From an uncultured Dyadobacter sp. (GTDB lineage: Bacteria > Bacteroidota > Bacteroidia > Cytophagales > Spirosomataceae): a stretch of DNA of 7,300 nucleotides. The notes below the pieces were generated by a model. That model was not told the origin of the DNA. It did no database searches and was given only the letters and a program-made list of their open reading frames with translations. Positions 1 through 7,300 of this stretch are shown piece after piece. The first letter of the stretch is position 1. Every line of letters starts with the position of its first letter. Location of the stretch: positions 1 through 7,300 of the forward strand of contig CAMLNK010000186.1 in assembly GCA_946481035.1 (NCBI GenBank). The letters run 5' to 3'. The position numbers were made by a program, and so were the translations under genes.

Positions 1-448
1 CCCATTTAGCCGCATTCTGCCGGATCAGTTTCATGCCCTGCATAGCGTCCATCAACGGTACTTCATGCTGGTGCGCCATCGCTTTTTCGTTGGGTAAGCG
101 ATATTTGAGTACAAAGGCCGAAATGCCGCGCTCGTTGAACCATTTGGCAAAATCACTGCCTTCGTGCGAAGCAGCCAGTATGCCATAACCGCCGCCCGGG
201 CAGATCATTACCGCAGCCCCTGTTGCTTTGTCCTTCGGCGCAATGTAGGCCGCGAGGGTTGGAACGGTTACGCCGCTGATCCGCAGGATTCCCTGGGCAT
301 CGGTTACCGACTTTTCTTCCACCTCACTCTTTTTGAAATTAGGGATTTTGCCTTCGGGCCAAAGACTAATGGTTTCTGTTTGTGCCATAGATGGGACTGA
401 TAACGCGAGCAGGCTCAAAACGGTAAGGATACGTGCTGTTTTTTTCAT
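1..448 (-). CDS. Secreted alpha/beta-hydrolase, esterase-like (5' part, cut by window edge)
   Basis: Only the first 149 codons are visible; the gene continues past base 1. Residues 1-23 form a Sec signal peptide (MKKTAR start, hydrophobic LTVLSLLALSV core, likely cleavage after SMAQ), so the product should be periplasmic or exported. The mature part opens with an LWPEG motif. At residues 84-88 it has PGGGY, followed by SHEGSDFAKWF and then FVLKYRLP (112-119). This is the oxyanion-loop region of the alpha/beta-hydrolases often annotated as acetylxylan esterase or xylanase-B-like esterase in Bacteroidota. The expected serine nucleophile (GxSxG type) and the Asp/His of the triad would lie beyond the edge, so activity cannot be judged. 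The start at 448 is supported by an AGGAG five bases upstream. The gene begins 50 bp after the exosortase stop, so it could be read from the same transcript. Substrate deacetylation of plant or cell-wall glycans is inferred from the family only. Confidence 0.85.
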   Translation of the reverse strand, partial: MKKTARILTVLSLLALSVPSMAQTETISLWPEGKIPNFKKSEVEEKSVTDAQGILRISGVTVPTLAAYIAPKDKATGAAVMICPGGGYGILAASHEGSDFAKWFNERGISAFVLKYRLPNEKAMAHQHEVPLMDAMQGMKLIRQNAAKW

Positions 449-453
449 TGAAT

Positions 454-458
454 CTCCT
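454..458 (-). promoter_or_regulatory. Shine-Dalgarno sequence of the esterase gene
   Basis: The minus strand reads AGGAG followed by ATTCA and then ATG at 448, which is a clear ribosome binding site with 5-nt spacing. It fixes the start codon. It stands out because I could not find an equivalent site before the other four starts in the window, as is common in Bacteroidota. Confidence 0.7.
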
Positions 459-498
459 GACTTTTCCTCAAAAAGACGCGTTTTGAGACAATATACCC

Positions 499-1803
499 TC
501 AAATAGCCGGTAACCATCGTTTTACTTCCACGTCGAGCCGGGTGGGATCGTCTGCCGTCACATTAACGAGCTGGAAATGGCTGTTTTCGGTGAGGCTTTT
601 CCAGCGCCAGTCGAGCTGGCTGATTGTCGCAGTTCGCCCGTCGGAAAGCCACCAGGCCGTAAGCAATTCATCGTTCCCCTTTTTCAGACTGCCCACGTAA
701 ACGACGGTACCCGCGACGTGCTTTTTTGAAATGCGGCTCAAATGGTAACCGGAGCCCGTCCAGCACGTAACCGGGCTGTGTTCCGAAGAGTAGAATGCGG
801 GGATGGGCTTAATGTAAACAAGTGCGTGCCCGTTTCTGAACTGGGCGACGCCACTTTGGAGCTGTTGCATTGCGTACCCTTCGGGGACCACAGCTTGCGT
901 ACCTTTTGCTGATCGGATATTGATGGCCGGTTTTTGTAAACAAATGAATGCGCAGGCAGCGAGCAATAGTAAGTGCCCTGGTACCAGGAGCTGTGAGTGG
1001 TTTTTGGCCGGTATTTTCTGTGTAATGATTGTTTTGCCAAAACGGCGGTACGCATACCGAACGATGAATATCAGCGGGGCTGCGACATAAATTATCAGGC
1101 ACGCGATGCCGGCGAAGTCGTGCAGGGCGTTGTCGGGCGCGATGCGCAATAGTACGAGCATGATGATGCGCATGAGGTTTCCGATGGTGTTTAATGCAAA
1201 TGCGAGCAGTATCAAAATTATCTGATAGCCCAAAGGCAGCGTTTTCTGACATTGCAATCGGAAATGCACAATGAGGAAGATCGCTGCCAGCAGCGCAAAA
1301 CCGGTCATTTGGAGACCCATACAGGCAGGTTCGACTGAAAATTCGGCGCCGTTGAGCAGAATGCTGTTGCCTTCGATCGTGACGGGCAGCCCGGCAGCTT
1401 GCAGGAACAACCCGGCGCAGGCGGATATTTGCAGGCGGATCGGGAAGGTGAAAACTTCGGAAACGTACCTGAATATGGGAGAAATGATCAGCAATACCAG
1501 GAAAAAGTACCTGTTGAGTCTTCCGAAGAGGTTTTCTGTCGCGAACAGCAATGCAAAAACCAGCAGCAAAAATCGCCATGAAAGTTCTTGTCCGAAACAG
1601 CAGATCAGAATCAAAATGGCAACCACCGGTGCAAGTCGCCACGACTTTTCGCCCGGAGGAAAACCGCGCAGCAGCATAGGAATAAGCACTACGCCCATCC
1701 AGAATGTGGCATCGGCATTGATATAGCCCTGAACAAAGAAAATTCCCGAAATGCCCAGGTAGGCCGCCGGAAAAGCGGCCCGGACAAGGTTTCTAGTGAA
1801 CAT
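499..1803 (-). CDS. xrtN: Exosortase, XrtN type, with fused EpsI-like C-terminal domain
   Basis: This is a predicted polytopic inner-membrane transpeptidase/protease that cuts a C-terminal PEP-CTERM-like signal; numbering is for a 434-residue product starting at 1803. Residues about 10-255 are a chain of hydrophobic helices. The three residues expected of exosortases are present in order: C161 in EPACMGLQ, R212 in NLMRIIML and H228 in LHDFAG, each at a membrane helix edge. A further helix at about 272-289 leads to a soluble C-terminal domain (about 300-434) containing HSPVTCWTGSGY (342-353). This resembles the conserved HSPxxCxPGxGW segment of EpsI (DUF3485), a partner often found next to or fused to exosortases. 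The XrtN label rests on the neighbour: a VIT-domain protein with its own sorting signal directly upstream, overlapping by 11 bp (ATG within the substrate's final codons). The frame is also open to an ATG at 1863, giving 20 more residues (MNGCSLSC...). I prefer 1803 because that extension is polar, uncharacteristic and lies wholly inside the upstream gene. The exosortase assignment is firm; the XrtN subtype is likely. Confidence 0.88.
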   Translation of the reverse strand: MFTRNLVRAAFPAAYLGISGIFFVQGYINADATFWMGVVLIPMLLRGFPPGEKSWRLAPVVAILILICCFGQELSWRFLLLVFALLFATENLFGRLNRYFFLVLLIISPIFRYVSEVFTFPIRLQISACAGLFLQAAGLPVTIEGNSILLNGAEFSVEPACMGLQMTGFALLAAIFLIVHFRLQCQKTLPLGYQIILILLAFALNTIGNLMRIIMLVLLRIAPDNALHDFAGIACLIIYVAAPLIFIVRYAYRRFGKTIITQKIPAKNHSQLLVPGHLLLLAACAFICLQKPAINIRSAKGTQAVVPEGYAMQQLQSGVAQFRNGHALVYIKPIPAFYSSEHSPVTCWTGSGYHLSRISKKHVAGTVVYVGSLKKGNDELLTAWWLSDGRTATISQLDWRWKSLTENSHFQLVNVTADDPTRLDVEVKRWLPAI

Positions 1804-4339
1804 AATGGCGGAATGTAAAATAGCCGGCGAGCGTGCAGAACAGGATAATGAGCAGCCATTCATGCGGCTCTGGCACAGCTCCCGCCGTTTTCAAGGTTGC
1901 ATTGCCGAGGCTGTTCTTGCTTTTCCGGATGTCGAAGCGGTCATAATCTTCGCGGGTTTCAAGCACCACCATGCTGGAAACGGGTGTTACAATATGTGCC
2001 ATTTCGGCCTCTGCGATCAGTCTTGCATTCGAAATAGAGTCCGTCTGGAAGGCATGGTTGAGAAAGCGGCCGCCTACCTGTTTCATAATGTGGTTGTAGG
2101 CAAAAAGCCTGAGCAAATGGTCGGGCGCGTGGCCGGAAGGCGCTCCTTCGGTTTCACGGATCTGGATATCAGCCCTTTCGATGCTGATAATCGACGGGTC
2201 CGTTTCGGGGTCGGAAGGGAACTGGTTTCGCGAAATCATTTCCTGCAATGCCTTCCAGTCGGTTTTTTCCGCGCGTATGATGCTGAGCTCATTCAGTGAT
2301 TGAATATAGGAAGATACGTCGTCGCCAATCGTGAAGGTACGCAAGCCCTGTGGCGCATGGCTGCTGAGCGTTTTCGAAAATGGCGCATTCGCAAGGTCAC
2401 GAAGCGTCGGCGATACTGCCGTCGACTTGGTAATCAATAATGCGTTTGCAGGATCAGGAATGTATTGCACTGGGAAAAGGGAGAAATTGAATGCGGACAA
2501 TGCTTTAAACTGCTCGTCCTTATTCGCTTCGGTAAGCCTGATCAACCGCTCGTTCGCCACGAATACCGGGCGGTTTCTGACAACCGGCCACAATGCGTCG
2601 AGTTCGCGTTGGGTCCACGCCTGGTTGATGTCGAGGTAATAGGCCTTTGCATTAAAATTTTCAAGTGTTTTATGAAGTGGCTCCACCGTGTAGGTCTTCC
2701 CGCCAAATGCGAAGCTTTCCTCAGTGACGGGCGAGCGTTTAAAGCCGGCATGCCAGGCCGACTGGTAGGTGCCCTGATGAAGGATAATGCCCGGGGATAC
2801 GCTGGTGGGCTCGAACGAAAGATGCGGAGCCTGCATTTCCTTCGGAAAGTCAAGCCGGATGGTTTCGGTAGCTTTTTCGGCTCCCGGGCCTTTGAACCAG
2901 ATGTTTTCATAAACCAGCTGTGCCCCGTCGGCTTTCAGCGGGGTGGTTATGCCGAGCTTAAACTTCCGGTTTTCCTCTGCTGTACAGGGGAATACTTTCA
3001 CTTTTACCATATTTCCCTCCTGCCAATGTACCACGGAAGGATCGCGTGATTCCACGCCGACGATCGTTTTGTAAGCCGAATCGGCCTTGGCTTGTGTCGT
3101 CAGCAGCCCTTTTTCTTCAATGCCATTGATCCACAATGAAAGCGAGCTCACCACTGAGCCTTCGGGGAGAAAGAATGTATAAAGCGCCTCCTCCTGCCAG
3201 CGCGGTGAGCCGGAATGATTGGCAATACTGATGGTTTTTTCCGTGTAGGCGATCCGTATGTGTGGGTAAATGCGCGCCTGCGTGAGCACGTTGGCCGTGC
3301 GCAAGTCGCTGCCCGACCACAGCCTTTCCTGGGTTTCGTGGTGGGAGTCGTAAAGCACATTCAGAATGCTGATCTGCTCTGCGTCCGCTAAGTTGAGTTT
3401 CTGGGTGAAGAAAGAGGCGATCAGAACGAGTGGGTCATGTCTCACGATAATGTCGGTACTGCTGCGTGCGGAGAAGATGCCGCCGGTCTGGGCGAGCTGA
3501 TACACTTTTTTGCCCATGAGTACCCTGCGCGTGATCCAATCATCCTGTACCTGGCGGGCAAGCACCACCCACTCGGGCAAATCGTCGTTTGGGCGCGTAG
3601 CAATGCTATTGGCCTGATATTGCATAGCCATAGTGATCCGGTGCCACTTCACCGAGAAATAAACCGTAATCGCAATTGGGATAACAATGCCGGCCAGTAT
3701 TGCCGGTTTGAACTCGTGCCACCGATGACTGAGCAAGCGGAGGTATGTAGTAGAGAGTAGCAACGGCACAAAACTGTGTGCCGATATTCCCAGCAGGAGC
3801 AGCCCCGGAATACTCAGCAGGTAATAAGGAATGAGATAGAGTGCATAGTAAATCCAAAGCACGGCCGAGCAACCAATCAGGGCAAACAGAATGGATCTGA
3901 GCGAAGGCGGCAGATATTCCTCCCAGGTGAATGCGATGGCCGAAACCCCGGCGATGACAATGGCAAACATCAGCCACGGCGCCGACGGATTGAATACCGG
4001 TAACTCGCGATTCAGCGCAAAGCAGCTGACGAGCCATACGTATCCCAGGAGCAGGCGATGGTGCAGATATTCCGAGCGTTGCTTTTTCCAGAACGCGCGC
4101 AATTTTCCGGCATTCAACAGCCAGACCGTATAAATCGCCGCCAGGAGCCATGGAATGACAAAGGCTGCGTCCGCCAGAGATTTCGTAACCATCCAATAGA
4201 AAATGGAAAAGCTGAATAACAGGCAACCCAGCCCAACTTTGTAGTCGAAATCAAAACGGGGGGTACTTTCAATGTCAGAACCGGTTGTTTCGGGTAGATT
4301 CGGTTCCTGCGGATCATGTACTGTAAATTGTTCCATCAT
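1793..4339 (-). CDS. XrtN-system VIT domain protein with C-terminal sorting signal
   Basis: This 848-residue membrane protein is the probable dedicated substrate of the adjacent exosortase. A polar, acidic N-terminus (1-33) precedes about seven helices (near 35-52, 56-76, 95-109, 121-138, 149-170, 172-200, 213-231). The basic loops KLRAFWKKQR (79-88) and RLLSHRWHEFK (201-211) fall on the cytoplasmic side if the N-terminus is inside. This puts residues 232-827 in the periplasm. A VIT (vault/inter-alpha-trypsin) domain spans about 355-480, with PRWQEEALYTFFLPEG, a WINGIEEKG segment and YENIWFKGP. A VWA-like region follows (about 564-690, YYLDINQAW at 567-575), and then VTPVSSMVVLE (784-794), a motif that usually follows VWA in VIT-VWA proteins. 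The C-terminus is AVPEPHEW, a hydrophobic helix and RHYVH, which is PEP-CTERM architecture. The start is one of two adjacent ATGs (4339 or 4336); no Shine-Dalgarno is seen. It is the first gene of the pair and overlaps xrtN at its 3' end. The biological role of this family is unknown to me. Confidence 0.85.
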   Translation of the reverse strand: MMEQFTVHDPQEPNLPETTGSDIESTPRFDFDYKVGLGCLLFSFSIFYWMVTKSLADAAFVIPWLLAAIYTVWLLNAGKLRAFWKKQRSEYLHHRLLLGYVWLVSCFALNRELPVFNPSAPWLMFAIVIAGVSAIAFTWEEYLPPSLRSILFALIGCSAVLWIYYALYLIPYYLLSIPGLLLLGISAHSFVPLLLSTTYLRLLSHRWHEFKPAILAGIVIPIAITVYFSVKWHRITMAMQYQANSIATRPNDDLPEWVVLARQVQDDWITRRVLMGKKVYQLAQTGGIFSARSSTDIIVRHDPLVLIASFFTQKLNLADAEQISILNVLYDSHHETQERLWSGSDLRTANVLTQARIYPHIRIAYTEKTISIANHSGSPRWQEEALYTFFLPEGSVVSSLSLWINGIEEKGLLTTQAKADSAYKTIVGVESRDPSVVHWQEGNMVKVKVFPCTAEENRKFKLGITTPLKADGAQLVYENIWFKGPGAEKATETIRLDFPKEMQAPHLSFEPTSVSPGIILHQGTYQSAWHAGFKRSPVTEESFAFGGKTYTVEPLHKTLENFNAKAYYLDINQAWTQRELDALWPVVRNRPVFVANERLIRLTEANKDEQFKALSAFNFSLFPVQYIPDPANALLITKSTAVSPTLRDLANAPFSKTLSSHAPQGLRTFTIGDDVSSYIQSLNELSIIRAEKTDWKALQEMISRNQFPSDPETDPSIISIERADIQIRETEGAPSGHAPDHLLRLFAYNHIMKQVGGRFLNHAFQTDSISNARLIAEAEMAHIVTPVSSMVVLETREDYDRFDIRKSKNSLGNATLKTAGAVPEPHEWLLIILFCTLAGYFTFRHYVH
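1796..1879 (-). other. PEP-CTERM-like sorting signal of the VIT protein
   Basis: These bases encode the last 28 residues (821-848): a VPEP motif at 822-825, then HEW, a hydrophobic helix of about 15 residues (LLIILFCTLAGYFTF), and a five-residue tail RHYVH. Motif, helix and short positively charged end are the three parts expected of an exosortase recognition signal. Cleavage at or next to the PEP motif is the known behaviour of such signals and is inferred here. The tail carries one Arg plus two His rather than an Arg-rich cluster. The first codons of xrtN (ATG at 1803) lie within this stretch in another frame. Confidence 0.8.
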
Positions 4340-4465
4340 GTCGATATTTAAAAGTACTTTTCATTTCAAAGTAAAATTACAAAATCGATATAACCAACAT
4401 TTGTTGCTCCATTAACTTACGATTGTTGAAAATCGGTTATTTAACGGTGTATTGCGAGACCGGTT
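4340..4465 (-). promoter_or_regulatory. Intergenic region with a possible promoter for the VIT-xrtN pair
   Basis: This 126-bp A+T-rich gap upstream of the VIT gene has no ORF of note. On the minus strand, TTACTTTG (4374-4367) matches the Bacteroidota -7 consensus TAnnTTTG at seven of eight positions. A TTG at 4397-4395 lies 20 bases upstream, where a -33 element would be. This would place a transcription start near 4360 and give a leader of about 20 nt with no Shine-Dalgarno. No terminator with a U-run is visible after the upstream 195-residue gene, so read-through from it is also possible. In A+T-rich DNA such a match can occur by chance. Confidence 0.35.
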
Positions 4466-5053
4466 TCAGGGTTTGGGCGGATTGATCATGATATGCGCAC
4501 GGTGCGTGCCCGGGTCCATAATCCACGGCATGCCCGGTACGTCCGGTTTCAATGGTAGCCCGGTGCTTTCGGCAGTCGCAAAGGGAATGTAGACAACATA
4601 GCGCAGGTAACCGTTTTTGAGTGAGCCGGTTGCGGCGTCATAGTTATCCTTCGAGCCGGACAAAACGTATAGGGTAGATGATTGCTTCGGCATTTTCAGT
4701 TTGCCTTCCTTCACTTCCTTTTCGCGGATATCAAAAATCTCTTTCTGGTTCTTACCCTCTTTGGCCAGCACACGGCCCCGCTCCATAAACGCGTCCAGTT
4801 CGGCGAGGTAGCACGAAACGCTGATGTCCTCCTTTTTCGGGTCGTCGGCCAGACAAACGAAGTCGTTACTGCCCTCGCGCAGGATTTTGAATGTACCATC
4901 GGCAGCATAGCCGTACACTTTTGCACCCGCCTGCTTGTCCGACGGTGCGGCCATTACGGCAGTCTTGATCTGCACGTCGGCGGGAAGGATATTCTGGGCT
5001 GAAATCTCAGCGGCGACACAAAGTGCCAGGCAGGAAAAAAAAGTCTTTTTCAT
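4466..5053 (-). CDS. Secreted protein of unknown function (195 residues)
   Basis: I do not recognise this family. Residues 1-20 are a clear Sec signal peptide (MKKTFFSCLALCVAAEISAQ, cleavage after SAQ), so the mature product of about 175 residues should be periplasmic or exported. There is no lipobox at the cleavage site. The mature part is soluble and mixed alpha/beta in appearance. It has two cysteines, C67 and C81 (FVCLADD and VSCYLAEL), that could form a disulfide; a charged, probably helical middle (about 83-120, rich in Lys and Glu); and a Pro-rich C-terminal segment with MPWIMDPGTHRAHIMI at 175-190. That segment looks like a conserved block, and its two His residues could be functional. 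The start at 5053 is the only ATG before the signal peptide; no Shine-Dalgarno is visible. It is transcribed away from the propeller gene and towards the VIT-xrtN pair, 126 bp ahead of it. Nothing in the sequence proves a link to sorting. Confidence 0.75.
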   Translation of the reverse strand: MKKTFFSCLALCVAAEISAQNILPADVQIKTAVMAAPSDKQAGAKVYGYAADGTFKILREGSNDFVCLADDPKKEDISVSCYLAELDAFMERGRVLAKEGKNQKEIFDIREKEVKEGKLKMPKQSSTLYVLSGSKDNYDAATGSLKNGYLRYVVYIPFATAESTGLPLKPDVPGMPWIMDPGTHRAHIMINPPKP

Positions 5054-5180
5054 GATAGTAAATATAAGTAGGTGGCCTCTTATACACGTAATTAAAATTA
5101 TTATTGTAAAAATGACACGTATCGGCGTTGGGTCAGGCTAATGCTTTCTGATTCAAGGCCAAAAAGCGCTCGATTTACCT
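5054..5180. promoter_or_regulatory. Divergent promoter region
   Basis: These 127 bp separate two genes transcribed in opposite directions, so promoters for both must lie here or overlap the gene starts. The centre (5081-5113) is strongly A+T rich. On the minus strand, TATATTTA (5066-5059) is a weak -7-like match, but it would make the small secreted gene almost leaderless. On the plus strand I found no convincing -7/-33 pair and no Shine-Dalgarno before 5181. The region also holds the ACACGTA repeat pair described separately. Confidence 0.5.
5084..5121. repeat. Pair of ACACGTA direct repeats in the divergent promoter region
   Basis: ACACGTA occurs at 5084-5090 and again at 5115-5121, in the same orientation. 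The repeats start 31 bp apart, close to three helical turns, with an A+T-rich spacer. The two copies are exact over seven bases. A role as paired regulator sites for one or both divergent genes is conjecture; seven-base repeats also occur by chance. Confidence 0.3.
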
Positions 5181-7300
5181 ATGAACCTCAAAAAATCGCT
5201 TATCCTCTTTCCCGCCGGTTGCTTGCTGGCAGGTCTGATGGTCGCCTCTTATCAGCGTTCGAACCCCAGTACGATTGACGCCGCTTCGGCCGATACGCTT
5301 TACAAAGACCTTACGGATGCCCAAAAGCGCTCGTCGAGGTATGCCGTAGCAGGCCTGACGACCGCAAACGGCCTGGAAGCAACCCTGTTCACCTCGGAAC
5401 CGACGATCACCAACCCGACTAACATCGATGTGGATCACCTCGGAAGGGTATGGGTTTGCGAAGCGTATAACTATCGTCCGGCCATTAACGGTAATCCTAC
5501 GAAAAACGAGGGCGACCGCATTGTGGTGCTGGAAGATACCAACGGCGATGGCAGGTCCGATAAATCGACAGTCTTTTACCAGGGGGCCGAGATCAATGCG
5601 CCACTGGGTGTTTGGGTGATGGGTAACAAGGTAATCGTTTCCCAAAGTCCGTACGTGTGGCTCTTTACCGACGAGAACGGCGATTTAAAAGCCGATAAAA
5701 AAGAAGTCATTTTCGAAGGCATCGGCGGCGACCAGCACGACCACGGCATGCACGCATTTGTGTTCGGGCCGGATGGTAAATTGTATTTCAATTTCGGAAA
5801 TGAAGGCGACCGCCTGCTCGACGGAAAGGGTAATCCTGTGGTGGGCAAAGACGGAAAGCCGATCGATTTCTCGAAGCTGAAACAAGGTATGGTCTTCCGC
5901 TGCGATCCTGATTTTACCAATATTGAAGTGCTCGGAAACAACTTCCGGAACAATTTCGAAGTGGCGGTCGATAGCTACGGTACCATGTGGCAGTCCGACA
6001 ACGACGACGATGGCAACAAAGGCGTGCGTATCAACTACGTTATGCAGTACGGCAACTACGGCTACACCGACGAAATGACGGGTGCTGGCTGGCGCGCCAA
6101 CCGCACCAATATGGAAGATTCGATTCCTTACCGTCACTGGCATTTGAACGACCCGGGTGTGGTGCCCAACCTGCTGCAAACCGGCTCAGGTTCGCCTACC
6201 GGTATGGTGGTTTATGAGGGCAAATTACTTCCAAAGGAGTTTTGGGGACAAATGATCCACTGCGAACCAGGGCATAATGTGGTCCGTTCGTATCCTGTTG
6301 AAAAGTCGGGAGCGGGTTATTCTGCCCAAATTGTTAATGTGGTGGACGGCAAACGCGATCAATGGTTCCGGCCTTCGGACGTTTGCGTAGCACCGGATGG
6401 TTCCCTGCTTGTTTCCGACTGGTACGATCCGGCAGTGGGCGGTCACCAGGCAGGCGACCAGGGCAAAGGCCGCATTTACCGCATTGCGCCGGTGAATACC
6501 CCTTACCGCATTCCAAAAACGGATTTTACAACAGTAGCGGGTGCGGTGGAGGCATTACAAAGCCCCAACCTTTCGATCCGTTACCACGCATGGACTACTT
6601 TGAACGGAATGGGTGCCAAGGCCGCACCGACACTTGAAAAGCTTTTTGCGGACAAGAGTGCGGAACCTCGTATGCGTGCCCGGGCATTGTGGCTGCTCAG
6701 CAAATGGCCGTTTACCGCGAAGAAAACCGTCGATCGGGCCATTAAAGATGCCAATTCGGACATTCGCATCGCAGGCCTTCGCGCAGCTTCGGAGTCGAAG
6801 CACCTCGATGTGATTCCTTATATCAAAACATTATCCAAAGACACCGAGCCACAGGTTCGCCGCGAATGCGCATTGCTTTTGCACCACAATCCGTCGACGG
6901 AGGCACCTGCATTGTGGGCAGCCCTCGCACAGCAATATGATGGAAAGGATCGCTGGTACCTCGAAGCCCTGGGAATCGGTGCCGATGCGCAATGGGACTC
7001 GTTCTTTAAGGCATGGCTCGGCAAAGCAGGCGTCAATCCGGTGGCTACGCAGGCCGGTAAGGACATTGTGTGGCGCTCGCGCGGGAAAGAATCGGTTCAG
7101 TTGCTGGCTTCGCTTGCGGGAGATCCTACGGTGGATTTGAAAAGCAGGTTGCGTTATTTCCGCGCATTCGACTTCAATTCGGCAGGTCGTGAAAAATCGA
7201 TGGCATTGCTGAAACTCACCAACGGGTCGGGCAAGGATCAGGACAAAGTAAATGAGCTGGTAATGCGCCACCTCGATCCCGCATTTGTAAAACAGACGCC
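5181..7300 (+). CDS. Secreted PVC-type membrane-bound dehydrogenase-like protein: beta-propeller plus HEAT repeats (3' end cut)
   Basis: The first 706 codons are visible; the gene runs off the right edge. The N-terminus (MNLKKSLILFPAGCLLAGLMVAS) is a signal peptide or membrane anchor, so the protein acts in the periplasm or at the envelope. Residues about 64-437 form a propeller of the 'putative membrane-bound dehydrogenase' type (Pirellula/Verrucomicrobium family, related to sugar/sorbosone dehydrogenases). Typical segments are GLEATLF, NIDVDHLGRVWVCEAYNYR (from about 79), GGDQHDHGMH (182-191) and GKGRIYRIAP. Two acidic loops, DTNGDGRSD (119-127) and DENGDLKAD (164-172), resemble EF-hand-like calcium sites. 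From about residue 455 on there are helical HEAT-type repeats (for example RMRARALWLLSKW and IRIAGLRAA). Family members often end in a c-type cytochrome domain (CxxCH); none is visible here, and it would lie beyond base 7300. The in-frame stop at 5139 and the signal peptide fix the start at 5181. Oxidation of a sugar or polyol with electron transfer to cytochrome is inferred from the family name, not shown; the real substrate is unknown. Confidence 0.88.
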   Translation, partial: MNLKKSLILFPAGCLLAGLMVASYQRSNPSTIDAASADTLYKDLTDAQKRSSRYAVAGLTTANGLEATLFTSEPTITNPTNIDVDHLGRVWVCEAYNYRPAINGNPTKNEGDRIVVLEDTNGDGRSDKSTVFYQGAEINAPLGVWVMGNKVIVSQSPYVWLFTDENGDLKADKKEVIFEGIGGDQHDHGMHAFVFGPDGKLYFNFGNEGDRLLDGKGNPVVGKDGKPIDFSKLKQGMVFRCDPDFTNIEVLGNNFRNNFEVAVDSYGTMWQSDNDDDGNKGVRINYVMQYGNYGYTDEMTGAGWRANRTNMEDSIPYRHWHLNDPGVVPNLLQTGSGSPTGMVVYEGKLLPKEFWGQMIHCEPGHNVVRSYPVEKSGAGYSAQIVNVVDGKRDQWFRPSDVCVAPDGSLLVSDWYDPAVGGHQAGDQGKGRIYRIAPVNTPYRIPKTDFTTVAGAVEALQSPNLSIRYHAWTTLNGMGAKAAPTLEKLFADKSAEPRMRARALWLLSKWPFTAKKTVDRAIKDANSDIRIAGLRAASESKHLDVIPYIKTLSKDTEPQVRRECALLLHHNPSTEAPALWAALAQQYDGKDRWYLEALGIGADAQWDSFFKAWLGKAGVNPVATQAGKDIVWRSRGKESVQLLASLAGDPTVDLKSRLRYFRAFDFNSAGREKSMALLKLTNGSGKDQDKVNELVMRHLDPAFVKQT

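Follow-up and report, generated by a model that had tools for sequence, protein, structure and literature searches.

The DNA analysed here, a window of 7,300 nucleotides from an uncultured Dyadobacter sp. (assembly GCA_946481035.1, contig CAMLNK010000186.1), carries the gene of an exosortase, XrtN, beside that of a VIT domain protein with a C-terminal sorting tail. Among the relatives examined one such enzyme meets one tagged protein, and the two genes form a 4-kb unit that is missing at the same site in close relatives. Since two architectures of VIT protein carry the tail, it is clear what the enzyme follows, and a soluble substrate for tests is at hand. Many exosortase systems have many substrates. 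The rule of one enzyme and one substrate makes this system a good setting in which to learn what exosortases do. To the pair, which was already in the annotation, the present analysis adds a genome-level test of a single substrate, a second type of substrate, the likeness of the fold to heavy chains and a natural set of deletions.

The original prediction placed the VIT protein gene directly against the exosortase gene with an overlap of 11 bp, and its coordinates are correct (Table 1). With the ATG at 1803 taken as the start of xrtN (the longest open reading frame begins at 1863) the genes share positions 1793–1803, and a public protein cluster (P0001) holds a 434-residue protein identical to the XrtN of the window. 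The prediction had also recognised the XrtN/VIT pairing of Bacteroidota annotation. Both proteins, encoded side by side, score far over the curated cut-offs of TIGR04476 and TIGR04477, so the pair is that catalogued system, from which it shows no difference. These scores and the conservation of the pair over 29 loci exclude a chance origin. Among named relatives, the VIT protein is closest to those of Dyadobacter sp. BIN28 and D. fermentans JDP9 (81% identity), and the literature searches made found no paper on XrtN itself. In a Pfam and NCBIfam scan of the three other long open reading frames of the window, 2–517 gave an esterase-type match, 5181–7298 a PVC-type match and 4466–5053 no match at E 0.001. 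None of the three belongs to a sorting or polysaccharide-synthesis family, in keeping with the predicted lack of exopolysaccharide genes and of any other sorting-signal protein in the window. The frame at 4466–5053, the upstream neighbour of the pair, encodes a secreted-looking protein of 195 residues with a match in 45 of the 48 Dyadobacter genomes.

Table 1. Features of the xrtN/VIT locus, in window coordinates
Feature	Position	Strand	Basis
xrtN, exosortase N, 434 aa	499..1803	minus	TIGR04476 340.6 bits (cut-off 200); PF09721 56.8 bits; AlphaFold2 mean pLDDT 82.7
XrtN C-terminal domain, residues 301–434	502..903	minus	read as periplasmic, possibly EpsI-like
His228 codon	1120..1122	minus	invariant 41/41
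Arg212 codon	1168..1170	minus	invariant 41/41
Putative catalytic Cys161 codon	1321..1323	minus	invariant 41/41; loop outside by basic-residue counts
Exosortase (EpsH) transmembrane domain, residues 50–246	1066..1656	minus	PF09721 match
XrtN-system VIT domain protein, 848 aa, putative substrate	1793..4339	minus	TIGR04477 868.3 bits (cut-off 250); AlphaFold2 mean pLDDT 86.0
Sorting tail GAVPEPHEW-helix-RHYVH, residues 820–848	1796..1882	minus	profile A1
PEPHEW motif, residues 823–828	1856..1873	minus	sequence
Ectodomain, residues 343–799, inter-alpha-inhibitor heavy-chain-like	1943..3313	minus	
Altered vWA metal-site motif DxNxxW, residues 570–575	2615..2632	minus	counts over 54 homologues
VIT domain, residues 362–462	2954..3256	minus	PF08487, 35 bits, cut-off 26.5
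N-terminal membrane domain, residues 31–247	3599..4249	minus	AlphaFold2 model and basic-residue counts over 54 homologues

The rule of one signal was tested among relatives, in a class sample of 295 Bacteroidia genomes and in 48 Dyadobacter genomes. XrtN scores over its cut-off in 14 of the 295 (in 18 at E 0.001, four of which stay under the cut-off). TIGR04477 does so in 12, all among these 14, and the match adjoins XrtN in all 12; at E 0.001 it is found in 46, where the additional genomes match only in part, many of them in the VIT region alone. Tails were searched for with a profile, A1, built from 19 tails, many of its rows coming from the very genomes searched. The class-sample search, which scored at most 27 candidates per genome and is blind to signals of another kind, gave a tail at E < 1e-6 in 16 of 295 genomes, one match in each. 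These are the 14 XrtN genomes plus two others, G152 and G248, and the next match, in a 43-residue frame, has E 0.013. In Dyadobacter 11 of 48 genomes have the enzyme, and it is these 11 that have the tail, a single match in each with E no higher than 4.2e-12; the next match has E 0.06. Every one of the 29 XrtN loci examined has a tail-bearing neighbour (27, plus L005 by its last fragment, plus L236), and in the samples searched the tail was found only beside XrtN or XrtN-like enzymes. In the 12 TIGR04477 genomes no VIT homologue over the cut-off lacked the enzyme, and among the 120 homologues listed (1000 matched) none lacked the tail motif, all 120 ending with PEPxxW. As a weak test, the canonical PEP-CTERM model PF07589 was run on 27 XrtN genomes and gave nothing over its cut-off. 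By PF09721, XrtN is the sole exosortase gene in 22 of 28 XrtN genomes, including 11 of 11 Dyadobacter, while six (G133, G180, G194, G208, G228 and G271) have one or two extra matches in frames of 86–224 residues, three of them over the cut-off. This survey also took in G152 and G248, and its control matched in Methanocaldococcus jannaschii.

The two further tailed genomes hold what looks like a sister system. At L086:7511–11603 and L087:7160–11420 a protein of the TIGR02921 family of integral PEP-CTERM proteins (425 and 629.2 bits, cut-off 200), with a VIT region and a PEPEEW or PEPHEW tail, lies beside an XrtN-like exosortase as in the window, but the body family differs from that of the window protein and the enzymes (67.3 and 56.7 bits) stay under the XrtN cut-off of 200. 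MSEP-CTERM proteins (TIGR04286), which presumably pair with exosortase K, are likewise similar to the window protein in their VIT region and C-terminal tag. Their tag is MSEP, however, where that of the window protein is VPEPHEW, and the window protein scores 69.4 bits against a cut-off of 150, outside the family.

The claim of a dedicated pair is supported, since neither of the two findings that the prediction named as refuting it turned up in the relatives: each genome has one tail and one adjoining XrtN. However, the VIT body of the window is not the sole type of XrtN substrate. Of the 29 XrtN loci, 26 have the tail on a TIGR04477-type protein. At the other three, L080, L083 and L236, two of which came from the class sample and one from searching the order to which L080 belongs, the tailed protein is built differently: it combines a signal-peptide-like start with a VIT domain and with a vWA domain whose metal motif, D[VI]SGS, is intact. 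These three fall outside TIGR04477, alignment to which is confined to its last 27–34 positions. Because the same tail stands on a different body beside XrtN at these loci, it is the tail, and not the body, that XrtN follows. The VIT and vWA body is shared with TIGR03788, the marine proteobacterial sortase targets, but that family is named for sortase, an enzyme unrelated to exosortase, while the three proteins carry an exosortase tail and score 417.5, 383.2 and 418.1 bits, below the cut-off of 551.65. Since none of the scanned NCBIfam models names VIT-vWA proteins as XrtN substrates, this second type appears to be unrecorded there.

Similar bodies have varied ends. By a simple rule, the best 120 of 7722 homologues of the L080 protein include 16 with PEPHEW, 6 with another PEP signal and helix, 3 with another terminal helix and 95 with none of these. 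A TIGR03788-like body was found at E 1e-30 in 14 of the 295 genomes and the tail only in the two beside XrtN; three of the other twelve bodies leave the fetched stretch, and the tail search was negative at those places too. Some of the remaining bodies end in what by eye resembles a TonB C-terminal domain or a T9SS-like end, and Pfam lists the TonB C-terminal domain (PF03544) for many homologues of the L080 protein. The VIT-vWA proteins P0205, P0227, P0228, P0244, P0263 and P0283 end in other PEP signals followed by a helix, and the VIT-vWA body seems to be a recurrent exosortase substrate. The VIT-vWA bodies at L146, L147 and L154 have long C-terminal parts, barrel-like by eye, with ends beyond the fetched stretch.

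In the AlphaFold2 model of the window VIT protein the N-terminal membrane domain has eight helices, which we infer to be seven membrane crossings and one re-entrant helix, and basic-residue counts place the ectodomain and PEPHEW on the periplasmic side. The modelled ectodomain has the VIT and vWA fold of the inter-alpha-inhibitor heavy chain ITIH1, and the fold stops about 20 residues ahead of PEPHEW. The heavy-chain metal site DxSxS is not found in the window type, which has DxNxxW with the aspartate (D570) and the tryptophan (W575) conserved in 54 of 54 homologues and N572 in 49 of 54. The tail had been described as VPEP, helix and basic end; PEPHEW and a modelled helix (residues 825–847) are there, but the end, FRHYVH, is only weakly basic. 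The protein gives no match to PF07589 at E 0.001, and so lies outside the classical PEP-CTERM family.

The Cys/Arg/His triad, made up of the residues of exosortases, had been called intact, and in all 41 XrtN sequences compared C161, R212 and H228 are indeed invariant. Basic-residue counts put the loops bearing C161 and H228 on the periplasmic side, together with the C-terminal domain, in which P344, C347, W348, G352, W384, W385 and R400 are invariant. The HSPxxC of XrtN presumably resembles the motif of EpsI, whose model we take to be PF11984 (DUF3485). This model did not match the C-terminal fragment of the window XrtN at E 10. Over the 295 genomes it gave eight matches, all below the cut-off of 26.1; two lie within the xrtN genes of G083 and G194 (17.5 and 17.0 bits) and the best (19.2 bits, G127) falls outside xrtN. 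The domain thus lies outside EpsI as bounded by the gathering cut-off, and a distant EpsI is possible; fusions of EpsI to exosortases have been described by Haft 2006 (PMC1569441).

We give an even chance to a dedicated enzyme–substrate pair in which the substrate is cut, held as a thioester and transferred to an acceptor in the envelope. The VIT protein would sit in the inner membrane through about seven N-terminal helices, with its heavy-chain-like ectodomain in the periplasm, and the last helix would place PEPHEW next to XrtN on the outer surface of that membrane. Cys161, aided by Arg212 and His228, would cut at or adjoining PEPHEW, releasing the last helix and holding the ectodomain as a thioester on XrtN. 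An acceptor, the headgroup of a lipid or glycan, would resolve the thioester and leave the ectodomain covalently tied at its C terminus, with the N terminus still in the inner membrane; the C-terminal domain of XrtN may position the acceptor. The paired genes, the invariant triad, the joint occurrence of tail and enzyme and the modelled fold are computational results, from which the topology, cut, thioester, transfer and acceptor are deduced. Also in favour of this account are the single tail per genome, its use on a second body, the periplasmic placement of C161, H228, ectodomain and PEPHEW by basic-residue counts, and the retention of the tail where the two genes seem to have recombined. The cut by Cys161 at PEPHEW is very likely by analogy. 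Archaeosortases and exosortases are kin, and archaeosortase A has more than one substrate. Archaeosortase A has an active-site cysteine and, once the C terminus of a substrate is processed, links it to a lipid, the proposed acceptor; in a model that its authors call speculative the amine of the lipid resolves a cysteine-bound intermediate (PMC7157517). ITIH1 is an animal protein from a setting without exosortase; in animal heavy chains the C-terminal pro-domain is lost as the C terminus is esterified to the GalNAc of chondroitin sulfate (PMC7170535), a joining that for the window protein is our proposal. A heavy-chain-like fold that is modelled to end shortly before PEPHEW, beside an enzyme of a transferring kind, leads us to favour transfer over a switch or export.

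A narrower version is rather doubtful: that XrtN is a bacterial heavy-chain transferase, which would cut shortly after the inter-alpha-inhibitor-like fold and join the C terminus to an envelope glycan or lipid. If it held, bacteria and animals would each have come on their own to link one VIT-vWA fold through its C terminus, and the window's polytopic type would covalently bridge the inner membrane and the remainder of the envelope.

The nearest competitor to transfer, which we rate as a tentative second choice, is a proteolytic switch, in which XrtN removes the last helix only. The ectodomain, held at both ends before the cut, would thereby be freed at one of them and could take a new shape or new partners, signalling through the membrane domain being one example. 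The predicted anchor of about seven helices would remain on the substrate after such a cut, and the surroundings of the pair outside Dyadobacter fit a regulated envelope response. A comparison of 15 groups for conserved third partners found none common to all, but in five (Pedobacter, L074, L075, L076 and L082) the pair is preceded on its own strand by genes for a regulator of about 100 residues and a membrane protein of about 210 residues. HTH_34 was matched to the regulators of L006 and L074, and the others were assigned by similarity. In the three Pedobacter loci a gene for CreD, an inner membrane protein, stands between these genes and VIT (CreD confirmed in L007 and L008), which also suits a switch. 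Against it, the same tail occurs on proteins with a signal-peptide-like start only, which a cut would free into the periplasm, and VIT-vWA bodies elsewhere have TonB, T9SS-like or barrel-like ends, as if attachment at the C terminus were needed. Archaeosortase A is, moreover, thought to be a transferase (PMC7157517). As to the neighbours themselves, the regulator and membrane protein, with CreD in Pedobacter, lie at L006:7563–9949 and L074:12852–13796, and together with the pair they could form an envelope-stress operon.

Export of the classical exosortase kind, the route proposed for PEP-CTERM proteins, in which the tail would target its bearer to the cell surface or to exopolysaccharide, is unlikely for the window protein. 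The tail does have the PEP-helix-basic pattern, and the route is possible for the signal-peptide-type substrates. Bacteroidota exosortases can act on the surface, since xrtF and an associated gene of F. johnsoniae are reported to have a role in biofilm and in colonising surfaces (PMC10936215). In cyanobacteria, an exosortase mutant had about 92-fold less of one PEP-CTERM protein in its exoproteome (PMC12188702). The window substrate, however, is read from its model and basic-residue counts as polytopic in the inner membrane, and no exopolysaccharide genes accompany it; Haft 2006 describes one integral membrane protein family as an exception among PEP-CTERM proteins (PMC1569441).

The history of the pair within Dyadobacter is one of presence and absence at a fixed site. 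It is absent in 37 of 48 genomes, and 35 of these have a match to the 195-residue upstream neighbour, with the esterase gene directly next, 29–721 bp off, in all 35. In 11 of 12 positives (window included) these two genes are 4.0–4.2 kb apart with the pair in between; the other positive, L093, has no match to the 195-residue protein. Presence and absence on the tree of the flanks need nine changes, at least six by starred branches, a quick method. Three of the 35 negatives (G313, G305 and G339; loci L200, L203 and L204) keep the last 32–42 bp of xrtN in place between the flanking genes. These remnants score 39, 59 and 42, whereas the highest scores among 100 shuffles of each were 23, 28 and 23; the next-best negative, at 24, is not above its own shuffles. 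As the three 3′ remnants exceed their shuffles, the pair has evidently been deleted from those genomes.

Where the pair is kept, it evolves faster than the flanking genes. Between the window and L002 the flanks are 95% identical, the VIT protein 81% and XrtN 75%, with synonymous divergence of a similar order, and in the pairs compared dN of the two genes is about 2 to 19 times that of their flanks. With dN/dS of about 0.1–0.2, both the VIT gene and xrtN are under purifying selection. Between L001 and L002 the synonymous divergence is discordant (pS 0.286 for VIT and 0.675 for XrtN), suggesting recombination or reassortment between the two genes, yet the tail is retained in both. In Dyadobacter sp. 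CY261 (L005:9965–12534) the VIT gene is split over three reading frames while the adjoining xrtN is open, which reflects either a decaying pair or a sequencing error. It is very improbable that Dyadobacter retains by chance a pair that has no function or is in decay: the many absences, the three deletion scars, the split gene of CY261 and the raised dN would suit such an account, but the triad and PEPxxW are retained and both genes bear the mark of purifying selection.
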